This document shows, piece by piece, positions 1-64,000 of a DNA stretch of 64,000 nucleotides (positions are counted from its first letter, which is position 1; each line of letters starts with the position of its first letter). The stretch is taken from assembly GCF_017355875.1 (NCBI RefSeq), contig NZ_JAFEWC010000001.1, positions 2,108,001 through 2,172,000 on the forward strand, given 5' to 3'. The notes beneath the pieces are model-generated. The model was not told the DNA's origin. It did not search any database and saw nothing but the letters and a program-made list of their open reading frames with translations. The translations under genes and the position numbers were made by a program. This stretch comes from Aridibaculum aurantiacum. Its GTDB lineage: Bacteria > Bacteroidota > Bacteroidia > Chitinophagales > Chitinophagaceae.

Positions 1-101
1 GTTTCAACAATAATGCTTTACCGGTAGGTACCTACTATTATATAATAGATCCAAAGAACGGCAGGCAGCGGTACACAGGTTCCGTGACACTTTTAAAATA
101 G
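1..101 (+). CDS. C-terminal end of a T9SS type B sorted (gliding-motility CTD) protein, partial
   Basis: An open frame enters from the left edge (frame 3) and ends with TAG at 99-101. Its last residues, with a GTYYYIIDPKNG core followed by a YTGSVTLLK ending, match the gliding motility-associated C-terminal domain (CHU_C, T9SS type B sorting signal). In that family this domain directs secretion across the outer membrane by the type IX system. Only 32 residues are visible, so the function of the passenger is unknown. The next gene is a PorP/SprF protein, the usual partner of large proteins with this domain. Confidence 0.75.
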   Translation, partial: FNNNALPVGTYYYIIDPKNGRQRYTGSVTLLK

Positions 102-232
102 GTGAATGTGAACCAATTGCAACGTATAATGCAGTATTTAAATTGTTTACAAGAAGGATTTTTTCAACAGTTGCAGCTGTGGCATTAGGAAAACCTTTAC
201 ATTTATACTCTTCCCCCTAATTATTAGTTCTA

Positions 233-1261
233 ATGAAAAGAAGTTTACTCTTAGCCTTGGTTTGTTTATGTGTAGGAGGAGCTGCTACTGCTCAACAACG
301 TCCGCATTACACCCAGTACATTCTCAACAACTACATCATCAATCCTGCTGTTGCTGGTATTGAAAATTATACTGACATTAAGATCAGCCACCGTCACCAG
401 TGGGTGGGGCTGCAGGATGCACCAGTTACCACTTATCTTACTATACATGGACCGCTGAGTAAGAGTGATGTTGACAGAACAACTGCTACAACTGTAGGCC
501 CTTCAAATGAAAATCCAAGAGGTCGTGCTTATTGGGCTGATTATACCAAAGCTGAACCACATCATGGTGTAGGTTTCACAATGATCAATGACCGCACCGG
601 CCCGTTGAACCGTTTTGCTGCTTATGGTACTTATGCATATCACTTAGGTATTGCAGAAAGAACCAGTATCTCATTAGGTGTTTCTGCAGGTGTCCAAAAC
701 TGGACATTGAATGCAAGCAAACTAGACTTTGGCGCAGCTAGCCCTGTAGATCCTGCAGTAGCTGGAAGCGGTTATTTGAACAGACTACGTCCTGATGTGA
801 ATGCGGGTGTATGGCTGTATTCAGCGGATTATTTTGTTGGACTTGCAGCTCAAAACATCATTCCTTCCAAACTACGTTTTGCAGAAGATACCGTTCGCTT
901 GTCTGATGGAAGGATCATCCCACACATGTTTTTACAGGCTGGTTACAGGATGTTCCTGAATGATGATTTCTCTTTACTTCCATCTGTTACGGTTCGCTAT
1001 GCTAACCCGGCGCCAATTGGTATAGATGTAAATGCAAAGCTGCAGTTTCGTGAATTGCTGTGGGCTGGAATGAGCTACAGGCACCAGGATGGGTATGCGG
1101 CTATGGTGGGATTGAATGTGAACAGTACCTTCAACATAGGCTATGCACATGATTTTACAACATCAAGATTGAATACTGTAAGCCGCGGTACGCATGAAAT
1201 AGTAGTCGGCTTCTTACTTGGTAACAGGTATGGCGACTGGTGTCCGCGTAATCTTTGGTAG
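233..1261 (+). CDS. PorP/SprF family type IX secretion system membrane protein
   Basis: The product is 342 aa with a signal peptide (MKRSLLLALVCLCVGGAATAQ, cut near residue 20). The first mature stretch, PHYTQYILNNYIINPAVAG, is the hallmark of the PorP/SprF family: outer-membrane proteins predicted to form a beta-barrel and to serve type IX secretion or the surface anchoring of a partner substrate. The length fits the family, which is usually about 300-350 aa. It lies 131 bp after a gene ending in a T9SS type B sorting domain. This CTD-protein/PorP pairing is common in Bacteroidota, so the two probably act together. A terminator follows at 1288-1315. Confidence 0.85.
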   Translation: MKRSLLLALVCLCVGGAATAQQRPHYTQYILNNYIINPAVAGIENYTDIKISHRHQWVGLQDAPVTTYLTIHGPLSKSDVDRTTATTVGPSNENPRGRAYWADYTKAEPHHGVGFTMINDRTGPLNRFAAYGTYAYHLGIAERTSISLGVSAGVQNWTLNASKLDFGAASPVDPAVAGSGYLNRLRPDVNAGVWLYSADYFVGLAAQNIIPSKLRFAEDTVRLSDGRIIPHMFLQAGYRMFLNDDFSLLPSVTVRYANPAPIGIDVNAKLQFRELLWAGMSYRHQDGYAAMVGLNVNSTFNIGYAHDFTTSRLNTVSRGTHEIVVGFLLGNRYGDWCPRNLW

Positions 1262-1287
1262 AATTTCTTCTATAGATTTAAAAAGGG

Positions 1288-1315
1288 AACACAGCTTTAT
1301 GAGCTGTGTTTTTTT
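1288..1315 (+). terminator. Rho-independent terminator of the PorP/SprF gene
   Basis: A perfect 9-bp stem (AACACAGCT at 1288-1296 with AGCTGTGTT at 1302-1310) has a 5-nt loop and is followed by a T run. It lies 27 bp past the PorP/SprF stop codon. Confidence 0.8.
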
Positions 1316-1506
1316 ATGCAGTACAGCCAATGAAATCATCAAATTCCAAAAGTAGTAAAACGAATAACCAGGCTTATCATCATTGCAGATTATGTTCTTG
1401 AAGATTGACCGGCAGCTTCATCTCATCCTTTAGATGAATAATAGATACCCGCTATAAATAACTTTGTTGAATATCTGAAAGAATAAACTCACTAGCACTA
1501 CTGCAC
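1316..1506. other. Intergenic stretch without recognisable features
   Basis: Between the terminators of the PorP/SprF gene and the BlaR-like gene I see no convincing open frame, RNA or repeat. Confidence 0.5.
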
Positions 1507-1533
1507 AAAAAAAAACCGTACCCTCCAGTACGG
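1507..1533 (-). terminator. Rho-independent terminator of the blaI-blaR operon
   Basis: On the minus strand, a CCGTAC/GTACGG stem with a 6-nt loop is followed by a run of nine T. It lies just downstream of the M56 peptidase stop. Confidence 0.8.
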
Positions 1534-1558
1534 CTTTATATACAGCGCACAATGAAAA

Positions 1559-3502
1559 TTATATATTGATGATCTTTATCACTTTGCCTTTGCGGTTAAT
1601 GATGATTCTTTCAGGACCTGTAGATTGAGGTGGAGTAGGAGTTTCATCCTTCACTTCCTGCTCTTTTTCCAACTTTGCTTTCTGGTAAACATGAGCGCTA
1701 CGTGCACTACAACCTTCGGCAGCAACGGCAGGTCGTACGTTCATTTTGCTCATACCTCTGACCTCTGAAGCATCAGCTGAAGTAAGCACTACATAATTAT
1801 TATTTAGCAGAACCTGTTTCTCAAATTCAGTCTTGGCAAGCAGCAGGTCCTTATTTACCTGCCGAAGTTCCTTATTCCATTCATCTGCTATCTTCTTCAT
1901 GTTTATAGAATGAACTGCAAATGATCGTAGCTGTTGTTTTATCTCTTCCTGTTCCTTTCCGGGTTTCAGTTTTGTCGACAGTTCAAGTAACTCTGCTTTG
2001 GTTCGTTTTACTACTTCCAATCCTTCTTCTACATCATTTAGTACAGCAAGTTGCAGTTGCTCTACTTTATCCTGTTGCAGCTTTGCCATGATCAGTTGAG
2101 CCTGCTTCATTTCCCTTTCTGTTTTCTCCAGCTCTTTCCAAAAGGCAGCGGCCAAAAAGCGTCTCATTTCGCTACGAAAAGTAGTATCTACATAAACTCG
2201 GCTGGGAGTATTGATGATCCTTTTTGCAGTTAAACCTGCATTTATTACTAACGGTGGTTCTATATCCTGGTCTTTTTCAACTTTATTACGAGCAATCAGC
2301 TCAGGCATCACTTTAAGTGCTTTTTGTTTTTTCTTCTCTTGAGGTTGCGGTGCAACTGCTAACTGTAACGGTTGTTCGTAAGTGGAAGCCAGGAAAAACA
2401 TAGGATTGAACAAAGGATTGGAGACTTTCGCTACAAATGGTTTAGCTATTTCAGCTGTAGTTGGAGTGGATGAACTGGCAATTGAGCCTCCTGTTCCTTT
2501 GTCAGGCGAAAGCCATGCTATGGAACTGAGGATACCTGTCATGAGCAATAACGCCAGCAACTGGTGGCGGTAATTAAAAATTTTTTCGTTCTTTTCTATC
2601 ATACGCTTTACACGGTTCAGCAGTACTCGCTTTTCATCTATAGCGTGCATGGCAAATGCAGGGGTATTTGTATGACAGGTTGCTAATTTCAGAAGCGCTT
2701 TGGCGTATGTGGCTGCATTGTACTCGTACTGCAGTACCCAGTCGTCGCAGCAATTTTCCCTTTCGCGTTTTATCTGCTTGCTTATCAGCTGCATGAATGG
2801 GTTAAAGAAAAGAATGGCTTCAACAATTGACAACAGTATGTTCAGCAGGTAATCCATCCGCTTTATGTGTGCAATCTCATGAAGCAGAACAGCCTCCATT
2901 TGCTGAGGCGAAAGATGATTAATGCTGGCAAGAGGAATTAAGATCACCGGCTTTAGAAACCCGATGGTAAGTGGCGAGGAAACAAGAGTAGAAAGATAAA
3001 CCTTCACAGTCTTCTTAATGCCCATCTGCTCAGCCACTTTCTGTACAAACAGCCTCCAGTCTACATCTATTTTTTGAAGGCCTGTTGTTTTTATCCTGTT
3101 GGTGTACCTGTACGCCTGCACCCATTTTACCGACAAAAATAAAAGCAGTGATAGGTAGGCAATCGATAGGTAAGGAAGAACAAGCTCTGCCTTCACCATG
3201 AACAGGAACAACTGCTGCCGTAGGTTGGTAGTGGATGCAACTGCATCATGCAAATGGCCGGGCAAAATGGCCATAGAAGGGTACTGCAGGCACTGCTGGT
3301 AATAAAATATGAATGTAAACAGGAACCAGGCGAACCCACTAAACTGGAAAAGCATGGCAGTTACAAACCTGCCATGCGATTTCATTCGGCTAATGCCGGT
3401 TATGATGATGTACAAAAGCCAGAGGAGGGCAAATTGCCATAAGCTGTTAATAATGGCGTGTCCCAAAGCCTGCAAAAACGGAGACTGGGTGACCTGTATC
3501 AT
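1559..3502 (-). CDS. BlaR1/MecR1-like M56 family membrane metallopeptidase
   Basis: The product is 647 aa. The N-terminal third has hydrophobic segments (about residues 15-38, 50-70, 98-128) followed by a zinc-peptidase motif HEIAH at 208-212 and a downstream ENCCDDW at 249-255 that supplies the third ligand region. This is the M56 (BlaR1) architecture. A further hydrophobic segment lies near 315-335. The remaining C-terminal half is Lys/Glu/Gln-rich, probably coiled-coil and periplasmic. It carries no recognisable penicillin-binding sensor domain, so the signal sensed is unknown and need not be a beta-lactam. The gene follows the BlaI-like repressor with a single base between stop and start (TAACATG), so the pair is one operon. 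By analogy with BlaR1, the peptidase would relieve repression by BlaI. The C-terminal region is unusually long for the family. Confidence 0.85.
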
Positions 3503-3503
3503 G

Positions 3504-3884
3504 TTACTGATTTTTCAGATTGTCGAGTAATTGTTGAATTTCATCAAGTTCCTCTTTGCTGGGTGTTTGGTTACCCAGCGCCTGCATCACTAATTGAGAA
3601 GATGATCCGCCAAAGAGCGTATTGATCATTTTGCCTACAAACTGGTTCTGTGTCTTTTCCTTGCTTACATTAGGCTGGTAAATATGTGTCTTGCTGGAAT
3701 CATCGCGTTTCACCAATCCTTTTTCAAACATGATCTGCATCAGCTTGAGCGTGGTGGTATAACCGGCCTCTTTTGTTTGGATGATGGTTTCATGCACCTC
3801 TCTCACAGTTGCCTTGCCTTTTTCCCATAATACCTGCAAAATTTCTAACTCACCTTCGGTAGGTTTTACTTGTTTATTGCTCAT
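3504..3884 (-). CDS. BlaI/MecI/CopY family transcriptional repressor
   Basis: The product is 126 aa, the standard length for BlaI/MecI. It starts with the typical [20 protein letters not shown] winged-helix segment (about residues 13-32). [17 protein letters not shown] recognition-helix region follows at about 43-58, and then a helical dimerisation tail. In the family it binds operator DNA as a dimer and represses its own operon and target genes until cleaved by the partner M56 peptidase, here encoded 1 bp downstream. Two operator-like inverted repeats begin 2 bp upstream of its start codon, which supports autoregulation. Confidence 0.9.
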
Positions 3885-3885
3885 A

Positions 3886-3926
3886 ATACGATTTGTTTCG
3901 TAAGCAATATACGATACTGTTCGTAT
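3886..3926 (-). promoter_or_regulatory. Two tandem operator-like inverted repeats upstream of the BlaI-like gene
   Basis: Copy 1 is ATACGA-N6-TCGTAA (3886-3903) and copy 2 is ATACGA-N6-TCGTAT (3909-3926). Their centres are 23 bp apart, about two helical turns. They sit immediately before the ATG, where bound repressor would block transcription. BlaI-family repressors are known to bind short dyads in their own promoters. Assigning these repeats to this BlaI is inference. Confidence 0.6.
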
Positions 3927-3939
3927 GGAAGAAATTAAA

Positions 3940-4222
3940 ATTTTACAAAAGGTAAAATAGCATGCTGGAGGTGGAGGTAGTTAGTCCTCTGCGTTAGTTG
4001 TTAGGAAAGTCAAAATTCAAAATTCAAAAGTCCAAAGTCAAAAAGTATGGTTTAACAATTTAAATAGTCGATGATGTATAATACCATCAACGGGATAATC
4101 TGCGTATAATAATCACAAATCACAAATCACTGTTCTACCAATCAACCAATCAACTTATCAACATAACCAAGTCAATTTTCCATACCCACGTAAAATCCTC
4201 CTGCTGTTCATACCTCAAATCC
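3940..4222. repeat. Non-coding gap with simple quasi-repeats
   Basis: The stretch contains short words repeated with small changes: CAAAATT/CAAAAGT/CAAAGT words around 4010-4041, AATCACAAATCACAAATCAC at about 4111-4130, and CAACCAATCAACTTATCAAC at about 4144-4163. No gene is visible. Similar word-like tracts occur at about 26.04, 28.79, 35.33 and 45.22 kb. Confidence 0.5.
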
Positions 4223-4230
4223 TATGTTTG
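4223..4230 (+). promoter_or_regulatory. Bacteroidota-type -7 promoter box (TATGTTTG)
   Basis: This matches the Bacteroidota sigma-factor consensus TAnnTTTG and ends 18 bp before the SNF2 helicase start codon. No clear -33 element is visible. Confidence 0.45.
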
Positions 4231-4248
4231 CAAACTTCCAAAAAGTGA

Positions 4249-7119
4249 ATGAAGATGCCGGTATTGAAAGAAGAGAAAAAGGTAGTGTTATTGTTGTCGC
4301 CGCAGCGGATCATGACGGATTATAGGGTGCTAAATTCTTTGCATATCATCAAATCTGCGAAAGGCGTGGAGTATACCATGGATGAGTTGGATAGTGGCGA
4401 ACTCAAGAAGTTTTTTAGTAACCTTGGCAAAGAGTGCAACCAGAACCTATTGCAGTTTTCGCCAATGAGCCTGGATTACGCGAAGCAGAATATAAAGCAA
4501 AAGGTAAACAATCAAAAAGCCGGCATAGATAAGGACCAAGTGATCCGCAGCGCCATGACGCGGCATTTATTCCAGCTTTTCCAGGCGCTGAAGCCTTTTG
4601 CGGAATTGAGTAAATGGTATCATCGAACTACTGAAGATGGGCAGAAATACAAAACTTCACCTTGTGTTTTCAATAAGTACAAACCTGTACTGTCATTTGA
4701 TGTAGTAAAGGATAGCGGCGTCCTGGAGCTTCGTGCATTTGTAGAGTTAAATGCATGTATTTACCCACTTTCTTCCTTCAACCGTTACCAGTTTTTGCTT
4801 GAAAGCAGTAATGAATACTTTCTTCTGTCGTATAAGGATTACCAGACATTGGAATGGCTGGATGGCGTGCAATGGAACCAATTTGCCTCTGATGTAACGG
4901 CTTTCTCACAGAATATTCTCAGCCGACTTGAGTTGGATTATAGTGTCAACCGTAATGATCATTTCATAAAAAAAGCATTAGAAACAGTACCTGTAAAACG
5001 GGTGCTGCTAAGTGAGCTGAATAACTCATTCCTGATGCTTACGCCACAATACTTGTACGATGGTTTTGTGGTAGATGGACCTTATAAAGAAATGTATGAA
5101 ACGGTAGTAGAAGGAGAGGAGTACGTGATAAAACGTGACAAGCAACTGGAAGAGGAATTTCACCAGATGCTTGCCTCGTTGCATCCTAACTTCAGCAAGC
5201 AGCGGAATGGCTACTATTATCTTTCTTTTGCCGATGCTCAAAAGAAGCAGTGGTTTCTAAAAACTTTTCATAAGCTCCTGGACCTGAACATCGAGCTCGC
5301 AGGAATGGATCTGCTTCATCATTTCAGGTATTCTTCTTTTAAACCAGAAACAAAAATGGTGGTTAAAAAGGAAGAAGGAAATATGGCAACGCTGCAGGTA
5401 AGTGTGGCTTTTGGAAAAGAAGAAATACCGCTGAACGTACTACAGAAGATGCTGCTAAGTGGTCAGAAAGCAGTGATGCTGAAAGATGGAACACTTGGCA
5501 TCTTGGGCGATGAATGGCTACAGCAATATGCTGCCATTATAAAGCATGGTAAAGTGCAAAAGAACGAGGTTGAAGTTGCAAAATTCCTTGCACTGAGTAG
5601 CGAACAAAAAGAAGGCGAGGAGCAGGTACTTCAGCCGCTGATAAAACAAGGTTGGTGGCAAAAATGGCAGCAATGGCAGCGAACTGATGAAAAGGTGTAC
5701 GAAGTTCCGGCGTCTGTAAAAGCCAGCCTTCGTCCTTACCAGCAGAAGGGGTTTGAGTGGCTTACCTTATTAGCCGAAGCAGGTGCAGGAGGTTGTCTGG
5801 CTGATGATATGGGACTGGGTAAAACGCTTCAAACCATATGTTTTCTTGCACATCATATTCACCACCACCCTAATTCAGAAAATATCATTGTTTGTCCTTC
5901 TTCGCTTATTTATAATTGGCAACAGGAACTACAAAAATTCACACCTGGTATTTCATCGGTTGTATTTCATGGTGCTGGCAGAAGCAATGATTTGCTTGAG
6001 CAAAATCACCAGGTGATCATTACCAGCTATGGCACATTGCGGGCAGACTCAGATCTATTCTTAAAGAAGGTGTATGGTGTAGCTGTGATAGACGAGAGCC
6101 ACAACATCAAAAATCCTTCGGCACAGATAACTACTATGGTAAATGCGCTGGATGCAGTGACACGCATTGCACTCAGTGGTACACCAGTTGTGAACAATAC
6201 GTTTGATCTGTATGCTCAACTGAATTTCTCTTTGCCGGGAATGTTTGGCAGCCGCGAATTCTTTAAAAGAGAATATGCTGATGCCATAGATCGCTATCAC
6301 GATGAAGAGAAGATTCAGGCGTTGCAAAAACTAACTGCACCTTTCATTTTACGACGTACAAAAGAGCAGGTAGCTAAAGACCTTCCAGAGAAAAGCGAGA
6401 TGATCCTTTGGTGCAAAATGCACCAGCGCCAGCAGGAGGTCTATAACGAAATAAAAGACCAGATAAAGAGCAACATCTTCCTGAACATTAAGAACGAAGG
6501 CTTGAACAAAAGCAAGCTTGCGGTTTTGCAGGGAATGATGAAACTAAGGCAGGTATGCAATTCACCGCTGCTATTACCGCAGGAAGAACAGCAGGATTGC
6601 AAGGAATCCATCAAAACAGAAGTGCTGATGCGGGAACTGAAGAATATCATTGGCAGCCACAAGGCGCTGGTGTTTTCGCAGTTCAGCACCATGCTCGACT
6701 TATTGGCTAAAGAAGCCGATAAAGAAGGTATTTCTTATTATCATTTTGATGGGCAAACACCACCGGCCAAACGTGCTGAAATGGTGAAGGCTTTCCAGGA
6801 GGAAGGTAACAGCACCAATCTTTTCCTCATTAGTTTAAAAGCAGGTAACAGTGGTCTTACACTTACTGCTGCTGATTATGTTTTTCTTTTCGATCCATGG
6901 TGGAATACAGCTGTAGAACAGCAGGCGATTGACCGAACCCATCGCATTGGTCAAACTAAGAATGTATTTGCATACAAGATCATTTGCAAAGACACGATTG
7001 AGGAGAAGATCGTACAGCTGCAGCAGCGAAAAAAGAAGCTGGCAGAAGAACTGGTAGGAGAGGATGATGGCTTCATTAAAGCATTGTCGGAAGAAGATAT
7101 TGCATACCTCTTTAGTTAA
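4249..7119 (+). CDS. SNF2-family DEAD/DEAH-box helicase (Swi2/Snf2-like ATPase)
   Basis: The product is 956 aa. The C-terminal half has the full SNF2 motor. Motif I is DDMGLGKT near residue 519. Motif II is DESH near 614 rather than the usual DEAH. Motif III is the LSGTP region. The conserved RRTKEQVAKDLPEK segment follows, and the second RecA domain has VFSQFST, GQT, SLKAGNSGLTLTAAD and DRTHRIGQ. The N-terminal ~480 residues are less conserved and resemble the accessory region of bacterial SNF2 proteins. The family translocates on double-stranded DNA to remodel protein-DNA complexes; the bacterial role is often linked to transcription recycling or repair. Start ATG 4249 is preceded by a -7 box. 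It is probably transcribed alone. Confidence 0.9.
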   Translation: MKMPVLKEEKKVVLLLSPQRIMTDYRVLNSLHIIKSAKGVEYTMDELDSGELKKFFSNLGKECNQNLLQFSPMSLDYAKQNIKQKVNNQKAGIDKDQVIRSAMTRHLFQLFQALKPFAELSKWYHRTTEDGQKYKTSPCVFNKYKPVLSFDVVKDSGVLELRAFVELNACIYPLSSFNRYQFLLESSNEYFLLSYKDYQTLEWLDGVQWNQFASDVTAFSQNILSRLELDYSVNRNDHFIKKALETVPVKRVLLSELNNSFLMLTPQYLYDGFVVDGPYKEMYETVVEGEEYVIKRDKQLEEEFHQMLASLHPNFSKQRNGYYYLSFADAQKKQWFLKTFHKLLDLNIELAGMDLLHHFRYSSFKPETKMVVKKEEGNMATLQVSVAFGKEEIPLNVLQKMLLSGQKAVMLKDGTLGILGDEWLQQYAAIIKHGKVQKNEVEVAKFLALSSEQKEGEEQVLQPLIKQGWWQKWQQWQRTDEKVYEVPASVKASLRPYQQKGFEWLTLLAEAGAGGCLADDMGLGKTLQTICFLAHHIHHHPNSENIIVCPSSLIYNWQQELQKFTPGISSVVFHGAGRSNDLLEQNHQVIITSYGTLRADSDLFLKKVYGVAVIDESHNIKNPSAQITTMVNALDAVTRIALSGTPVVNNTFDLYAQLNFSLPGMFGSREFFKREYADAIDRYHDEEKIQALQKLTAPFILRRTKEQVAKDLPEKSEMILWCKMHQRQQEVYNEIKDQIKSNIFLNIKNEGLNKSKLAVLQGMMKLRQVCNSPLLLPQEEQQDCKESIKTEVLMRELKNIIGSHKALVFSQFSTMLDLLAKEADKEGISYYHFDGQTPPAKRAEMVKAFQEEGNSTNLFLISLKAGNSGLTLTAADYVFLFDPWWNTAVEQQAIDRTHRIGQTKNVFAYKIICKDTIEEKIVQLQQRKKKLAEELVGEDDGFIKALSEEDIAYLFS

Positions 7120-7177
7120 TAAGGTATTACAGTGCTTTGCGAAGGCGTAAGTTTTGCTGCTATTGCATCAAAATTAT

Positions 7178-8014
7178 ATGCGGAGTAAGGCAAACATCAA
7201 ATCTCATCCTATTCATCCGATACTGGTTGTTTTTCCTATTGCATTTTTTGCAGGCACTTTCTTATTCGACTTGCTTTCTATTTTGCTTGGCAAAACGGCA
7301 ATGTTGCAGACTGCTTTTTATTTAAATATTGCAGGACTTGGTGGCGGTTTGCTTGCTGCAGTTCCTGGATTGATCGATTATTTACATACTGTTCCACCTA
7401 ATAGTTCAGCTAAAGACCGCGCTACCAAACATGCTCTTACCAATATCACCATGATGATTGTGTTTGGGATTGCACTGCTATACCGGCAGTTGCCGGACAT
7501 GTCACAGTACCTGCTGCTGGTAATTGATCTTGTGGGCGTTGTTTTACTTACGGCTGCTGGTTGGATGGGCGGTACACTTGTGTACAGGAACCAGGTTGGG
7601 GTAGATGTTCGGTATGCCGGAGCAGGTAAATGGACGGAACTGAAAATTGAAAATGAGAAAGGAAAAGTAGCTGTAGCAAATGAAGATGGACTGAAGCCCA
7701 ACCAAATGAAACTGCTTCATGTAAATGGTAAACGGGTGGTGCTGGCACGGACGGAGGAAGGTTATGTCGCCTTTGATGATCGCTGCCCACACAAGGGAGG
7801 TTCATTAGCCGGTGGAAGTTTGATGTGCGGAACCGTTCAATGTCCGTGGCATGGCTCACAGTTCAGTGTGAAATCTGGTGCAGTTACAGCAGGACCATCT
7901 GAAGAAGGCATAACTACTTTTCCTGTAGGAGTAGAAGCAGGAAAAGTGATGCTGGATATAGACCAGGTAATGATGAAGCTGGTTAATGAAAAAGTGAAAG
8001 ACAAGCTGGATTGA
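7178..8014 (+). CDS. DUF2231 membrane domain fused to a Rieske [2Fe-2S] domain
   Basis: The product is 278 aa from the ATG at 7178; a longer frame upstream from 7154 lacks family-like sequence. Residues 1-140 match DUF2231: HPIHPILVVFPIAFF followed by about four membrane segments. Residues about 175-260 are a Rieske domain with CPHKGGSL (Cys203, His205) and CPWHGSQF (Cys222, His225), the four [2Fe-2S] ligands. DUF2231 is thought to be a membrane anchor, sometimes haem-associated. The Rieske half looks like the soluble ferredoxin-type domain of oxygenases, not the bc1 subunit. Together they suggest a membrane-tethered electron-transfer protein whose partner is not obvious here. Its start is 58 bp after the SNF2 gene. 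Confidence 0.85.
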   Translation: MRSKANIKSHPIHPILVVFPIAFFAGTFLFDLLSILLGKTAMLQTAFYLNIAGLGGGLLAAVPGLIDYLHTVPPNSSAKDRATKHALTNITMMIVFGIALLYRQLPDMSQYLLLVIDLVGVVLLTAAGWMGGTLVYRNQVGVDVRYAGAGKWTELKIENEKGKVAVANEDGLKPNQMKLLHVNGKRVVLARTEEGYVAFDDRCPHKGGSLAGGSLMCGTVQCPWHGSQFSVKSGAVTAGPSEEGITTFPVGVEAGKVMLDIDQVMMKLVNEKVKDKLD

Positions 8015-8112
8015 GCTGTAACATCATATTAACCTGGTGAGGCGGACATAGTTAGCAAAAACAATTTTCCAGGTGGTAAAATATTTGCATCAACTATTTG
8101 AAAATCTATCAA

Positions 8113-8340
8113 ATGGAACATGTAACAGATATCACTGTACCCGTAAATGGAAAGGATGTTTTATTCCGGGTAAATTTTCATGATGAGCTTTATACTTTTG
8201 AACCACAAGATGCAGATGATTCCATTTCTTCATTTGATGTTAGGCGCGAACATAATGACTGGGTACCTCAAACCTCACCTGATCCTGTTGTAAAACAAGC
8301 TATAGCATGCCTTGAAAGATTTATGCTATCGCAGCACTGA
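8113..8340 (+). CDS. Small conserved-looking hypothetical protein
   Basis: The product is 75 aa from ATG 8113; an in-frame TTG at 8098 would add five residues. It is acidic and soluble with no signal peptide or membrane helix. A beta-rich start (VTDITVPVNGKDVLFRVNF) leads to a C-terminal helix. I do not recognise the family. Coding-like codon use and a strong terminator 50 bp downstream support a real gene. Confidence 0.55.
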   Translation: MEHVTDITVPVNGKDVLFRVNFHDELYTFEPQDADDSISSFDVRREHNDWVPQTSPDPVVKQAIACLERFMLSQH

Positions 8341-8390
8341 TAGGTATCGCCAATAAAACTTATTCTTCAATAACTGGCAGAACAGATAAA

Positions 8391-8420
8391 AGAAAAGAGC
8401 AGTTCAAACTGCTCTTTTCT
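8391..8420. terminator. Bidirectional terminator between convergent genes
   Basis: A 13-bp perfect inverted repeat (AGAAAAGAGCAGT with ACTGCTCTTTTCT) has a 4-nt loop and A/T-rich outer arms. It lies between the small gene ending at 8340 and the catalase ending at 8443. Confidence 0.8.
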
Positions 8421-8442
8421 AATACTAATGATATACTTCAAC

Positions 8443-10059
8443 TTAATATGGCTTCGATTCTGTTGACTGTTCTTCTGCCTGCTTCACTGCTTCGGCTGAT
8501 TGAGTGCTGCCAATAGGACCTTTACTCATTTCAGAACTAGCTTTAGCCAATCCTTCTCTTACACGGCGACCGTAATCCTCATCGCACTGCGTAAACAGCT
8601 CCACCATTTTATCTTGTATATGTTTAGCAGCTGGCGCCAGTGTATTCACCAGGTTGTTGATCAGGTCATCTCTTTCCCAATCTTCAAACATGCGGTAACG
8701 TTCGCCTGCCTGCTTAAAGTTGTTCTGGCGATCTATCTTTTGCCTTACCAGTTTGGCATTGTACTGCGGCGTATAATCCTTACCTGGTTTAGGTGCTTCT
8801 TTTAAACCACCAAGTGTGGAAGGTTCATAATTCACATGTGGATTGGTCCCCGGTGCAATGTCCTGGTGGTAAGCCATCTGGCCATCACGCTGGTTGGTAG
8901 CTACAGGCCTACGTGGCGAATTGATAGGTAGTTGTAAATAATTTGGACCTACACGATAACGCTGTGTATCGCTGTACGAGAATGTGCGTCCCTGCAACAT
9001 CTTATCATCCGAAAAATCAAGTCCATCAACCAATACACCTGTACCAAAAGCAGATTGTTCTACTTCGGCAAAATAATTTACAGGATTTCGGTTCAACGTC
9101 ATCATACCTACCGGCAGCCATGGAAACTGGTCCTCAGGCCAAAGCTTAGTGTCATCCAAAGGATCAAAATCCAGTTCAGGATGTTCATCATCGCTCATGA
9201 TCTGCACCAGCAGCTCCCATTTCGGATGATCGCCACGTTCTATCGCTTCATACAGATCTTGTGTAGCGTGGTTGAAATTTTTTCCCTGTATCTCCTGCGC
9301 CTGTTCCTGTGTCAGGTTTTTTATTCCTTGCACGGGCTCCCAATGGTATTTCACTAAAACAGCTTCACCTTCTGCATTTACCCATTTGTATGTATTTACA
9401 CCCGAACCTTGCATTTGCCTGTAGTTAGCAGGAATGCCATAAGGTGAAAATAAGAAAGTGATCATGTGCATAGCCTCAGGTGTATTGCTGATAAAGTCGA
9501 AGATCCTTTCACCATCTTGTATATTAGTAACAGGGTCTGGCTTAAATGCATGCACCAGGTCAGGAAACTTCATTGCATCACGTATAAAGAAAACCTTTAG
9601 GTTGTTACCAACAAGATCCCAGTTGCCATCTTCTGTATAAAACTTAGTTGCAAAACCACGTGGATCGCGTAGCGTTTCAGGTGAATGTCCACCATGAATT
9701 ACAGATGAGAAACGTACGAAAACAGGTGTCTGCTTGCCTTTCTCCTGGAACAGTTTAGCACGTGTATATTTTGATGCAGGTTCGCCACCTACGGTACCGT
9801 AAGCTTCGAACACGCCATGTGCGCCGGCACCGCGTGCATGCACCACTCTCTCTGGAATTCGCTCTCTATCAAAATGACTCATTTTCTCCAGGAAGTGGTA
9901 GTTCTCCATGGTTGCAGGACCGCGGTTGCCCACTGTTCTGATGTTCTGGTTGTCGGTAACAGGATGTCCCTGGCGGGTGGTAAGTGTGGTGTCCTGTTCT
10001 TTTCCATTACTGGAAGTTTGGCCATTGCCAGGCTGGTTTTGATTTTCTTCTTGTATCAT
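8443..10059 (-). CDS. Monofunctional haem catalase
   Basis: The product is 538 aa. It has the catalase active-site block [19 protein letters not shown] with the distal His at residue 74. The [11 protein letters not shown] region near 146-156 includes the distal Asn, and [14 protein letters not shown] near 355 includes the proximal haem-ligand Tyr. The length suits small-subunit catalases with an extended tail; the last ~30 residues are Ser/Gln/Glu-rich and low-complexity. It decomposes hydrogen peroxide, presumably in the cytoplasm, since no signal peptide is visible. The gene stands alone and is divergent from the P-type ATPase. I see no regulator beside it. Confidence 0.95.
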
Positions 10060-10234
10060 CTTTTAAACGTGTTTATTAATTCAAGATGTGTGGGTGTAAC
10101 TAGCACAAAGCCAGTGCCACTTCCCAATAACAAGTTTTTTAAAGGAGAGGTTGAGAGGAAATAAAAATACTGATTATCTATTACCAAAGTTTCATCTATT
10201 CATTAAAGAATTGAGTGATCTATAAAGTTCGGCA

Positions 10235-10318
10235 ATGGGTAAGCAGCTTTATCTAGCTGCTCATGATGCTGATCATGCTCATGATAATGAGGAAGTTGAT
10301 GGAATAGTTTTGTTGTAA
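10235..10318 (+). CDS. Possible His/Asp-rich leader peptide upstream of the P-type ATPase
   Basis: This 27-aa open frame (ATG 10235, TAA 10316-10318) contains AAHDADHAHDNEE, with three His and several acidic residues in 13 positions. It ends 30 bp before the start of a cation-transporting P-type ATPase. The composition suggests metal binding. I recognise no family and no strong ribosome site, so it may be chance. Confidence 0.3.
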   Translation: MGKQLYLAAHDADHAHDNEEVDGIVLL

Positions 10319-10348
10319 CACTTCTCACCTGATAATTAAAACCTGCAT

Positions 10349-13027
10349 ATGGATATATATCATCAACTTTCTGTAGAGGAGATTTTAAAAAAACTGGAAG
10401 TATCCGATAAGGGTTTAACTGATGAAGAAGTAAAACAAAGGCAGCAGAAATATGGACTGAATAAAATTCCCGAGCCTAAAGGGAAATCGTTGTTCTTCAT
10501 ATTCATCAGCCAGTTTTTAAACCCGCTTATCTACATTCTCATTATTGCAGCTATCATTTCTATTGTAATTGGTGATTATGTAGATGCAATATTTATTGCT
10601 TGTATTATTGGTTTGAATGCGGTGCTAGGGGCATACCAGGAGTGGCGTGCTGAGAATAGTGCAGCTGCCTTGCGCAACATGGTAAAGGTACAGTCGCGGG
10701 TAAAGAGAAACGGTGATGTGCATAATGTGGTTGCGGACGAGTTGGTTCCGGGTGATATAGTGCTCCTTGAATCTGGTCATAAAATTCCAGCAGATCTGCG
10801 GGTGTTAGAAGCCCAAGACCTGAGTGTAGAGGAAGCATTACTTACAGGAGAATCTATTGCAGTTGTAAAACATAAAGATGTAGTAGAAGGCGGTAATGAG
10901 ATATCCCTTGGTGATCGAACCAACATGCTATTTGCTGCTACCGCAGTTCAAAAAGGTAGGGGCACTGGCGTAGTAGTATCAACAGGTGAACACACGCAGA
11001 TAGGAAAGATAGCTGAGTCGCTTAAAACAACAGAAGCTGAGAAGCCGCCACTGGTTAATCGAATGGATTCCTTTTCTAAAAAGATCAGCTTTATAATACT
11101 GGGGGCATGTGTAATACTGGGTGCCGTTGGATATATGGAAGGACGCCCTGTAACAGAGATATTCTTCATGATGGTGGCTTTGGGTGTTGCTGCCATTCCT
11201 GAAGGTTTGCCTGTTGCCATGACCGTTGCTTTATCAATCGGTACGCGCCGCATGGCTAAACGAAACGTAATTGTCCGTAAATTACCTGCTGTTGAAGGAT
11301 TGGGAAGTTGTACCCTTATTGCCTCTGATAAAACGGGTACACTTACTATGGACCAGCAATCGGTCAAAAAGATCTACCTGCCTTCAGGAAAATCGTACAC
11401 CGTTAGCGGCCAGGGTTATAATGGTGAAGGTGAGATACTGGATGGTGATGCTCCTATTCAAGAGATAAATGAAGAGCTACATCGTTTTATACAAGCCAAC
11501 ATACTTTCTAATGAAGGTGTACTGCGTAAAAAAGGAGATGGTGAATGGGAGCATTCAGGTGATGCGGTGGATGTAGCATTGCGTGCCATTGCTTTCAAAG
11601 CAGGAAAAGATCCGGAATACTTCATGGAAGGGGTAGAGGTGGTAAAGATGGTACCTTATGAATCGGAGATTAAGTATAGTGCTGTATTTTATAAATACAA
11701 CAACGAGCTTTTCTTCGCCATGAAAGGAGCCATGGAAGTTGTAGAAAAGAAAATAAAAGCAGATGCCATTAATGAAATTTCAGAACATTCCGAACGACTG
11801 GCTGAAGAAGGATTTAGGGTATTGGCAATGGCTGGTGGTAAAGTACAGGATACTGAGCTGGAGAAAGTAGGGGAGCTAAACTTGCTGGGACTGATTGGGA
11901 TGATGGACCCCTTAAGGCCTGAGGCTAAGGAAGCGGTAGAAGAATGTAAAAACGCAGGTATCAAGGTAATGATGATCACAGGAGATCATCCGTCTACTGC
12001 ACTTGCTATAGCACAGGAAATGGGTATTGCAGAATCCAAAGAGCAGGTAGCCACAGGCGCCGAACTTTCAGAATATGAAAACCTGTCTATACAGGAGTTT
12101 GCAGAAAAGGTAAAGAATATAAATGTTTGTGCGCGGGTGACACCATTGCAGAAGCAACGCATTGTAGAAGCAATGAAATCGCTAGGGCATTTTGTGGCAG
12201 TTACGGGAGATGGAGCCAATGATGCCCCGGCGCTTAAATCCGCACATATAGGTGTAGCCATGGGTGCAGGTACCGACCTTGCCAAAGAAGCCGCTTCCAT
12301 CATTGTTACTGATGATAATTTTGCTTCCATAGCCGCTGGTGTAGAGGAGGGTAGGTTCACTTTTGATAATCTTCGTAAGATTATTTATTTATTAATATCT
12401 ACTGGTGCTGCGTCATTTATCACTGTTGCACTTGCTATTTTCCTCAACATACCACTGCCTTTTATAGCCGTGCAACTGTTGTGGTTAAACCTTGTCACCA
12501 ATGGTATACAGGACATAGGTCTGGCATTCGAAAAAGGTGATATCACAGTTATGCAACGTCCTCCGCGTAAACCTGAGGAGACTATCTTTGACAAACTGAT
12601 GATAAGCCAGGTAGTGGTTTCTTCTCTGTGGATGGCTGCTGTTACTTTTAGCGTGTGGTATTACCTGCTGTATACTTTAGAGATGGAAGAGGTGCATGCA
12701 CGGACACTAACAGTAATGTTGATGGTATTGATGCAAAACTTCCAGACCTTGAACTGTAGGTCTGAGATCAAGTCAGCATTTAAAGTGCCGGTGAAAAACA
12801 ACTACATCCTGGTAATCGGAATTATATTGGCGCAGATCGTTCATATCTGTGCATCGTACATTCCAGGTTTGAATACAGCACTTCAACTGGATCCTATTGC
12901 GCTTAATGAGTGGTTGCTGCTACTACCAACAGCAATGAGCTTGTTAGTGGTTATGGAATTGTTCAAATGGTTTTGGAGGAGTAAATACAAACTGTCTAAT
13001 GAGACAGTAACAAGTGAGCATGATTAA
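10349..13027 (+). CDS. P2-type cation-transporting ATPase (HAD-IC family)
   Basis: The product is 892 aa. In order: a cation-ATPase N-terminal domain (residues 1-45), TGES in the actuator domain (167-170), PEGL in helix M4 (284-287), the phosphorylation motif DKTGTLT with Asp327, a TGD-containing P domain, the GDGANDAPAL hinge motif, and a C-terminal bundle of membrane helices. PEGL in M4 and the N-terminal domain place it among Ca2+/Na+-type P2 ATPases. M6 reads NLVTNGIQDIGLAFEKGD, which differs from the NLVTDG of classical SERCA pumps. The transported ion is therefore uncertain; Ca2+, Mn2+, Na+ or K+ remain possible. It is apparently monocistronic, with a terminator just after. Confidence 0.9.
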   Translation: MDIYHQLSVEEILKKLEVSDKGLTDEEVKQRQQKYGLNKIPEPKGKSLFFIFISQFLNPLIYILIIAAIISIVIGDYVDAIFIACIIGLNAVLGAYQEWRAENSAAALRNMVKVQSRVKRNGDVHNVVADELVPGDIVLLESGHKIPADLRVLEAQDLSVEEALLTGESIAVVKHKDVVEGGNEISLGDRTNMLFAATAVQKGRGTGVVVSTGEHTQIGKIAESLKTTEAEKPPLVNRMDSFSKKISFIILGACVILGAVGYMEGRPVTEIFFMMVALGVAAIPEGLPVAMTVALSIGTRRMAKRNVIVRKLPAVEGLGSCTLIASDKTGTLTMDQQSVKKIYLPSGKSYTVSGQGYNGEGEILDGDAPIQEINEELHRFIQANILSNEGVLRKKGDGEWEHSGDAVDVALRAIAFKAGKDPEYFMEGVEVVKMVPYESEIKYSAVFYKYNNELFFAMKGAMEVVEKKIKADAINEISEHSERLAEEGFRVLAMAGGKVQDTELEKVGELNLLGLIGMMDPLRPEAKEAVEECKNAGIKVMMITGDHPSTALAIAQEMGIAESKEQVATGAELSEYENLSIQEFAEKVKNINVCARVTPLQKQRIVEAMKSLGHFVAVTGDGANDAPALKSAHIGVAMGAGTDLAKEAASIIVTDDNFASIAAGVEEGRFTFDNLRKIIYLLISTGAASFITVALAIFLNIPLPFIAVQLLWLNLVTNGIQDIGLAFEKGDITVMQRPPRKPEETIFDKLMISQVVVSSLWMAAVTFSVWYYLLYTLEMEEVHARTLTVMLMVLMQNFQTLNCRSEIKSAFKVPVKNNYILVIGIILAQIVHICASYIPGLNTALQLDPIALNEWLLLLPTAMSLLVVMELFKWFWRSKYKLSNETVTSEHD

Positions 13028-13049
13028 ATTGATGTGACTGTATATTAGG

Positions 13050-13082
13050 AAGGATAGCCGTTTGATGCTATCCTTTCTTATT
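13050..13082. terminator. Bidirectional terminator between ATPase and DUF2971 genes
   Basis: AAGGATAGC (13050-13058) pairs with GCTATCCTT (13067-13075) around an 8-nt loop, with a T-rich tail on the plus strand, in the gap between two convergent genes. Confidence 0.7.
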
Positions 13083-13119
13083 ATCTCTTCGTTTTTGTGC
13101 TCCCAAAATTCTGGTTTAG

Positions 13120-13890
13120 TTACCGCATCTGTCTCCGAGTAGGTACCTGGCTTTTAAGCAGGCGATCTTCCAGTCCTTTTGTCTCCAGTATATTGTAGAT
13201 ATTGTTGTACTTCCAGCCTTGCATGTTGGGATGGCTGATAACATCAAATTCCAGGTCTTTCAAGGCACCGGGACAAAATTCGAAGAACTCGCAGTGGCGC
13301 GTATCCTCTGTGCGCATCAGCAGGAAACGAAATTCTTCTTCATGCTTGTAGCTGATATCTTTTAAGAAGCCGGTATACTTATGACCACAATTTTTCAATC
13401 CTTCATCTGCAGGATCGAAAGGTGAGATTTTGTAATATTCTACAGGCCCATGTACCATAGCTTCAAATTCACTGTCTTCAATATTCCTGAAGTTGTTGAT
13501 CATCACATCGCACAAGTGATGTGGTTTGAATCGCAATGCAACACTATCGCTGTTACTATAGGTTTCCCACATAGCCTGCGACTCTCTTACACCTAAAAAC
13601 CAGCAACTGGCAAAAAGCGTTTGTTGCACTTCCTGCAGGTAATTATTGTATAGGTTCTTTGTATCAAGTTGATCCTTTTCGTCATTCGCACCTCCACCGG
13701 TTTCTGCTGATCGTCTTTTTTGGTAAAGTAGATTTTCTGAAATGCCTTCCAGCGGATCATCAAAATAACTAAGGGGAGAAAAGAAAAGTTTACCCGTTAA
13801 AAGAAAATACATGAGCCTGTGCAGGTCCATGTATTTATATAGATATTGATCTTCTTCAAACTTGTAATCTTTATTCTTATCAACCCTCAT
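13120..13890 (-). CDS. DUF2971 domain-containing protein
   Basis: The product is 256 aa. It starts with the family signature: YKYMDLHRLMYFLLTGKLFF followed by SPLSYFDDPLEG, comparable to the usual YKY...L...FNDPFE pattern. The central part has FASCWFLGVRESQAMWETYSNSD (about residues 92-114), the conserved CWT-like block. Function is unknown; DUF2971 proteins occur near defence or phage loci in some genomes but are also scattered singly. Here the gene lies 5 bp downstream of a methylmalonyl-CoA mutase subunit on the same strand, so they may be cotranscribed, with no evident functional link. Confidence 0.8.
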   Translation of the reverse strand: MRVDKNKDYKFEEDQYLYKYMDLHRLMYFLLTGKLFFSPLSYFDDPLEGISENLLYQKRRSAETGGGANDEKDQLDTKNLYNNYLQEVQQTLFASCWFLGVRESQAMWETYSNSDSVALRFKPHHLCDVMINNFRNIEDSEFEAMVHGPVEYYKISPFDPADEGLKNCGHKYTGFLKDISYKHEEEFRFLLMRTEDTRHCEFFEFCPGALKDLEFDVISHPNMQGWKYNNIYNILETKGLEDRLLKSQVPTRRQMR

Positions 13891-13895
13891 AGAAA

Positions 13896-15455
13896 CTATT
13901 TATACTCTCCAAAAACATCGCGTAAAGTATCTGCTATCTCACCAAGTGTACAAAAATTTTCTACTGCATCTATCACCACTGGCATTATGTTATTTCCTTG
14001 TACTGCTGCATCACGAAGCTGGTGCAAACAATTGCTAGCCTTTGTAGCATCACGCCTGGCTCGTAGCTCCTGCAGTTTTGCCGCCTGAACCTGTCTTATG
14101 CTATCATCAATTTTAAAGCCAGCAACTTTATTCTCTTCTTTTACCTGGAACTTGTTTACACCTACTATGATCTTTTCTCCGGCTTCAATTTGCTTTTGGT
14201 AAGTATATGCACTGCGTGCTATTTCATCCTGTATAAATCCTTGTTCTATGGCGCTTACACTGCCACCCATAGCATCAATGGTTGCTATCAGTTCCCATGC
14301 TTTCGCTTCTACTTCATTGGTCAATGTTTCTACAAAATAACTTCCCGCTAAAGGATCAGCAGTATCTGCTACGCCACTTTCAAATCCAACAATTTGCTGC
14401 GTGCGCAATGCAATACGCGCAGCCTCCTCTGTAGGCAGGCTAAGCGCTTCGTCGTAGCCATTGGTATGCAAGCTTTGCGTACCACCTAAAACAGCTGCAA
14501 GTGTTTGTATAGTCACCCTGCTGATGTTATTCATGGGCTGCTGTGCTGTAAGCGTGCTGCCGCCGGTTTGGGTGTGAAAGCGCAGCATCATTGCCTTAGG
14601 ATCTGTTGCACCCAGTTCTTTCATGATGGTTGCCCACATTCTCCGGGCAGCCCTGAATTTTGCTACTTCTTCAAACAGGTTGTTGTGCGCATTGAAGAAG
14701 AAGGAGAGGCGTTTACCAAAAACATTTATATCCAAGCCTTTTTCCAGAGCAGCCTGTACGTATGCTTTTCCATTGCTTAATGTAAAAGCTATTTCCTGTA
14801 CCGCTGTACTGCCTGCTTCCCGTATATGGTAGCCGGAAATAGATATCGTATTCCATTTTGGTAGCGACTGGCTGCACCATTCAAAGATGTCGGTAATGAT
14901 CCGCATGCTCGGCTTGGGAGGGTAGATGTAAGTACCACGCGCCGCATACTCTTTCAAAATATCATTTTGTATAGTACCCGAGACTTTGGTTAGATCTGCA
15001 CCTTGCTGTTTAGCCAGTGCCACATAAAAACTCAGCAGGATGTATCCTGTAGCATTGATCGTCATCGACGTGCTTACATCCTGTAGTTGTATACCTTGAA
15101 ACAGCGTCTGCATGTCTTCTATGCTATCAATAGCAACGCCTACTTTACCCACTTCGCCTTCGCTGAGGGCGTGGTCGCTGTCGTAGCCAATTTGTGTAGG
15201 CAGATCGAAGGCAACGCTTAACCCACTTACGCCCTGCGAAAGGAGGTAGTGGTAGCGCTTGTTACTTTCTTCAGCGGTGGAAAAACCAGCATATTGCCGC
15301 ATGGTCCACAAGCGGCCGCGGTACATATCGGGTTGTACACCACGGGTAAAAGGAAATGAGCCGGGAAGTTCAGGACTCAGGTCCTTTACATCCTCGGCTG
15401 TATATACGGTATTGATACCAATATTGCTATCGGTAAACTTTTGATCATGGCTCAT
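13896..15455 (-). CDS. Methylmalonyl-CoA mutase family catalytic (alpha) subunit without B12 domain
   Basis: The product is 519 aa, covering the TIM-barrel acyl-CoA mutase domain: [20 protein letters not shown], then [17 protein letters not shown]. The C-terminal cobalamin-binding domain of full mutases is absent, so a separate small B12-binding subunit must exist elsewhere. In Propionibacterium and human mutase, a Tyr in RQYAGFST and an Arg before GTYI/NTYI select methylmalonyl-CoA; both are present ([16 protein letters not shown]). The catalytic-region His of GYHIREAG is also present. This argues for methylmalonyl-CoA over isobutyryl-CoA, by family knowledge. Likely role: B12-dependent exchange between succinyl-CoA and methylmalonyl-CoA in propionate metabolism. 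A small membrane-anchored gene lies 30 bp upstream. Confidence 0.85.
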
Positions 15456-15485
15456 AGCAAATGGTTAGAGGTAAGTTCAAAAAGA

Positions 15486-15998
15486 TCACATCACTTTTTT
15501 AGCCTCGTAGCTCAGCACTTCGCTCACTACTTCGTGCAATTGACCTTTCCTGTCTTTCATTAAATATTCAAGAAGCAATTTATTTAGATCTAAACCGGTA
15601 GCATGTGGTGGTAGTGCACTCGCCAGTTGATTCACCACCAGCATATTTTGTTCTTTCAGGTTTTTTACCGCATTCCATGCTTCTGCAGTTACATAAATCT
15701 GCTGGGTGATGTTGTAATCAAATTCTTCTTTTATCTGGTGCGTTAACAGCATCTGCATCTCGCGGGCACTAACTCCTTGTTGGTTTACACGCGCTATCAG
15801 GTTTGGTAATGCTATTCGGTCCACCAATAAGGTAAGTCTTTCATATGCCTGCAAACGCAATCCGCGGCTGCTTTCGTTCATGTTTGCAGTTTCCTCTGCG
15901 TCTTTAGCACCTCTTCTTTGTTGGTAAAAAAGATAACTAAGAAATGTAGCTACTAGTATTGCAATTACGCCACTTAAAATGATGCTCGTATTATCCAT
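15486..15998 (-). CDS. Membrane-anchored hypothetical protein (DUF7935-like)
   Basis: The product is 170 aa with one N-terminal membrane helix (about residues 6-25) and a helical cytoplasmic remainder. The body carries LRLQAYERLTLLVDRIALPNL, HQIKEEFDYNITQQIYVTAEAW and a conserved-looking C-terminal helix. It resembles a Bacteroidota-wide uncharacterised family that often sits next to the methylmalonyl-CoA mutase gene, as here, 30 bp upstream on the same strand. The DUF label is from memory and should be checked. The function is unknown. Confidence 0.55.
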   Translation of the reverse strand: MDNTSIILSGVIAILVATFLSYLFYQQRRGAKDAEETANMNESSRGLRLQAYERLTLLVDRIALPNLIARVNQQGVSAREMQMLLTHQIKEEFDYNITQQIYVTAEAWNAVKNLKEQNMLVVNQLASALPPHATGLDLNKLLLEYLMKDRKGQLHEVVSEVLSYEAKKVM

Positions 15999-16110
15999 TC
16001 AATCAGTTTTTACAAATGTAAAGGAATAGCTTTCGTTAACTGAAACAGAAAATGTAAAACGTTTTCCTTCATTCGCAACTATACGCAGTGATAGCAAAAA
16101 GTAGAAGCTG

Positions 16111-16118
16111 TAACTTTG
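16111..16118 (+). promoter_or_regulatory. -7 promoter box TAACTTTG
   Basis: This exact TAnnTTTG match ends 16 bp upstream of the IscA-like start codon. No clear -33 element is seen. Confidence 0.45.
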
Positions 16119-16134
16119 TATCAAACAAAAAGAC

Positions 16135-16479
16135 ATGGCAGAAGTAATGAATGTACCGGTTACACTAACTGCCGGTGCTATAGCAGAAATCAAAAGACTG
16201 ATGGCTGAACCAGGATTTGATAACACACAGTACTTGCGTGTGGGAGTAAAAGGCGGCGGTTGTAGTGGTATGAGTTATATTCTTGGTTTTGATAAAAAGG
16301 AAGATTCTGATGAAACTTTTGAAGTAGAAGGTATTCCTTGCATCATCAATAAGTCACACGGTATTTATTTAATGGGAATGGAAGTAGATTTCCAGGATGG
16401 CTTGAATAGCCGTGGATTTACTTTCACTAATCCTAATGCTAGTAAGACCTGCGGATGCGGATCTAGCTTTGCTGTATAG
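16135..16479 (+). CDS. HesB/IscA-type iron-sulfur cluster assembly accessory protein
   Basis: The product is 114 aa, the expected size for A-type Fe-S carrier proteins. The three conserved cysteines are present: Cys43 in KGGGCSGMSY, and Cys106 and Cys108 in KTCGCGSSF. These proteins bind iron or [2Fe-2S]/[4Fe-4S] clusters and deliver them to apoproteins. It stands alone between convergent and divergent neighbours, not in an isc or suf operon. A co-chaperone of the same pathway, HscB, is at 34726-35235. Whether it is IscA, ErpA or SufA cannot be decided from the sequence. Confidence 0.9.
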   Translation: MAEVMNVPVTLTAGAIAEIKRLMAEPGFDNTQYLRVGVKGGGCSGMSYILGFDKKEDSDETFEVEGIPCIINKSHGIYLMGMEVDFQDGLNSRGFTFTNPNASKTCGCGSSFAV

Positions 16480-16505
16480 TTTCTAAATAAACATATCAAA
16501 AAGAA

Positions 16506-16540
16506 GGGCTGTCACTTTATCGGTGACAGCCCTTTTTTTT
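16506..16540. terminator. Strong terminator after the IscA-like gene
   Basis: A 10-bp GC-rich stem (GGGCTGTCAC with GTGACAGCCC), a 7-nt loop, then eight T. It may also serve the convergent DUF6600 gene ending at 16556. Confidence 0.9.
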
Positions 16541-16555
16541 GATTGATTATTAAGT

Positions 16556-17767
16556 TTATTCCACTTCTTTGTTTTGCCTCATAGGTCTATTGGTCGAAGG
16601 TTGTGCTGCAGGCATAGTTGCAGGAACTTCAGCTCTTGAAGGTCTTTCGAAAGTAGAAGGTCCTGTTGCAGGTGCTGGCCTTTCAAATGCAGGTCTTGAT
16701 GGACGTTCGAAAGAAGGACTCTCCTGGCGCGGTCTTTCATAGATTGGTCGCTGTGGTTGGTGGTTATTTTCACGCTCCACAGGCACTCTTCTTTCCATAG
16801 GAAAATTGTTTCTTTCAATTGGCCTTTCCTGTTGTGGCTGCCGCTCCCTTACTGGTCTTTCTGTAGGGAATTGCCTGGTGGGCCTTTCATTCGGAAATTC
16901 TCTTCTTTCCATAGAAGGATTATTTCCTGGAAATCTTTGATTTCTTCCTTCTTGGTTATCAAGATAAATTCTTCCTGGCCTTTGTTGGGTTGGCTGCCTC
17001 TCTGCCTGCTGATTTACCGGCTCTTTGATCTTTTCGACCTTTGGCCTGTAAATCCTGATCTCATCATTAGAGATTTCGCTTCTATCTGCGCGGTCAGCAT
17101 CTGTTATTCTTATCGGCCTTATCTGCTGCCTTGTATGCCTTTCCACCTCCGTTCTGTCTGGGCCGGGATGGTAGCCTGTACCAGTACGTGGCGGCCTTAC
17201 TACATCTGTACTTCCTAATAATTGCTGGTTACGCGTTTGTGGTACATAAAACTGCGACAGATTATGGTGGTTGATATACTGGCTATTTACAAACACCCAT
17301 GGGTCGTTATGGTAGCCTCTGTTCCAGTTGTTTGGTGCCATCGGCGACCAACCATAGAAACTGTTGTTACCTCTCCAGTTAACCCATGCTGGACCCCATT
17401 CTAACCCGGGAACCCAGAACCAACCCATACGTGGATCGTGTCCCCAACGGCCATAATGGAACGGTGCCCATCCCCAGTTGTAGTTTGATGCCCACGTCCA
17501 GCCCATGTTGGTGTAGACCCAACGGCCGTTGGTATAATAAGGTCTGAAACCTAGTTCATTCACAATCCAAACCTGACCATAGCCCGGGTAGTTTACCCAG
17601 TTGCCATAAGGGCTTAGTTGATCATAGAACATATTGTAGCTCACCTGCCTGTTTTGGCGGTAGCTATAGTCATCGTAGTCATCCATCATAAACGATGATG
17701 TACCACAAGCGGATAACATCGTAATGATGAAGGCTCCAACGATCAGTTTATTGAATAAGTTTTTCAT
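16556..17767 (-). CDS. DUF6600-type lipoprotein with Arg/Pro/Glu-rich repetitive tail
   Basis: The product is 403 aa with a lipoprotein signal (lipobox LSAC, Cys21). Residues about 45-165 are the aromatic-rich DUF6600 region. It has repeated Trp-containing turns such as YGNWVNYPGYGQVW, TNMGWTWASNYNWGWAPFHYG and WFWVPGLEWGPAWVNW. The remaining ~200 residues are low-complexity, with many ERP, QRP and FERP repeats rich in Arg, Pro, Glu and Gln. The protein is expected at the periplasmic face or cell surface. Its function is unknown. The codon pattern of the tail creates long spurious open frames on both strands. Confidence 0.75.
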   Translation of the reverse strand: MKNLFNKLIVGAFIITMLSACGTSSFMMDDYDDYSYRQNRQVSYNMFYDQLSPYGNWVNYPGYGQVWIVNELGFRPYYTNGRWVYTNMGWTWASNYNWGWAPFHYGRWGHDPRMGWFWVPGLEWGPAWVNWRGNNSFYGWSPMAPNNWNRGYHNDPWVFVNSQYINHHNLSQFYVPQTRNQQLLGSTDVVRPPRTGTGYHPGPDRTEVERHTRQQIRPIRITDADRADRSEISNDEIRIYRPKVEKIKEPVNQQAERQPTQQRPGRIYLDNQEGRNQRFPGNNPSMERREFPNERPTRQFPTERPVRERQPQQERPIERNNFPMERRVPVERENNHQPQRPIYERPRQESPSFERPSRPAFERPAPATGPSTFERPSRAEVPATMPAAQPSTNRPMRQNKEVE

Positions 17768-17877
17768 GATAGCTCCTTTCGTTTTTATACTTTTTCAAGT
17801 CATCAAAAGTTACGAAGGAGCATGTTAAGGAATGGTCAAGCAAAATGGAAGGAAACGCTAAGCTTGTAATAAACAAA

Positions 17878-17903
17878 AAGCCTGCACCGGGTGGTGCAGG
17901 CTT
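17878..17903 (-). terminator. Terminator of secDF
   Basis: A perfect 11-bp stem (AAGCCTGCACC with GGTGCAGGCTT) and 4-nt loop are followed on the minus strand by a short T-rich tail, 20 bp beyond the secDF stop. Confidence 0.85.
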
Positions 17904-17922
17904 CTAATACTATAGTAAATAA

Positions 17923-20900
17923 TTAAACTTTAGCTGGACGAGCTGTAGTTGCTGTAGATGGTTTTGTACCAGCTGCAACATCAACAGATGAAGATCCAAG
18001 TGGTTTTTTCTTACCCATATCAACTAAGATTGGTGCAGCCACAAATACTGTAGAGTAGATACCTACCAATACACCTATCATCATTGCAAAAGCAAAACCT
18101 CTTGTTACTTCACCACCGAAAATGAACAAGCATAACAGGGTTAAGAATACGGTCACAGAAGTCATGATCGTACGGCTTAGCGTGCTGTTCACTGCTTTGT
18201 TGATGATCGTTGGTCTGTCAGCACCTTTCATTATTCCACTCTCTTCACGAATACGATCGAAGATGATCACCGTATCGTTGATAGAGAAACCAATCACTGT
18301 TAGCAACGCAGCTATAAAGTGCTGGTCGATCTCAAGAGGGAAAGGAACGATGTTTCTGAAGTAGCTGAAAATGATCAATACAACCAATGCATCGTGGAAT
18401 AGCGCAAGTGTCGCTCCCAAAGAGTATCTCCAGTCGCGGAAACGGATAAAGATGTAAAGGAAGATGGCAAAAAGAGCGATGATCGTTGCTCTTAATGCAC
18501 CAGCTTTCAGGTCATCAGAGATAGTTGGAAGAACTGTCTGGCTGCTCTGCTTATAGTTGTTAGAGAATTCCTGGAAAGATGTTCCGGCAGGTAAAAAGCT
18601 CTGCAGACCCTGGTAAAGTTTGTATTCAACCAGTGAGTCAACATTATTACCTCCCTCTTTGATCATATAAGAAGTAGTGATGTTCAACTGGCTGTTGTTG
18701 CCAATGGTTTTCACTACAGGGAACTCTCCGAAAGTTGTTTGTAAGCTATTTCTTACAGTATTCAGATCCTGTGGCTTTGCAAATTTGATAGTGTAGCTAC
18801 GTCCACCGACGAATTCCACACCCTGGTCAAAGCCATTGAAATAAGTACCGATACCTAAGATCAGTACAAGTGCTGACATTATGTAGGCGTACTTGCGGTA
18901 CTCAACAAATTTCAGCTTTGTCTCCCTGAAGAGTTTACGGCTAAATGCTGTATCGTAATTGAAGTGACGCTTTTTGTTTGTCCACCAGTCAGTAACAAGT
19001 CTTGAAAGCAATATTCCGCAGAACATAGAAAGCAGGATACCGATGATCTGCGTGGTAGCAAATCCTAGTACCGGCCCAAGTCCATAGTAGAAAAGTATAC
19101 ATGCAGTGATCAAACCAGTGACGTTGGCATCTAATACTGGTGCTAATGACTTTTTATAACCTTCAGCTACGGCAGCTGAGTAAGTGCGTCCTTTTTCCAG
19201 TTCTTCTTTAATCCTTTCAAAGATGATAACGTTAGTATCTACAGCGATACCGATGGTCAGGATAAGACCAGCAATACCAGGTGCAGTAAGGGTAGCGCCC
19301 AGTGCACTTAGAATACCTATTGTAAATAGTAAGTTGAAGAACAAGGCGATGTTGGCAATCCATCCTGATGTGCTATAGAACACCAGCATCAGAACGAAGA
19401 TTCCAGTGAAAGCAAGAAGGAATGCTAATGCACCACCTTCGATCGCATCCTGGCCAAGTGTAGGTCCTACTACTTGCTCTTGTACAATTTTAGCAGGCGC
19501 AGGAAGTTTACCACTCTTTAGTATTTGTGCAAGGTCTTGCGCTTCTACTACAGAAAAGCTACCTGTGATCTGTGAGCTACCATTAGGAATTTCACCATTT
19601 ACAAAAGGAGCACTGTAAACGATCTCATCCATAACAATGGCAATAGGCTTACCTACATTCTCTCTTGTCATTTTAGCCCAGATACGTGTACCTGTGCCAT
19701 CCATGTTCATTTTGATAGCAACTCTTCCACGCTCATCATAATCTTGTGATGCATCGCTAACATTCTCACCTTCTAATTTTGCTTTACCATCAACAGTTTT
19801 TACTGCGTAAAGAGGCAGGAATTCTCTTGCTTTAGCATCATTTCCTTCTGCTTTACCATACATGAATTGCAGGTTGTTTGGAAACTTGCTTCTTACAAGG
19901 TCCATTCTTAGGTAGCTGCTAAGCAAACCTGTATCTACAACACGTACATATCCAAGAGCAGCAGGAAATTGAACCTGTCCATCCTGGCCTTGTTGAGGTT
20001 GTAATATTCCAAGAATAGATGAGATAGGAGCCTGACTTTTTGCATCAGCAGGTGTTGCCTTTGCAGTATTGCTATCCAAAGCACTCAATGTTCCTTTGCT
20101 GGCTGTGTCAGTATTTGCTGCAACTGGAGCGTTAGCTGTAGTATCAGCAGCAGGAGTAGCAGATGTACCAGTTAAATAAGCTGCTAATGCTTTTTCTGCA
20201 TTCTGGTAGCTTTCTGCAATCTCACCAAGATTATATACTTCGAAGAACTGCAGGTTTGCAGTAGACTGAAGGTATTTACGAACTCTTTCAGGATCGGTAA
20301 CACCAGCAAGTTCAATGGTGATGATACCTTTGTTCTCATCAAGATTAATAGTAGGCTGTGCAACACCAAATTTATCTATACGTGTACGTAAGATGTTATA
20401 GGTATTGTTAACCGCGCTTTTTGCTTCAGTGCGGATGTAGTTTAGAACTTCTCCATCAGTGCTTTCATAGGTGATCCTACGATTGCTACCCATAGCAAAC
20501 AAAGAAGCTAGTTTGCCATTTGGATTTGCTTTCTTGTATTCGTCTTCAAATAGGCTGATGAAATCTGCACCACTGTTTGCTTTGCGACGTGCAGCTTCCT
20601 CAATTGCTTTATTGAATGCAGGATCTTTGGTGTTGTTAGCAAGAGATTTGATCAAGCCATCCAAACCAACTTCCATCGTCACATTCATACCACCTTGCAG
20701 ATCAAGACCCAGCATTAACTCCTGGTCTTTTGCATACTGATAGGTACCAACTCCTAAAACGATCTTTTCATTTTTTGTACTGTCAAGCAAACGTTGAAGA
20801 CGGGACTTCTTAGCCTGGAGTAATGTGTCAGCATATAATGCCTGCAGTTCTTTGTTGCCAGGGTATTTTTGCTCGGGGGATTGTGGGTACATGGCTTTCA

Positions 20901-21027
20901 CCCACTTTTCCGCTCTTTCAGCCATCGAACTTTCATGGCTGCGGACAAACCATGTAAAGCTTAGTTGGTACAAACAAATCAAGATCAATGCTACCGCAAA
21001 AATCTTCACCAAACCTTTCAGTTGCAT
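17923..21027 (-). CDS. secDF: Protein translocase subunit SecDF (fused SecD and SecF)
   Basis: The product is 1034 aa. The N-terminal SecD half has a first membrane helix (about 8-27), the conserved LGLDLQGGMNVTMEV motif, a large periplasmic P1 region with an Ala/Thr-rich linker (about 285-330), and then six membrane helices including VDTNVIIFERIKEEL. The SecF half has GVEFVGGRSY and SINDTVIIFDRIREE. SecDF uses the proton-motive force to help SecYEG complete export. Fusion into one chain is normal in Bacteroidota. The gene is monocistronic, with a terminator downstream and a TATCTTTG box upstream. Confidence 0.95.
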   Translation of the reverse strand: MQLKGLVKIFAVALILICLYQLSFTWFVRSHESSMAERAEKWVKAMYPQSPEQKYPGNKELQALYADTLLQAKKSRLQRLLDSTKNEKIVLGVGTYQYAKDQELMLGLDLQGGMNVTMEVGLDGLIKSLANNTKDPAFNKAIEEAARRKANSGADFISLFEDEYKKANPNGKLASLFAMGSNRRITYESTDGEVLNYIRTEAKSAVNNTYNILRTRIDKFGVAQPTINLDENKGIITIELAGVTDPERVRKYLQSTANLQFFEVYNLGEIAESYQNAEKALAAYLTGTSATPAADTTANAPVAANTDTASKGTLSALDSNTAKATPADAKSQAPISSILGILQPQQGQDGQVQFPAALGYVRVVDTGLLSSYLRMDLVRSKFPNNLQFMYGKAEGNDAKAREFLPLYAVKTVDGKAKLEGENVSDASQDYDERGRVAIKMNMDGTGTRIWAKMTRENVGKPIAIVMDEIVYSAPFVNGEIPNGSSQITGSFSVVEAQDLAQILKSGKLPAPAKIVQEQVVGPTLGQDAIEGGALAFLLAFTGIFVLMLVFYSTSGWIANIALFFNLLFTIGILSALGATLTAPGIAGLILTIGIAVDTNVIIFERIKEELEKGRTYSAAVAEGYKKSLAPVLDANVTGLITACILFYYGLGPVLGFATTQIIGILLSMFCGILLSRLVTDWWTNKKRHFNYDTAFSRKLFRETKLKFVEYRKYAYIMSALVLILGIGTYFNGFDQGVEFVGGRSYTIKFAKPQDLNTVRNSLQTTFGEFPVVKTIGNNSQLNITTSYMIKEGGNNVDSLVEYKLYQGLQSFLPAGTSFQEFSNNYKQSSQTVLPTISDDLKAGALRATIIALFAIFLYIFIRFRDWRYSLGATLALFHDALVVLIIFSYFRNIVPFPLEIDQHFIAALLTVIGFSINDTVIIFDRIREESGIMKGADRPTIINKAVNSTLSRTIMTSVTVFLTLLCLFIFGGEVTRGFAFAMMIGVLVGIYSTVFVAAPILVDMGKKKPLGSSSVDVAAGTKPSTATTARPAKV

Positions 21028-21060
21028 ACGTGTAAGGGTTTACAAAATTTTTTAGAGCGG

Positions 21061-21068
21061 CAAAGATA
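21061..21068 (-). promoter_or_regulatory. -7 promoter box of secDF (TATCTTTG on the minus strand)
   Basis: This matches TAnnTTTG, 33 bp upstream of the secDF ATG. The -33 element is not clear. Confidence 0.45.
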
Positions 21069-21525
21069 GGGGAATGGAAATGAAAATATGACAGTAAAAA
21101 ATGAGGCAATAACGCTGGTTTAAACAGCAGTTAATCAAGGTATAACAAGTGGATAAATTGGCTTATTCACAGGCTGGTTTTAATATCTCTCCACTAAAAT
21201 ATTTGATTAAGAAAAGCGCTTTAAACTATCATTTTGGCAGCAAGCAAAATAGCTATGCCATTGATAATAAGGAAGGTATTTTTTTTACCTGCTACTTGTA
21301 TGCTACATATATAATATGTACTGCTGCTTTAAGTTTCACTTTTCAAAAAATTCAGGGGACTGTACTTAAAATAAACTTATAATTTTTTCACATGCTTTTT
21401 TACCGCCTTTTACCTAGGTATTTCAGTAAATGCGCCGGTAAAAGTTGGAGTAATGGTCTTATTCAATATTATATGTCATTCATATATGGGATGGCTGCAA
21501 CATCTGCAAGTCAATGCTATTTCCC
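21069..21525. other. Divergent intergenic region between secDF and the aminotransferase
   Basis: About 460 bp, very AT-rich. An open frame at 21149-21382 has no recognisable features and no promoter-like context, so I do not call it. I see no RNA gene or repeat. Confidence 0.4.
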
Positions 21526-21533
21526 TACTTTTG
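21526..21533 (+). promoter_or_regulatory. -7 promoter box TACTTTTG
   Basis: This TAnnTTTG match ends 22 bp before the aminotransferase ATG at 21556. Confidence 0.45.
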
Positions 21534-21555
21534 TCGCTAACCTATATTGATTGCT

Positions 21556-22755
21556 ATGCATTTATCATCGCTGCTAGAAAAGTTTAATGAACCTGCAACA
21601 CTGCGAATGGCTAAACTAGGCCGTGAACTCAGGTCGCAAGGATTGGATATAGTAGATCTAAGTTTGGGAGAACCTGATTTTGATACGCCCGTACATATAA
21701 AAGAAGCAGCTATAAAAGCCATCAATGAAAATTGGAGTCACTATACACCGGTAGCTGGTTTCATGGATCTGCGCGAAGCAATCTGTACAAAATTCAAACG
21801 TGATAATAATCTTGACTACAAGCCGGAGAATGTAATGGTATCTACCGGTGCCAAACAAAGCATTGCAAACCTGGTGCTCGCCATGGTTGAAGCCGGTGAT
21901 GAAGTAATTATTCCAACACCTTATTGGGTTACATATTCTGAAATAGTAAAGCTGGCAGGAGGGACTGTAAGTTTTGTAGCTACGAAGATGGCAAATGGGT
22001 ATAAGATCACTCCAGCTGAACTGGAAGAAGCAATTACGCCAGCTACCAAGCTGTTCATGTTCTCTTCTCCGTGTAATCCTACAGGCGCTGTTTATAGTAA
22101 AGAAGAACTAAAAGCATTGGCTGATGTTTTTATGAAGTATCCTCATATATATATAATGAGTGATGAGATATATGAGTATATCAATTATGTAGGAGGGCAC
22201 GAGAGTATAGCACAGTTTGATGAATTGAAAGAGCGTGTTATCATTATCAACGGGCTAAGCAAAGGCTTTGCAATGACAGGCTACAGGCTTGGATATATGG
22301 CAGGTGCTTCAGACATAATTAAAGCCTGCGAAAAATTGCAAGGGCAGTTTACCAGCGGTACAAATTCAGTAACACAACGTGCTGCCATAACTGCACTTAC
22401 CAGCAGTTTGGATACTACCTGGGAAATGGTAAAACAATTCGAAATACGCAAGCATCGAACTATTGAATTACTTCAAGATATCCCAGGCTTTGAATGTGCT
22501 GAACCCGATGGTGCTTTTTATGTATTCCCCAAAGTGAGTTCATTGTTCGGAAAGACCATCAATGGTAACCTGATAAAAAATGCTGAGGACCTGAGCATGT
22601 TCCTGCTTACTTCTGCACACGTATCTACTGTTACTGGTTATGCTTTTGGTGAGAGCAACTGTATACGGTTGAGCTTTGCTAACAGCCTGGAGAAAATTGA
22701 GAAGGGGCTAGGCCGTATAAAAGAAGCTTTAGCTGGAGTAGCGGAGGCTGTTTGA
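21556..22755 (+). CDS. Class I/II pyridoxal-phosphate aminotransferase (aspartate aminotransferase-like)
   Basis: The product is 399 aa from ATG 21556; an in-frame TTG three codons upstream is less likely. Fold type I aminotransferase motifs are complete: SLGEPDFDTP near residue 36, the Asn of NPTG (174-177), Asp203 in MSDEIYEY, and the PLP lysine 236 in NGLSKGFAMTGYRLGY. It transfers amino groups between an amino acid and 2-oxoglutarate. The closest family resemblance is to AspC-type aspartate/prephenate aminotransferases of subgroup I-gamma, but the substrate cannot be fixed from sequence alone. It appears monocistronic. Confidence 0.9.
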   Translation: MHLSSLLEKFNEPATLRMAKLGRELRSQGLDIVDLSLGEPDFDTPVHIKEAAIKAINENWSHYTPVAGFMDLREAICTKFKRDNNLDYKPENVMVSTGAKQSIANLVLAMVEAGDEVIIPTPYWVTYSEIVKLAGGTVSFVATKMANGYKITPAELEEAITPATKLFMFSSPCNPTGAVYSKEELKALADVFMKYPHIYIMSDEIYEYINYVGGHESIAQFDELKERVIIINGLSKGFAMTGYRLGYMAGASDIIKACEKLQGQFTSGTNSVTQRAAITALTSSLDTTWEMVKQFEIRKHRTIELLQDIPGFECAEPDGAFYVFPKVSSLFGKTINGNLIKNAEDLSMFLLTSAHVSTVTGYAFGESNCIRLSFANSLEKIEKGLGRIKEALAGVAEAV

Positions 22756-23016
22756 TGATGCAATGTTGACTTTCAATGTTGCTAAAGCTATTAGTTGTTC
22801 TACTTAAGTATAATTTACTTCTCTGGTAGCATTGATTCATCCAAACTATTCATCTTAGCAGTTGTTGGAGTTGTGCATCCTTTACCACTAGCCTTTCTTC
22901 AAATGAAAAAAAGTGATTTATCTTTTTGTTGTAAAACTGGTGATGCAGTAGCTAACTAATCAATGGAATTCTTCTGTTATTAATGTGAATAATCAAGACT
23001 TAAACTTGTTATTAAA

Positions 23017-23874
23017 ATGAAAACCGTTAAAGCAAATTACAAAGCAGTATACGAGCCTATAGCCGACCTGGTTACTTATCGCGCTATGCCTACCGAACAT
23101 GTACCTATGAACCACCTTGATCCTTTTATTTTTTTAAATCATCATGGTTGGCAGGAGTACAAACCAAATAACAATGGATTGCCTTTTGGCCCACATCCGC
23201 ATCGTGGTTTTGAAACAGTAACCTTTATCATAGAAGGCGATCTTACACATAAGGATAGTAGTGGCGCCAGTAGTATTATAAAAGAAGGCGGCGTGCAATG
23301 GATGACCGCCGGTAGCGGATTGGTGCATGCAGAAATATCCTCGGATGAATTCAAACAAAAAGGCGGGCCTTTAGAAATATTACAGTTGTGGGTGAACTTA
23401 CCTGCCGCACACAAGATGACCGCACCTAAATATACAGGCCTGCAGCAGAACGAAATTCCTGTAGCCACTGTGGATGATGGTAAAGTACGGGCACAGGTTA
23501 TTTCCGGGGAGTTTGAAGGAACAAAAGGTGCTATAGAACCACTAACCGATATTCATCTTACACGTATAGATTTTTCTGAAGGCGGCAAACTAACCTTGAA
23601 TATAGATGCTGGTAAAACTGTCTTCTTATATGTGGTACGTGGAGTAGTAAAAGTTAATGGTGAGCCTACAGAGAAGCATCACATTGTGGAGTTTAGCCAT
23701 GATGGAAAGGTGATAGAGCTGAAAGCAACGGAAGATGCTATGATACTTTTTGGTCATGCTACTCCTTTTCATGAACCATTTGTGGCCTATGGTCCTTTTG
23801 TAATGAATACACAAGAAGAGATTATGCAGGCTTATGAAGATTACAACCAGGGGAAGTTTGGCGGCGGCATTTAA
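23017..23874 (+). CDS. Pirin family protein
   Basis: The product is 285 aa, the usual length for bacterial pirins (double cupin). The N-terminal cupin has the metal ligands His60 and His62 in GPHPHRGFETVT and His104 and Glu106 in GSGLVHAEIS, the canonical Fe-binding set. The C-terminal cupin (about 180-285) ends in FGHATPFHEPFVAYGPFVMN. Pirins have been linked to quercetin dioxygenase activity and to redox or transcription roles; the role here is not determined. The 260-bp upstream gap shows nothing else, and a terminator follows. Confidence 0.9.
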   Translation: MKTVKANYKAVYEPIADLVTYRAMPTEHVPMNHLDPFIFLNHHGWQEYKPNNNGLPFGPHPHRGFETVTFIIEGDLTHKDSSGASSIIKEGGVQWMTAGSGLVHAEISSDEFKQKGGPLEILQLWVNLPAAHKMTAPKYTGLQQNEIPVATVDDGKVRAQVISGEFEGTKGAIEPLTDIHLTRIDFSEGGKLTLNIDAGKTVFLYVVRGVVKVNGEPTEKHHIVEFSHDGKVIELKATEDAMILFGHATPFHEPFVAYGPFVMNTQEEIMQAYEDYNQGKFGGGI

Positions 23875-23918
23875 TAACTGCAGCTACATTTCCTTCTAAT
23901 ATGAAATAAAAAGCTTGG

Positions 23919-23949
23919 AGCCTGTGCTTTGTCACAGGCTTCTTTTGTT
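23919..23949 (+). terminator. Terminator after the pirin gene
   Basis: AGCCTGTG (23919-23926) pairs with CACAGGCT (23933-23940) around a 6-nt loop and is followed by a T-rich tail. Confidence 0.8.
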
Positions 23950-24429
23950 AATATCAATCCATTAGTTTTAGTATTCACAGGAAGGGATTATGAATTGTTA
24001 TTTCATTTTCATAGTCATACGGATCTTGATCATTAAACATGGATATAATAAATTCTGCAATAATTCTCTATTCTTGATATTATATATATTCTTGGCAGGG
24101 AGTTTGCACAACCTGCACATTGCGCAGGAAAATTATCAATCCTGACAAATATGCTATTGATCTTTTGACAATTAGCACAGGAGTTGCTGACATTGCGACA
24201 CCCACACATGAAACTGCCGAGCGTTTGCCCTATGCCCGGTACCTGCACTAACAGGTAATCACCTCATCACTTTACGATTAAGTGATGAAGCCATACAAAG
24301 AACAGGAATTCTCCATCTCGTAACGAGCGCTTGCTTAATGATTAATTAATGAACAATAGTCATTGATAGAACACGATTTGTTTGCTAATGTGGATATGAC
24401 TTTAATTGTTTAACTAAAAAAGGATCATT
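23950..24429. other. Gene-poor gap with two adjacent small hairpins
   Basis: No confident gene is visible. Two inverted repeats sit close together: TACCTG/CAGGTA (24240-24257) and a perfect 9-bp TCATCACTT/AAGTGATGA (24264-24288). A minus-strand frame (24033-24248) has seven Cys but no start signal or known motif, and a short plus frame begins at 23990. Together these suggest decayed or regulatory DNA. Confidence 0.35.
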
Positions 24430-24635
24430 ATGTACAGTATATATTCAGGCGTCTACAACTTGGAATGTTATCAATCTATCACTTTGCTTCCAATTAAGAT
24501 CAAAGCCTTGAGAAGATTGTCGAAAATGAAGAGAAACAAAGGGAACCAATAGCTGTTCCTGTACTTCAAAATCAATTATTAACTACCATTTTCTTGCATG
24601 CATTAGCAGCGGGAATTATGGTAAGCATGTTATAG
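24430..24635 (+). pseudogene. Possible small gene split by a frameshift
   Basis: An ATG at 24430 opens a 40-codon frame ending at 24552. A second frame in another phase runs from about 24498 to TAG 24633-24635. It encodes LEKIVENEEKQREPIAVPVL followed by a hydrophobic end (TTIFLHALAAGIMVSML). Both look protein-like and together could be one ~65-residue protein with a C-terminal membrane helix, broken by one indel. I recognise no family. Confidence 0.25.
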
Positions 24636-24641
24636 TTATAC

Positions 24642-25814
24642 ATGCTTAGAAACCATAAAATCATTATGATGGATATAGCACTTCCGTTGCCTATGCGTGC
24701 ATACCGCATAGCCATTAGTGTTTACTTTTTCGTAGCCGGTTTAACTTTTTCTACCTGGGCAAGCCGCATTCCTGCTATACAGGTAAAGCTGCAATTGTCA
24801 GAAGCCGGGCTGGGTGCAATTTTATTTGCACTGCCGGCAGGGCTGTTAATCAGTCTGCCAATTTCAGGATGGCTTGTTTCAAAATTTAGCAGCAGAACAA
24901 TACTTATAATAGCCGCTATACTTTACCCGATGTTGCTGGTGCCTTTAGGGATAGCTTCATCTGTTTGGCTTTTGGCTATAGGATTGTTCTTTTTTGGAGC
25001 CAGTTCTAACCTATTGAATATTGCCATGAATACACAGGCAGTAAGTATAGAGCGCATGTATGGCAGATCTATCATGGCTTCTTTTCATGGGCTTTGGAGC
25101 GTAGGTGGATTTGCCGGAGCAATCATCGGTACCCTTGCTGTTTCAGGCGGATTTTCTCCCTTGATTCACTTCTGTATAATTTGGGCTGTTACTGCCATGC
25201 TCGCAGTGGTTTCTTTTAAATATGCATTGCAAGAAGAACCAGGCGCAGGAAGTGATGCACCCATTTTTGCAAAGCCCGACAAGGCGCTGTGGATATTGGG
25301 ATTGATAGCATTTTGCTGCCTAGTGTGCGAAGGCGCAATGGCAGATTGGAGCGGCGTGTATTTCCATAAAGTAGTGGAGTCGCCGGCGGCATATACCACC
25401 TTAGGTTATGTAGCTTTCACAGGTACAATGGCAACCGGCAGATTTGTAGGCGATGGATTGGCCAACAGGTTAGGAATAAAAACCTTGCTGACCATCAGTG
25501 GGATTATCACTACTGTTGGCTTGCTGATCGCGGTGATTTTCCCTCATATCATTTCTGCCACATTAGGCTTTTTACTGGTAGGTTTTGGTGTTTCATCAGT
25601 AGTTCCTATCGTTTATGGAATTGCAGGAAAATCAACTACCATGGCACCTAGTGTAGCACTGGCGGCTGTCTCTACTATAGGTTTCATGGGTTTCCTTATT
25701 GGACCTCCTTTGATTGGTTTCATTGCCGAGGCTTCTAATTTAAGAATTGCATTCACCGTAATTGCTGTACTAGCGCTGGGTACAGCCCTGCTAAGCAGGA
25801 TTATTAAAAAATAA
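24642..25814 (+). CDS. Major facilitator superfamily transporter (YbjJ-like)
   Basis: The product is 390 aa with about twelve hydrophobic segments. The beginning AYRIAISVYFFVAGLTFSTW followed by ASRIPAIQVKLQLSEAGLG is typical of the YbjJ/FucP-like MFS subgroup (FSTWASRIP motif). The second half has TGTMATGRFVGDGLANRLG, an MFS loop motif. The true start may be the ATG at 24666 or 24669, since residues 1-8 lack family character. The substrate is unknown; relatives have been proposed as sugar or drug exporters. A 67-codon frame follows 13 bp downstream. Confidence 0.8.
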   Translation: MLRNHKIIMMDIALPLPMRAYRIAISVYFFVAGLTFSTWASRIPAIQVKLQLSEAGLGAILFALPAGLLISLPISGWLVSKFSSRTILIIAAILYPMLLVPLGIASSVWLLAIGLFFFGASSNLLNIAMNTQAVSIERMYGRSIMASFHGLWSVGGFAGAIIGTLAVSGGFSPLIHFCIIWAVTAMLAVVSFKYALQEEPGAGSDAPIFAKPDKALWILGLIAFCCLVCEGAMADWSGVYFHKVVESPAAYTTLGYVAFTGTMATGRFVGDGLANRLGIKTLLTISGIITTVGLLIAVIFPHIISATLGFLLVGFGVSSVVPIVYGIAGKSTTMAPSVALAAVSTIGFMGFLIGPPLIGFIAEASNLRIAFTVIAVLALGTALLSRIIKK

Positions 25815-25827
25815 AATTCAAATTATC

Positions 25828-26031
25828 ATGATCAACTATTCAAAAACACAAAGAAGAACTTCATTGCATCCGCCGGGGATGTATATCTCATGGCCAAAGA
25901 AGAATACAAGGCCTGAGAAAACAGACAAGAACGTCCTGAGGACTTATTGGTCGAAATGCAAGCATATGCTATTAGGCTACCCAGCAATGGGAAAGGGAAG
26001 TGCTTGGAACAAAAACGCAGATATTTTCTAA
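25828..26031 (+). CDS. Uncertain small basic ORF
   Basis: The frame is 67 aa (ATG 25828), Lys/Arg/Trp-containing and starting MINYSKTQRRTSLHPPGM. It is 13 bp after the MFS gene on the same strand and could be translationally coupled. No signal peptide, helix or known motif is seen. It may be a genuine small gene or a degraded remnant, since it runs directly into a repeat-rich gap. Confidence 0.3.
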   Translation: MINYSKTQRRTSLHPPGMYISWPKKNTRPEKTDKNVLRTYWSKCKHMLLGYPAMGKGSAWNKNADIF

Positions 26032-26035
26032 AATA

Positions 26036-26188
26036 GGATGTTCGGAGGTTGGATGCCGGATGCTGGATTTCGGATGTAAGATTTTAGATATTAGATTTGA
26101 AAAGATTAGATCAATTCTATCCTAATCTCCTAATCCGCCGCGTCCTAACTTCCAACCTCCAACTTCCAACTTCCAACACCTAATCCTA
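26036..26188. repeat. Quasi-repeat tract with inverted halves
   Basis: The left part repeats GGATG/GGTTGGATG/GCTGGAT words and the right part repeats their complements (CCAACTTCCAAC, CTAATCTCCTAATCC). GGAGGTTGGA at 26044-26053 is an exact inverted match to TCCAACCTCC at 26151-26160, so the tract could fold on itself. It is non-coding. Confidence 0.5.
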
Positions 26189-26698
26189 CTATCCTTTAAC
26201 TGCTATTCGCTTTGCCAGCCAGCTGTCCTTTACTTGTATCATCCATTTCTCCTCCAGTTCCTGTTTGGTTTGTACAAGGTTGTTGAAATAAATCGTGTTC
26301 GGCGTGATGAAATTATGTTCGAGCGCATAATTTAGTTGAGATAGGGGAATGATCTCTACTTTTTCCTTTATAACAAATGCAAGAGATTGCCTGTTGAACA
26401 TGTCAACTTTAAAAAGTTCTTCAACTTGCTTAATTAATCTTACCGAACTGTCGGTGCTACAGCCAGAAACACCTGCTTGTGTTTCATCAGCAAGAATTAC
26501 AATGAATTGACCAAAGAACAGGTTGGCATAACCTTTCACCTTGGCACCATGTGAATGCCATTTCTCCACAAACTCTTCCATCATTTGCTCTAATTCAAGT
26601 GCCTCTCCCATAGAAAACAACCTGCTGGATTGGTAGATCCATACGCGGCTGCCAGGATGAAAGTCTGCAGGTAATAAATGTTGGTACTGAAATTTCAT
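26189..26698 (-). CDS. Bacteroidota conserved protein (often mislabelled ABC transporter ATPase)
   Basis: The product is 169 aa from the ATG at 26698. A longer frame reaching 26830 overlaps the divergent neighbour and lacks family sequence. Motifs are SRVWIYQSSRLFSMGEALEL near residue 18, a central FVEKWHSHGAKVKGYANLFF, and SGCSTDSSVRLIKQVEELF. They match a small Bacteroidota family that databases frequently name ABC transporter ATPase. There is no Walker A, Walker B or ABC signature, so that name is not supported. The conserved Cys-x-x-Asp-Ser-Ser-Val-Arg may be functional. It is divergent from 26752 with only 53 bp between starts. Confidence 0.65.
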   Translation of the reverse strand: MKFQYQHLLPADFHPGSRVWIYQSSRLFSMGEALELEQMMEEFVEKWHSHGAKVKGYANLFFGQFIVILADETQAGVSGCSTDSSVRLIKQVEELFKVDMFNRQSLAFVIKEKVEIIPLSQLNYALEHNFITPNTIYFNNLVQTKQELEEKWMIQVKDSWLAKRIAVKG

Positions 26699-26751
26699 AT
26701 ATCTGTAATAAGTAGAAGTAACAATGAGTAAAGGGTCAAAATTACTAGAAT

Positions 26752-27498
26752 ATGAATGAGAATGCGGCTTCGCAAGGAGGAAAGATTGCAGGAATAATGC
26801 TAATGCTTTGCGCATTCTTGCTGTTATCACTTGCTGTGGTTTTTCTTTCGTCGTACCCCGAAAGAAAGTGGTGGCTAGGCTTGTTCCTTCTGTTTAGCAG
26901 CATGTTAATGATCTGGGGCGGGCTGAATGGCCTGAAGAGTTACCGTGCTATGCGTTACAATCCAGCTATGGTTGCAGGTAATGAAGCGGTCTCTCAATCA
27001 TCTGGAAATATCATCGCAAATTGGCAATACGCGCAGACTGAGTGGCAGGAGTTCATTCAACTTAAGACCACTGAAGCCCGCAACCATGCAAGTGTGGAGG
27101 CTTTAGTTTTATGGGGAACAATGATATTGATAGCTATATTATCTCCAGAAATAAAACTTACCACGGCATTGATAATAGGCGGTGTTGTCGCCTTCATCTA
27201 TTGGATCGTGAGGTATACATTCAAACTCTCTGATTACGGGAAGAAAGACCCGGTTAGTAATGGTATTGTTATAACAAATGATGCCGTGCTCATCAATGGA
27301 AAATATCATCCCATCAATGCCAACAACTACAAGGTATTAGATGTACAAGTAGAGGTGAAAAATGATTTCTGGATGTTGAGTATTATTTACCGGAAACAGG
27401 TGATCCTTTTTAGCAGAAAGAAAAAGAGACAAGTGCCCATTCCTTCTGATAGGCAACATGAAGTAGAGCAGGTGAAAATTGCTTTATTGAAGCAGTGA
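26752..27498 (+). CDS. Four-helix membrane protein of unknown function
   Basis: The product is 248 aa. Two hydrophobic hairpins are visible at about residues 13-34 with 42-60, and 119-135 with 139-155. Between them is a soluble loop containing NIIANWQYAQTEWQEF. After the second pair lies a ~90-residue beta-rich domain (ITNDAVLINGKYHPINANNY, DFWMLSIIYRK) that resembles a pleckstrin-like membrane-associated domain only in general pattern. The C-terminus is basic. No family is recognised. It is probably an inner-membrane protein, transcribed divergently from 26189-26698. Confidence 0.6.
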   Translation: MNENAASQGGKIAGIMLMLCAFLLLSLAVVFLSSYPERKWWLGLFLLFSSMLMIWGGLNGLKSYRAMRYNPAMVAGNEAVSQSSGNIIANWQYAQTEWQEFIQLKTTEARNHASVEALVLWGTMILIAILSPEIKLTTALIIGGVVAFIYWIVRYTFKLSDYGKKDPVSNGIVITNDAVLINGKYHPINANNYKVLDVQVEVKNDFWMLSIIYRKQVILFSRKKKRQVPIPSDRQHEVEQVKIALLKQ

Positions 27499-27535
27499 TT
27501 GGTTTATTCTGCATCGTAAGAACAACACTTTTATA

Positions 27536-27922
27536 TTATTGTTTTCTAACGATATCTATCAGCTTCAGGTTGTCATGTTCCCACGAGTTCAGTTTGCCGT
27601 CGCGTAAGGCTTTTAACTGTTCGTGTGTGTAGCTAAATGGAAGCATTTCATCAAAGCTTCTTTGGAGGTAATCGATGCTGCCCCATGCTTTGAACTTACT
27701 GGGGACAAACACAAGCCCTTTTTCATGCGTCTCCATCACCTTCCAGTAATGCGTGTATTTACCTTCGTCATCTTCTTTTTCAATTTTGTATATGTCACCC
27801 ACTTTTGGATTATCAAAAAACTTTGCAATAGACTGCTGCCTATCGTGGTGAACATAATACAAGTAGCCTGCAACAAACAGGGAAATGCCAATAAATAGGC
27901 GAAGGGCTCTTTTGTGAAACAT
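27536..27922 (-). CDS. Small single-pass membrane protein, unknown
   Basis: The product is 128 aa with one N-terminal membrane helix (about residues 7-25). An extracytoplasmic part follows with VGDIYKIEKEDDEGKYTHYWKV (about 42-63), a pattern resembling beta-strand domains, and a C-terminal KLIDIVRK. The family is not recognised. It is 19 bp downstream of the CCG-domain protein on the same strand and may be cotranscribed. Confidence 0.55.
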   Translation of the reverse strand: MFHKRALRLFIGISLFVAGYLYYVHHDRQQSIAKFFDNPKVGDIYKIEKEDDEGKYTHYWKVMETHEKGLVFVPSKFKAWGSIDYLQRSFDEMLPFSYTHEQLKALRDGKLNSWEHDNLKLIDIVRKQ

Positions 27923-27941
27923 GGCTTAAGGTATTGAAGTA

Positions 27942-28718
27942 TTACATGGATGCTGCAACAATCTCTGCTACATCTAAAACGGCCACTTCATTTTCCTTTT
28001 CTTTATTTTTCACTCCATCAGTAAGCATTGTATTGCAGAAAGGACATGCTGCAGCAACTATATTGGCACCTGTATTTACGGCTTCTTCCGTACGCTCCAG
28101 GTTTACATAACGATCACCTGGTTCTTCCTCTTTAAACATTTGCGAGCCACCTGCACCACAACATAACCCTTTGCTGCGGCAGCGCTTCATTTCCACAAGG
28201 TCTGCATCCAGTGCTTCCAATACTTTTCGTGGCGCTTCGTAAATGTTGTTTGATCTGCCGAGGTAGCAGCTATCGTGGTAGGTTATCTTTTTACCTTTAA
28301 AGCTTCCGCCTTCTTTCAATTTGATCCTGCCTTCATCTATTAATTGTTGCAATAGCTGCGTATGATGGATCACTTCGTAATGACCACCCAATTCAGGATA
28401 TTCATTTTTAAGTGTATTGAAACAATGCGGACATGCAGTAACGATCTTCTTAACCTCGTAACCGTTCAGCAATTGAATATTGTTGTAGGCCATCATCTGG
28501 AAAAGAAACTCGTTTCCTGACCTGCGTGCCGGATCACCTGTACATCCTTCTTCCTTACCAAGAATAGCGAACTTGATACCGACATTATGTAGAATGGTGG
28601 CGAATGCTTTGGTGATCTTTTGTGCACGTTGATCAAAACTGCCTGCACAACCAACCCAAAATAATATTTCAGGTGTCTCACCATTAGCCATCATTTCCGC
28701 CATTGTAGGTACATTCAT
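27942..28718 (-). CDS. (Fe-S)-binding CCG-domain protein (heterodisulfide reductase B-like)
   Basis: The product is 258 aa with two CCG (cysteine-rich) domains. The first has WVGCAGSFDQRAQ near residue 22 and ACPHCFNTLKNEYPEL near 92. The second has YHDSCYLGR near 150, RCRSKGLCCGAGGSQMF near 181 and AACPFCNTML near 221. These resemble HdrB, GlpC and LldE modules that bind non-cubane or [4Fe-4S] clusters and pass electrons between quinones and soluble partners. In Bacteroidota the gene usually follows a ferredoxin-domain partner; the next genes upstream are not such a partner, so it is solitary here. It is cytoplasmic or peripheral to the membrane. Confidence 0.85.
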   Translation of the reverse strand: MNVPTMAEMMANGETPEILFWVGCAGSFDQRAQKITKAFATILHNVGIKFAILGKEEGCTGDPARRSGNEFLFQMMAYNNIQLLNGYEVKKIVTACPHCFNTLKNEYPELGGHYEVIHHTQLLQQLIDEGRIKLKEGGSFKGKKITYHDSCYLGRSNNIYEAPRKVLEALDADLVEMKRCRSKGLCCGAGGSQMFKEEEPGDRYVNLERTEEAVNTGANIVAAACPFCNTMLTDGVKNKEKENEVAVLDVAEIVAASM

Positions 28719-28787
28719 ATTGTCTGATGTTTTGCCAAATGTAGTAGAAATAGGTTTTTGTTTGGCTAGTGGTTTGGGATTGACTGG

Positions 28788-28990
28788 TAATTAGAGATTA
28801 GAGATTAGTGATTAGAGAGTAGTAATTAGTGATGGATGTTTAGACACTTGGATTTACTGAAGCTAAAAAACATTCACCATTGACTATTGACTACTCACAT
28901 CTATGCTTGCCATTTGCCAATTGACTATTGACCATTCACAATTCACTACTCACTACTGCTACAAACTAACTCCTACAACCTAATGCCTAA
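28788..28990. repeat. Quasi-repeat tract between CCG protein and YceI genes
   Basis: The stretch has repeated ATTAGAGATTAG/ATTAGTGATTAG words at 28790-28830, then ATTGACTATTGAC, CATTCACAATTCACTACTCAC words at 28875-28958. It is non-coding, like the tracts at about 4.0, 26.0, 35.3 and 45.2 kb. Confidence 0.5.
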
Positions 28991-29065
28991 AACCACCTGG
29001 GCAAATTTTTTGCATTGCTCTTACCGTCATTCTACACACATAGCTCAGCTAAACGATACAGATAT

Positions 29066-29599
29066 ATGAAAAGATGTTTTATACTTATGCTTACTGCTAT
29101 TGCTCTGCAGGCACAAGCGCAGGTTTTGCGCATGACCGATGAAACAACAGAAGTAAAATATGTTGCTCGTCACCTGGGTGGCAGGCTGGAGGGAAATTTT
29201 AAAGGTGTACAGGGTAGTGCTCAATTTGATCCCAATGCATTGGCTAATTCATATCTGAAACTGAGTTTTGCCACAGGCACTGTAACCACCAATGCTAATT
29301 ATGTAGGTCCTAACCTGATAAAGGAAGCTTGTTTTGACCCGGCGAAATATCCTACGCTGGAATTATTTTCTACTTCTATCAAAAAGCTGCAGGGACAGAA
29401 CGAATACGAGTTTCATGGGCAGCTAAAAGTAAAAGGTAAAACACGCAACATAGCTTTTCCTATGACTGTAACGGCCAATGCAGGAGGCTATGATTTTGCA
29501 TTTGCGTTTAAACTATTGAGGAAACATTTTGGTCTTGATTGTGGCGCTACAGGTAAGGATTTCAAGATATTCATTACCAGTTATGGCAAGCGCGTGTAG
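29066..29599 (+). CDS. YceI family protein
   Basis: The product is 177 aa from ATG 29066, which gives a clean signal peptide (MKRCFILMLTAIALQAQAQ). The upstream extension to a TTG at 29015 would destroy it. The body fits the YceI lipocalin-like barrel: VKYVARHLGGRLEGNFKGVQG, then FDPAKYPTLELFSTSI and LKVKGKTRNIAFPMTV, with the family KG.T..v.fp pattern. YceI proteins bind isoprenoid-type lipids and are periplasmic. It is followed 30 bp downstream by a LysE-family transporter on the same strand. Confidence 0.85.
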   Translation: MKRCFILMLTAIALQAQAQVLRMTDETTEVKYVARHLGGRLEGNFKGVQGSAQFDPNALANSYLKLSFATGTVTTNANYVGPNLIKEACFDPAKYPTLELFSTSIKKLQGQNEYEFHGQLKVKGKTRNIAFPMTVTANAGGYDFAFAFKLLRKHFGLDCGATGKDFKIFITSYGKRV

Positions 29600-29629
29600 T
29601 TTTGCCAATTGTTCTCCATAATCAAGTGC

Positions 29630-30277
29630 ATGATAGCATTCCTTCAAGTATTCTTTATTGGTATAGGTGTTAGTTTTCTTGGGCAACTTCCATTAGGAAA
29701 TATGAATATGATAGCCACACAGCTAAGTGTGCAGGAGGGAGTGCGTGGTGCGTGGAAGTTTGGTTTGGGTATTGCCATAGTAGAGATCATTTACCTGCGT
29801 ATAGCATTATCAGGAATGAATTGGGTGCTGCAGCATATGCTGCTATTTAATATTCTTACATGGGCTACTGTACTCTTCTTCCTTGTGTTGGGTGTGGTAA
29901 CCATTGTAGCTGCCAGTAAACAGCAGAAAGAGGCAAAAGGTGTTCTTGTTCAAAATAAGATCAACCGTTTTTTCCTGGGAGCTTCGCTAAGTGCCATCAA
30001 TCCAATACAAGTTCCATTTTGGTTTACATGGACAATCACCTTATTCAATAATGGCTTGCTTGCACCAAACTTTAGTAGCTACAACTGGTTTACTATTGGC
30101 GCTGGCCTTGGTACATTGGGCGGTATTGGTGTATACATTCATGGTGGAAAATGGGCTGTCAATAAAATGGGTGCTAAGAACCGTGGACTGAATTACATCA
30201 TGGGAAGCATTTTCATTATAGCAGCACTTATTCAACTGTATAAAAACATACAATCGCCTTTCGGTGTTCCAGAATAA
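29630..30277 (+). CDS. LysE family transporter
   Basis: The product is 215 aa from ATG 29630; the frame can be extended to a TTG at 29609, which is less likely. Six hydrophobic segments are visible. The start GIGVSFLGQLPLGNMNMIAT matches the LysE/RhtB signature P-G-P position (here LPLGNMN). The loop NPIQVPFWFTW corresponds to the family NP motif in the central helix. LysE/RhtB transporters export amino acids. The substrate here is not predictable. Spacing to the YceI gene suggests one transcript. Confidence 0.8.
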   Translation: MIAFLQVFFIGIGVSFLGQLPLGNMNMIATQLSVQEGVRGAWKFGLGIAIVEIIYLRIALSGMNWVLQHMLLFNILTWATVLFFLVLGVVTIVAASKQQKEAKGVLVQNKINRFFLGASLSAINPIQVPFWFTWTITLFNNGLLAPNFSSYNWFTIGAGLGTLGGIGVYIHGGKWAVNKMGAKNRGLNYIMGSIFIIAALIQLYKNIQSPFGVPE

Positions 30278-30395
30278 GCTGAATTGATAGCCCAAGAAAA
30301 CTGTGCTTTCTTCTTTATAAATCTTGATTTTTATCAGCCGCTGCTGTTCTTCATTTTCTCTTATCTTCAGGTAAATATTCTAAATCTACTTGCAT

Positions 30396-31490
30396 ATGGA
30401 TCATTTTCATTTTTATACAAAGCAGGATGTTCTGTCATTCACCAAGATCAGGCGATTTGAAACAAAACTAGGAGAGCGCATTCAAGTAATTTCCGATCCT
30501 GCTAATCTTGAGCAATCATTGAAGGAATCGAAAGCCACATTTGCCATAATTGGTATACCAGAAGATATTGGTGTAAAAGCTAACCAAGGCATTGGAGGCA
30601 CTGATACTGCATGGACACCTTTCTTAAATGCATTTCTAAACATACAAAGCAACGACTTCATAGAAGGCAGTGACATCTTGTTGCTGGGCCATTTCGACTT
30701 TAGAGAAATTGCCAGGGTAATAGAACAGAATGCTTACGATCAGCAAGAGAAGGTAGATGCCTACAGGCATGCCGTGCGTACAGTGGATGATGCTGTAGAG
30801 CCAATGATTAAGCTGCTTACGCAATACAATAAGATACCCATTATAATTGGCGGAGGTCATAATAACTCATACCCGATCATTATGGGGGCTGCCAAGGGTT
30901 TGTACAAAATAGGAAAGGTGCCTTTGGCTTCTATCAACTGCATCAACCTGGATGCACATGCTGATTTCAGACCGTTGGAAGGCAGGCATAGCGGCAACGG
31001 ATTTTCTTATGCAGAGGAAGATGGATTCCTGCAGAAATATTTTGTGGTTGGGCTTCACGAAAATTACCTGAATCAAAATATCTGGATGGACATCGTGAAC
31101 AATCCTTTTATTGACTTCATCAGCTACGAAGACATCTTTATCCATGAGAAGTCTAACTTCTTACAGGCTGTAGCGCAGGCCACCAGTTTTACTGATGATA
31201 CTTTTACAGGTATAGAAGTAGATATGGACAGTATAGAAAATGTGCTAAGTAGTGCTACCACACCGTGTGGTGTTTCTGCAAAACATGCCCGGCAGTTTGT
31301 TACCTATGCTGCCAGCGAGGCTAACTGTGCATACCTGCATATATGCGAAGGTGCAGCACGCTTACCTGACGGACGTACTAGTGATACAACAGGCAAACTG
31401 ATTAGCTACCTTGTAAGTGATTTTGTAAAAGCGATGGAAGCAAGTGTAGACAGCCGCAGTCAATCGCAAACTATGAAAGCTGAAGCTTAA
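30396..31490 (+). CDS. Arginase/agmatinase/formimidoylglutamase family protein
   Basis: The product is 364 aa from ATG 30396. The binuclear metal site of ureohydrolases is complete: His155 in IGGGHNNSYP, Asp186/His188/Asp190 in NLDAHADFRP, and Asp276/Asp278 in GIEVDMDSIE. The EGRHSGNGFSYA segment after the second motif is typical of Bacteroidota formimidoylglutamase-like members. The enzyme hydrolyses guanidino or formimino groups; the natural substrate cannot be decided here. The last four bases overlap the convergent ABC-F gene (stop codons share TTAA), and the shared end can form a hairpin. Confidence 0.85.
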   Translation: MDHFHFYTKQDVLSFTKIRRFETKLGERIQVISDPANLEQSLKESKATFAIIGIPEDIGVKANQGIGGTDTAWTPFLNAFLNIQSNDFIEGSDILLLGHFDFREIARVIEQNAYDQQEKVDAYRHAVRTVDDAVEPMIKLLTQYNKIPIIIGGGHNNSYPIIMGAAKGLYKIGKVPLASINCINLDAHADFRPLEGRHSGNGFSYAEEDGFLQKYFVVGLHENYLNQNIWMDIVNNPFIDFISYEDIFIHEKSNFLQAVAQATSFTDDTFTGIEVDMDSIENVLSSATTPCGVSAKHARQFVTYAASEANCAYLHICEGAARLPDGRTSDTTGKLISYLVSDFVKAMEASVDSRSQSQTMKAEA

Positions 31491-31505
31491 CTAGCTTCAG
31501 CTTCC
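31475..31505. terminator. Hairpin covering both stop codons of convergent genes
   Basis: A 13-bp stem with one mismatch (31475-31487 with 31493-31505) has a 5-nt loop, TAACT, containing the plus-strand stop codon end. No T run follows, so terminator function is uncertain. Both C-termini are encoded by the arms. Confidence 0.5.
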
Positions 31506-33460
31506 AGTTCTAATACTTTTTCAAAAAGCGCTTCATACTCCTGGTTTAGTTTATCCACGAGTTGTTGCGCTTTTTTAAAATCTGCTTCAACCGAAGCAAA
31601 TTTTTGTTTGTCAGCATAATTTTCAGGTGCTGCCAGTGCTAGTGCAAGACGTTCTTTTTCGTTATTCGCTTTATTAATATCAGCCTCTAGTGTAGCTAAT
31701 CTCTTTTGTTGCTTTTGCAGCTCTTTTTGCTTCTCCTTATTGATTGGTTGATTAGGCTTAGCTGGCTCTGGTTTCACTTCTGGTTCAGGCTTAGATGCTT
31801 TTGGAGCAGGAGCTGGTTTGTCTTCAATTTTTGCTTTGGCATTTTCCTGTTCCTTTTTTGCCATGCGCTCGTTCCATTCTACCCATTCCTGGTAAGTACC
31901 CTTAAACTCTTTGATCTTATGATCAACGATCTCCCAGATCTTATTGGCTGTTTTAGAAATAAAGAAACGGTCGTGGCTAACAAGGATGATGGAGCCTTCG
32001 TATTTGCGCAATGCCTCGGCCAATAATTCCACCGAGTGCATATCCAGGTGGTTCGTCGGTTCATCCAGCATCAGGAAGTTGGCTTTGCTGATAATGGTTT
32101 TTGCCAGTGCCACACGTGCTTTCTCACCACCACTCAGTACCCGGATCTTTTTATCTACATCATCACCTCCAAACAGGAAGCAACCCAGTAGAGCTCTAAG
32201 CTCAGGTTCAGTTTTTTTACTGCCTGCGTCTTTCAATTCATCCAATAAAGTATTGTTGATGTTTAGCGCTTCCAGCTGGTGCTGTGCATAAAAACTCTCT
32301 TCTACATTGTGTCCCCAAATCCTTTCTCCTTCAAAATTTTCAACGCCGGCAACAATACGAAGTAGGGTAGACTTACCCTTACCATTGGCACCGATGAGCG
32401 CTATCTTATCTCCACGATCTATTTCGGCTACCGCATCTTCCAATATCACATTCTCACCAAATTTTTTATCAATATGCTTCAGCGAAACAAGCACTTTACC
32501 AGGTGTTTTATCTACCTGGAAGTTGATGCGGATATCAGGCCTTTCTATTTGTACGTCTTCTATCACATCCAGTTTATCCAATCTTTTCTGAACACTCTGC
32601 GCCTGTGCAGCCTTACTGGCTTTGGCCTTGAAGCGTTCAATGAAACGTTCCTGCTGGCGTATATAATCCTGCTGGTTTTCAAAAGCACGCTGCTGCATAT
32701 CAATCCTTATCATCTTTTCCTTCTCGTAAAAGTCGTAGTTGCCGGTATAAATGTGCAGTTGCTTTTGGTAAACCTCTACGATCTTATTTACCATCCTGTT
32801 CAGGAAAAATTTATCGTGGCTCACAATCACAACGCTGCCCTTGTAGCTAAGCAGGTATTTTTCCAGCCACTCTATCGACGGAAGGTCAAGGTGGTTGGTA
32901 GGTTCATCGAGCAGGAGTACGTCCGGTGCCTGCAGGATCATCTTGGCAAGCAGTACCCGCATTCTCCAACCTCCACTAAATTCTTTGTAGGGCCTGCTAA
33001 GGTCTTCGTTGCTAAAGCCAAGTCCATGCAGAACTTCTTCGGCTTTATAATGAACATTGTAACCATCCAGCACGTCCATTTCATGCAATGCATCGGTATA
33101 GCGGTGTAATAGTTCTTCATCTTCATAATTCACTTCCAGTTCTTTCCCCAGGTGCTCAATATCTTTTTCCAACTGCATCACACGTTCAAAGGCGCCTAAT
33201 GCCACACCTGTTATGGTATCGTTTGTATCAAACGAAAGCAGGTCCTGGTGAAGATAACCGATGGTGGTTTCACGACTTTTCTCTACCGTTCCGGCCGATG
33301 GTTGGTATTCACCCACTAACACCTTTAGCAGGGTAGATTTACCAGTTCCGTTGTAGCCAATAAGGCCAACGCGGTCGCCAGGATGAATATGCCAGGTAGC
33401 ATCACTCACAATTACTCTTGCACCAAATTCGAAAGTCACATTTTGAAGACCTAATAACAT
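31487..33460 (-). CDS. ABC-F family ATP-binding protein (Uup/EttA-like translation factor)
   Basis: The product is 657 aa with two ABC domains and no membrane helices. The first has GYNGTGKST (Walker A, about residue 36), FSGGWRMRVLLAK (signature) and LLLDEPTNHLDLPS. The second has GANGKGKST, LSGGEKARVALAK and LMLDEPTNHLDMHS. The DEPTNHLD motif and the linker between domains (about 240-320, basic, with RQQERFIERFKAK) are the ABC-F hallmarks. A C-terminal charged, Pro/Lys-rich linker leads to a coiled coil, as in Uup. ABC-F proteins act on ribosomes or in RNA/DNA repair rather than transport. Its tail overlaps that of the convergent arginase-family gene. Confidence 0.9.
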   Translation of the reverse strand: MLLGLQNVTFEFGARVIVSDATWHIHPGDRVGLIGYNGTGKSTLLKVLVGEYQPSAGTVEKSRETTIGYLHQDLLSFDTNDTITGVALGAFERVMQLEKDIEHLGKELEVNYEDEELLHRYTDALHEMDVLDGYNVHYKAEEVLHGLGFSNEDLSRPYKEFSGGWRMRVLLAKMILQAPDVLLLDEPTNHLDLPSIEWLEKYLLSYKGSVVIVSHDKFFLNRMVNKIVEVYQKQLHIYTGNYDFYEKEKMIRIDMQQRAFENQQDYIRQQERFIERFKAKASKAAQAQSVQKRLDKLDVIEDVQIERPDIRINFQVDKTPGKVLVSLKHIDKKFGENVILEDAVAEIDRGDKIALIGANGKGKSTLLRIVAGVENFEGERIWGHNVEESFYAQHQLEALNINNTLLDELKDAGSKKTEPELRALLGCFLFGGDDVDKKIRVLSGGEKARVALAKTIISKANFLMLDEPTNHLDMHSVELLAEALRKYEGSIILVSHDRFFISKTANKIWEIVDHKIKEFKGTYQEWVEWNERMAKKEQENAKAKIEDKPAPAPKASKPEPEVKPEPAKPNQPINKEKQKELQKQQKRLATLEADINKANNEKERLALALAAPENYADKQKFASVEADFKKAQQLVDKLNQEYEALFEKVLELEAEAS

Positions 33461-33732
33461 ATCAGGAAAAAATTATAAGTTTTATTGGTGGAGAAGGGAT
33501 GGCTGTTAAATGCTCATTTAAACCATTCATAGCTGGTTGTCATACAGTTTTGTAATCTACCAGTGTTTCAAGCTTCTTCTCCGGCGGGCAAATGTAAAGC
33601 AATGAGATTGGATGGCAATTTCTGAATGATGCGAGTGGATACTGGATGATAGAAGCGGATGCTGGATAATGTTCTTTCCTGGAAGAACTCAGTTCACCTC
33701 CTTGTCATTCCATATTGGAGCAACTAGAATAA
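33461..33732. other. Gap upstream of ABC-F, with GATGCTGGAT words
   Basis: No gene is visible. Around 33625-33670 lie GTGGATACTGGATGAT and GCGGATGCTGGATAAT, matching words in the tracts at 26.05 and 45.22 kb. Confidence 0.4.
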
Positions 33733-33763
33733 AATAAAAAAGGAGCAATTTTCATTGCTCCTT
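33733..33763 (-). terminator. Terminator copy 1 of the tRNA-Leu/GIY-YIG array
   Basis: AAGGAGCAAT pairs with ATTGCTCCTT around TTTC and is followed on the minus strand by an AT-rich tail. It is the same hairpin as at 34131-34156 and 34523-34548, and closes the array. Confidence 0.75.
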
Positions 33764-33778
33764 CAACCTGTGCCCGGG

Positions 33779-33799
33779 ACCTGCCTACCGCAGGCAGGT
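33779..33799. repeat. Palindromic insert A, copy 1
   Basis: An ACCTGCCT/AGGCAGGT stem with a 5-nt loop. It interrupts the fragment between the T arm and acceptor stem; removing it restores the exact tRNA sequence. Confidence 0.85.
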
Positions 33800-33833
33800 C
33801 GGAATAGAACCGATACACCCGTGAAGGCGGCAG

Positions 33834-33855
33834 ACCTGCCTGCCGGCAGGCAGGT
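33834..33855. repeat. Palindromic insert B, copy 1
   Basis: A 22-bp perfect palindrome with half-site ACCTGCCTGCC. It interrupts the anticodon loop; removing 20 bp restores the exact tRNA sequence. Confidence 0.85.
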
Positions 33856-33870
33856 TTTGAGTCTGTTGCG

Positions 33871-34113
33871 TCATTTGTCGAGTAAAGACTTTAGAAACTC
33901 TTTTCCTGAGCCTGATTTTAGATAAATCTCTCGGCTTCTTGATTCGGGGCGCGTTGGAAGTTCTTCGAAATGTAAAATGATAAAGGGAGCGTAAGGCTTT
34001 GTTGTTTTGTTCTGACCGGATTGATGTTGGTGAAATCGTCGTTCAAGATTTTCTGTTAATCCGACGTAGATGTAAGATCTATGAATGCTCTTTATTGCAT
34101 ACACGTAAAACAT
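33871..34113 (-). CDS. GIY-YIG nuclease family protein, copy 1
   Basis: The product is 80 aa from the ATG at 34113; an upstream TTG frame runs through a terminator hairpin and is not credible. It starts MFYVYAIKSIHRSYIYVGLT, the GIY-YIG signature (VY...YVG), followed by NLERRFHQHQSGQN with the conserved Arg. A catalytic-region REIYLKSGSGKEFL near residue 61 carries the conserved Glu. This is the minimal single-domain (URI-type) nuclease. Its stop codon overlaps a tRNA-Leu fragment, and a terminator plus a second tRNA fragment lie upstream. Five residues differ from copy 2. Relatives are common in Bacteroidota; their cellular role is unproven, but homing-type DNA cleavage is plausible. Confidence 0.85.
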   Translation of the reverse strand: MFYVYAIKSIHRSYIYVGLTENLERRFHQHQSGQNKTTKPYAPFIILHFEELPTRPESRSREIYLKSGSGKEFLKSLLDK

Positions 34114-34130
34114 GTAGTAAATAAAATAAA

Positions 34131-34156
34131 AAAGGAGCAATATTCATTGCTCCTTT
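34131..34156 (-). terminator. Terminator copy 2 of the array
   Basis: An AAAGGAGCAAT/ATTGCTCCTTT hairpin (34131-34141 with 34146-34156) lies between tRNA fragment 2 and GIY-YIG gene 1, with a T-rich tail on the minus strand. Confidence 0.8.
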
Positions 34157-34170
34157 AACCTGTGCCCGGG

Positions 34171-34191
34171 ACCTGCCTACCGCAGGCAGGT
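34171..34191. repeat. Palindromic insert A, copy 2
   Basis: Identical to 33779-33799: 8-bp stem and 5-nt loop at the acceptor side of the T arm. Confidence 0.85.
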
Positions 34192-34225
34192 CGGAATCGA
34201 ACCGATACACCCGTGAAGGCGGCAG

Positions 34226-34247
34226 ACCTGCCTGCCGGCAGGCAGGT
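34226..34247. repeat. Palindromic insert B, copy 2
   Basis: Identical to 33834-33855: a 22-bp perfect palindrome within the anticodon loop. Confidence 0.85.
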
Positions 34248-34262
34248 TTTGAGTCTGCTGCC

Positions 34263-34505
34263 TCACTTGTTGAGTAAAGACTTTAGGAACTCTTTTCCGG
34301 AGCCTGATTTTAGATAGATTTCTCTGCTTCTTGCTTCGGGGCGCGTTGGAAGTTCTTCAAAATGTAAAATGATGAAGGGAGCGTAAGGCTTTGTTGTTCT
34401 GTTCTGACCAGATTGATGTTGGTGAAATCGTCGTTCAAAATTATCCGTTAAACCAACGTAGATGTATGATCTATGAATGCTCTTTATTGCATACACGTAA
34501 AACAT
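34263..34505 (-). CDS. GIY-YIG nuclease family protein, copy 2
   Basis: The product is 80 aa from ATG 34505 and a near-duplicate of copy 1. Differences are E/D, L/F, K/R, S/A and D/N. The GIY-YIG core, the Arg of FERRFHQHQ and the Glu of REIYLKSGSG are intact. Of 18 nucleotide differences between the two genes, about 13 are silent, which suggests both were kept functional after duplication. The start codon lies 12 bp after the terminator hairpin of the intact tRNA-Leu, so it would be expressed by read-through from the tRNA or from an internal promoter I cannot see. It is the copy adjacent to the functional tRNA. Confidence 0.85.
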   Translation of the reverse strand: MFYVYAIKSIHRSYIYVGLTDNFERRFHQHQSGQNRTTKPYAPFIILHFEELPTRPEARSREIYLKSGSGKEFLKSLLNK

Positions 34506-34522
34506 GTAGTAAATAAAATAAA

Positions 34523-34548
34523 AAAGGAGCAATTTTCATTGCTCCTTT
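34523..34548 (-). terminator. Terminator of tRNA-Leu (copy 3 of the array hairpin)
   Basis: An 11-bp stem AAAGGAGCAAT/ATTGCTCCTTT with a TTTC loop lies seven bases beyond the tRNA discriminator and is followed on the minus strand by T-rich sequence. Confidence 0.85.
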
Positions 34549-34554
34549 AACCTG

Positions 34555-34638
34555 TGCCCGGGATCGGAATCGAACCGATACACCCGTGAAGGCGGCAGAT
34601 TTTGAGTCTGCTGCGTCTACCAATTCCGCCACCCGGGC
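34555..34638 (-). tRNA. tRNA-Leu, anticodon CAA
   Basis: This is an 84-nt cloverleaf: acceptor GCCCGGG/CCCGGGC with discriminator A, D-arm TGGCGGAATTGGTAGACGCA, and an anticodon arm GCAGA-CTCAAAA-TCTGC giving anticodon CAA (reads UUG). A long variable arm is typical of leucine tRNAs, and the T-arm is TCGGTTCGATTCCGA. CCA is not encoded. It is the only complete tRNA in the window and heads the GIY-YIG array. Confidence 0.95.
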
Positions 34639-34725
34639 TGCTCGAGTAAGTATGAATTTCAGAAGCTGTTACCCTGCCTGAAACTTTCTACCTGCTCCTT
34701 TCAAAGAGGGTGCAATATTAAGGCT

Positions 34726-35235
34726 TCAGCGCATAGTAGCCAAAATCCTGTCAAGGTATTTTTTCTTGAAGTAATATTCTTTTACCGGCTGTAGCTCTTC
34801 AATAGTGGTGGTTTCATCATTATAGCTTGCAATTATATCTTTTACAGGTACGTAAATCTCTTCCTGGAGATTAGCTATTGCCTGCTTCATTTTTTCCAAA
34901 TCTTCAGCATTACTTTCCATCTGTGCTTCCTGCAGTTGTTCATTCAGTTCCATCACCTCCATCAAAAAGTCAGGTGGCAACTGGTACTTTTCTTCTTCTT
35001 CCAGCAGTCCTTTTTGCATTAGTACATACTTTATTGTTTCATCCTGGTTTTGCAAGGTTTTATAAGCCTGGTTTAACATAGAAGAGATCTCTAATGCCTC
35101 TGCTTGTTCCATTTGGTTTTCCTGCGTAAAAAAATCAGGGTGATACTTGCGGCTTAAAACATAAAACTTCTGCTTCAAAAGCTGCTTATCTGGCTGAAGT
35201 GAAACGGGTATTTCGAAAAGTTGGAAGTAGTTCAT
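34726..35235 (-). CDS. hscB: HscB-type Fe-S assembly co-chaperone (J protein)
   Basis: The product is 169 aa, the usual HscB length. The N-terminal J domain begins MNYFQLFEIPVSLQ and includes the HPD motif at residues 32-34 (RKYHPDFF). The C-terminal three-helix region has LPPDFLMEVMELNEQLQEA, the segment that in HscB contacts the scaffold IscU. It stimulates the HscA ATPase to release Fe-S clusters. The partner genes are not adjacent: a tRNA-Leu lies downstream and a convergent-free gap upstream. An IscA-like gene at 16135-16479 is the other pathway member seen. Confidence 0.9.
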   Translation of the reverse strand: MNYFQLFEIPVSLQPDKQLLKQKFYVLSRKYHPDFFTQENQMEQAEALEISSMLNQAYKTLQNQDETIKYVLMQKGLLEEEEKYQLPPDFLMEVMELNEQLQEAQMESNAEDLEKMKQAIANLQEEIYVPVKDIIASYNDETTTIEELQPVKEYYFKKKYLDRILATMR

Positions 35236-35330
35236 TTTGTTTGATGTTGGTTGATCAGTGATCAGAAATTAGTGGTCAGTGAACAAAAGATTTGTTGATA
35301 AGTAATACTTGCAATAGATGTTCAGATTTC

Positions 35331-35425
35331 AGATCTCACAGCTGACACCTCACACCTCACTTCTCACAGCTGATTGCTCATAGCTCAAAGCTGGTTGCTC
35401 AAAGCTGACAGCTGACATCTACTTG
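35331..35425. repeat. Quasi-repeat tract upstream of the dehydrogenase
   Basis: Words such as CACAGCTGACACCTCAC, TCACAGCTGATTGCTC, AAAGCTGGTTGCTC and AAAGCTGACAGCTGAC repeat with small changes every 8-17 bp. It is non-coding. Confidence 0.5.
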
Positions 35426-35437
35426 CTGCTCCTTTCT

Positions 35438-35445
35438 TACCTTCG
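35438..35445 (+). promoter_or_regulatory. -7-like promoter box TACCTTCG
   Basis: A TAnnTTCG variant of the Bacteroidota box, ending 19 bp before ATG 35465. The same octamer occurs at the same distance upstream of the UbiD gene. Confidence 0.4.
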
Positions 35446-35464
35446 GCACAAAGTTACTAACCGA

Positions 35465-36685
35465 ATGCTTGTTATAGGATTAATCAAAGAAGGTAAAATA
35501 CCTGAAGACAAAAGAGTGGCACTTACACCTGCGCAATGCAGGATGCTGCAATCAAAAGTTGCCGGATTAAAAGTTATTGTACAACCTTGTAAAAACAGGT
35601 GCTTTTCAGATGATGAATACAGGAAAGCAGGAGTGGAGGTGAATGAAGATGTTTCATCATGTAATCTTTTACTTGGTATAAAAGAGGTGCCGGTACAACA
35701 ACTGGTTCCGGGCAAACGCTACATGTTTTTTTCGCATACTAAAAAAATGCAACCACACAACCAGGCGCTGATGAATGCCATGGTTGATAAAAAGATCACG
35801 CTTATAGATTATGAATGCCTGGAACATGCCGACGGTCAAAGGATCATTGGCTTTGGTTTCTTTGCTGGCATTGTTGGTGCTCATAACGGAATATATGCTT
35901 ACGGCAACCGTACAGGTGCTTTTAGTTTATGCCGTGTAGGAGAATGTAAAACCTACAAGCACTTGTTGAATAAATACTTCGGATTAAAGCTTCCAAACGT
36001 GAAGATCGCTGTAACGGGAAGTGGCCGTGTAGCTAGCGGTATCCTTGAGATCATGAACCTGTTGGGAGTTATAGAGGTTGAAAAAGAAGATTTTCTCTCA
36101 CGCGATTTTGAATATCCTGCATATGTGCAATTGAAAGGGCCCGACCTTTACGAGCACAAAGTAACTCGCAAGTACAATCGCGATGATTTTCATAATAATC
36201 CCAGGAACTACCGCTGTACGTTCAGGCAGTTTTTACCGCATACTGACATCCTGATGAATGGAATTTATTGGGATAAGAATGTACCGCGCTTGTTTGAATG
36301 GAGCGATATGTTACTTCCTGATTTTCGCATTCAAACCATAGCCGACATAACTGATGATAAGGAAGGAAGTGTGCCTTGTAACCTTGGAGATTCAACCATA
36401 GAGTTTCCGGTTTACGGCGTTGATCCTATCAGCAGGCAAATGGTAGATCCTTACCAAAAGGATTGTGTAGATGTGATGGCTGTAGGCAATTTGCCAAATG
36501 AACTACCACGCGATGCAAGCAGGTATTTTGGGCAACAATTGATAAAGTATGTATTGGAAGATGTCTTACAAGGAACATCGCCTGTGTTGGAGCGTGCTAC
36601 CATACTCAAGGAAGGAAAGTTGACGCCGCAATATGATTACCTGCATGATTACGCTTATGCACCTCAAGCTAACATCAGCCGTTGA
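35465..36685 (+). CDS. Saccharopine/alanine dehydrogenase-like NAD(P)-dependent oxidoreductase
   Basis: The product is 406 aa from ATG 35465. An in-frame TTG at 35423 would add 14 residues upstream of the family start. The N-terminus MLVIGLIKEGKIPEDKRVAL followed by TPAQC is the AlaDH/PNT N-terminal domain. A Rossmann segment VKIAVTGSGRVASGILEIMN (about residues 180-199) carries GxGxxxxG. The C-terminal region includes VDVMAVGNLPNELPRDASRYFG, a pattern of saccharopine dehydrogenases (lysine-forming LYS1 type). Substrate assignment is inference; the bacterial members may act on other imino acids. Its stop is 1 bp from the convergent trmN6 stop. Confidence 0.75.
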   Translation: MLVIGLIKEGKIPEDKRVALTPAQCRMLQSKVAGLKVIVQPCKNRCFSDDEYRKAGVEVNEDVSSCNLLLGIKEVPVQQLVPGKRYMFFSHTKKMQPHNQALMNAMVDKKITLIDYECLEHADGQRIIGFGFFAGIVGAHNGIYAYGNRTGAFSLCRVGECKTYKHLLNKYFGLKLPNVKIAVTGSGRVASGILEIMNLLGVIEVEKEDFLSRDFEYPAYVQLKGPDLYEHKVTRKYNRDDFHNNPRNYRCTFRQFLPHTDILMNGIYWDKNVPRLFEWSDMLLPDFRIQTIADITDDKEGSVPCNLGDSTIEFPVYGVDPISRQMVDPYQKDCVDVMAVGNLPNELPRDASRYFGQQLIKYVLEDVLQGTSPVLERATILKEGKLTPQYDYLHDYAYAPQANISR

Positions 36686-36686
36686 T

Positions 36687-37436
36687 CTACAGGTAGAGAT
36701 AATAATCACGTAGCAACTGAGTAAATGTTTCGCTGTAGTTTCCCTCTTGTTTAATGATGATCTCTTCGTGATGCACATCAGTAGGAGAAAGCGTATATAG
36801 AAGCATGCTGCGTAAAGGAGCATGCTTTTTCGTTTGCTTAACCGAGACGTTTTTCTCACAAAAAAATCCAGCAGCACTTGCCATATCATTAAACTCTTTA
36901 CATCGATGATAAGGTAACAATACTGCAAATTGTCCTGAAGGTTTCAGCAACTTTTTTACAACACTTACCAGCTCTTGCAACGATAAGGCAGCACTGTGAA
37001 GTGCTAGGTTCCTTCCTTCATCATTGCTCTTTAAATCATTGTCGAAAAAAGGAGGATTACTTATGACCAGGTCATACTGTTGCTGGGTCTCTTCACTAAA
37101 TAGCTGGATACTATTATTGTGAACATAGACCTGCTTTGCAAATGGTGATGCAGCGATATTTTCAGCAGCTTGTTCTGCTGCCAAATCATTTACCTCCACT
37201 GCATCTATGTGTGCATTGGTTTTTTGTGCAAGCATCAGGCTCAGTAAACCAGTGCCAGTACCAATGTCGAGAATAAGTGGGAGGTTTGAAGTGGGAAGTA
37301 CGTGAGAGGCAGCAGGTGATGCTACTATTTCATTAGCAACAAAAGCACCGAAAAGGCATGCATCGGTGCATACCTTCATGGCGCTTTTGTTTTGATGTAT
37401 TGTAAACTGCTTGAACCTGAAGTAGTCGTTCGGCAT
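36687..37436 (-). CDS. tRNA1(Val) (adenine(37)-N6)-methyltransferase, TrmN6-like
   Basis: The product is 249 aa. SAM-binding motif I is DIGTGTGLLSLMLAQ (about residue 58) and the N6-adenine catalytic motif NPPFF (about 131) lies in YDLVISNPPFFDNDL. The beginning FRFKQFTIHQNKSAMKVCTD matches TrmN6/YfiC. It would modify A37 of tRNA1-Val. The start codon overlaps the upstream peptidase stop by one base (TAATG), which implies translational coupling with the oligopeptidase, although the two functions are unrelated. Confidence 0.85.
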   Translation of the reverse strand: MPNDYFRFKQFTIHQNKSAMKVCTDACLFGAFVANEIVASPAASHVLPTSNLPLILDIGTGTGLLSLMLAQKTNAHIDAVEVNDLAAEQAAENIAASPFAKQVYVHNNSIQLFSEETQQQYDLVISNPPFFDNDLKSNDEGRNLALHSAALSLQELVSVVKKLLKPSGQFAVLLPYHRCKEFNDMASAAGFFCEKNVSVKQTKKHAPLRSMLLYTLSPTDVHHEEIIIKQEGNYSETFTQLLRDYYLYL

Positions 37437-39580
37437 TATTCAGTTATTCCTTCCAGTGCCAGTAAAAATGCATAATTGAGTGCTACGTCTTTCAGGTAAT
37501 CAAACCTTCCTGACGCACCACCATGTCCAAACTTCATATTCGTTTGAAAAAGTAGCACGTTATTATCTGTTTTATATTCCCTCAGTTTAGCCACCCATTT
37601 AGCTGGTTCAAAATATTGCACCTGGCTATCATGCAGGCCTGTCGTTACCAGCATGTTTGGATACTTCTTCTTCTCTACATTTTCATATGGAGAATAACTC
37701 TTCATGTAGGCATATGCTTCTGCATTCTTAGGATTACCCCACTCATCAAATTCGTTGGTAGTAAGCGGAATGCTTTCATCCAGCATAGTGTTTACTACAT
37801 CTACAAATGGCACCTGCGCTATCAGGCCATTCCATAGATCCGGAGCCATATTGGCAACAGCACCCATCAGCAATCCACCTGCACTACCGCCTTGTGCGTA
37901 TAAATGTTCTTTACTTGTATACTTCTGTTCTACCAAGAATTTTCCACAGTCAATAAAGTCATTGAACGTGTTTATCTTCTTCATCATTTTGCCGTCTTCA
38001 TACCACTGTCTTCCCATTTCCTGGCCTCCACGAATGTGTGCAATGGCAAAGGCAAAACCCCTGTTCAACAATGAAAGTCTTGCACTATTAAATGCAGCAT
38101 CAGTACTTATGCCATAAGATCCATAAGCATAAAGCAGTACAGGCTGACTACCATCTTTCTTGAATCCTTTTTTATATACAATGGACATTGGAATACGTGT
38201 GCCATCCTTTGCAGTAGCATACAATCTTTCAGTCACATATTCCGATGCATCATAACCACCCAATACTTCCTGCTGCTTCATAAGCTGCTTGGTCTTGTTC
38301 ACCAGGTTGTAATCGTACACTGATGCAGGTGTGGTAAGCGAGCTATAATTATAGCGAAGGGTAGTTGTTTTGTATTCAGGATTACCGGCTACATTAGCTG
38401 TATAAGCTGGTTCTCCAAAATCAAGATAATGTTCCTGGTCTCCTGCAAGTTTTCTCACACGCAGTTGTACAAGCCCATTTTTTCTTTCGCTTACTACAAT
38501 GAAGTCTTTAAATTCTTCTACACCAGAAAGCAATACATCAGTACGATGCGGAATCACTTCTTTCCAGTTTTCACGGCCAGGCTTGTTAAGTGGTGCTTCC
38601 ATCAACCTGAAGTTGGTCGCGTTCCAGTTGGTAAGAATGAGAAACTTATCATCCAGCGGCGATACCTCGTATAATACATCTTTCATGCGTGGCTGAAATA
38701 CCTTGAAATCACTGGTTGGCTTTGATGCATCGATGAATCTTGTTTCAGAAGAAAGTGTACCACCTGAATAGATCGTAATGAACTTGCCATTTTTCGACCT
38801 TCCTACACCTATGTAGTTCGTGTTGTCTTTCTCGTCGTAAACCACTTTATCCTGGTCTTCAGTTGTACCTAGTAAGTGACGCTTTATCTTTTCAGATAAT
38901 AAAGTAATAGGATTATTTGATGTATAAAAGATGGTCTTGTTATCACTTGCCCAGGCAATATTTCCATTGGTAGAATGAATAACATCTTTATACAGCCTGC
39001 CCGTCGCCAGGTCTTTGATGCGTATTACATACTGCCTGCGCGAAACGGTATCTATCCCAAACGCCAGCAGTTTATTATCAGGGCTTACCTGGAAACCTGT
39101 AACTGAATAATAAGGATGACCTTCTGCCATTGCATCTACATCTAACAGTACTTCTTCTTTGGCAGAAAGGCTGCCTTTTTTGCGGCAGTACTTAAAGTAT
39201 TGTTTTCCTTCTTCTGTGCGAGTGTAGTAGTAATAGCCATTCTTCAAAACAGGAACAGATTCATCTTTCTCCTTTATACGCGCCTTCATTTCATTGAATA
39301 ACTTTTCCTGCAGCGGCTCGGTGCTTTTCATCATAGCCTTTAGGTAGTTATTCTCTGCTTCCAGGTATGCAATCGTATTGGTGCTGTCGGGGCCTTTTTT
39401 AAAGTAGTCAATCATCCAGTAGTAGTTGTCCACCACGCTTTCACCGTGAAGCGTCCGGGTGTATGGCTTTTTTTCTGCCACCGGCGGCTTTACTTTAGGC
39501 CATTCCATTTTTTGTGCGTTCATATGCGTTTGTACAAGTGATAGTGCAACCACTGCAGTTGCTACCAGTTTTTTATTCAT
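37436..39580 (-). CDS. S9 family prolyl oligopeptidase / oligopeptidase B
   Basis: The product is 714 aa from the ATG at 39580; 19 more codons upstream lack signal-like sequence. A signal-like start (MNKKLVATAVVALSLVQTHMNAQ) suggests export. A beta-propeller occupies about residues 60-440 and the alpha/beta hydrolase follows. The catalytic triad is visible: Ser566 in GGSAGGLLMG, Asp651 in TGLHDSQVQY and His686 in FGHGGASGRFD. The HDSQVQYFEPAKW segment favours oligopeptidase B (cleavage after Lys/Arg) over prolyl oligopeptidase. In Bacteroidota a periplasmic location is likely. It is first in a two-gene operon with trmN6. Confidence 0.9.
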   Translation of the reverse strand: MNKKLVATAVVALSLVQTHMNAQKMEWPKVKPPVAEKKPYTRTLHGESVVDNYYWMIDYFKKGPDSTNTIAYLEAENNYLKAMMKSTEPLQEKLFNEMKARIKEKDESVPVLKNGYYYYTRTEEGKQYFKYCRKKGSLSAKEEVLLDVDAMAEGHPYYSVTGFQVSPDNKLLAFGIDTVSRRQYVIRIKDLATGRLYKDVIHSTNGNIAWASDNKTIFYTSNNPITLLSEKIKRHLLGTTEDQDKVVYDEKDNTNYIGVGRSKNGKFITIYSGGTLSSETRFIDASKPTSDFKVFQPRMKDVLYEVSPLDDKFLILTNWNATNFRLMEAPLNKPGRENWKEVIPHRTDVLLSGVEEFKDFIVVSERKNGLVQLRVRKLAGDQEHYLDFGEPAYTANVAGNPEYKTTTLRYNYSSLTTPASVYDYNLVNKTKQLMKQQEVLGGYDASEYVTERLYATAKDGTRIPMSIVYKKGFKKDGSQPVLLYAYGSYGISTDAAFNSARLSLLNRGFAFAIAHIRGGQEMGRQWYEDGKMMKKINTFNDFIDCGKFLVEQKYTSKEHLYAQGGSAGGLLMGAVANMAPDLWNGLIAQVPFVDVVNTMLDESIPLTTNEFDEWGNPKNAEAYAYMKSYSPYENVEKKKYPNMLVTTGLHDSQVQYFEPAKWVAKLREYKTDNNVLLFQTNMKFGHGGASGRFDYLKDVALNYAFLLALEGITE

Positions 39581-39709
39581 AGGTAAATTTTCAGAAGCAG
39601 TAAATATAAGCCGCTGCTCAATGTGTGCAGCTATCAATCAAAGTAAATGGTAAAGAGCACATTTAAAAAAGCATCTTCTTAACTTCATTTTATAATCAAC
39701 AGGTACATT

Positions 39710-41275
39710 ATGAGAAACAAAGGTTTTGTTGTTATTACAACGGTTTGTGTTTCGTTGCAGTTTTTGTGTTCCAATTCATTTGCACAAACTACAGATGCTG
39801 TAGTGAATAGGATTGTAAAAGAAGCAACTGACAATTCCCAATTAGAAAGATTGGCTTATGAACTGGTAGACTCCATCGGCCCAAGGCTGGTAGGTACACC
39901 TAAGATGAAACAAGCCAACGACTGGGCGGTAGAAAAATATAAGAACTGGGGCATAACTGCTCGCAATGAAAAATGGGGCGAATGGCGCGGATGGGACAGG
40001 GGTATTACCCATATAGACATGGTGCATCCAAGAGTAAGAACACTGGAAGGAATGATGCTTGCCTGGAGCCCCGGAACAAATGGTAAAACAGTAACCGCTG
40101 AGGCTGTTGTGTTTCCAGACCTTGATGATTCACTTGCTTATGCCCGTTGGCTGCCAACTGTAAAGGGAAAGTTTGTGCTGGTATCGCAGCTTCAATCTAC
40201 TGGCAGACCAGATTATAATTGGGAAGAGTTTGCTACCAAAGAATCATTTGAAAAAATGAAGAAGGAACGTACAGAGCAAACCGCAGCATGGAGCAACCGT
40301 TTGAGAAAAGCGGGTTATACTGCACGTACATTGCCAACAGCATTGGAAAATGCAGGTGCAGTGGGTATCATCTCTTCGTATTGGTCACGTGGTTTTGGTG
40401 TAAATAAAATCTTCAGTGCCTATACCAAAAAAGTTCCTACGGTAGATATTTCATTAGAAGATTATGGCACGCTGTACAGGCTTGCTGAAAATGGAGCTAA
40501 ACCAAGAATAAGCCTTCGCGCTGATGCGAAAGAATTAGGTGTAGTACCAACTTTTAATACAATAGCTGAAATAAGAGGAACGGAAAAGCCTGATGAATAT
40601 GTTATCCTATCTGCGCATTTCGATTCATGGGATGGTGCAACAGGAGCAACTGATAATGGAACAGGTACATTGGTAATGATGGAAGCCATGCGGATCTTAA
40701 AGCAGGTGTATCCTAATCCAAAACGTACCATACTGGTAGGACATTGGGGTAGCGAAGAGCAAGGGCTGAATGGTTCGCGTGCCTTTGTTGCCGATCACCC
40801 GGAGATAGTAAATAATACGCAGGCAGTATTCAACCAGGATAATGGTACAGGAAGAGTAGCAGATATTTCTGGACAGGGTTTCCTGCACGCATACGATTTT
40901 GTAAGCAGGTGGCTGGCCCCGGTTCCTGATACCATCAAGCAACACATCAAGACAAATTTCCCCGGCAGTCCTGGCGGGGGAGGATCAGATCATGCATCAT
41001 TTGTAGCTGCAGGTGTGCCTGCCTTTATGCTTAGCTCGTTAAGCTGGAGTTATGGCAATTACACGTGGCATACCAACAGGGATACATATGATAAGATCGT
41101 TTTTGATGATGTAAGAAGCAATGCTATTCTTACTGCTATACTTGCTTACATGGCAAGCGAAGATCCAAACAAAGCGCAGCGTGATAGAGTTATTCTGCCT
41201 ACCAATCGTCGCACGGGTCAGCAGCTGCAATGGCCTGCTGTAAGACAGCCAACGCGTAAGGGTGGAATGGATTAA
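39710..41275 (+). CDS. M28 family zinc aminopeptidase, exported
   Basis: The product is 521 aa with a signal peptide (cut after FAQ, residue 26). A PA-domain-like insert occupies about 120-270. The M28 metal site is complete: His303 in LSAHFDSWDGATGATDNG, Asp315 in the same segment, Glu349/Glu350 in GSEEQG, Asp377 in NQDNGTG and His454 in YTWHTNRDT. M28 enzymes remove N-terminal residues with two zinc ions. Probable location is the periplasm or outer membrane. A 12-bp hairpin separates it from the convergent DUF4197 gene. Confidence 0.9.
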   Translation: MRNKGFVVITTVCVSLQFLCSNSFAQTTDAVVNRIVKEATDNSQLERLAYELVDSIGPRLVGTPKMKQANDWAVEKYKNWGITARNEKWGEWRGWDRGITHIDMVHPRVRTLEGMMLAWSPGTNGKTVTAEAVVFPDLDDSLAYARWLPTVKGKFVLVSQLQSTGRPDYNWEEFATKESFEKMKKERTEQTAAWSNRLRKAGYTARTLPTALENAGAVGIISSYWSRGFGVNKIFSAYTKKVPTVDISLEDYGTLYRLAENGAKPRISLRADAKELGVVPTFNTIAEIRGTEKPDEYVILSAHFDSWDGATGATDNGTGTLVMMEAMRILKQVYPNPKRTILVGHWGSEEQGLNGSRAFVADHPEIVNNTQAVFNQDNGTGRVADISGQGFLHAYDFVSRWLAPVPDTIKQHIKTNFPGSPGGGGSDHASFVAAGVPAFMLSSLSWSYGNYTWHTNRDTYDKIVFDDVRSNAILTAILAYMASEDPNKAQRDRVILPTNRRTGQQLQWPAVRQPTRKGGMD

Positions 41276-41294
41276 GGTTCATATACTTTATAAA

Positions 41295-41324
41295 GAAGCC
41301 GCAACACAGGTATGTTGCGGCTTC
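41295..41324. terminator. Bidirectional hairpin terminator between convergent genes
   Basis: A perfect 12-bp stem (GAAGCCGCAACA with TGTTGCGGCTTC) and 6-nt loop. The T tract is short, but the location suits both genes. Confidence 0.75.
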
Positions 41325-41377
41325 TTCAATTATAGTTATGGATAAATGTTTGGATGACCTAAATGATCAACCAGCGT

Positions 41378-42067
41378 TTATTGTTGGTTCCAATCCCTTG
41401 AGAAAACTCGTTGTAATAAAGGTGTAGTACGAGCAGCGGCCTGCTGGCGAACTGCAATTTCTCTTTCCGCAATCTTTCTAAACATCGCTTCACTTACAGC
41501 ACCTGCCATTAAAGTAGGTAGATCTACATTCAGCCTGTTGCCTAAAAGTGATTGAGCAGGTTTGATAAGATCATTCCATTGATCAACCAGTTTGTATTCG
41601 TTTAGCGCAGCTTCCATTACAGGACGAAGTGAGCGGCGAAGACTGTCACCAGCTGCAGAGCGTAAATAATCCGTAGCAGACGATCCGCCATTTTTTACAA
41701 TACGCATAGCATCATTAAAACTCATATTGTTGATGCTGGATACAAAAATAGGAACAGAGGCTGTAGCTGATTTTTCAGCAGCTGTACTTAAGGTAGTAGA
41801 AAAACGATCGATCTCCGATGTAAGGCCAAGCTGGTTGATGGTATTCAACGTTTTCGAAACCTGCCCTGGAAACAGTGTGGTGAGAATGGTTTCTTTACTG
41901 AAAGCTCCTGAAGTGAAATTGTCACGAGCTCCTATTTCCAGCATTTGCCTAATAGCAGAAGCAGCATCTGCTTCAGTTAAAAAATACCTTCCTAAGCGTG
42001 TACTGCTACACGAGTACATAAGCGGGATGATTAGAATAACGAGTAGGGGTAGAATGATTTTTTTCAT
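41378..42067 (-). CDS. DUF4197 lipoprotein
   Basis: The product is 229 aa from ATG 42067 (an ATG two codons upstream is an alternative). The start MKKIILPLLVILIIPLMYSC is a lipoprotein signal with Cys20. The body matches DUF4197: ADAASAIRQMLEIGARDNFT, then SINNMSFNDAMRIVKNGGSS with the conserved TDYLRS region, and a C-terminal LPTLMAGAVSEAMFRKIAE. The family function is unknown; it is predicted periplasmic or outer-membrane associated and helical. The adjacent divergent gene is a TonB-barrel protein with 273 bp between them. Confidence 0.8.
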   Translation of the reverse strand: MKKIILPLLVILIIPLMYSCSSTRLGRYFLTEADAASAIRQMLEIGARDNFTSGAFSKETILTTLFPGQVSKTLNTINQLGLTSEIDRFSTTLSTAAEKSATASVPIFVSSINNMSFNDAMRIVKNGGSSATDYLRSAAGDSLRRSLRPVMEAALNEYKLVDQWNDLIKPAQSLLGNRLNVDLPTLMAGAVSEAMFRKIAEREIAVRQQAAARTTPLLQRVFSRDWNQQ

Positions 42068-42340
42068 AGTCATTGTTTTAATTGAGTTGTTTGCTTTGCT
42101 CCAAGAAAAAAACCTGCCAGAGAGTCTATGGCCTTTGTTAAAAGAACATTGGCAGCAATATGTTCCAGGAGTAAATCTCAATAAAGACTACGTAAGCCCA
42201 TCATGGTTTAGAAGTGCCTATACATTTTCTTTCCTACTCACCTTTAAATGTTTGTCATTCACCTATTAAGCAGCTGGCACAAGGCCAATGGCATATTCAT
42301 TGAAACTACTTTTGATCATCGATCTCGATAACACGCAACC

Positions 42341-45199
42341 ATGAAACAATTAGCTATACTTATTCCAGTTCTTTTTTTTTCCTTTTCTACTCTATTTGCA
42401 CAGATCAATATCACCGGTGTGGTACGCGACAAGCAATCAGGGCTTACTGTGCAGTCTGCTACTGTTACATTGCAAAATGTTTCGGATACCACTTATAAAA
42501 GAAGTGTATTAACGGATACTTCAGGAAGGTTTCGTTTTGTGGTTTTAGAGCCTGATACATTCCGCATTAGCTTTTCAACCATTGGTTATGGCAGTGCTAC
42601 AACAGGACTTAGAGTAGATACTGCGGATGTTGATCTAGGCACAGTAGATCTTGTTATAGAAGCTGGTGTATTGGCAGGTGTTACTGTTACCGCATCTATT
42701 GCTCCTGTAACACAAAAGCAAGACACGGTACAGTACAATGCAAACCAATTTAAAGTAAACCCGGATGCTACCGTAGAAGACCTTGCGCGCAAGATGCCCG
42801 GTATAACCATAGAGGGCGGACAAGTGAAAGCACAGGGCGAAAATGTACAACGTGTAACTATAGATGGTCGTGAGTTTTTTGGAGATGATGCCACTGCTGC
42901 GTTAAGAAATCTACCTGCAGAAATAGTAGATAAGATCCAGGTTTTTGACAGGCTAAGCGACCAGGCGCAATTCACAGGTATTGATGACGGCAATACTACT
43001 AAGGGCATCAACATTGTTACAAAAGCAAACATGCGCAATGGCCAGTTTGGTCGGGTGTTTGCCGGCTATGGCACCGATGGCAGGTATCATGCTGGTGGTA
43101 ATACTACTTTCTTAAATGGCAACAGGAAAATATCCTTAGTTGGAAACTTCAATAACATCAACCAACAGAACTTTGGCCAGCAAGACTTATTAGGCGTTAC
43201 AAGTTCTGCACGTGGCGGTGGTCGCGGTGGCGGCGGTGGTGGTCGTGGAGGTGGTGGACCTCGTGGAGGAGGAGGTGGCGGTGGCGGAAATGCAGGCAAC
43301 TTCCTGGTAGGTCAGCAGAATGGTATTAACCGCACCAATGCATTTGGTGTAAACTATGCTGACAACTGGGGTACAAAGGCAAATATTGCAGCCAGCTATT
43401 TTTTCAATAACACCAACAACTTTACCGACCAGGTGCTTAATCGCCAGTACTTCTTGCGCAGTGTACCCAATTTGTTTCAAACGAACATCAATAACAGTCG
43501 CAACAACAACCACCGGGTAAATGCAAGGCTTGAGTACAGGATAGATTCATTCAACCAGTTGATCATTACGCCAAACATCAGTATCCAGCAAAACAGTTCT
43601 GTGCGAGATGTGGTTACTACTTTCTATAACCAAACCACTTCATCGCCTGTAAGCAGAACCAGTAATGTGAACAATAGCGATAGGATAGGAGCCAACATCA
43701 ACAACAATATCTTATACCGCCACTCTTTTAGAAAAAGAGGCAGAACTTTTTCCATCAACCTGAACACATCGTATAACAACCGCAATGGCGAAGTTTATAC
43801 TTTACTTGATACGGCTGTTACCTCTACAGGTATGAATGGAGATTCTACTTTAAGAAGATTTACTGACCAAACAAGTAATGGCTTGTCTGTTTCATCGAGC
43901 CTTGTATACACAGAACCGGTAAGTGAAAATGCGCAGTTGCAGTTTAGCTACAACCCAAGTTTTTCACGTAATAATTCAAACCAGCAAGCGTATGAATTTG
44001 ATAAGCCTTCTAACGGTTATTCAAATTTCAACCCGCAGCTATCAAGCAAGTTTGACAATACAACGAAAGCGCAGAATGCCGGTATTGCTTATCGTTATTC
44101 AACGCGTGATAACCAATTCTCACTGGGTGCAAACTACCAGCAATCGCAATTGAACAGCGACCAGGAGTTTCCGCTGCCGCTAAAAGTGAACAAGACCTTC
44201 AATAACATTTTGCCCAATGCTATGCTGCGTTTGAAGACGTCAGAAAGAAGTAACATCAGAATGTTCTATAGGGCTCGCACCAATAATCCTTCTGTTAACC
44301 AATTGCAGGATGTAATAGATATTACCAATCTTCCTTTTGTAACGGCTGGTAATCCTGAACTGGAGCAACAGTTTACACATACACTCAGCACCCGTTATAC
44401 ATTTACCAATACACAAAAAGGTTTGTTGTTTGTAGGGAATGTATTTCTTGAATCTGCTAAAGATTATATTTCCAATGCTACATTCATTCCTGTTCGCGGC
44501 GACTCTTCCCTGGCAAATGGTATTGTTTTGAAAAGCGGACAACAGCTAAGCAAGCCTGTTAACTTAGATGGTTTCCTAAGCGTACGTTCATTCCTGACCT
44601 TTGCAGTGCCTTTAAAGTTCATCAAATCCAACTTTAATCTGAACGGTGGCGTTACTTACAACAGGTTGCCGGGTATCATCAACAACCAGCAGAATATGTC
44701 GAACAACATGACGTATACGCTTGGTAGTGTGGTGGCAAGTAATGTGAGCCAATATGTTGATTTCACTGTTTCATATTCGGCCAACTTCAATACGGTGCGC
44801 AATGAATTGCAGAAGCAGCTTAACCAGAAGTATTTCTCGCATGTGGCAGGCTTACAGTTAAACCTGCTTTCTAAAAATGGTTGGTTCTTCCAGAATGACC
44901 TGAACCAGCAGTTGTATCGTGGTTTAACCGAAGGTTTTAACCAGGATTTTTTTCTATGGAATATGTCGGTTGGTAAAAAAATGTTGAAGAACCAATTGGG
45001 AGAACTGAAGTTGAGTGTATTTGACTTGCTAAAACAAAACCAAAGCATCACGCGTAATGTTACAGATAGCTATATAGAAGATGAGCAGAACCAGGTACTG
45101 CAACAATACTTCATGCTCACCTTTACGTATAACCTCCGCAACTTTGGTAGCGGACCTGCAAGGCAAGCAGGAAGAGGAGGAGGAGGAAGACAGTTCTAG
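42341..45199 (+). CDS. TonB-dependent receptor-like outer-membrane beta-barrel protein with Gly/Arg tract
   Basis: The product is 952 aa with a signal peptide (to about residue 20, LFAQ). Residues about 22-105 are a carboxypeptidase-regulatory-like beta-sandwich (INITGVVRDKQSGLTVQSAT). The plug-like region includes VTIDGREFFGDDATAALRNL. From about 320 a long beta-barrel (Outer membrane protein beta-barrel family 3) extends to the C-terminus. An inserted Gly/Arg tract with RGGGRGGGGGG character spans about residues 290-317, and the last ~10 residues are again Gly/Arg-rich. The protein may take up a large nutrient or act as a surface barrel. No SusD-like partner is adjacent. Confidence 0.85.
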   Translation: MKQLAILIPVLFFSFSTLFAQINITGVVRDKQSGLTVQSATVTLQNVSDTTYKRSVLTDTSGRFRFVVLEPDTFRISFSTIGYGSATTGLRVDTADVDLGTVDLVIEAGVLAGVTVTASIAPVTQKQDTVQYNANQFKVNPDATVEDLARKMPGITIEGGQVKAQGENVQRVTIDGREFFGDDATAALRNLPAEIVDKIQVFDRLSDQAQFTGIDDGNTTKGINIVTKANMRNGQFGRVFAGYGTDGRYHAGGNTTFLNGNRKISLVGNFNNINQQNFGQQDLLGVTSSARGGGRGGGGGGRGGGGPRGGGGGGGGNAGNFLVGQQNGINRTNAFGVNYADNWGTKANIAASYFFNNTNNFTDQVLNRQYFLRSVPNLFQTNINNSRNNNHRVNARLEYRIDSFNQLIITPNISIQQNSSVRDVVTTFYNQTTSSPVSRTSNVNNSDRIGANINNNILYRHSFRKRGRTFSINLNTSYNNRNGEVYTLLDTAVTSTGMNGDSTLRRFTDQTSNGLSVSSSLVYTEPVSENAQLQFSYNPSFSRNNSNQQAYEFDKPSNGYSNFNPQLSSKFDNTTKAQNAGIAYRYSTRDNQFSLGANYQQSQLNSDQEFPLPLKVNKTFNNILPNAMLRLKTSERSNIRMFYRARTNNPSVNQLQDVIDITNLPFVTAGNPELEQQFTHTLSTRYTFTNTQKGLLFVGNVFLESAKDYISNATFIPVRGDSSLANGIVLKSGQQLSKPVNLDGFLSVRSFLTFAVPLKFIKSNFNLNGGVTYNRLPGIINNQQNMSNNMTYTLGSVVASNVSQYVDFTVSYSANFNTVRNELQKQLNQKYFSHVAGLQLNLLSKNGWFFQNDLNQQLYRGLTEGFNQDFFLWNMSVGKKMLKNQLGELKLSVFDLLKQNQSITRNVTDSYIEDEQNQVLQQYFMLTFTYNLRNFGSGPARQAGRGGGGRQF

Positions 45200-45214
45200 T
45201 GGTTAAGTGTAAGG

Positions 45215-45330
45215 ATATAGATGCTGGATACTGGATACATGATATTGGATACTTGATTTTGGATCGTTGAAAGTTGTCTCAATCTAAAATCCTAAATCCC
45301 TAAATCTAAAATCCCTCATCTCCCTCTACC
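45215..45330. repeat. Quasi-repeat tract before the UbiD gene
   Basis: ATGCTGGATACTGGATACATGATATTGGATACTTG words (about 45220-45255) and AATCTAAAATCCTAAATCCC words (45281-45315) repeat with small changes. It is non-coding and shares GATGCTGGAT with 26.05 and 33.66 kb. Confidence 0.5.
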
Positions 45331-45334
45331 TTCG
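45327..45334 (+). promoter_or_regulatory. -7-like promoter box TACCTTCG
   Basis: A TAnnTTCG box ending 19 bp before ATG 45354, the same arrangement as at 35438. Confidence 0.4.
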
Positions 45335-45353
45335 CTGGCAGAAAAACTTGGTT

Positions 45354-47192
45354 ATGGCATACCGCTCGTTAGAAGAATGTTTGATTGACCTGGAGAAACA
45401 CAATCACCTGGTAAGGATAAAAGAAGAAGTAGACCCTTACCTGGAGATGGCTGCCATTCATTTACGTGTGCATGAAGCGGGTGGACCAGCCTTACTTTTT
45501 GAAAATGTAAAAGGTTCGAGATTTCGTGCAGCTTCAAACATCTTCGGCACCTTAGAACGTGGCAAGTTCCTATTCAGGGATAGTATGCATCTTGTAAAGC
45601 AACTGGTGGAGCTGAAGAATGACCCGATGAAAGCCATCAAGCAGCCATTCAAGAATATTACTACCGGCCTTGCAGCCTTCAAAGCTTTGCCTCTAAAAGA
45701 TCCTTCAAATAAACCTGTAATGCACCAGCAGGTACAGGTAGCAGACCTGCCGCTTATTCATCACTGGCCAAAAGATGGGGGCGCATTCGTTACGCTTCCG
45801 CAGGTGTATACTGAAGACATAGATCAACCAGGTATCATGAAAGCCAACCTGGGTATGTACCGAATACAGCTTTCAGGAAATGAATACGAACTAAATAAAG
45901 AGATCGGCCTGCACTACCAGCTGCATCGCGGTATAGGTGTACATCAAACTAAGGCTAATAAAAAAGGTCAGCCGCTAAAAGTAAGCTGCTTCGTTGGCGG
46001 GCCTCCATCACATACACTTTCTGCAGTTATGCCTCTGCCAGAGGGCATCAGTGAAATGACCTTTGCAGGTGCTTTAGGACAAAGAAGATTCCGCTATACT
46101 TACCAGGACGGCTATTGCTTAAGTACAGATGCTGATTTTGTGATTACCGGTGAAGTTTACCCGGGAGAAAATAAACCTGAAGGACCATTTGGTGATCACC
46201 TGGGTTATTATAGCCTCACGCATCCATTCCCGCTGATGCGGGTGCATAAAGTGTATGCACGCAAAGATGCTATATGGCCGTTTACCGTTGTGGGCCGGCC
46301 ACCACAGGAAGACACAACTTTCGGAGCACTCATTCATGAAATAGCAGGTAGCGCTTTGCAGGTAGAAATTCCTGGATTGAAAGAAGTGAATGCTGTGGAT
46401 GCTGCTGGTGTTCATCCTTTATTACTGGCAGTAGGTAGCGAAAGGTATACGCCGTACATGCCTGCTAAACAACCCGCAGAGCTGCTTACCATTGCTAATC
46501 ATATTTTAGGTAAAGGACAACTGAGCCTTGCAAAATTTTTATTCATTACAGCTGATGATGATAATAAAGTAGATGCGCATCATATAGAACCTTTTTTTAA
46601 ATACCTGCTGCAGCGGATAGACCTGCAGCGTGATGTTCATTTTTATACAAATACTACTATAGACACTTTAGATTATTCCGGTACAGGATTGAACAGTGGC
46701 AGCAAGGTTGTTTTTGCCGCTTATGGTGAAGTGTTGCGTGAGCTATGTACAGAAGCACCAGCAGCACTAAAGGAGTTGCAAGGTTTTCATAATCCCCAGG
46801 TTTGTATACCCGGAGTAGTAGCCTTACAAGGTGCTGCGTTTGTTTCGTACGAAGAAACAGAACTGGAAATAGAGCGGTTCAACGAACAGCTCACAAATAA
46901 AGTGGAAGAGCTCGCAACTGCTCCTTTTATCATCTTGTGCGATGATAGCTCATTTGCAAGCGCAACCCTCAACAACTTTCTTTGGATCGCCTTCACGCGT
47001 TGCAATCCTTCGCATGATATACATGGCATTGCTTCTTTTGTAAAACATAAACATTGGGGCTGCAAAGGACCATTGGTCATAGATGCAAGGGTAAAACCGC
47101 ATCATGCACCTGCCTTAGAACATGATCCTGCGGTAGAAAAGCGGGTGGACAGGTTGTTTGAGAAAGGTGGAAGCTTGCATGGCATCATATAA
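45354..47192 (+). CDS. UbiD family prenylated-FMN-dependent decarboxylase
   Basis: The product is 612 aa from ATG 45354. UbiD motifs include EAGGPALLFENVKGSRF near residue 40 and KEIGLHYQLHRGIGVHQ in the centre. A region EGPFGDHLGYYSLTHPFPLMRVHK (about 276-299) contains the conserved Glu-Asp-His-Gly-like segment, and RPPQEDTTFGALIHEIAGS follows. The length suits the Bacteroidota branch linked to menaquinone biosynthesis (futalosine or UbiD-like late step), but the substrate is inferred. The flavin cofactor prenyltransferase (UbiX) is not adjacent. A bidirectional terminator follows. Confidence 0.85.
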   Translation: MAYRSLEECLIDLEKHNHLVRIKEEVDPYLEMAAIHLRVHEAGGPALLFENVKGSRFRAASNIFGTLERGKFLFRDSMHLVKQLVELKNDPMKAIKQPFKNITTGLAAFKALPLKDPSNKPVMHQQVQVADLPLIHHWPKDGGAFVTLPQVYTEDIDQPGIMKANLGMYRIQLSGNEYELNKEIGLHYQLHRGIGVHQTKANKKGQPLKVSCFVGGPPSHTLSAVMPLPEGISEMTFAGALGQRRFRYTYQDGYCLSTDADFVITGEVYPGENKPEGPFGDHLGYYSLTHPFPLMRVHKVYARKDAIWPFTVVGRPPQEDTTFGALIHEIAGSALQVEIPGLKEVNAVDAAGVHPLLLAVGSERYTPYMPAKQPAELLTIANHILGKGQLSLAKFLFITADDDNKVDAHHIEPFFKYLLQRIDLQRDVHFYTNTTIDTLDYSGTGLNSGSKVVFAAYGEVLRELCTEAPAALKELQGFHNPQVCIPGVVALQGAAFVSYEETELEIERFNEQLTNKVEELATAPFIILCDDSSFASATLNNFLWIAFTRCNPSHDIHGIASFVKHKHWGCKGPLVIDARVKPHHAPALEHDPAVEKRVDRLFEKGGSLHGII

Positions 47193-47198
47193 AAAACA

Positions 47199-47223
47199 AA
47201 AGGTGCCATGGTGTGGCACCTTT
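47199..47223. terminator. Bidirectional terminator, UbiD / L,D-transpeptidase
   Basis: A perfect 10-bp stem (AAAGGTGCCA with TGGCACCTTT) and 5-nt loop between convergent genes. Confidence 0.75.
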
Positions 47224-47243
47224 CTAAGAAAGCTTGATCATTT

Positions 47244-48899
47244 TTATTTTGTAGCCATAGCTGGTTGAGCAGGTACGCCAAACATTTTCTTCGCCAGTTT
47301 TTCATCGTGGCCATATATGTCGTCCCTGAAGTTTAATCTTCCCTGCTCATCAACCCATGCAGTATAGTAGGTGATGAACACCGGAACCGGTTGTTTCAGT
47401 TTTACATATTTTTCAGTGCCGCTGTTCATTGCTGCATTGATCTTTTCAGGAGTCCATTCAGGATCATTTCTAAGAAGATAGTTTGCCATCTTTTCAGGTT
47501 CTTGCAATCTTATACAGCCATGGCTAAATGCTCTTTTATCGCGGCTGAATAAGCTTTTAGAAGGCGTGTCGTGAAAATAGATATTGAAGCTGTTAGGGAA
47601 GAGGAATTTTACTTTTCCCAATGCATTGCCAGCACCAGGCAGTTGCCTTACCACCGGCAGGTCTCCACCATCTTTCACTATCTCCATATTCTGTCCTGCC
47701 AGGTAATTAGGGTTACGCGACATAGCAGGTAAGATCTCTTCACGAACTATGCTGGGAGGTACATTCCAATAAGGACTGAAAACAACCTGGTCAAGATCAT
47801 CCGTGAAAATCACTGTGTTGTTTCCTTCTTTTCCAACTACAACATTCATATCAAAAACCTTTTTTTCGCCCTCCATTACATGCATCACAAACTCTGGAAT
47901 ATTCACCAGTATCAGGTTGCCTTCTGGTTTTGAAGGTAGCCAACGCATCCTGTCAAGATTAATAAGAAGCTTTTGTATGGCCTGCTCTACAGGCATATTC
48001 AGTTCTTTTATGGTAGAGGCAGCTATCACACCATCCGGCGTGTAACCATGTCTTTCCTGGAAGTTTTTAATAACTGGCTCCAGCGATGGATCATACACCA
48101 TGGTGGTATCTTGTCCATTGTATTCGCCTGAGAGTTGTAAGCGTTTTTTGATTGCTAGTATGGTAGGAGAAGAAGCACCGGGTTTCAAAGATTTTTCTTT
48201 CGATTCAATTATTGGCCATCCACCTTTTTTAGCCACCTCCATATAACGCCCCAGGTATTCTTTCAGTTTCCGGTACGATTCGTTGATGTCTTCGTAATAT
48301 TTATCGTCCTTATGCTTTTTTGTAAGTAAAGAGTCAGCAAGTTTCAATGGATCTGTTTTCTTCAGAGGAATAAAACGCTCCATTTCTTTACGTTTTACAT
48401 AACCTTCTTCATACAGTTCCAATCCATGTTCTATAAACAGGCGTGTAAGAATAAGTTCTGTTTGAATAGTAGAGCGGTCTGTAGCGCTTATAGAAACATT
48501 GCTTGCGGTAAAAAGATCATCCATTTTTCGTTTCAGCTTTTCATCACGCTGCAGGCTATCCGACCTGTATTCTGCATCATAATGAAAGAGATTCCAGAAA
48601 CCTTTTGCTTGTTCTGTTAAACCTTCAGAAGAAAACCATGCAAACTGGTAGTTGCGCGCATTGTAAAAACTGGTAATCCGTCGTTTTACTTTATCAGATG
48701 TATTAATAGAATCTATGTAAGTGGCCACTGTAAGGCTGTCAATGAAAATATCATTATAGGCATTAGCCTGTGTAATACTGTAGTCCCTGGAGGATATCTT
48801 TTTCTCCTTTTCAGTCTTTTTCTCTGATTGCTGATCGCCGGAGGAATTACATGCTATAAAGAGTAAAGTGCATGCTAATGCAAAGAGTGTGTTTTTCAT
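47244..48899 (-). CDS. L,D-transpeptidase (YcbB/LdtD-type) lipoprotein
   Basis: The product is 551 aa from ATG 48899, giving a lipoprotein signal (MKNTLFALACTLLFIAC, Cys17). A helical scaffold region (about 50-230) comes first. It is followed by a peptidoglycan-binding-type repeat, where SSPTILAIKKRLQLSGEY and NFQERHGYTPDGVI are typical. A YkuD catalytic domain then contains SHGCIRL with nucleophile Cys462, preceded by the conserved His in that motif. This LdtD layout cross-links peptidoglycan stem peptides through 3-3 bonds. It is lipid-anchored, probably in the periplasm, and monocistronic. Confidence 0.9.
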   Translation of the reverse strand: MKNTLFALACTLLFIACNSSGDQQSEKKTEKEKKISSRDYSITQANAYNDIFIDSLTVATYIDSINTSDKVKRRITSFYNARNYQFAWFSSEGLTEQAKGFWNLFHYDAEYRSDSLQRDEKLKRKMDDLFTASNVSISATDRSTIQTELILTRLFIEHGLELYEEGYVKRKEMERFIPLKKTDPLKLADSLLTKKHKDDKYYEDINESYRKLKEYLGRYMEVAKKGGWPIIESKEKSLKPGASSPTILAIKKRLQLSGEYNGQDTTMVYDPSLEPVIKNFQERHGYTPDGVIAASTIKELNMPVEQAIQKLLINLDRMRWLPSKPEGNLILVNIPEFVMHVMEGEKKVFDMNVVVGKEGNNTVIFTDDLDQVVFSPYWNVPPSIVREEILPAMSRNPNYLAGQNMEIVKDGGDLPVVRQLPGAGNALGKVKFLFPNSFNIYFHDTPSKSLFSRDKRAFSHGCIRLQEPEKMANYLLRNDPEWTPEKINAAMNSGTEKYVKLKQPVPVFITYYTAWVDEQGRLNFRDDIYGHDEKLAKKMFGVPAQPAMATK

Positions 48900-49087
48900 A
48901 CCGGGTATTTTGCAAAAGGTATGCCTGTTACTAGAGGCAAATAAGTAGCTGATCATAAGCAGCTAACGACTGCATACAAATAAAATCTATGTTAAGCAAG
49001 GTTCTTTGAGCATTGATTGTTTTACATAAGCGTGGAGCTTCTTCAACAATGACCTTAATTTAAAATGCACGGGTTATGACATTTTGT
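48900..49087. other. Intergenic gap without recognisable features
   Basis: Upstream of the L,D-transpeptidase I see no gene or RNA before the terminator of the next minus-strand gene. Confidence 0.4.
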
Positions 49088-49123
49088 AAAAAATGAAGCC
49101 ATAGCAATTCTGCCATGGCTTCA
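49088..49123 (-). terminator. Terminator of the LHQLQN-family gene
   Basis: Minus strand: a TGAAGCCAT/ATGGCTTCA stem followed by six T, about 95 bp beyond the stop of the gene at 49218-49616. Confidence 0.75.
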
Positions 49124-49217
49124 TAAAACACCTTAGACTATTAAATACCATGAACAAGGTAAACAGGATATTTTGATTATCCAATAGCATTATAAAAACT
49201 TCATATTGATCTAGCCA

Positions 49218-49616
49218 TTACATATCAATATGAAGTTCTTCATTCATTAAAACGAAATACATGTTCTGCAACTGGTGGAGGTTCAGGTTCTTGTCGGAGA
49301 TTATTCCGGGTGTACTATTCACAGCAAATGATATTTCTATATTGTCACGCAACTGGTTGATGACGAACTTACCGGTCTTCGAATAGAAGACATTTGCATA
49401 ATAAAATCTTCTATGTTTTACCAGGTCGCATTTTTCTAGAACTTCTTTTGTTACAGGTATAGGCTCCAGTTCATCGTATTGTACTTCAATAAAGCTTCTT
49501 TCATTACCATCAGCTATCTCCAGTTCTACCCGGTTCCAAAGTACCTGGCTTACTCTTCCAATGCCTGCAGGGTGCTTCACCATGTTTCCTTTTCTTAATT
49601 CGTTATTAGCGATCAT
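49218..49616 (-). CDS. Small Bacteroidota protein with LHQLQNxYF motif, unknown
   Basis: The product is 132 aa. It starts IANNELRKGNMVKHPAG and ends NLNLHQLQNMYFVLMNEELHI, the layout of a family frequent in Bacteroidota genomes and their prophages. In that family an N-terminal (L/I)R.GN.V beta-barrel-like segment precedes the LHQLQN tail. There is no signal peptide or membrane helix. The function is unknown. The start has a GGAAAC-like upstream context only. It is divergent from the small gene at 49883. Confidence 0.6.
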   Translation of the reverse strand: MIANNELRKGNMVKHPAGIGRVSQVLWNRVELEIADGNERSFIEVQYDELEPIPVTKEVLEKCDLVKHRRFYYANVFYSKTGKFVINQLRDNIEISFAVNSTPGIISDKNLNLHQLQNMYFVLMNEELHIDM

Positions 49617-49882
49617 TACTGTGTAAGATTGTAATAAAAGTAAATATCATGATCATAAGCAACAAGAAGTAAATAACGGATTTTAAGGTGATTTAATATA
49701 AAGGCTTAAAACAGTTATCAACCCGTTTGTTGCTATTTTCTTCTCAATGTAAAATTCTCTTTATCTATAAAGCCAAGCATTGTATCTTGTTATAAGTTAC
49801 CGAAGTAGCAAAACAACCCTATACCTGGTAATTGTGTAGACGACCATACTGCAAGTTCTTTTGTATTTCAAAAACCAACAGA

Positions 49883-50137
49883 ATGATCACGATATCAATG
49901 TTCAGCCAGTTGAAAATGAAAGAACAGGCAGACATGCTATACCAGCATGGCGTGTATGTTGGCAAGCAGCGAAATGCTTTATATTCAATTGTTCTTTACC
50001 AGTTGGATAGTTTTTATGTAGAAGTTTACTACCGGAAGTACAGATTTTCTATTGTGAAAATCCATTGTTTCTGTTCTATAGACAAGCTACAGCCTTACTT
50101 GTGGCAAGTGAATGTAGATGTGCTTCTAAACGTATAA
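49883..50137 (+). CDS. Small conserved Bacteroidota protein (LYQLDxFYVEVYY type)
   Basis: The product is 84 aa from ATG 49883. An earlier ATG at 49832 has an unlikely N-terminus. The core ADMLYQHGVYVGKQRNALYS followed by IVLYQLDSFYVEVYYRKYRF, and a C-terminal CFCSIDKLQPYLWQVNVDVL, is a pattern I associate with a short Bacteroidota family of unknown function. It is soluble. Its position is between divergent and codirectional genes, and no operon partner is clear. Confidence 0.6.
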   Translation: MITISMFSQLKMKEQADMLYQHGVYVGKQRNALYSIVLYQLDSFYVEVYYRKYRFSIVKIHCFCSIDKLQPYLWQVNVDVLLNV

Positions 50138-50221
50138 TTAAAACCCTTAAATAGTTGTAACATAAATAGTAGCATAGCAAATTAATCAACAGGCGCGGGG
50201 CATTTTGAACTACTGTTTACC

Positions 50222-50229
50222 TATATTTG
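50222..50229 (+). promoter_or_regulatory. -7 promoter box TATATTTG
   Basis: A TAnnTTTG match 10 bp before the response regulator ATG. This is closer to the start than in other cases, so the leader would be very short. Confidence 0.35.
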
Positions 50230-50239
50230 AACCTCCTAA

Positions 50240-50692
50240 ATGAACCTAATGACAGACCAAGTTGCGGCTAAAAATATTGTTCTTTATGCAGATGATGATA
50301 CGGATGATTTGGAACTAGTAGCTGAAGCTTTTTCAAAATATCGTAATCATGTAGATCTTGTTACGGTTACTGACGGATTGCAAGCCTTATCATTTTTAAA
50401 GAACATTACCGACAATCAGAAAGTGCCTTGCCTGGTAATTCTTGACATCAATATGCCACGGCTTAATGGCCGCGAAACGCTACTGCGTATCCGCGAAATG
50501 GATAAGTATGATAACGTTCCTGCAATTTTATTCTCCACTTCATCTCAGCCATTCGATAAAGATTTTGCGGCAGCTAACAATGCTGGTTTTATCACAAAGC
50601 CACTTGATTACCGCCAGATGGATATCATAGCAGAGCAATTCATTGAACACTGTTCGGATGAAGTAAAGAAGAAGCTAAATAATTTGTTATAG
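50240..50692 (+). CDS. Single-domain response regulator (Rcp1-like)
   Basis: The product is 150 aa consisting only of a receiver domain. The acidic pocket is DDD (residues 18-20), the phosphorylatable Asp is 69 in LVILDINMP, the switch Thr is 100, and the conserved Lys is 120 in ITKPLDY. There is no output domain. The insert between strands matches the Rcp1-type receivers that pair with bacteriophytochromes or hybrid kinases. No histidine kinase is adjacent, so it is an orphan here. It presumably acts by protein interaction in the cytoplasm. Confidence 0.9.
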   Translation: MNLMTDQVAAKNIVLYADDDTDDLELVAEAFSKYRNHVDLVTVTDGLQALSFLKNITDNQKVPCLVILDINMPRLNGRETLLRIREMDKYDNVPAILFSTSSQPFDKDFAAANNAGFITKPLDYRQMDIIAEQFIEHCSDEVKKKLNNLL

Positions 50693-50824
50693 GCATCACA
50701 TCGACACTTTCCTTTTTTTTCCTGGGTATAATCTTATCATGGCAGATATTCTACCATGAACTTTGTATGCCTGTTTTTTATTTATCTTACACTGGTAGCT
50801 TAAGTTCACTAAACCAACTGTCAA

Positions 50825-52102
50825 TTGGTAAGATGCTTTCTATACCTGCTGTTATTGTTGCTTCCTGTTTTTGCAGGGGCGCAAAAAGTTCTCTCCATCA
50901 AAGTAGATGGTTCTATTAATCCTGCGTCAGCTGCATTCATTAAAAGTGGTATCGATAGGGCAGCAGAGTCCAATGCTCAATGCCTGATCATCCGGTTGAA
51001 CACACCGGGCGGGTTATTAAAATCAACACGTGTTATTGTTAGTGATATACTTGAATCTCCAGTACCTGTAGTTGTATATGTTTCGCCAGGTGGAGCACAT
51101 GCCGGCTCTGCAGGTGTTTTCATTACCATGGCTGCGCATATTGCTGCTATGGCTCCTTCTACCAATATAGGTGCAGCACACCCTGTAAGCTCGCAAGGGC
51201 ATATGGATTCTACCATGAATAGTAAGGCTACCAATGATGCTGCAGCCTTTATTCGGTCCATTGCAGAAAAGCGGAAGCGAAACCTTGACTGGGCCGAAGA
51301 TGCGGTAAGAAATAGTGTATCTATAACTGAGATTGAAGCGCTGGATAAGAGGGTAGTTGATCTTGTATCGCCATCAGAAAAGGAATTGCTTAAGCAGATA
51401 GATGGCAGATCTATTGAGACGGTAACAGGTACCGCTGTTTTAAAAACTGCTGATGCAGAAGTAGAGCATATTGAAATGAGCCTCTTTGAACGCATATTGA
51501 ATATGATAAGCGATCCTAACATGGCTTATATATTAATGATGTTAGGTTTCTATGGTATCATGTTCGAGCTCTACAATCCATCTACCATGGTGCCGGGTAT
51601 AGTAGGCGTTATCTGCCTTATCCTTGCATTTTATTCAATGCATACACTGCCGGTAAATTATGCCGGCCTCGCTCTCATCATTTTCGCCATTATACTTTTC
51701 ATACTAGAGTTAAAGATCGTCAGCAATGGTTTGCTGGGAGTGGGCGCAGTTGTTTCATTGGTATTAGGTTCCATTATGCTTATACGAACCGAGTCGGCAT
51801 TGGAGTTTGCACGTATTTCATGGAGCGTAATCATAAGTACAGTGCTGGTAACTTCTGCTTTTTTCCTTGGAATAATTGGGCTTGGACTAAAGGCACAAAA
51901 GGCAAAAGTAACTACCGGTGTTGAGGGGCTGGTTGGAAAAATAGGTGAGGTAATAGCACCACTGGAGCCGGCAGGAATGGTGCGCGTACATGGTGAGTTA
52001 TGGTCTGCAGAGTCAACATCGGGGTTAATAACAAAAGGAGCCAAAGTGAAAGTGACAGCAGTGAATAACCTGAAGCTGCTGGTTGAGCAAGTGGATATAT
52101 AA
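50825..52102 (+). CDS. NfeD/membrane-bound serine protease (ClpP-class)
   Basis: The product is 425 aa. The frame has no ATG upstream of the signal peptide and begins with TTG at 50825, 12 bp after an in-frame stop. The signal peptide ends near residue 19. The ClpP-like protease half has Ser95 in GAHAGSAGVFIT and Lys134, matching the Ser-Lys dyad known from archaeal PH1510. The second half has about four membrane helices (235-355) and a C-terminal NfeD OB-fold (about 365-425, GLVGKIGEVIAPLEPAG). Such proteases cleave the C-terminus of stomatin-like partners; the next gene is exactly such a slipin. Confidence 0.9.
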   Translation: MVRCFLYLLLLLLPVFAGAQKVLSIKVDGSINPASAAFIKSGIDRAAESNAQCLIIRLNTPGGLLKSTRVIVSDILESPVPVVVYVSPGGAHAGSAGVFITMAAHIAAMAPSTNIGAAHPVSSQGHMDSTMNSKATNDAAAFIRSIAEKRKRNLDWAEDAVRNSVSITEIEALDKRVVDLVSPSEKELLKQIDGRSIETVTGTAVLKTADAEVEHIEMSLFERILNMISDPNMAYILMMLGFYGIMFELYNPSTMVPGIVGVICLILAFYSMHTLPVNYAGLALIIFAIILFILELKIVSNGLLGVGAVVSLVLGSIMLIRTESALEFARISWSVIISTVLVTSAFFLGIIGLGLKAQKAKVTTGVEGLVGKIGEVIAPLEPAGMVRVHGELWSAESTSGLITKGAKVKVTAVNNLKLLVEQVDI

Positions 52103-52191
52103 GGTGCAGCTCCAAGTACAGAAGCACCAGGCTAGATGATAAATTTGAACCAACAGGATAGAAACATCATTAGTAAACAAAACCACCAGTT

Positions 52192-52962
52192 ATGCAAGAC
52201 GTACCAATTGTTCTCATTATTGTAATTCTGTTCTCATTGTACATCCTTGGAAGCGCCATCCGCATTCTCAATGAATATGAACGAGGCGTTGTATTCAGGT
52301 TAGGCCGAATGGTTGGCGTTCGTGGCCCAGGCTTGATACTTCTTGTGCCCATCATTGAAAAAATGGTGAAAGTTAGCCTGCGGACAGTAGTTATGGACGT
52401 GCCACCACAAGATGTTATTACCGAAGACAATGTTTCCATAAAAGTGAATGCCGTTATCTACTTCAGGGTTATACAACCAGAAAAAGCAATTATTGAAGTA
52501 GAGAACTTTATGGTGGCTACATCTCAGATTTCTCAAACTACTTTGCGAAGTGTTCTGGGCCAGTCAGAACTGGATGATCTTTTATCGCAAAGAGAAAAAA
52601 TTAATCATAGGCTACAGGAGATAATCGATTCTCAAACAGAACCATGGGGAATAAAAGTGAGCAACGTGGAAGTGAAGCAGATAGACCTGCCGCAGGAAAT
52701 GCAACGTGCAATGGCACGCCAGGCTGAAGCAGAACGCGAAAGAAGAAGTAAAGTAATTGCCGCTGAAGGAGAATTTCAGGCTTCGCAGCGTTTGTCTGAT
52801 GCAGCCAAAGTTTTGAGTGACCAGCCAAGTGCTCTTACACTTCGTTACCTGCAAACGCTTCGTGAAATTGCTGTTGAGAACAATTCTACAACCATTTTCC
52901 CGGTACCAATAGACCTCCTGAAACCATTTATGCAGCAGCCCGATAAGAAGATCGACCAGTAG
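52192..52962 (+). CDS. Slipin / stomatin-like SPFH domain protein
   Basis: The product is 256 aa. An N-terminal membrane helix (about residues 4-22) is followed by the SPFH/band 7 domain starting [20 protein letters not shown]. Conserved [20 protein letters not shown] and [21 protein letters not shown] segments follow, then a helical [18 protein letters not shown]-terminal coiled coil. Stomatins form oligomeric membrane scaffolds. The preceding NfeD protease, 89 bp upstream, is its usual operon partner. A hairpin with six T follows at 52969-52989. Confidence 0.9.
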
Positions 52963-52968
52963 CTTTCA

Positions 52969-52989
52969 CTGACGGTGGTCAGCTTTTTT
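52969..52989 (+). terminator. Terminator of the nfeD-slipin operon
   Basis: CTGAC pairs with GTCAG around a GGTG loop and is followed by C and six T. Confidence 0.65.
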
Positions 52990-53007
52990 ACTGCAACAGT
53001 CATATTA

Positions 53008-53040
53008 TACCCGTGCAATAGCTTATAACTTGCACGGGTA
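53008..53040. promoter_or_regulatory. 11-bp inverted repeat just upstream of the kinase-like gene
   Basis: TACCCGTGCAA (53008-53018) and TTGCACGGGTA (53030-53040) form a perfect dyad with an 11-nt spacer, ending 10 bp before the ATG at 53051. It could be a regulator operator or an RNA hairpin masking the start. Confidence 0.5.
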
Positions 53041-53050
53041 AATTTTAATT

Positions 53051-54148
53051 ATGATTGCAAATGGAGTAGGAGAGCGTGAGGATAATGAAGTTTTCACCTT
53101 ACTAAAGAAGCCTTTTTACCCGATAGGAGACTCCTTACGTACATACCTGAAAACGTATGGCCGCGAAGTAAGGCTGCCTGTAACATACAACGACCTGAAC
53201 CGGATGAACTATTCGGTTCCGATAAAAGATAAGAACGGGAACTTTACAGATTGGGAGCAGGTTTTGTATGAAATACGTGATTGGGAATACCTGCGGGAAG
53301 GATTGGTGAATATTTATTCTATTCTGAAAACGAAAGGGGATCCTACCTATACTAAGAACCTGGATGTGCAGTCAATAGACTACTGTCCGTTTGGAAATTC
53401 AAATCCTTTTCGGATCAAGATCATCAATAAGACCAACAATAACTACGATCACTTTTATGTAAAGAAGGCAGATGCTTCGCGTATTTATGGGCTGGAGTTG
53501 GAGCATCTGCTTTCACCAAACCGTCTTACATATTTCACCTCGCAAGGAACTTTGATTGAAGAACATATTCCTGGTATTCCTGGTGATATATTCATCAATA
53601 AATATCTTGACCAACCGGAAACAAACCTGGTAAGACTTGCCAAAGAGTTTGTGAAGTTCAACGAGCGGTGCTTTGTACGCTTGTTGGGCGATATGCGCAG
53701 CTACAATTTTGTGGTGAATGTGATACCAGATGTAGAAGATGTGCAGTACCGCTTTAGAGCAATTGATTTCGACCAGCAATCATATGAAGCGAGGAAAAAC
53801 CTTTACAGGCCGCAGTTTTTCAAAGAGAACCTGCCGTTTGTGCAAACAGTTGTTAGCGCTCTTACAAAAGAATCAGTAGAGCAGTACCAGATGGAAGAGC
53901 GAACGCTAATGGCTTCACGCCTAACCATCATTCGCTACAGGCTGCTCGACCTGCTGAATATTATGTCCGCCGACGAAATTTCCAGTGATGAAAAATTGTC
54001 CCAGCTAAAAAACGAACTAGCTGATCATTTGAAAAGTGCCAGGCATCTACATTGTAAATCTATGGGGGAGCTTGTGAAAGCAAACCTGAAGCACTTGCTT
54101 CAAAAGAACCTGGCGCTGGTGCAGGAAGTAAAGCGAATGTATGCTTAG
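53051..54148 (+). CDS. Unknown protein with a kinase-fold-like core
   Basis: The product is 365 aa. I do not recognise the family, but the order of motifs resembles protein/aminoglycoside kinases. There is FYVKKADAS with Lys138-139, then an EL.LEH helix (about 149), and a hinge-like LIEEHIPGIPGDIF (168-181). RLLGDMRSYNFVV follows, with Gly-Asp at 213-214 and Asn at 219 as in the catalytic loop, then IDFDQQ with Asp239 and Asp241 as a DFG-like element. No signal peptide or membrane helix is seen. The N-terminal 110 residues and C-terminal helical ~100 residues are unassigned. Its end overlaps the convergent alkB by 4 bp. A dyad precedes the start. Confidence 0.5.
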   Translation: MIANGVGEREDNEVFTLLKKPFYPIGDSLRTYLKTYGREVRLPVTYNDLNRMNYSVPIKDKNGNFTDWEQVLYEIRDWEYLREGLVNIYSILKTKGDPTYTKNLDVQSIDYCPFGNSNPFRIKIINKTNNNYDHFYVKKADASRIYGLELEHLLSPNRLTYFTSQGTLIEEHIPGIPGDIFINKYLDQPETNLVRLAKEFVKFNERCFVRLLGDMRSYNFVVNVIPDVEDVQYRFRAIDFDQQSYEARKNLYRPQFFKENLPFVQTVVSALTKESVEQYQMEERTLMASRLTIIRYRLLDLLNIMSADEISSDEKLSQLKNELADHLKSARHLHCKSMGELVKANLKHLLQKNLALVQEVKRMYA

Positions 54149-54717
54149 GTGTCTTTTAGTGTACGTAAAGTAATAGAATAGCGCGTAGATTTTACCGGTG
54201 ATATGCTATGCTGCCATGCAGTTCGTGCTTCACCATCCATTACGTAAAGCGACCTCGGTTCTACTGTAAGAGAAATAGTATTAGCGCGTGACTGCTTTTC
54301 TTTTTCATGAGGTCTTAAGCGAAAGTTGCAGCTTGATAAAAGTGAAATGCCTGCAATCAAGCCAAAAGGAGGAGCATCCCTATGCCAGTTGATAACTGTT
54401 CCTGGTTGATATTCTGTTACTAGTAATTCTGCAATAGCAGTCGAAGGCAGTTGTAAATAATCTGTCACTTTTTTGACCAGGAACTGAAACTCAGCCGGTA
54501 TCTCTTTTCCTTGCGTTAATCTGCCATTGTCGAAGCTGTAATCGTATCCAAAACTAGCAACTCGTCTATTAGCTACATATTCTTTGAACTGCATGTTGTG
54601 GAGAGGTATCTGCTTTGCAACTTCCAGCAAATGCTCTTCTTCGCTTTGACTAATAAAGTTGGGTGTATAGGAAAATCCTGCAGGATAAATCGGTTCTACT
54701 GGAAACAAAGTGAGCAT
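54145..54717 (-). CDS. AlkB-family 2OG-Fe(II) dioxygenase
   Basis: The product is 190 aa. The Fe(II) ligands are His112 and Asp114 in NWHRDAPPFG and His170 in AWQHSI. Arg179 and Arg185 in TRYSITLR bind 2-oxoglutarate and base. This is the standard AlkB arrangement, so it probably repairs N-alkylated DNA or RNA bases. The N-terminus YPAGFSYTPNFISQSEEEHL matches AlkB homologues of the AlkB-like/ALKBH2-3 type. It is last in a minus-strand set with the paralogous pair upstream, though the gap of 43 bp and unrelated function leave cotranscription uncertain. Confidence 0.85.
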   Translation of the reverse strand: MLTLFPVEPIYPAGFSYTPNFISQSEEEHLLEVAKQIPLHNMQFKEYVANRRVASFGYDYSFDNGRLTQGKEIPAEFQFLVKKVTDYLQLPSTAIAELLVTEYQPGTVINWHRDAPPFGLIAGISLLSSCNFRLRPHEKEKQSRANTISLTVEPRSLYVMDGEARTAWQHSISPVKSTRYSITLRTLKDT

Positions 54718-54760
54718 AGCTAACTAGCAGGCAAAACATTAGCCAAAATAATTCATCGCT

Positions 54761-55477
54761 TTATTTGAATAATGAATTGTAGTAAGTGATGATGTCATAA
54801 TAATCATCATCTGTTTTTTCTTTAGCTCCAGACTTCTTTATGGCAGCTTGTATCTCTTTAGGCTTATCGTATAAAATATCCTCCAGGTCTTTAAACTTTT
54901 TTACCCGCGTCAGAACCTCATCTTTCAAAACAAAATATTGTGGTACGGTTGCAATCCTCTGCTCATAGGTAGCTTGCCCATAAGGAAGTGATTCAAAAAT
55001 TTGTTTGTTGTAAAACTTGTATAAAGAAGCTTTACCCGCTATTACCTGTTGGTACCACGCATTGATCTTCTTGTGAGAAGTAGGAATGGCTGACGAGTGA
55101 ACAAAGTGATACTGGACTTGATGCTGTGTATCTACCAGGTAGAGTTCTTTAATGCGGGTTACGGCCAGTTGTTCTCTTCCTTCTGCATCCTGGAAATGCA
55201 ATTCATTGTTCACCAGGTCCAGGCGCATCATAATATGTCTGCCAGGCTCGTCCTCGTACACAAAATTGCTTTTCATCCAGCCTTGCGTTAAATAAGGCGT
55301 TCCTTCTACCGTTTTTACATACCTGTCTAGTGGTAAGTTGGCACCTCGTGTTTGTGCAAAAAAGATGGCTGCATCATAATTAGTTATGTCAATTGCACGC
55401 CCCCTGCCAAACGACATCTGAGCGGATGATTGGAAGGTGATGCACCCCAGGAATAACAACATGAAGTAGAACCTCAT
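54761..55477 (-). CDS. Exported protein, unknown, paralogue A
   Basis: The product is 238 aa with a signal peptide (MRFYFMLLFLGCITFQSSAQ). The mature protein has IMMRLDLVNNELHFQD, VQYHFVHSS, GKASLYK and LPYGQATYEQR, and ends in an acidic DDDYYDIITYYNSLF. It is plainly homologous along its whole length to the gene 8 bp upstream (238 aa). The predicted fold is mainly beta-strand, periplasmic or outer-membrane associated. The family is not recognised. Confidence 0.65.
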   Translation of the reverse strand: MRFYFMLLFLGCITFQSSAQMSFGRGRAIDITNYDAAIFFAQTRGANLPLDRYVKTVEGTPYLTQGWMKSNFVYEDEPGRHIMMRLDLVNNELHFQDAEGREQLAVTRIKELYLVDTQHQVQYHFVHSSAIPTSHKKINAWYQQVIAGKASLYKFYNKQIFESLPYGQATYEQRIATVPQYFVLKDEVLTRVKKFKDLEDILYDKPKEIQAAIKKSGAKEKTDDDYYDIITYYNSLFK

Positions 55478-55485
55478 AAAGAATA

Positions 55486-56202
55486 TTATCTGGTGAATAA
55501 CTGGTTATACATGCTGATGGTATCATAATAATCTTCATCATCTTTGCCCTTCAGCTTTTTAGATTTTAAATAAGCTGCCACTTCTTTTGAACGCTCATAC
55601 AGTACATTCTCCAGGTCGTTGATCTTTTTCAGTTTTACCAGTTCATTATCTTTCATTACGTAATATGTAGATACTGTAAAGATCTTCTGCTCATATGTAG
55701 CCTGGCCATATGGTAGTGTTTCTGTTACCTGTTTTCCATGATGTTTGTAAAGAGACGCTTTGCCAAAAATGATCTCCTGGTACCAGCCATCAATTAGCTT
55801 TTTGTCAGAGTCTAAAACTGATGAATGAAGGAAGTGGTATTGAATATTTCTGACTGTATCTACCAGCAGTAATTGTTTAATAGGTGTTGTGGATATAAGA
55901 ATATTACCATTCTCATCTTTATAATGTACCTCGTTCGAAAGCAGGTCGAGGCGCATGATGACATTCTTTTTCGTTACAGGGTTAATGTAATTACTCTTCA
56001 GCCACGAGTTGTTGAAGAAAGGAGAGCCTTCTACTACGCGCAAATATTTATCTTGAGGAAATACAGTATTGCTGGATGTGGTCATGAATATCGGCCCATT
56101 CATCTGGTCTACATCTATACTCTTCCGGCCGGAATTTACATTTTGACCACTTACAAACGCTGCGGGTAGTAGCAACAGCATGAGAAATAGCATTCTTGAC
56201 AT
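55486..56202 (-). CDS. Exported protein, unknown, paralogue B
   Basis: The product is 238 aa with a signal peptide (MSRMLFLMLLLLPAAFVSGQ). It shares with paralogue A the blocks VIMRLDLLSNEVHYKDENG, IQYHFLHSSV, GKASLYK, LPYGQATYEQK and the ending DDEDYYDTISMYNQLF. It ends 8 bp before its neighbour starts, so the pair is one operon and arose by tandem duplication that has since diverged widely. The function is unknown. Confidence 0.65.
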   Translation of the reverse strand: MSRMLFLMLLLLPAAFVSGQNVNSGRKSIDVDQMNGPIFMTTSSNTVFPQDKYLRVVEGSPFFNNSWLKSNYINPVTKKNVIMRLDLLSNEVHYKDENGNILISTTPIKQLLLVDTVRNIQYHFLHSSVLDSDKKLIDGWYQEIIFGKASLYKHHGKQVTETLPYGQATYEQKIFTVSTYYVMKDNELVKLKKINDLENVLYERSKEVAAYLKSKKLKGKDDEDYYDTISMYNQLFTR

Positions 56203-56331
56203 ATAGACTGGTTTTAAGTGTTGAAATCTGTTCAGCTAATTTACTATTTGCTACTCTATATGACGATTATAATTTATTCTTTCTTATCCTCCGGTTTTCT
56301 GGTTGTGCCAAAGGAAATATATGTCACAAAA

Positions 56332-56356
56332 AAGTCCCGCCGGTAGGGCAGGACTT
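56332..56356 (-). terminator. Terminator of the sigma factor/protease operon
   Basis: Minus strand: an AAGTCC.GCC stem pairs with GGC.GGACTT and is followed by six T, 24 bp beyond the protease stop. Confidence 0.7.
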
Positions 56357-56379
56357 GAAGAATATATTTCAATAAGGGA

Positions 56380-57483
56380 TTAGCGGGTAAATGTTTTAAC
56401 CATAAATACGCAATCCTGTATCTGCTTTATTTGCTGCACACGGTCAAGACCTTTCAGGCTTGAGGCCGCAGGCAATTTTGTTTTCTGGAAAGAAGTATCT
56501 CTTTTTAGTTCATCAAGCGCCTGGTGAATATTTTTTGACTTGATAGCGAAAACAACACCTTCAGCTGTAGTTTGTGAGGTACTAACTACACCAACTACTT
56601 CACCATTTTTATTTAACACCGGCCCGCCACTATTACCTGGGTTTGCAGCTACTGCTATCTGGCAGGTTACGGTATCACCGTTAAAGCCAGTCTTAGCACT
56701 TGTATATCCTTCATTGTACACAATTTCATCTCTTGGATATCCTAATGTAAAGATGGGTTCACCAAGGTCGAGGCTTGTGTTGCGAATGCTGTACGGTAAC
56801 TGTGCGAAAGGTTTGTAGTCTGCATCTTCTATTTTAAGAATAGCAAGATCTTTCGCCTCATCCAGGTGTACAATGGTAGCTTTAAACTGCTGGCCTTTGG
56901 TATTCTGTAATAAAATGGTTGATGCACCGCGAACAACATGCGCATTGGTAACCAATAAACCACTTCCATCAATAAGAAAGCTTGTGCCACCACCTTTAGC
57001 TTTTTCTTCTAAAGGCACTTTTGTCTTTATCTGGTTGATCTCGCTGTTCTGAACATTTACTTTCAGGTGCAGATCTTTTACAACCCTTGACAATTCGCGG
57101 ATTTCTTTATCTGCTTTTGCCGGTGCATAATAACTAACAAGGCTACTAATGAATAAGGTAGTGACAAATGCAATGATAGCAGCAATGGCAGTTACACGCT
57201 TGTATTTCCTCCAAAGAAGGATCACCTTGCTTTCTGAACCGGCCGGTGTTTCTTTGATTGCACCTGAAGCTACCAGTTGGCAGTGAACATTTTGCAGTTC
57301 ATGCTTAAAAGCACGGGTCGAAGAATAGTTATCCATCTGGTGCAGGAACATGTTGTGCTCTACTACCAGTTGATCCACTTCAGGGTTGTTGTTACGCAAA
57401 TCTTCGAACCACGCCTTTTCTTCAGCACTCATCTTGCCGTCCAGGTAGCGCTCAATGGCATCGAATAATAAAATGTCTTCCAT
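56380..57483 (-). CDS. Trypsin-like membrane protease with an anti-sigma-like cytoplasmic N-terminus
   Basis: The product is 367 aa from ATG 57483; a GTG one codon upstream is possible. Residues 1-90 (FDAIERYLDGKMSAEEKAWF...NNPEVDQLVVEHN) have the helical pattern of cytoplasmic anti-sigma or FecR N-terminal domains. One membrane helix spans about 97-118 and a coiled linker about 122-160. A trypsin-like (S1C, HtrA-like) domain follows with His182 in TNAHVVRG, Asp212 in AKDLAILKI and Ser285 in NPGNSGGP. No PDZ domain is visible. It is 3 nt downstream of an ECF sigma gene, which supports a regulator role. Fusion of anti-sigma and protease in one chain is unusual. The ribosome site AGGAGAG lies before the start. 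Confidence 0.75.
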   Translation of the reverse strand: MEDILLFDAIERYLDGKMSAEEKAWFEDLRNNNPEVDQLVVEHNMFLHQMDNYSSTRAFKHELQNVHCQLVASGAIKETPAGSESKVILLWRKYKRVTAIAAIIAFVTTLFISSLVSYYAPAKADKEIRELSRVVKDLHLKVNVQNSEINQIKTKVPLEEKAKGGGTSFLIDGSGLLVTNAHVVRGASTILLQNTKGQQFKATIVHLDEAKDLAILKIEDADYKPFAQLPYSIRNTSLDLGEPIFTLGYPRDEIVYNEGYTSAKTGFNGDTVTCQIAVAANPGNSGGPVLNKNGEVVGVVSTSQTTAEGVVFAIKSKNIHQALDELKRDTSFQKTKLPAASSLKGLDRVQQIKQIQDCVFMVKTFTR

Positions 57484-57486
57484 CAC

Positions 57487-58053
57487 TTACTCTCCTATAT
57501 TATATTGTGCAAAGAATAGTTTCTTCAGTCTTACGAGGCATTTGTATTTCTGGTTCTTGGCGTTGTCAGCGTTTGTGTAACCAAAAGTTTCAGCTATCTC
57601 CGTCATCCCTTTCTTCTGTAAGTAATAAGCTTCCAATAAGCTTTTACATGGTTCACCCAAACTTCCTAAAGCACGCTCCATAATAGCAAAATCTGCATTG
57701 CGCTTTTCCTGTATCTCAATATCTTCCTCTACAGGTACTGTTTCCTCCAGGCTTTCTACTTTGCCACTAAACCTATTTATATGTTGAAGACGCTTTAACC
57801 AAAGACGCCTGCAAATAGAATAAACATATGTTTTAATCTGGCAGGTGAGGACAAATGATTCCATTTTCACATTTTCATACAATACAATCATCGCCTCCTG
57901 GAATATATCCCGTGCATCATCATATGATCCATTGTTGTTTAAAACGAACGTCTGAACCATGTTGAAGTTATTCTTGTAGATTGTTTCTATGGCCTTAGGA
58001 TCATTTTGTGCCAGTCCGATCAGTAATTGTTGCTCGTTAAATTCAGCTTTCAC
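57487..58053 (-). CDS. ECF-type RNA polymerase sigma factor
   Basis: The product is 188 aa from GTG 58053; the frame extends to a TTG at 58095 but the added residues look unrelated. Region 2 is FNMVQTFVLNNNGSYDDARD with the IFQEAMIVLYENV core. Region 4 is LGEPCKSLLEAYYLQKKGMT and an HTH ending in AKNQKYKCLVRLKKLF. The length and two-region layout fit ECF sigma factors, probably controlled by the protein encoded immediately downstream. Divergent from it, 148 bp away, is a small lipoprotein gene that is a plausible target. Confidence 0.85.
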   Translation of the reverse strand: MKAEFNEQQLLIGLAQNDPKAIETIYKNNFNMVQTFVLNNNGSYDDARDIFQEAMIVLYENVKMESFVLTCQIKTYVYSICRRLWLKRLQHINRFSGKVESLEETVPVEEDIEIQEKRNADFAIMERALGSLGEPCKSLLEAYYLQKKGMTEIAETFGYTNADNAKNQKYKCLVRLKKLFFAQYNIGE

Positions 58054-58201
58054 TCTACATGTTTTAATACACAGGTATCTTAAAAAGTAACCCAAAATAA
58101 ATGGTTAAAGGCCAAAGAAAAATTTTTTAAAAAAGTGGGGTTACCTTTTATCTCCTCCAGGTATTAACATTAAATCATCAACAATTTTAAATTAACACAC
58201 A

Positions 58202-58381
58202 ATGAAAAAGTTATTAGCTATCCTGGTTTTAGGATCTTTCGTTGCTTGCAACAGTGGTGAATCAACTACTGACGCTGATTCAACTACAACTACTACTACA
58301 GTTGACACTACAAGCTTAACTCCAGTAGATACTACAACTACTATCGGTACTGATACTACAGGTACTGGTTCTGGATTATAA
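58202..58381 (+). CDS. Small Thr-rich lipoprotein
   Basis: The product is 59 aa: MKKLLAILVLGSFVACNSGE with a lipobox (FVAC, Cys16), then a mature part composed largely of Thr, Asp, Ser and Gly (TTDADSTTTTTTVDTT). It is too short for usual gene callers but has a clean start, a signal sequence and a strong terminator at 58421. It is transcribed divergently from the ECF sigma operon. The function is unknown; it would be lipid-anchored to the inner or outer membrane. Confidence 0.75.
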   Translation: MKKLLAILVLGSFVACNSGESTTDADSTTTTTTVDTTSLTPVDTTTTIGTDTTGTGSGL

Positions 58382-58420
58382 TTGTAGCACTTGTCTGAAA
58401 AAGGCAGGGCTAAAGTTTAT

Positions 58421-58459
58421 AAGAGGCTATCTCACCTAAAAGTGGATAGCCTCTTTTAT
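58421..58459 (+). terminator. Terminator of the small lipoprotein gene
   Basis: AAGAGGCTATC (58421-58431) pairs with GATAGCCTCTT (58445-58455) around a 13-nt loop and is followed by T. Confidence 0.8.
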
Positions 58460-58630
58460 TTCTACATCTTTTGCATAGCAAAAAATAATATATAAGTTTT
58501 AGGGTTACCAAAGGACTACTTCTTGTATAAATAAGTGTAAAAACTACATCTTAAAAATATTTGCTGTTTTACTAAGGCTTGCAGTAAAGGCAGTATAGGA
58601 AGAATTTTATATGGCAAGCAATCGTTAGAG
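58460..58630. other. Gap between two terminators; possible small transcript
   Basis: This 170-bp AT-rich segment has no open frame I trust. A second terminator closes it at 58631-58666, so a short RNA may be made here. Confidence 0.3.
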
Positions 58631-58666
58631 GCCGTCCTTATTCTTAGGGATGGCTTTATTTTTTTG
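58631..58666 (+). terminator. Second terminator, no gene seen before it
   Basis: GCCGTCC (58631-58637) pairs with GGATGGC (58648-58654, one G-T) and is followed by TTTATTTTTTT. Confidence 0.6.
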
Positions 58667-58768
58667 CTTCACTTCCAATTGGGTTTTAGCAACTGTTGTA
58701 TAAAGATTTACCGCTATTCTTACCACAACAGTAACAACAATAGCTGCGTGTAGCGGCTTAAATAATAT

Positions 58769-58776
58769 TAACTTCG
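58769..58776 (+). promoter_or_regulatory. -7-like promoter box TAACTTCG
   Basis: A TAnnTTCG box ending 17 bp before ATG 58794 of the DEAD-box gene. Confidence 0.4.
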
Positions 58777-58793
58777 CGGCAAATTTTTATTAC

Positions 58794-60461
58794 ATGATGA
58801 CATTTGAAGGGTTGGGTATCAATGAAAAGTTGATACAGGCAACCACAGAGTTGGGATTTGTGACCCCAACTCCTATTCAGGAAAAGGCTATCCCTGTATT
58901 ACTCAGTGGAACGAAAGACTTTGTAGGATTAGCACAAACAGGAACAGGAAAGACTGCAGCATTTGGTTTACCATTATTACAACTAATAGAGGTTCAAAAT
59001 AAATTTCCACAGGCGCTTATTGTATGTCCAACACGCGAACTCTGCTTGCAGATCGTAAAGGACCTGGAACAATTTAAAACTTATATCAAAGGCATGCACG
59101 TGGTAGCCGTATATGGCGGTACTAGTATCAGCATGCAGATCCGCGACCTGAGAAGGGGTGTACAGATAGTAGTTGCAACACCAGGAAGGTTGATTGACCT
59201 GATAGAGCGTAAGGCTGTAGACCTGGAGCAAATCAAGTACGTGGTACTGGATGAGGCTGATGAAATGCTAAACATGGGTTTCAGGGATGATATAGAATTC
59301 ATTCTTAAGAACACTCCTAACCGTGAAAGCACCTGGCTGTTTAGTGCTACAATGCCACCTGAAGTAAAACAGGTAAGCAAGCGCTACATGACTCAGCCGG
59401 TGGAAGTAACAGTGGGTAAGGCCAATACAGGTAATGTGAACATTGATCACCAGTATTATGTTACATCTGCGCACAACAGGTACGAAACGCTGAAAAGGAT
59501 CATTGATTTTAACCCAGGTATCTATGGCATTGTATTCACCCGTACAAAGCTGGATGCACAGGATATTTCGGAAAAACTTACACGTGAAGGATATGATATA
59601 GATGCTTTGCACGGTGACCTTACCCAAGGACAGCGCGACAAGGTAATGGGTCAATTCCGCGACAAGACCTTGCAATTGCTGATAGCTACAGACGTAGCTG
59701 CAAGAGGTATTGATGTATCGGGTATTACGCACGTAATTAATTACGAATTGCCAGACGATGTAGAAGTATACACGCACAGAAGTGGTCGTACTGGTAGGGC
59801 GGGCAAACATGGAATTAGCTTGTCTATCGTTCACTCACGTGAGGTGTTTAAACTGCGCCAGATAGAAAAGATCGTACAGCAGCCTTTCCACAAATTGGAT
59901 ATTCCAAGTGGTAAGGATGTATGTCGTAAGCAGTTCTTCTTCTTTATGGACAAACTGCTGCAGGCAGATATCAGCCATGGCGATTACGAAACTTACCTGC
60001 CTATGCTGCAAGAGAAGTTTGCTGATGTTTCAAAAGAAGAGGTTCTGAAGCGTGTAGCTGCAATGGAATTTGACAGGTTCCTGAAATACTATGAGAATGC
60101 TGAAGATCTGAATGTTCGCGAAAGCAGCAGGCAGTCGAGGGACATGAGGTCTGGTGCAAGGGACGACCGAGATCAAACCCGCCGCCGCGACACTCGTGGA
60201 CGTGAATTTGGCAACGGAGATTTCCAGCGCCTGTTTGTAAACCTTGGAACAAAAGATGGTTTTTATAAAGCCAGCTTCCTGCAGTTTATTCTTGACATGA
60301 GCGACCTGAAAAAGGATGTTCTGGGAAGGATCGATATGAAGGAAATGAACAGCTGGATTGAAATAGATAAAACTGCTGCAAACAAAATGATCAAGGCATT
60401 GGATGGTAAACCATTCAAAGGCAGAAGGATCAGGATGAATGATGCAAACAGCAGGGGATAA
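58794..60461 (+). CDS. DEAD-box ATP-dependent RNA helicase (DeaD/CsdA-like)
   Basis: The product is 555 aa. The Q motif (GFVTPTPIQEKAIP), AQTGTGKT, PTRELCLQ, TPGRLIDL, DEAD (VLDEADEML), SAT, ARGID and HRSGRTGRAG are all present in order. The C-terminal ~150 residues include an Arg/Asp-rich linker (SRDMRSGARDDRDQTRRRD) and a DbpA-like RNA-binding domain (FVNLGTKDGFYKASFLQFIL, then KPFKGRRIRMNDA). The protein unwinds structured RNA in ribosome assembly or mRNA decay; cold-induced in several bacteria, but no cold-box is visible. ATG ATG starts the frame; the first is used here. Confidence 0.95.
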   Translation: MMTFEGLGINEKLIQATTELGFVTPTPIQEKAIPVLLSGTKDFVGLAQTGTGKTAAFGLPLLQLIEVQNKFPQALIVCPTRELCLQIVKDLEQFKTYIKGMHVVAVYGGTSISMQIRDLRRGVQIVVATPGRLIDLIERKAVDLEQIKYVVLDEADEMLNMGFRDDIEFILKNTPNRESTWLFSATMPPEVKQVSKRYMTQPVEVTVGKANTGNVNIDHQYYVTSAHNRYETLKRIIDFNPGIYGIVFTRTKLDAQDISEKLTREGYDIDALHGDLTQGQRDKVMGQFRDKTLQLLIATDVAARGIDVSGITHVINYELPDDVEVYTHRSGRTGRAGKHGISLSIVHSREVFKLRQIEKIVQQPFHKLDIPSGKDVCRKQFFFFMDKLLQADISHGDYETYLPMLQEKFADVSKEEVLKRVAAMEFDRFLKYYENAEDLNVRESSRQSRDMRSGARDDRDQTRRRDTRGREFGNGDFQRLFVNLGTKDGFYKASFLQFILDMSDLKKDVLGRIDMKEMNSWIEIDKTAANKMIKALDGKPFKGRRIRMNDANSRG

Positions 60462-60517
60462 TTTTCTTTTAAACAAATAGTATTGCCACCAGGTTTGTGG
60501 TGAAAAGAATAAGTGAG

Positions 60518-61603
60518 ATGGAAAGAGAGAAAATGGTTGTAACAGATATATCAAAGGTTTTGAGTAAGAAACCTTTGATTATTTCAGGCCCATGCAGTGC
60601 CGAAACAGAAGAACAAGTTTTAGCAACTGCCATACGATTGAAAGCTACAGGTAAAGTAGATGTACTACGCGCCGGCATCTGGAAGCCGCGTACAAGACCC
60701 GGAAGTTTTGAAGGTGTAGGAGTTCAGGGATTGCCCTGGCTTCAGCAGGCAAAAGAAATAACCGGTTTGCCTACAGCGATAGAAGTGGCTACAGGTAAAC
60801 AAGTAGAAGAAGCACTTAAACATGATGTAGATATTCTTTGGGTTGGTGCAAGAACGACTGTTAATCCTTTTAGTGTACAGGAAGTAGCCGATGCACTACA
60901 AGGTGTAAAGGTTCCTGTACTAATAAAAAATCCAATTAACCCCGATTTGGAACTGTGGGGTGGTGCTGTAGAAAGAGTTGCCAAAGCAGGGGTAGAGAAA
61001 ATTGGGCTTATACACCGTGGTTTCTCTTCTTATGGTAATACAGAATTTCGAAATGCTCCTATGTGGCATCTTGCCATTGATATGAAGCTGCGTCACCCGG
61101 GTATGCTCATGATAAATGATCCGAGCCATATTTGTGGTAACAGGCACATGTTGCAGCGCGTTGCGCAAAAAGCTATTGATCTTGATTTTGACGGCGTGAT
61201 GCTGGAAAGTCATGTTGATCCGGATAATGCGTGGAGTGATGCAAAACAGCAGGTTACGCCTGAGCGACTCTTGGAGTTACTGGAAGGGATTAACTGGCGA
61301 ACTGAAGATGCTATCGCTCCTGAAACCATCACCGCCTTTGAAAAGCTGCGTACCCAGATAGATCATGTAGATGATGAACTGCTGCAACTGGTGAGCAGGA
61401 GAATGAAATTGGCAGACCTGATAGGCGAATACAAAAAAGAGAACAACGTTACCATTCTGCAGGCAAAGCGCTGGACGGAAATATTAGAAAGGGCATTTAA
61501 TAAAGCAGAAGAACTTGGCTTAAGCAAAGAGTTCCTTACACGCTATTTCGATGCTATTCACCTGGAGAGTATCAACCACCAGACTAAGATCTACAACAGC
61601 TAG
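60518..61603 (+). CDS. Bifunctional DAHP synthase / chorismate mutase
   Basis: The product is 361 aa from ATG 60518. ATG 60533 and a GTG at 60497 are alternatives; a purine-rich GGAAAGAGAGA precedes 60533. The N-terminal ~260 residues are a class I DAHP synthase: LIISGPCSAETEEQV, AGIWKPRTRPGSFEGVG, VGARTTVNPF, IGLIHRGFSS and NDPSHICGNRHMLQ. The C-terminal ~85 residues are an AroQ-type chorismate mutase: LRTQIDHVDDELLQLVSRR. It condenses PEP and erythrose-4-phosphate and may be feedback-regulated through the mutase domain. It starts the aro operon. Confidence 0.9.
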   Translation: MEREKMVVTDISKVLSKKPLIISGPCSAETEEQVLATAIRLKATGKVDVLRAGIWKPRTRPGSFEGVGVQGLPWLQQAKEITGLPTAIEVATGKQVEEALKHDVDILWVGARTTVNPFSVQEVADALQGVKVPVLIKNPINPDLELWGGAVERVAKAGVEKIGLIHRGFSSYGNTEFRNAPMWHLAIDMKLRHPGMLMINDPSHICGNRHMLQRVAQKAIDLDFDGVMLESHVDPDNAWSDAKQQVTPERLLELLEGINWRTEDAIAPETITAFEKLRTQIDHVDDELLQLVSRRMKLADLIGEYKKENNVTILQAKRWTEILERAFNKAEELGLSKEFLTRYFDAIHLESINHQTKIYNS

Positions 61604-61634
61604 TTCTTGCCTTTCAAAACCAGAACTTCCTTAG

Positions 61635-62648
61635 ATGAAAAAGACGATCCAATTTTCTTCTGCTACTGTACATTTTTATTTTGATACTGCTTTTGCTGAA
61701 CTGGAAAAGCTGGTACCAAAAGAACAAACAATCATACTTACAGATGAGAACGTCCACGGCAAGCACAAAAAGAAGTTTGCACAGTGGAAGGTTATCATTT
61801 TGCCTGCAGGCGAAGCGCATAAGAACCAGTCTACGGTAGATAATGTGATTGAGCAGATGATAGCATTGGGCGCTGACAGGAAGACTACTTTGGTAGGTGT
61901 AGGTGGTGGCGTTATAACAGATATTACCGGCTATGTAGCCGGTATTTTTATGCGCGGTATTTCCTTTGGTTTCGTTCCAACCAGCATACTGGCTATGGTA
62001 GATGCAGCCATTGGTGGTAAGAATGGTGTTGATGTAGGAATGTATAAGAACATGGTGGGCCTCATTCGCCAGCCGTCTTTTCTTCTATACGATTATTCAC
62101 TGCTTGCTACTTTGCCTACCGAAGAATGGATCAACGGCTTTGCCGAGATCATTAAGCATAGCTGCATCAAGGACAGGAAAATGTTTGTAGAACTGCAGCA
62201 GCAAAAAATCAGAACCTTTCAAAAAGATCCGGCTGCATTAGCTAAACTTATAAGGCACAATGCAGACATCAAAATAAAGGTGGTACAGCAGGATGAGTTT
62301 GAACAGGGAGAACGGAAGCTGCTGAATTTTGGTCATACCATTGGACACGCTATAGAAAACCTTTACCAGATACCACACGGTCACGCAATCAGCATAGGTA
62401 TGGGTGTGGCATGTAAGGTTTCATCAGCCGTTAATGGTTTCAAAGAAACAGCAGAAGTGCTACAGTTACTAAAGCAGTATGGCCTTCCACCACAGTTTGA
62501 TTTTGACAAAGAGGCCACTTATAAGATATTACAGGCAGATAAAAAGAAACAAGGTCAGCAGGTCAATTATATCCTGTTGCAAAAGATTGGAAAAGCCATT
62601 GTTCATCCAATAGGATTTGATGAACTGGCAGCAATTATAGACCGCTAA
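61635..62648 (+). CDS. aroB: 3-dehydroquinate synthase
   Basis: The product is 337 aa. The NAD-binding segment VGVGGGVITDITGYVAG and the FGFVPTSILAMVDAAIGGKNG block are AroB signatures. Metal ligands lie in NGFAEIIKHSC (Glu), GHTIGHAIE (His) and IPHGHAIS (His). It turns DAHP into 3-dehydroquinate. The protein is slightly shorter than the ~360-aa average because of a compact N-terminus. It starts 31 bp after the DAHP synthase gene and ends 13 bp before aroA, as expected for one operon. Confidence 0.95.
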   Translation: MKKTIQFSSATVHFYFDTAFAELEKLVPKEQTIILTDENVHGKHKKKFAQWKVIILPAGEAHKNQSTVDNVIEQMIALGADRKTTLVGVGGGVITDITGYVAGIFMRGISFGFVPTSILAMVDAAIGGKNGVDVGMYKNMVGLIRQPSFLLYDYSLLATLPTEEWINGFAEIIKHSCIKDRKMFVELQQQKIRTFQKDPAALAKLIRHNADIKIKVVQQDEFEQGERKLLNFGHTIGHAIENLYQIPHGHAISIGMGVACKVSSAVNGFKETAEVLQLLKQYGLPPQFDFDKEATYKILQADKKKQGQQVNYILLQKIGKAIVHPIGFDELAAIIDR

Positions 62649-62661
62649 AGCAGAGGCTAAG

Positions 62662-63930
62662 ATGATCGCAAGAATAACCCCTTCTACTATATCAGGAAAA
62701 GTACAGGCGCCGGGAAGTAAAAGCCTGATGCAACGTGCATGTGCAGCGGCATTATTGGCCAAAGGCAGAAGCACTATCATAAATCCTTCTCTGAATAATG
62801 ATGATGAAGCAGCATTGGATATCATTCAAAAGCTGGGAGCAGTTGTTGAATTTTTAGAGGATGGCAATATTGCTATTACAAGTGAAGGTGTTCAGCCAAA
62901 AGAAGGAGCTATACACTGTGGCGAAAGTGGCCTGTCATCAAGAATGTTCACACCCATAGCTGCACTGTCTCCTTCCGCACTTACCATTACCGGTGAGGGC
63001 AGCCTTGTAACCCGTCCTATGGATTTCTTTGAACAAGTACTTCCACAGCTAAATGTTGAATGCACTTCATCTGGTGGTAAGCTACCACTTCATATAAAAG
63101 GGCCGTTACAACCAACCAATATAGAAATTGATGGTTCGCTAAGCTCACAGTTCCTAACAGGTTTATTAATGGCTTTTGGAGCTGCTGTAACAGAGCCTGT
63201 AACCATTACTGTAAAAGAGCTTACCAGCAAACCTTATATAGATCTTACACTGCAGGTAATGGAAAGCTTTGGCAGGAAGATCACTCATGATGACTATGAA
63301 AAGTTTCACTTCCAGCCACAGGAGGTGAATTATACGCCGCAGCAATTTTCTATAGAGGGCGACTGGAGTGGTGCTGCATTTTTGCTGGTAGCAGGTGCTA
63401 TTGCTGGTGATATAGAAGTAACCGGTTTAGATGTTTTTTCCAGCCAGGCCGATAAAGCTATCCTTCAGGTTTTGATGGATAGTGGCTGCAGGCTTTCGGT
63501 AAGGGAAGATGTTATAGAAGTAGGACCTGCTCCTCTAAAGCCGTTTCATTTCAACGCTATTCAATGCCCCGATCTGTTTCCTCCTGTAGCGGCACTTGCT
63601 GCTTTTTGTAATGGTAAATCTGTAATTGAAGGCACACACAGGTTGACGCATAAAGAGAGCAACCGTGCAGTAGCTATCCAGCAGGAGCTTGGTAAAATGG
63701 GAGTGGAGGTAGAACTGCAAGGCGACCTGATGATCATTAACGGTGGTGGTGTAGTAAGAGGTGCACAGGTTTATTCTCATCACGATCATCGTATAGCTAT
63801 GGCGTGTGCTGTTGCTGGATTACGAGCTGATGGAATAACCGAAATTTCTGCAGCAGAATCAGTGAATAAATCTTACAAGGCTGTTTACGATCATTTGAAA
63901 AGTTTAGGTGCTACTGTAGAGGTTGTGTAA
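62662..63930 (+). CDS. aroA: 3-phosphoshikimate 1-carboxyvinyltransferase (EPSP synthase)
   Basis: The product is 422 aa. The N-terminal APGSKSLMQRA is the phosphate-binding SKS motif. GESGLSSRMFTPIAAL, SSQFLTGLLMA (substrate-binding), EGDWSGAAFLLVAGA and HDHRIAMACAVAGLRA follow in order. The enzyme adds PEP to shikimate-3-phosphate. The HRLTHKESNRAVAIQ segment with Glu is also intact. The start is 13 bp from the aroB stop. It is downstream of aroB and directly upstream of aroC. Confidence 0.95.
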   Translation: MIARITPSTISGKVQAPGSKSLMQRACAAALLAKGRSTIINPSLNNDDEAALDIIQKLGAVVEFLEDGNIAITSEGVQPKEGAIHCGESGLSSRMFTPIAALSPSALTITGEGSLVTRPMDFFEQVLPQLNVECTSSGGKLPLHIKGPLQPTNIEIDGSLSSQFLTGLLMAFGAAVTEPVTITVKELTSKPYIDLTLQVMESFGRKITHDDYEKFHFQPQEVNYTPQQFSIEGDWSGAAFLLVAGAIAGDIEVTGLDVFSSQADKAILQVLMDSGCRLSVREDVIEVGPAPLKPFHFNAIQCPDLFPPVAALAAFCNGKSVIEGTHRLTHKESNRAVAIQQELGKMGVEVELQGDLMIINGGGVVRGAQVYSHHDHRIAMACAVAGLRADGITEISAAESVNKSYKAVYDHLKSLGATVEVV

Positions 63931-63957
63931 TTTTACTGCACATCAACAAACAAGCAA

Positions 63958-64000
63958 TTGAATAGTTTCGGCAGGATCTATCGCATCCATATTTTCGGTG
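63958..64000 (+). CDS. aroC: Start of chorismate synthase, cut by the window edge
   Basis: From a TTG at 63958 the frame reads (M)NSFGRIYRIHIFG, matching the chorismate synthase start (NSFGRIFRVSIFGES type). Only 14 codons are visible and TTG is the initiation codon in this frame. It continues the aro operon 27 bp after aroA. Confidence 0.75.
   Translation, partial: MNSFGRIYRIHIFG

Follow-up and report, generated by a model that had tools for sequence, protein, structure and literature searches.

A tandem pair of minimal GIY-YIG nuclease genes at a tRNA-Leu locus of Aridibaculum aurantiacum suggests a family of small mobile genes that invade and restore tRNA genes

Integrase-driven tRNA islands, prophages, and ICEs target tRNA genes and restore the tRNA 3' end. 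A comparable restoration is described for the mORFs of fungal mitochondria, which occur in atp6, atp9, cox2, and nad3 of Glomus and in atp6 of Allomyces. Here, an endonuclease ORF brings along the 3' end of the host gene and forms a working hybrid with it, whereby the native end is displaced; the enzyme in atp9 is of the GIY-YIG type (PMC3630166). A further close system is SegB of phages T4 and T6, a free-standing GIY-YIG homing endonuclease located in a tRNA cluster, whose phage homologues co-locate with tRNAs of many isotypes and which drives the tandem amplification of a tRNA-gene-containing segment (PMC13096335, PMC2988022). In this study we analyzed an array of nuclease genes and tRNA pieces within a stretch of 64,000 nucleotides from Aridibaculum aurantiacum (contig NZ_JAFEWC010000001.1, positions 2,108,001 to 2,172,000), hereafter called the window. 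The initial annotation of this DNA knew of no named element with such a build, a view that does not hold, since mORFs restore the 3' end of their host gene likewise (PMC3630166) and SegB is a tRNA-linked GIY-YIG enzyme (PMC13096335).

All parts of the array are located on the minus strand and follow the order that had been annotated, which is tRNA-Leu(CAA), terminator, ORF1, fragment 1, terminator, ORF2, fragment 2, and terminator. The tRNA-Leu(CAA) gene (34554-34638), presumably the restored target, is intact and is the sole tRNA that was detected in the array by ARAGORN or Rfam (RF00005, 58.8 bits). It is followed by a terminator-like hairpin with a T-run (AAAGGAGCAATGAAAATTGCTCCTTTTTT, 34520-34548), which recurs behind fragment 1 (34126-34155) and behind fragment 2 at the end of the array (33733-33763), all three terminators being alike. 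ORF1 (34263-34505) and ORF2 (33871-34113) each encode an 80-aa GIY-YIG nuclease, and it is true of both that the stop codon overlaps the start of the adjoining fragment, as had been noted before. Fragments 1 (34162-34264) and 2 (33770-33872) each cover the D-arm and everything behind it up to the 3' end of the tRNA, whereby fragment 1 aligns with the intact tRNA from tRNA position 21. The supposedly shared start GACGCA does not apply to fragment 1, which begins with GAGGCA, and two palindromic inserts per fragment had been overlooked. The first insert, CCTGCCTGCCGGCAGGCAGG, lies in the anticodon region between AAAA and TCTG (34227-34246 in fragment 1, 33835-33854 in fragment 2), and the second one, CCTGCCTGCGGTAGGCAGG, at the 3' end of the T arm between CCGA and TCCC (34172-34190 and 33780-33798, respectively); no tRNA base is missing at either point. 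Because of these two insertions, both tRNA fragments are dead. The repeat unit of about 390 bp consists of nuclease ORF, tRNA piece, and terminator, and of nothing more. A 53-aa ORF (MAELVDAADSKSAAFTG..., 34471-34632, minus strand) reads through the tRNA-Leu gene, and tRNA-overlapping frames of this kind could be miscalled as proteins or nuclease fusions in annotations.

With integrase islands the array shares the tRNA target and the restoration of the 3' end, but the element contains no integrase gene, and the repeats enclose no other gene, in agreement with the initial annotation. The nuclease is encoded by its own gene outside the intact tRNA and not within an intron or intein; a group I intron in tRNA-Leu was not found either, as Rfam yielded no intron family match in the window and the tRNA is contiguous. 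The catalytic residues, the own gene, and the presence or absence at a site between species are traits that the element shares with free-standing GIY-YIG homing endonucleases. As in mORFs, the ORF is preceded by a carried host-gene 3' end and the native end is found downstream, which applies to the window as well as to the 3'-type loci and the tRNA-Met locus described below. However, mORFs reside in protein genes of mitochondria and have ORFs of about 420-1020 bp (PMC3630166), whereas the present element resides in bacterial chromosomes at many tRNA isotypes, encodes only 80 aa, and has a hairpin-interrupted displaced part, a 5' mirror type, and common arrays. SegB, in turn, is phage-borne and located between tRNA genes, with no reported isotype preference, restored tRNA end, or hairpin fragments, whereas the bacterial element was not found in phage sets. 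By these comparisons, the family would work like a bacterial, tRNA-specific mORF; it is neither an integrase island nor an intron. We consider it probable that the array consists of two tandem copies of a minimal, free-standing homing element which targets tRNA genes and restores the gene that it enters, whereby the homing itself is what we infer.

Both window ORFs match Pfam PF01541 far above its cut-off (E 3e-16 for ORF1 and 1.4e-15 for ORF2). The protein is a bare GIY-YIG catalytic domain, of which PF01541 covers residues 2-71, and Y5, Y16, G18, R26, H30, and E62 are invariant among 15 aligned members. For the predicted fold (mean pLDDT 95.8) the nearest solved structures are UPF0213 proteins, followed by SLX1 and the I-TevI catalytic domain. 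The UPF0213 proteins 1zg2 and 1ywl, both deposited as hypothetical proteins, are also the nearest solved sequence relatives (E 2.5e-15) and likewise present a single minimal domain. I-TevI has a DNA-binding region beside its catalytic domain, which is common but not universal among such enzymes; a separate region of this kind is absent from the 80-aa protein. The comparison of ORF1 with ORF2 gave a dS of 0.305 and a dN of 0.027, i.e., a dN/dS of 0.09, and other homologue pairs gave 0.09-0.21. These ratios indicate that the nuclease ORFs are under purifying selection and that both window genes are maintained.

The initial annotation had expected GIY-YIG homologues to be enriched near tRNA genes, and a strong enrichment was observed. 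Homologues in 60 relatives adjoin tRNA genes of many isotypes, and in the phylum sample a match was obtained in 193 of 296 genomes. The relatives and the phylum sample together provided 141 small GIY-YIG loci, which are best matches rather than a random draw and were found with a profile consisting for the most part of tRNA-linked sequences. In 124 of these loci an intact tRNA lies no more than 400 nt away, and all neighboring tRNAs (162 of 162) are on the nuclease strand. An independent sample, for which named genomes were searched with one consensus protein query, yielded a tRNA within 400 nt in 60 of 80 loci and the same strand for 78 of 78 tRNAs; its hosts belong to more than 20 phyla, including Bacteroidota, Ignavibacteriota, many Patescibacteria, Planctomycetota, Nitrospirota, Chloroflexota, and Chlorobiota. 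Both samples together amount to 240 of 240 neighboring tRNAs on the nuclease strand. As a rough estimate, a genome of 4-5 Mb has about 40-50 tRNA genes, so that a random gene would qualify in about 1% of cases. The arrangement recurs beside more than 12 tRNA isotypes in many genomes, and this same-strand recurrence together with the dN/dS of 0.09 makes the window arrangement more than a product of chance. Further GIY-YIG genes of the window genome, of which two are long and one is small, are not beside tRNAs. This third small homologue (L070 2243-2479, G000:C3:895242-895478) is 33% identical and has neither an adjoining tRNA nor a flanking repeat.

A partial copy of the same tRNA is present across the ORF in 144 of the 162 GIY-tRNA pairs, whereby two types can be distinguished. 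In the 3' type, to which the window belongs, the intact tRNA is located upstream of the ORF and a 3' fragment downstream of it; in the 5' type, the mirror image, a hairpin-interrupted 5' fragment precedes the ORF and the intact tRNA follows. Single units are flanked by tRNA pieces in the same way, and tandem arrays comprise up to 8 near-identical units. The inserts in the fragments are precise, since 123 of 126 cause no loss of a tRNA base; they have a median length of 22 nt, and 77 show a folding z-score below -2. More of them than expected lie in the T-loop (33 versus 12.6) and in the D-loop (26 versus 15.7), and their insertion point is constant across hosts, for instance between GTTC and GAAT in tRNA-Ser 14 times, whereas the hairpin sequences differ. 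Inverted repeats with arms of at least 6 were detected in 79 of 121 fragments, compared to 34 intact tRNAs and about one shuffled fragment; some fragments have no clear hairpin. At two loci (L220 1501-1725 with its flanks, and L294) a single nuclease ORF lies between two different tRNA genes, possibly the record of a change in target isotype.

In order to find empty sites, as the initial annotation had proposed, the tRNA-Leu(CAA) locus was examined in relatives. Seven congeners keep the hscB-tRNA-Leu(CAA) arrangement without the element, and presence or absence was also seen at two better-resolved sites, all occupancy comparisons being made between species and not strains. A variant tRNA-Leu(CAA) 3' half (GTGTATCGG...CCGAT) is common to the window genome and the congener G001 (L120, L125), unlike the six other congeners (L121-L124, L126, L127), and this distribution is out of step with HscB similarity; it is possibly the trace of an earlier exchange of tRNA ends. 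The first of the better-resolved sites is a tRNA-Met locus in the genus of G227, which was located via its upstream gene (anchor locus L267, Flavobacterium defluvii). Here, 30 loci with the tRNA comprise 7 occupied, 21 empty, and 2 scarred ones, the latter with hairpin fragments but no nuclease. These two (L321 about 1922-2155, L322 about 1987-2122) carry solo hairpin-interrupted tRNA-Met fragments beside the intact tRNA and look like scars of lost elements. At the second site, the atpG-tRNA-Ser(TGA) locus of another genus, 15 genomes are empty and 5 occupied, three by the 5' type and two by the 3' type, so this locus is invaded from either side.

The terminators of the tRNA-Met locus bear on the question of which part of the array moves. 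Each of the seven occupied loci has the ACACCACTT...GGTGTTTTT terminator between the intact tRNA and the ORF, and the ACACCACTT terminator is absent from all 21 empty loci and from both scars. Behind the displaced hairpin fragment, three other kinds are found: in L326 the rear terminator is of the GGGACAAAGAAG kind of the empty relatives L320 and L325, in five other occupied loci it is of the GCTTCAGAG kind that is common among empty sites, and in L314 it is of a third kind. As the front terminator is uniform and native-type terminators lie behind, the terminator travels with the nuclease and is foreign to the host, as is the carried part of mORFs, and by implication the tRNA 3' end ahead of it would have come along. 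For the window, where both copies are alike, a foreign origin of the carried tRNA end and terminator is suggested by analogy. Similar terminators on both copies are found at about half of the 3'-type loci, which show the arrangement but not where the carried part came from.

Another possibility is a long target-site duplication, in which the ORF alone would be mobile and far-apart nicks would duplicate half of the tRNA together with the terminator at each insertion. It would fit that about half of the 3'-type loci have like flanks behind the two copies, often to a point just past the terminator, and the G227 array fits as well. A duplication would, however, copy the native terminator, and this is contradicted by the tRNA-Met locus, where seven of seven occupied loci share one kind of front terminator while the native rear terminators are of three. 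Front and rear flanks also differ at many other loci of both types. In addition, a GIY-YIG hydrolase is not known to have strand-transfer activity. Long target-site duplication had been our first model; it was dropped upon the tRNA-Met terminator comparison, and we now regard it as unlikely.

The nuclease tree, which comprises 119 nucleases (one per locus) and about 80 columns, leaves many forks unresolved, but it evidently tracks the tRNA isotype more than the host. It requires 33 isotype changes versus 79.9 for shuffled labels (minimum 72 in 1000), and the nearest neighbor shares the isotype in 93 of 119 cases versus 15 expected, 52 of these pairs coming from different host families. The window nucleases fall into an 11-row tRNA-Leu group (SH-aLRT 98). 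When the loci from named genomes were added, 61 isotype changes were counted versus 123 shuffled. Isotype lineages matching between phyla were not found (7 of 40 versus 3.7 expected, the 7 being inflated by mixed Ignavibacteria/Patescibacteria labels and two duplicate rows), and none of the nuclease lineages on the combined tree is shared with Patescibacteria. With respect to the 5' and 3' types the tree shows only weak structure (28 versus 33.8 changes).

It could also be that the displaced hairpin fragment is a functional RNA, whose hairpins bind the nuclease and whose tRNA arms guide it to the matching gene, which would make the system a minimal RNA-guided GIY-YIG homing element. This reading draws on the tracking of isotypes by a protein with no evident DNA-binding domain, on the hairpins located precisely in tRNA loops, and on the slow change of fragment and hairpins in the window and several other 3'-type arrays. 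In the window, fragment and palindromes (100 nt) differ at 3 sites between the two copies. The fragment evolves slower than synonymous sites in the window and in L100, L102, L103, L105, L057, and L089, but not in L110; L107, L115, and L101 were excluded from this comparison as 5' type or last unit. The slow change of the tRNA part, though not that of the palindromes, could result from gene conversion with the tRNA, and conversion between both window fragments is a possible cause of the slow change. Overall, we judge an RNA-guided element to be quite unlikely.

The palindromes themselves might be the true mobile element, with the nuclease as their mobilizer, similar to the RAYT/REP system, in which a Y1 transposase mobilizes palindromes. 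The 20-nt perfect palindrome CCTGCCTGCCGGCAGGCAGG and its variants form a family with 19 copies at up to 2 mismatches in the window genome (G000), and four of the nuclease-carrying genomes (G000, G024, G029, and G057) have 16-24 copies each, whereas most congeners have none. However, G002 has 7 copies and no detected nuclease (the genome is 71% complete), and hairpin families vary by host while the insertion points are constant. Furthermore, the remaining palindrome copies that were checked are not beside tRNA genes, so that this mobilizer model appears very unlikely. About 17 copies lie beyond the two of the window array (L006, L009-L022), mostly in short or non-coding frames; those read for context revealed no common rule, and none checked adjoined a tRNA.

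A passive tandem duplication, by which a domesticated nuclease near tRNA genes by chance was duplicated together with tRNA pieces but never moved laterally, would account for the arrays of up to 8 near-identical repeats. It is highly improbable in view of the same-strand linkage with more than 12 isotypes in many phyla, the congeners with empty sites, the one terminator-nuclease unit ahead of differing native terminators, and the single units that are also flanked by tRNA pieces. Finally, a toxin that cleaves tRNA, with the fragments as decoys or immunity RNAs, would agree with the isotype-specific nuclease lineages, the structured tRNA-like piece adjoining the nuclease, and the preference of inserts for tRNA loops, but it is hardly credible, as the nearest enzymes of the same fold act on DNA, the restored tRNA is unchanged and would also be cut, and the element-type terminator and displaced native end indicate mobility instead.

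According to the initial annotation, an element had brought a tRNA 3' end and a terminator of its own into the tRNA gene, which was thereby restored while the old end was displaced. This suggestion is supported by the tRNA-Met terminators, the empty congener sites, and the tRNA linkage, and neither of the two results that the annotation had named as refuting it was obtained. According to the homing model, the element would enter a tRNA gene of one isotype. In the 3' type it would bring a tRNA 3' half and terminator ahead of the nuclease ORF, reconstituting an intact tRNA and pushing the native 3' end, hairpin-interrupted, downstream; in the mirror type a hairpin-interrupted 5' half would be left upstream and the tRNA remade after the ORF. 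The nuclease presumably cuts the uninvaded tRNA gene, and host recombination via the tRNA sequence would copy the element in, a homing without intron or integrase in which the tRNA serves as both target and homology arm. Because tRNA function has to be maintained, an insertion would survive only if it supplied the missing half, and this would explain the two mirror types. Arrays would grow through recombination between repeats. The hairpins may keep the displaced copy from being cut; alternatively, they may act through the fact that element loss by repeat recombination leaves a dead tRNA, as in the 3' type recombination 5' of the hairpins would delete the nuclease and leave such a tRNA behind. 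The D-loop, which had been put forward as cut site, is no more than a candidate, because fragment start points vary between lineages and the point of hairpin insertion would qualify equally well. Some observations count against the homing reading. As the empty target and the restored tRNA are identical, the donor would have to be spared, and the 80-aa catalytic domain has no evident DNA-binding part for the choice of isotype; the like terminators at about half of the 3'-type loci and the absence of a phage or plasmid vehicle count against it as well. Searches of phages, plasmids, and viral contigs found no vehicle, a weak absence, since single protein queries reach close relatives only. Why the donor escapes cutting is a problem that has been discussed for SegB, too (PMC13096335).

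A tRNA-linked GIY-YIG family in bacterial chromosomes was not found described in the open-access literature, although an earlier description elsewhere is possible. Hundreds of look-alikes beside many kinds of tRNA genes in many bacterial phyla suggest that small mobile genes which would invade tRNA genes and keep the tRNA functional form a family that has mostly escaped notice. The invading gene measures about 240 bp, is found at many tRNA isotypes in many bacterial phyla, and appears to need only a bare nuclease domain and host recombination. If this is true, few autonomous mobile elements known would be as small, and it would account for many of the puzzling tRNA fragments and of the GIY-YIG genes overlapping tRNAs that occur in Bacteroidota and Patescibacteria. 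The family also presents a natural collection of nucleases of about 80 aa, with tRNA targets that differ between lineages, and target choice, donor immunity, and array growth become testable in cultured Flavobacterium species.
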